Assembly: GCA_002371295.1 (NCBI GenBank) | Contig: DFGZ01000332.1 | Coordinates: forward strand, 1-7,218 | Direction of reading: 5' to 3' | Length of the DNA: 7,218 nucleotides | Source: Oribacterium sp. UBA3737 | GTDB taxonomy: Bacteria; Bacillota_A; Clostridia; Lachnospirales; Lachnospiraceae | In this document: positions 1-7,218 of the stretch, piece by piece | Layout: every line of letters starts with the position of its first letter | Numbering within the stretch: the stretch's first letter is position 1 | Notes under the pieces: model-generated | Seen by the model: the letters and a program-made list of their open reading frames with translations, nothing else | Database searches by the model: none | What the model was told of the DNA's origin: nothing | Made by a program: the position numbers and the translations under genes

Positions 1-1540
1 GGAAGCTCAGATCCGGAATTCCCACGGATCGGTAATCAAGCTGCCTGAGTGCCTGAGGCTGATGAAAAACCTTATGCTTCTTACGGAAGGCTATGATTTC
101 TTTTGTAAAATCAAAAAGCTCCTTATTCTTTTCCTGAAGGTGCCAGTCCATCCAGTTCAGTGTATTGTCATGACAATATGCATTATTATTTCCCTGTCTT
201 GTCTGACCGCACTCATCTCCTGAATTAATAAGCGGCGTTCCCTGGCTGAGCATAAGAAGAAGATAGGCATTTCTCCACATCTTTCTTCTGAGGGCCTTTA
301 CCGATTTCTTACGGCTCGGTCCCTCTTCACCGCAGTTCCAAGAATAATTCTGATTGGTTCCGTCGCGGTTGTCCTCATGATTGTCTTCGTTGTGCTTTCT
401 GTCGTATGAAAGGGCATCCATAAGACTCATGCCGGAGACATTGGCCATATACTGTATGTTGGCCCGGTCAGCCGGATTGTTCCTGATCCTGTTCATAAGC
501 GTTCCCAGCATGCTCTCGTCCCCCTTAAGAACACGGCGCATATCGTTCTGGAAACCATCATTGTAATCCGCCAGGTATCTCGGAGCATAATGTCTGTAGG
601 CACCACCGTACCGTTCTCCCTGCTGCATCTGCCCCTCCCAGCTGTCCGCCCAGATCTTAAACCTGCTCAGATAAGGATCTCTGGCGATAACGCTGTAGGG
701 TGCGGAGCCTATCATATGAATCCCGTCCACATGATAATTTATGCGCCAGTAACGCATGACTGTTGTGATATAGTCAGGCAGTGTCTCATAGGTAAAATAG
801 AGATCAATTATGACCTCTATTTTATTGCGATGCAGTTCGTATACTAATTTTCTGAATTCATTTCTTGGATTTTTGTGATCTGAGGTGAAACTTGATTTAG
901 GCGCCAGCTGCATGGCGTCCTTTGTGAATCCCCAGTAATTTATGCGTCCCGTTGGTCTAAGCTCTGTTTTATATGGATTCTGACTGCCGTAATCCGGGAG
1001 CATGACCTCATTGAATTCATAGGGAGGCATAAGCTCCACCGCAGTTATCCCAAGGGAAACAAGGTAAGGAATCTTCTCGATGATGCCCTGAAAGGTTCCT
1101 CTCACATCTTTATTCAGTCCGGAAGAACTATGGGCTGTAAAACCACGTACATGAAGACGATAAACTATGGTCTCGTCATAAGGTATATCCAGCGGTCTGT
1201 CTTTGAGCCACTCTGCACTCTCATCTGGCACAGCCACAGCCTCGGCCACCGGAGTCTTCAGAATTCTGGTTCCATCCTTCAGGAACCCAAACTTCTTTCT
1301 CCCTTCGAAAACCGTTCCGTTGGGATCCGTGAAGACCTGACCGTCTGCCTCATAGCAATAGCTGAACCGGGAGATATCCTCCGCCACTTCCAGCCTCCAG
1401 ACATCTCCTATTCTTTCATAGGGATCAAACGCTATCTGTCGTACTTTTTTATTACCTTCATACAGGTTCAGATACAGTTGTTCAGTATGAACAACTGCTT
1501 CAAAAATATATATATTATTCTCTTTCTTTAATCCAAACAT
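1..1540 (-). CDS. GlgX-like GH13 glycogen debranching family protein, catalytic residues lost (3' end outside window)
   Basis: Seen: a minus-strand frame open from ATG at 1540 to the window edge (513 codons; the C-terminus is missing, since GlgX proteins usually run to about 650-700 residues). A GGGGG-containing RBS lies 4-9 nt upstream. Residues 1-100 look like an N-terminal beta-sandwich (CBM48-type). The GH13 barrel follows: YRLHVRGFT near 127-135, AVELMPPYEFNE to 178, YWGF at 202-205. After that come GlgX hallmarks EDNRDGTN (389-396), NYSWNCG (398-404) and the stretch SQGTPLINSGDECGQTRQGN. Odd: all catalytic motifs are altered. Region I DxxxNH reads DLYFTY (T250, Y251). Region II HVDGFRFD reads HVDGIHMI, with Ile277 at the nucleophile. 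Region III AEAWD reads ADSWE (Asp299 for the acid Glu). Region IV TAHDG reads ANVSG (Val368, Ser369). The frame is intact, so this is not a decayed gene. Inference: a non-hydrolytic member that binds alpha-glucan or partners an active isoamylase. Family assignment is sure; function is not. Confidence 0.88.
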   Translation of the reverse strand, partial: MFGLKKENNIYIFEAVVHTEQLYLNLYEGNKKVRQIAFDPYERIGDVWRLEVAEDISRFSYCYEADGQVFTDPNGTVFEGRKKFGFLKDGTRILKTPVAEAVAVPDESAEWLKDRPLDIPYDETIVYRLHVRGFTAHSSSGLNKDVRGTFQGIIEKIPYLVSLGITAVELMPPYEFNEVMLPDYGSQNPYKTELRPTGRINYWGFTKDAMQLAPKSSFTSDHKNPRNEFRKLVYELHRNKIEVIIDLYFTYETLPDYITTVMRYWRINYHVDGIHMIGSAPYSVIARDPYLSRFKIWADSWEGQMQQGERYGGAYRHYAPRYLADYNDGFQNDMRRVLKGDESMLGTLMNRIRNNPADRANIQYMANVSGMSLMDALSYDRKHNEDNHEDNRDGTNQNYSWNCGEEGPSRKKSVKALRRKMWRNAYLLLMLSQGTPLINSGDECGQTRQGNNNAYCHDNTLNWMDWHLQEKNKELFDFTKEIIAFRKKHKVFHQPQALRQLDYRSVGIPDLSF

Positions 1541-1614
1541 TCTGCCCCCGTTTCAGTCTCCCAATGGTGCATCTGAGGGATAGGATAAATCAACTTTTGT
1601 ATATAGTTGGTTCA

Positions 1615-1623
1615 AGTATAACA
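1615..1623 (-). promoter_or_regulatory. Extended -10 promoter candidate for the GlgX-like gene
   Basis: On the minus strand this reads TGTTATACT, a TG-extended -10 box (TATACT, five of six matches to consensus). Transcription would start near 1608 and leave a leader of about 68 nt. No good -35 is present at the normal distance, where the exoA terminator lies. It sits directly between that terminator and the gene, the expected place. Prediction by eye only. Confidence 0.4.
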
Positions 1624-1632
1624 TAAATACAC

Positions 1633-1666
1633 AAAAACCGTTACATCCTATTGGGGATGCAACGGT
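1633..1666 (-). terminator. Rho-independent terminator of exoA
   Basis: Arms 1637-1648 (ACCGTTACATCC) and 1655-1666 (GGATGCAACGGT) form a 12-position stem with one A/C mismatch and a 6-nt loop. On the minus strand the stem is followed at once by TTTTT (1637-1633, the first T overlapping the stem). It lies about 80 nt past the exoA stop. There is no T-tract on the plus-strand side, so it acts in one direction and separates exoA from the GlgX-like gene. Confidence 0.8.
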
Positions 1667-1744
1667 CAAAAATGCTTAAATCAATATATTGGTTTTGCTG
1701 ATTATATAAAATTTATACAGTTTTATTTTCCTTTTTCCATAAAT

Positions 1745-2503
1745 TTACAGATCAATATCCAACTCTATAGGACAGTGGTCTGATCCAAATATCTCCTGAT
1801 GAATTCCGGCATCCTTTATCTTCTCCTTGATTTTCTCGGACACAACAAAGTAGTCTATACGCCAGCCCACATTTCTTTCTCTCGCCTTCATGCGATAGGA
1901 CCACCAGCTATACTCATCCTTTGCTTCAGGATAAAGCATACGGAAGCTGTCTACATATCCCGAATCCAGAAGTCTTGAAAACTTTGCACGCTCCTCATCC
2001 GTAAAGCCTGCATTGTGATGATTTGTGGAAGGATTTTTAATATCTATCTCCTCATGGGCCACATTGAGATCTCCGCAGTAGATAACTGGCTTTTTCTCAT
2101 TTAACCTGTTAATGTATTCTCTCCAGGCATCCTCCCACTCCATTCTGTACGGAAGTCTCTTGAGCTCACCCTGGGAATTCGGAACATATACCGTCAGAAC
2201 ATAATAATTTTCAAATTCAGCCGTGATGACTCTTCCCTCCTGATCATGCTCCTCTATCCCCATGCCGTAAGTTACATTTATGGGTTCTTCCTTAGTGAAC
2301 ATGGCAGTTCCGGAATATCCCTTCTTTACCGCATAGTTCCAGTACTGATGGTAACCCGGAAGCTCCAGTTCTATCTGTCCTTCCTGAAGTTTGGTCTCCT
2401 GAAGACAGAAAATATCCGCATCAAGATTCTGAAATTCCTCCATAAAGTTCTTGCCCATAACAGCTCTTAAGCCGTTAACGTTCCAGGAAATCATTTTTTT
2501 CAT
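1745..2503 (-). CDS. exoA: Exodeoxyribonuclease III / AP endonuclease (ExoA)
   Basis: This 252-residue protein matches the full length of Bacillus-type ExoA. It belongs to the endonuclease/exonuclease/phosphatase fold and cleaves DNA 5' of abasic sites with Mg2+, with 3'-5' exonuclease and 3'-phosphatase activity, in cytosolic base excision repair. All active-site residues are visible: Asn8 and Asn10 in SWNVNG, the metal ligand Glu36 in LQETK, Tyr106 in VYVPNS, Asp145 and Asn147 in GDLN, Asp217 in RIDYF, and Asp242-His243 in SDHCP. The DNA-contact stretch SWWSYR (199-204) is also present. The ATG at 2503 is preceded by GGAGAG at suitable spacing; Met4 is a less likely alternative start. The gene is divergent from the MATE gene, shares a compact promoter region with it, and is followed by its own terminator. 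No LexA-type box was seen. Nothing suggests loss of function. Confidence 0.96.
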   Translation of the reverse strand: MKKMISWNVNGLRAVMGKNFMEEFQNLDADIFCLQETKLQEGQIELELPGYHQYWNYAVKKGYSGTAMFTKEEPINVTYGMGIEEHDQEGRVITAEFENYYVLTVYVPNSQGELKRLPYRMEWEDAWREYINRLNEKKPVIYCGDLNVAHEEIDIKNPSTNHHNAGFTDEERAKFSRLLDSGYVDSFRMLYPEAKDEYSWWSYRMKARERNVGWRIDYFVVSEKIKEKIKDAGIHQEIFGSDHCPIELDIDL

Positions 2504-2595
2504 ATAAACTCTCCATTCCTCCGCCTTTTCAAAGCGAACTCTGTATCATTAAGAATCAGAGATTTTTACCTCTGTTCATCTATACTCATCATGAT

Positions 2596-2624
2596 ATTTT
2601 AGTATTTTACCATATAGTTTTGAA
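2596..2624 (-). promoter_or_regulatory. Promoter candidate for exoA
   Basis: Minus strand: -35 TTCAAA (2624-2619), a 17-nt spacer, and -10 TAAAAT (2601-2596), four and five of six matches to consensus. The start would fall near 2589, giving a leader of about 86 nt. It overlaps the MATE promoter on the other strand. Confidence 0.5.
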
Positions 2625-2634
2625 GTGTTACACT
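2606..2634 (+). promoter_or_regulatory. Promoter candidate for the MATE gene
   Basis: Plus strand: -35 TTTACC (2606-2611), a 17-nt spacer, and -10 TACACT (2629-2634) preceded by TG at the extended -10 position. The start would fall near 2641. It interleaves with the exoA promoter, so the two polymerases could not bind at once. Confidence 0.45.
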
Positions 2635-2666
2635 CACATCATGATATATCGTCAGGAGGCTTCAAA

Positions 2667-4037
2667 TTGGCATCAAAGGCTACAGATTTCTCAAACGGCT
2701 CTGTGATAAGAGCCATCATGATACAGACAGTACCTCTTCTGGTGGCTCAGATCATACAGCTTCTGTATAACATAGTTGACCGTATATACATCGGTCATCT
2801 CCCGGGAGCAAACGGTCTGGCCCTTACAGGTGTGGGAGTATGCTTTCCGCTCATCACCCTCATAACAGCCTTCACAGACTGGTTCGGCATAGGCGGTACA
2901 CCTCTCTTCTCCATAGCAAGAGGAGAAGGAAAGCATGAAAGGGCACTGAACATCATGTGCCAAAGCGCCTTTCTGCTTATCACCGTGTCTGTAAGCATTA
3001 CCATACTTACACTTATATTCATGAAGCCAATGCTTTATGCCCTGGGTGCCAGCGATGCCACTTACAGCTATGCCCACAATTATTTCACTGTTTACATACT
3101 GGGAACCGTATTTTTTATGACAGGCCACGGTCTTAATTACTACATAAGTGCACAAGGTTTTCCAAGAATCGGTATGATCACCACCGCAATAGGAGCATTA
3201 CTGAACATAGTCCTCGATCCCATATTTATGTTTGTTTTCGGATGGGGAGTTGTGGGGGCAGCCATCGCAACAGTTATTTCCCAGTCAATCAGTGCTTTCT
3301 GGGTCGTCAGATTCCTGTTTTCCGAAAAAGCTTTGTTCAGACTGGATATCGGGCGGATACGATTCGATAAAAGTATCGCCCGTGAGATAATCACCCTTGG
3401 CTTTGCCAATTTCCTCATGAAGTCCACCAATACCGTGACTCAGGCAGCCTGTAATATAACTCTCAGAAACTACGGCGGAGACCTCTATATAGGTGTGTTC
3501 ACAATCATCAATTCCCTGAGAGATTTCATCACACTTCCTGGAACAGCCATAACCCACGCATCACAGCCGGTGCTGGGTTTCAATTTCGGAGCGAGAAAGT
3601 ACAGCAGATTAAAAAGAGGTATCATTTTTGCATCAGCGGCAGCAAGCTCCTATGCTTCGGTGGTATGGATACTCATTCTCCTTTTCCCGGCTTTCTGTAT
3701 CCGCATTTTTTCCGGAGATCCCGAAACCATCCGTATAGGAACACATTGTCTTCGGCTTTATCTTCTGGCCTTTATATTCCAGATGGGACAGTTCTGCGGA
3801 CAATCAGTTTTCTCTGCTCTCGGACAGTCGAAGAAGGCCATTTTCTTCTCAACTCTCAGGAAGATCATCATTATCCTTCCGCTGACCCTGATACTTCCGC
3901 TTTACATGGGTGTCGACGGTGTCTTCGCTGCCGAGCCCATCTCCAACATAATAGGCGGCGTGGCAGCTTTCAGCACCATGCTGATAACAGTTTACCGTAG
4001 ACTTCCGAAGAATGATGGGGAAGAAGCTCATCTGTAA
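2667..4037 (+). CDS. MATE-family multidrug/metabolite efflux transporter (TTG start)
   Basis: This 456-residue inner-membrane protein has the usual MATE size and two six-helix halves; such pumps export cationic drugs or metabolites using a Na+ or H+ gradient. Visible family signatures are YNIVDRIYIGHLPG (34-47) at the end of helix 1, GGTPLFSIARGEG (76-88), ALLNIVLDPIFMF (177-189) in the first half, QPVLGFNFGARKYSRLKRG (300-318) opening the last part of the second half, and VFAAEPISN (419-427). The end is short and charged. Start choice: AGGAGG at 2654-2659 stands 7 nt before TTG 2667, and the family N-terminus (ATDFSNGSV) follows at once. An in-frame GTG at 2625 lies inside the predicted promoter and has no RBS. 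The gene is divergent from exoA and ends at a bidirectional terminator. No neighbour tells the substrate, and no regulator gene is adjacent. Family is certain; transport specificity is unknown. Confidence 0.94.
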   Translation: MASKATDFSNGSVIRAIMIQTVPLLVAQIIQLLYNIVDRIYIGHLPGANGLALTGVGVCFPLITLITAFTDWFGIGGTPLFSIARGEGKHERALNIMCQSAFLLITVSVSITILTLIFMKPMLYALGASDATYSYAHNYFTVYILGTVFFMTGHGLNYYISAQGFPRIGMITTAIGALLNIVLDPIFMFVFGWGVVGAAIATVISQSISAFWVVRFLFSEKALFRLDIGRIRFDKSIAREIITLGFANFLMKSTNTVTQAACNITLRNYGGDLYIGVFTIINSLRDFITLPGTAITHASQPVLGFNFGARKYSRLKRGIIFASAAASSYASVVWILILLFPAFCIRIFSGDPETIRIGTHCLRLYLLAFIFQMGQFCGQSVFSALGQSKKAIFFSTLRKIIIILPLTLILPLYMGVDGVFAAEPISNIIGGVAAFSTMLITVYRRLPKNDGEEAHL

Positions 4038-4038
4038 T

Positions 4039-4093
4039 AAAAAACAGCAAGCCGGCCCGGGGAAACCCTCCTGCGCCGGCTTGCTGTTTTTTT
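4039..4093. terminator. Bidirectional terminator between MATE and PHP genes
   Basis: Arms 4045-4056 (CAGCAAGCCGGC) and 4075-4086 (GCCGGCTTGCTG) pair perfectly over 12 bp around an 18-nt loop. Six A's lie on the left (4039-4044) and seven T's on the right (4087-4093), giving a U-tract in both directions. It begins right after the MATE stop codon and ends one base from the PHP stop codon, so one hairpin serves both convergent genes. Confidence 0.95.
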
Positions 4094-4094
4094 A

Positions 4095-4916
4095 TCATTC
4101 TATCCGTCCTTTGATTCCTGATTCTTTTAATGCCTTGAGAAATGTCTCTCTGTTAAGTCCCGCAATGAGCTCCTCTGGGAAGTGAACCTCCTCAAGAAGA
4201 ACTCTCGTCTTTTCGAAGTGACCAATGAGATTTGAGATATGCGCATCTGTAGCAATGGAAATCTTACATCCCTTCTCGGCACAGATCTCAAGAAGTTCTT
4301 TACAGCGGCTTCTGGTTATACTGTCTTCAACCTCACCACCAAAATCCAGGCTGTGTTCATTGACCTCCAAAAGCTTGTTGAGGCTCTTTGCAGCATCAAC
4401 AATTGCCCTGTAATCAACGTCCAGACCGGTCCTGCCAAGGTGTCCGAGGATGAATACCTTCTCATTGCTGAGAGCTTTTATGTACATATCTGTGAGCTGT
4501 GTTCTGGTAGCCCCTTTTGTAAATGCTTTTCCATGAACGCTGGCGATCACGTAATCCATTTTTCTGGTGACCAGCTCAAAGAGAGTTGTGGGCCTTATGG
4601 GGTCACCGACGATATTCCTGTCGATGTTGATGTCTTCTCCGAAAAGTCCTCCCTCCAGATTAACTATATCCGCTTCGCAGCCGCAGAGAAGTGTCACGCC
4701 CATCCATTCCTTTGGCCAGATAGTTGGCGCAGTGGAAAGGTACTGATAGTTTTTAAGGTCTTTATATTCAGGCCAGAGCATGTCTGAAAAATGATCTGTT
4801 GAGGCAAGGAGCTCCAATCCGTTTTCTGATGCCTCAATAACGTTTTCTTTTATAGTAGAGTATGCATGTCTGCTGTAAAAGGTATGTGTATGTGTGTCAC
4901 ATTTTATATCATACAT
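4095..4916 (-). CDS. PHP-domain metallophosphoesterase, YcdX-like
   Basis: The 273-residue protein is a full-length PHP (polymerase and histidinol phosphatase) domain of the YcdX type: a cytosolic trinuclear-metal hydrolase of phosphate esters. All nine ligands known for YcdX can be placed: His9 and His11 (THTHT), His17 (RHAYS), His42 (STDHFSD), Glu81 (GCEAD), His128 (SVHG), His159 (LGHLG), Asp224 and His226 (TDAHIS). An active enzyme is therefore likely. The natural substrate is unknown; histidinol-phosphatase activity is possible, but no his genes are near. The ATG at 4916 is chosen because GGAGG lies 6 nt upstream and the first metal motif follows within eight codons. The frame stays open to 5009, but that extension has no RBS next to its start and no family similarity. 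The gene is divergent from rlmI across a 328-bp spacer containing a hairpin whose loop matches codons 4-8 in antisense. Confidence 0.93.
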   Translation of the reverse strand: MYDIKCDTHTHTFYSRHAYSTIKENVIEASENGLELLASTDHFSDMLWPEYKDLKNYQYLSTAPTIWPKEWMGVTLLCGCEADIVNLEGGLFGEDINIDRNIVGDPIRPTTLFELVTRKMDYVIASVHGKAFTKGATRTQLTDMYIKALSNEKVFILGHLGRTGLDVDYRAIVDAAKSLNKLLEVNEHSLDFGGEVEDSITRSRCKELLEICAEKGCKISIATDAHISNLIGHFEKTRVLLEEVHFPEELIAGLNRETFLKALKESGIKGRIE

Positions 4917-5109
4917 GATGAACCTCCGGATAAAGAAACATATAACACAGGCAAAAAAAGCTGCCGAAAAAATTTCGCTATTCTTACCCGCTGCGTAAGT
5001 CCTGTACAAAACTGCTGTAAAAACACTTATTCATACAAGAGGGTAACAGCGAAAATACTGTATAAAATTTAGTTGCAATAATACCACATATGTAATAAAT
5101 TTCAAAAGC

Positions 5110-5142
5110 AAACACGATAAATAAAATGTGACAATCGTGTTT
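5110..5142. repeat. 9-bp inverted repeat with loop matching the PHP gene start
   Basis: AAACACGAT (5110-5118) and ATCGTGTTT (5134-5142) are perfect inverted repeats around a 15-nt spacer. Spacer bases 5121-5133 (ATAAAATGTGACA) are identical to codons 4-8 of the PHP gene, read on the minus strand at 4907-4895. In a minus-strand RNA the loop would therefore be complementary to that coding start over 13 nt. It could be an antisense or leader hairpin, or at the DNA level a protein-binding dyad with TGTGACA half-sites. The sequence facts are certain; the role is not. Confidence 0.5.
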
Positions 5143-5158
5143 AAACAGTAAGTATGAT
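5128..5158 (+). promoter_or_regulatory. Weak promoter candidate for rlmI
   Basis: GTGACA (5128-5133) and TATGAT (5153-5158) each match consensus at five of six positions, but the spacer is 19 nt, longer than optimal. The right arm of the inverted repeat lies in the spacer, so a protein bound there would block this promoter. An alternative, TTGCAA near 5073 with TAAATT 17 nt on, is about as plausible. Confidence 0.25.
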
Positions 5159-5175
5159 TGATTATGGAGCTGTAA

Positions 5176-5187
5176 GATGAACCTCCG
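5176..5187. repeat. Second copy of the 12-mer GATGAACCTCCG found at the PHP start
   Basis: GATGAACCTCCG occurs here and at 4917-4928, where its reverse complement is the PHP ribosome binding site. Similarity continues beyond it with small gaps: ATAA then CATAT follows in both copies. Here no start codon follows on the minus strand (TTA instead of ATG), so this copy does not open the PHP frame. Confidence 0.5.
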
Positions 5188-5191
5188 ATAA
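5177..5191 (+). other. Possible four-codon leader ORF (MNLR) upstream of rlmI
   Basis: ATG AAC CTC CGA TAA is preceded by GGAG (5166-5169) with 7-nt spacing, a better ribosome binding context than rlmI itself has. It ends 53 nt before the rlmI start. ORFs this short arise often by chance, so this is recorded only as a possible translated leader. Confidence 0.2.
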
Positions 5192-5244
5192 CATATCCTG
5201 AGGTGAAGCTTACATTTCCCGGCTTATAACAGAAAGAGAAAAAT

Positions 5245-6465
5245 ATGAGTGAATCACTGGTTTCAAAAGGTAAAATTATTCTGAAAAAAGGCGAAGGCCG
5301 TACCATCAAAGCCGGCGGAGCCTGGATCTATGATAATGAAATCGACAAGTATGAGGGAGAATATGAGAACGGAGACATAATAACTGTGTCTGATTTTGAT
5401 GGATTCTTCATGGGATACGGTTTTATAAATCATAATTCCAAAATAAGGGTCCGCATGCTTTCCAGATGGAGAAAAGATCCCATCGACAGGGAGTTCCTTC
5501 GTGAGAGAGTCAGGGAGGCCTGGGAATACCGTAAAACCGTAGTGGATACAAGTTCCTGCCGCATCATCTTCGGAGAGGCAGACTGGCTTCCGGGTCTTAC
5601 CGTTGACAAGTATGAGGACGTGCTGGTAGTTGAGTCTCTTGCCCTAGGAATCGATAAACTGAAGAACATGATACTTGAGGATCTCAGGGAAATCCTTAAG
5701 GAGGACGGCATCAGCATCAGAGGAATCTACGAGAGATCGGATGCGCCGGTAAGAAAGAAAGAGGGTATGGAGCAGTATAAGGGCTTCATAGGTCCTGAGT
5801 TCGATACCAATGTTCTCATAACAGAGAATGGTGTCAAGTACATGGTGGATGTTGTAAACGGACAGAAGACAGGCTTTTTCCTGGATCAGAAGTATAACCG
5901 TCTTTCCATACAGAAGCTTTGCAAAGGCAAGAAGGTACTGGACTGTTTCACACACATGGGAACATTTGCCCTCAATGCAGGTATAGCAGGAGCGGCATCC
6001 GTAGAAGGTCTTGACATTTCCGAGCTTGCAGTGCAGCAGGCCACTGCCAATGCTGAGAGGAACGGCCTCTCGGATACGGTTCATTTCCGTACGGCAGATG
6101 TGCTGGATGAGCTTCCGAAGCTCAACAAACAGGGCGAGAAATATGATGTGGTAATCCTTGATCCTCCCGCATTTACAAAATCAAGAGAGGCTACAAAGGC
6201 TGCCATCAGAGGTTACCGTGAGATAAACATGCAGGGCATAAAACTGGTGAAGGATGGCGGCTATCTTGCCACATGCAGCTGCAGCCATTTCATGACACCG
6301 GAGCTCTTCACAAAAACCATTGCAGAAGCTGCAAATTCTGTTCACCGTCGTCTCCGTCAGGTGGAGTACCGTACCCAGTGTTCGGATCACCCTATACTCT
6401 GGGCGAAAGACGAGAACAGCTATTATTTAAAATTCTATATCTTCCAGGTTTGTGACGAGAAGTAA
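5245..6465 (+). CDS. rlmI: RlmI-type class I SAM-dependent 23S rRNA methyltransferase
   Basis: The 406-residue protein has the two-part build of the RlmI/COG1092 family, whose E. coli member makes m5C1962 in 23S rRNA. Residues 1-73 form an N-terminal PUA RNA-binding domain (KGEGRTIKAGGAWIYDNEI at 15-33). A linker follows with EADWLPGLTVDKY (111-123), then a Rossmann methyltransferase domain: NGQKTGFFLDQKYNR (205-219), SAM motif I VLDCFTHMGTFALNA (231-245), acidic Asp258 in EGLDIS, the catalytic-loop motif DPPAFTKS (306-313) and the cysteine pair in CSCSH (344-348). DHP (381-383) near the end is also typical. All expected motifs are present, so it should be active on rRNA in the cytosol. An in-frame stop at 5227-5229 rules out a longer N-terminus. 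The RBS is weak. The gene is transcribed alone and ends at a bidirectional terminator shared with rpiB. The exact target base in this organism is inferred from homology. Confidence 0.93.
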   Translation: MSESLVSKGKIILKKGEGRTIKAGGAWIYDNEIDKYEGEYENGDIITVSDFDGFFMGYGFINHNSKIRVRMLSRWRKDPIDREFLRERVREAWEYRKTVVDTSSCRIIFGEADWLPGLTVDKYEDVLVVESLALGIDKLKNMILEDLREILKEDGISIRGIYERSDAPVRKKEGMEQYKGFIGPEFDTNVLITENGVKYMVDVVNGQKTGFFLDQKYNRLSIQKLCKGKKVLDCFTHMGTFALNAGIAGAASVEGLDISELAVQQATANAERNGLSDTVHFRTADVLDELPKLNKQGEKYDVVILDPPAFTKSREATKAAIRGYREINMQGIKLVKDGGYLATCSCSHFMTPELFTKTIAEAANSVHRRLRQVEYRTQCSDHPILWAKDENSYYLKFYIFQVCDEK

Positions 6466-6471
6466 TCAAAT

Positions 6472-6517
6472 AAAAGGTCCCGCAGTTTTCCAATTTGAAA
6501 TCTGCGGGACCTTTTTT
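6472..6517. terminator. Bidirectional terminator between rlmI and rpiB
   Basis: GGTCCCGCAG (6476-6485) and CTGCGGGACC (6502-6511) form a perfect 10-bp stem with a 16-nt loop. It is extended by AAAA (6472-6475) on the left and TTTTTT (6512-6517) on the right. It starts 6 nt past the rlmI stop and lies 12 nt past the rpiB stop, and serves both. Confidence 0.94.
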
Positions 6518-6529
6518 ATAAATCCTGTT

Positions 6530-6997
6530 TTATGCTTCTTCGGCAGCCTTAAGATGCTGTGTATCCTGAATTTCCATGATCATGTCAACACGATTTCCGT
6601 GACGTCCGCCCTCAAACTTCGCATTTATCCATGCATCAACGATCTGCTTTGCAGTCTCTATTCCTATAACTCTTGCACCGAAGCATATAACATTGGAATT
6701 GTTATGACGCTTGCTCATCTCTGCAGAATACGGCTCACTGCAGCAGCATGCACGCACACCATCCACCTTGTTGCAGGCAAGACTGATACCTACACCGGTT
6801 CCGCAGATTGCGATACCACCATCAACCTTTCCCTCTGCTACCATCTTACCTACACGATAGCCTGAAATCGGATAGTTAAAGCTGTCTGTTGAATTGGTTC
6901 CCACGTCAACAATCTCGATACCCTTTTCTTCAAGGTACTGCTTGATCTCATTCTTCATGTCTACTGCTGCATGATCATTTCCAATAACTAATTTCAT
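6530..6997 (-). CDS. rpiB: Ribose-5-phosphate isomerase B (RpiB/LacAB family)
   Basis: The 155-residue protein interconverts ribulose 5-phosphate and ribose 5-phosphate in the non-oxidative pentose phosphate pathway, as a cytosolic dimer. Visible active-site residues are Asp8-His9 in IGNDHAA, the catalytic base Cys65 and Thr67 in CGTGVGIS, His98 and Asn99 in RHNNSNV, and phosphate-binding Arg132 and Arg136 in GGRHGNR. The Cys65 motif and RHNN favour RpiB; an allose-6-phosphate isomerase (AlsB) or LacB role is possible, but no sugar transport genes are next to it. Start: two tandem ATGs occur at 7000 and 6997. AGGAG (7009-7005) is 7 nt from the second and 4 nt from the first, so 6997 is preferred. 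The frame extends to 7066 without family similarity. The C-terminal tail after about 140 is polar and slightly longer than in E. coli RpiB. The gene converges with rlmI. Confidence 0.95.
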   Translation of the reverse strand: MKLVIGNDHAAVDMKNEIKQYLEEKGIEIVDVGTNSTDSFNYPISGYRVGKMVAEGKVDGGIAICGTGVGISLACNKVDGVRACCCSEPYSAEMSKRHNNSNVICFGARVIGIETAKQIVDAWINAKFEGGRHGNRVDMIMEIQDTQHLKAAEEA

Positions 6998-7108
6998 CAT
7001 TCTTCTCCTATTATTGAATATTGAGAACCGCTTTTTCATCACTACAGGCGGTCTTTGCGCCAACAATTTGACAAAAAATTATCAGTGCCGTAAATGGTGG
7101 CTTTTCCG

Positions 7109-7134
7109 GATATTGTTAAATAATAATCAATATC
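7109..7134. repeat. A+T-rich inverted repeat upstream of rpiB
   Basis: GATATTG (7109-7115) and CAATATC (7128-7134) are perfect inverted repeats around 12 nt. The motif CAATATCA recurs at 7198-7205. If rpiB starts at the -10 box at 7152-7157, the dyad lies just downstream of the transcript start, where an operator could act. The base composition makes chance occurrence fairly likely. Confidence 0.3.
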
Positions 7135-7151
7135 ACTTCCATTTCGCATGA

Positions 7152-7160
7152 AGTATATCA
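7152..7160 (-). promoter_or_regulatory. Extended -10 promoter candidate for rpiB
   Basis: The minus strand reads TGATATACT, a TG-extended -10 (TATACT). No clear -35 is present. The start would fall near 7145 and leave a leader of about 148 nt that carries the A+T-rich dyad and only a weak 5-bp hairpin (7027-7031 with 7048-7052). The rest of 7001-7218 shows no gene. Confidence 0.35.
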
Positions 7161-7218
7161 CATTTTTTACAAAAGCGGGATAAACGTATTAAATGAACAA
7201 TATCAAAATATATCAATT

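Follow-up and report, generated by a model that had tools for sequence, protein, structure and literature searches.

The closest described relatives of the protein studied here, termed pseudo-GlgX, are the debranching enzymes of the GlgX/isoamylase family (CAZy GH13_11; TIGR02100). In active ISA1, glucan is bound by the cleft and by two surface sites, and the C-terminal segment of ISA2 binds glucose units (PMC12892837). CBM48 is a feature of GH13_11, and ISA2 carries an extra N-terminal beta-sandwich domain (PMC12510319). The GlgX of Streptomyces is controlled by c-di-GMP, and the binding residues named for it are absent from E. coli GlgX and from TreX (PMC9530166). A non-catalytic isoamylase as a kind is already known from plant ISA2, a member of the same family that selection has maintained across a whole lineage (PMC12510319).

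Pseudo-GlgX resembles active GlgX/isoamylase in domain order, in the barrel and in the strong conservation of residues 370–466, but differs in the absence of the catalytic triad, in two active-site deletions and in a score of 274.8 bits against TIGR02100, which falls short of the equivalog cut-off of 640.9 with a query cut at 513 aa. It is non-catalytic as ISA2 is, yet it is a separate bacterial case, and no active paralogue was detectable in 80 of its 121 carriers. The amino acid transporter heavy chains rBAT and 4F2hc belong to another branch of GH13. Their ectodomains offer a further likeness, being alpha-amylase family relatives that act as a subunit (PMC8537225). The likeness to type I pullulanase (TIGR02104) is weak, at 105 bits against a cut-off of 504.5, and the catalytic residues are absent in pseudo-GlgX. 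The open-licence PMC literature, including the available parts of PMC11046441, PMC4236520 and PMC10395257, yielded no description of a bacterial GlgX that lacks catalysis. What is new relative to the literature found is therefore a bacterial form that is widespread within one family, has deletions of its own and mostly occurs without an active paralogue.

Gene and Window

The window, i.e., the whole stretch of 7,218 nucleotides of Oribacterium (Lachnospiraceae) DNA that was analyzed, contains the features listed in Table 1. An earlier note on this DNA had called the 513-codon frame of pseudo-GlgX intact; the frame begins with an ATG at 1540 and is stop-free, but the window edge truncates it, and intact here means open to that edge. 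Two full-length homologues, one of them named Oribacterium, are 666 aa each and have 3 and 4 differences over the 513 residues, so that some three quarters of the gene lie within the window.

Pfam identified ordinary neighbors at window positions 2625–7066, namely a MATE transporter, a PHP-domain protein, a SAM methyltransferase with a PUA-like domain and a LacAB/RpiB isomerase. GC-rich inverted repeats with T runs at 4035–4095 and 6470–6520, between the convergent genes MATE/PHP and methyltransferase/rpiB, were judged by eye to be bidirectional terminators of an ordinary kind.

Table 1. Coordinates of pseudo-GlgX features and of the adjoining gene in the window.
Feature	Position	Strand	Basis
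Pseudo-GlgX gene, codons 1–513 of about 666	2..1540	(-)	Full-length homologues; 3' end beyond window
N-terminal beta-domain (residues 1–100), CBM48-like position	1241..1540	(-)	Model strands 3–70; CBM48 in some homologues
Thr250-Tyr251, replacing region I Asn-His	788..793	(-)	Alignment
Shortened strand 3-to-strand 4 link	728..787	(-)	Region I-to-II spacing of 20–21 residues in 137/137; 65 in active GlgX (37/37)
Asp272 of VDG	725..727	(-)	Retained in 137/137 relatives
His275, replacing region II Arg	716..718	(-)	In relatives, His 77/137, Arg 15/137
Ile277, nucleophile position	710..712	(-)	MAFFT and profile–profile alignment
Shortened region II-to-region III link	647..709	(-)	Spacing of 22–23 residues; 37 in active Lachnospiraceae GlgX (37/37), 35 in E. 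coli
Asp299, acid/base Glu position	644..646	(-)	MAFFT and profile–profile alignment
Val368-Ser369, replacing region IV His-Asp	434..439	(-)	MAFFT and profile–profile alignment
Retained block, residues 370–466, strand 7 loop to strand 8 region	143..433	(-)	35/66 commonly conserved positions
Exodeoxyribonuclease III-type upstream neighbor (presumably xth)	1745..2503	(-)	Pfam Exo_endo_phos; neighbor in 35/137 relatives

Family Assignment and Fold

By profile, the closest relatives of the window protein were GlgX/isoamylase proteins, which places it in the GH13_11 lineage. TIGR02100 was the nearest NCBIfam model, against which the best segments of relatives reached about 197–267 bits among the matches listed; Pfam returned a short alpha-amylase match only. 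The nearest PDB sequences were plant isoamylase 1, TreX and GlgX. The structural model comprised an N-terminal beta domain, a (beta/alpha)8 barrel and a C-terminal beta domain, i.e., the GH13_11 fold, and matched the solved ISA1 and GlgX structures with 27–30% identity over 521–547 aligned residues, these matches deriving from the model of the homologue P0002 and not from the cut window protein. We could assign eight barrel strands, the third at residues 242–249 being followed almost immediately by a helix at 255–269, and pLDDT fell below 50 at 379–405, within the retained block. The extra beta-sandwich of ISA2 was absent, residue 1 of the model aligning to residue 10–11 of the GlgX structures, which leaves no room for it. 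CBM48 (PF02922) was precomputed for 6 of 120 listed homologues, and a Pfam search did not find it in P0002 itself.

Loss of the Catalytic Residues

In MAFFT alignments with E. coli GlgX, Thr250-Tyr251 of the window protein shared columns with N265-H266, His275 with R334, Ile277 with D336, Asp299 with E371 and Val368-Ser369 with H442-D443, and the same columns gave the same picture for its closest relatives. The Asp-Glu-Asp triad of regions II, III and IV is absent, its places being taken by Ile277, Asp299 and Ser369. The flanking motifs EDNRDGTN, NYSWNCG and GTPLINSGDECGQTRQGN start at residues 389, 398 and 434, respectively. Profile–profile alignment with hhalign (42 pseudo-GlgX against 10 active sequences, probability 100) paired HVDGIHM with HVDGFRF, ADSWE with AE(A/P)WD and NVSG with (A/C)HDG. 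Depending on gap placement, Ile277 fell on the nucleophile column or just past the gap, and no Asp substituted there. The control GlgX sequences, from Lachnospiraceae genomes (37/37) and from other phyla (6/6), were canonical at all seven positions.

Both alignment methods show that the earlier note had named the replacements at Ile277, Asp299, Val368-Ser369 and Thr250-Tyr251 correctly, residue by residue, and alignment with active GlgX revealed no catalytic Asp/Glu/Asp at shifted positions. A shifted triad is ruled out by the profile–profile alignment. Taken alone, the statement that pseudo-GlgX is catalytically dead is almost certainly correct.

The Inactive Form Across Relatives

The sequences compared were 137 pseudo-GlgX, of which 17 were loci from a reference-genome scan (L001–L017) and 120 came from further genomes; the scan yielded 27 loci in all, including six canonical GlgX and four short distant matches that were left unread. 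The full triad was kept by none of the 137, with 93 keeping no catalytic residue, 40 keeping one and four keeping two. The nucleophile Asp survived in one sequence (L230), the acid/base Glu in 16 and the transition-state Asp in 31. With the nucleophile missing in 136/137, the loss is clade-wide, as in ISA2, and the nucleophile position was occupied by 17 residue types. Two database searches, each with 120 listed homologues (240 proteins), gave 235 that kept no catalytic residue and five that kept one.

All 137 lacked about 44 residues between strands 3 and 4 of the barrel, together with a stretch of about 14 that separates region II from region III in active GlgX (spacings in Table 1). Because the triad is missing in 137/137 and is accompanied by two deletions of near-fixed length, the residue loss is not chance, and the presence of such deletions in every member points to one origin. 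A tree of 76 chosen rows, obtained with a quick search, separated 52 of the 137 pseudo-GlgX from 24 active sequences by one branch (SH-aLRT 100). Pseudo-GlgX is most simply read as derived, once, from a GlgX/isoamylase (GH13_11-type) debranching enzyme, and is a predicted conserved pseudoenzyme, widespread in Lachnospiraceae. The shared deletions and the one tree clade support an orthologous clade of the degenerate form, for which the earlier note had proposed a test. That note's view that the scaffold is kept is only half right, given the two stretches deleted in 137/137.

Among positions conserved in at least 92% of active GlgX, 35 dropped below 60% in the pseudo-GlgX set, 26 of them at residues 245–332 or 368–369 (from strand 3 to strand 6, and immediately after strand 7). 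A further 20 positions conserved in active GlgX were deleted. Both sets conserved 66 positions, over half of which fell in the retained block (Table 1) with its motifs KHNE, NRDG, SWNCG, GDE and GNNN; 11 positions were conserved mainly in the pseudo-GlgX set. Asp375 and Asp442-Glu443, invariant or nearly so in pseudo-GlgX, were equally conserved in active GlgX and are therefore ancestral. One part of the pocket is dismantled, while another stays almost unchanged.

Selection and Intactness

Pseudo-GlgX had a median dN/dS of 0.043 (0.027–0.068) for nine pairs among 13 Oribacterium-type sequences, these being the pairs, out of 78 possible, with dS of 0.1–1.6. The same procedure gave 0.053 for xth (17 pairs), 0.058 for glgB (13 pairs) and 0.075 for malQ (four pairs). 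Purifying selection on pseudo-GlgX in Oribacterium is about as strong as on the adjoining active enzymes. Single open frames began by position 60 of the 629-position family model in 136/137 sequences, the sole late-starting frame (L192) being cut at a contig end, and extended to model position 560 or beyond in 137/137. Some matched stretches in the 150-genome search described below were reported with one to three internal stop codons; because stop-free single frames still cover the family model, these stops probably lie past the gene ends. The earlier note had expected a gene retained under selection rather than one in decay, recognizable by a low dN/dS, and both the dN/dS between Oribacterium strains and the open frames agree with it.

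Distribution of Pseudo-GlgX and of Other Debranching Enzymes

A second glgX was sought in the 12 nearest genomes and in 150 genomes from the family of Oribacterium WCC10 (G004), which, from the name Oribacterium, we take to be Lachnospiraceae. The debranching families covered were TIGR02100, TIGR02104 and PF06202, and the gene-presence counts rest on score thresholds in genomes whose completeness is not told. Protein matches occurred in 132/150 genomes, comprising 121 sequence-checked as pseudo type and 11 weak and unclassified; the other 18 had none. Carriers of pseudo-GlgX numbered at least 121/150, versus 45/150 genomes with a GlgX-type enzyme as defined by 377 bits or more against TIGR02100 (25/150 passed the curated cut-off), and all 30 that were read of these 45 were canonical. 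Type I pullulanase was over its cut-off in 36/150 genomes, and strong GDE_C matches (at least 170 bits) were present in 27/150, with 43/150 passing Pfam's low cut-off. Neither GlgX, type I pullulanase over cut-off nor strong GDE_C was detected in 58 of the 121 carriers, most of them with glycogen synthase, a number that would shrink if weak GDE_C matches were counted.

GlgA was over cut-off in 146/150 genomes, i.e., in 119/121 carriers, 11/11 unclassified genomes and 16/18 non-carriers; a genome can therefore have the pathway without pseudo-GlgX, and the occurrence of GlgA does not follow that of pseudo-GlgX. Among the 12 nearest genomes, GlgX was over cut-off in four, a fifth had an unclassified GlgX-like C-terminal fragment in which the catalytic regions were uncovered, and type I pullulanase was over cut-off in none.

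The earlier note had placed pseudo-GlgX alongside a true GlgX, as a bacterial counterpart of ISA2. The first holds for 41/121 carriers and for the four nearest genomes, but not for the 80 carriers without detectable GlgX, which argues that GlgX cannot be an obligate partner; active GlgX would not be a general partner of pseudo-GlgX. The second stands insofar as pseudo-GlgX is a dead isoamylase relative, forms a selected clade and has an ISA1/ISA2-like fold, but not as an obligate partner of GlgX.

Gene Neighborhood

At the Oribacterium C9 locus, xth, pseudo-GlgX, glgB and malQ lie on one strand, with a gap of 10 bases between pseudo-GlgX and glgB (xth, glgB, malQ, ABC-type ATPase, uvrD-type, gltX and trpS genes were named by sequence reading; for DUF5662 and TraX, Pfam supplied the name). 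Of the 12 nearest loci, 10 had glgB immediately after pseudo-GlgX; in L008 and L010 the contigs end right after the gene. The same four genes occur in a different order at L141:2827-9432, namely malQ, xth, pseudo-GlgX and glgB, head to tail and about 2 to 25 bases apart.

Across the 137 loci, glgB was present in 11, with none in the fetched stretch of the other 126, and the commonest neighbors were not glycogen genes. They comprised ABC-type ATPases, which form a mixed cluster (64 loci), DUF5662 (59), a uvrD-type helicase (44) and gltX (40), followed by xth (35), trpS (28) and TraX (28). DUF5662, for which no mention was found in the open-licence PMC literature, was the next gene after pseudo-GlgX, with shared orientation, in 49/137 loci (e.g., L014:9783-10307), with spacings of -231 to 53 bases, measured between open frames and not start codons, that suggest co-transcription with pseudo-GlgX. 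A TraX-family gene was directly downstream in 28/137 loci (e.g., L015:9634-10317). Gain and loss along the tree amounted to 20 changes for DUF5662 and 20 for TraX. These shifting non-glycogen neighbors count against a fixed glycogen operon and leave room for another role.

Possible Function

As a whole account, we favor with moderate confidence that pseudo-GlgX serves glycogen metabolism as a subunit or adaptor that binds alpha-glucan without hydrolyzing it. Without the residues for GH13 double-displacement hydrolysis, the protein would still bind alpha-glucan chains through the retained face at strands 7–8 and through both terminal domains, and would position or modulate active enzymes of glycogen metabolism without hydrolysis of its own. 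In the Oribacterium lineage, the branching enzyme GlgB, whose gene comes next, would be the first candidate partner. Against this account stand the 126/137 loci without glgB in the fetched stretch and the commonest neighbors, the occurrence of GlgA in 16/18 genomes without a match, the low pLDDT at 379–405 and the persistence of single catalytic residues (of 137 sequences, 16 have the acid/base Glu, 31 the Asp of the transition-state position and one the nucleophile Asp).

The usual neighbors would suggest a neofunctionalized barrel with a role outside glycogen, be it regulatory, nucleotide- or cell-envelope-related. Such a role would suit the DUF5662 and TraX genes directly downstream (49 and 28 of 137 loci) as well as the uvrD-type helicase, gltX and ABC-type ATPase neighbors, but we regard it as unlikely, given that these neighbors are unstable along the tree, that the block common with active GlgX stays strongly conserved and that the neighbors in Oribacterium and at L141 are glgB and malQ. 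Pseudo-GlgX might instead function solely in a complex, as the subunit that accompanies an active GlgX of its own cell, just as plant ISA2, itself without catalytic residues, complexes with ISA1 (PMC12510319, PMC12892837). The ISA1/ISA2-like fold and the 41/121 carriers with GlgX are consistent with such a partnership, which is nonetheless quite improbable in view of the 80/121 carriers without detectable GlgX (in genomes of untold completeness), the missing N-terminal beta-sandwich and the active-site deletions, which are not reported for ISA2 in the available part of PMC12510319.

The 58 carriers in which debranching is unaccounted for, GlgA being present in 119/121, together with the conserved acidic residues Asp375 and Asp442-Glu443, would fit a protein that is still an enzyme, using different catalytic residues at a remodeled pocket. 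A nucleophile position that takes 17 residue types in 137 sequences makes this very hard to credit; the acidic residues are ancestral, and debranching could come from other glucan hydrolases, outside the families searched. A decaying gene without function would explain why the triad is absent in every member read, but decay is ruled out, with hardly any residual probability, by the low dN/dS in Oribacterium and by the single open frames that span the family model nearly end to end in 136/137 (a contig end truncates the remaining one), and the gene is present in at least 121/150 genomes.

Extending the favored account of a glucan-binding subunit or adaptor, we tentatively propose, while thinking it doubtful in this full form, that in Lachnospiraceae a single conversion turned the GlgX lineage into a factor that handles alpha-glucan without hydrolyzing it. 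This factor would now be more frequent than the true debranching enzyme and may work with the branching enzyme or with others of glycogen metabolism to control the architecture or turnover of glycogen.

Implications

One listed homologue is labeled "glycogen debranching protein" in its source and several are labeled "alpha-amylase"; such enzyme labels on pseudo-GlgX genes are probably wrong about activity. Two glgX homologues have been counted for Blautia obeum (PMC10395257), and glgX counts in inventories of glycogen genes in gut bacteria, of which this source is an example, may include pseudo-GlgX. The purpose of a dead debranching enzyme is stated to be unclear for ISA2 (PMC12510319), and a bacterial counterpart of the non-catalytic isoamylase would make that question testable in simple cells. 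If the proposed conversion is true, the sole GlgX-type protein in the glycogen metabolism of many gut bacteria would be a dead debranching enzyme.
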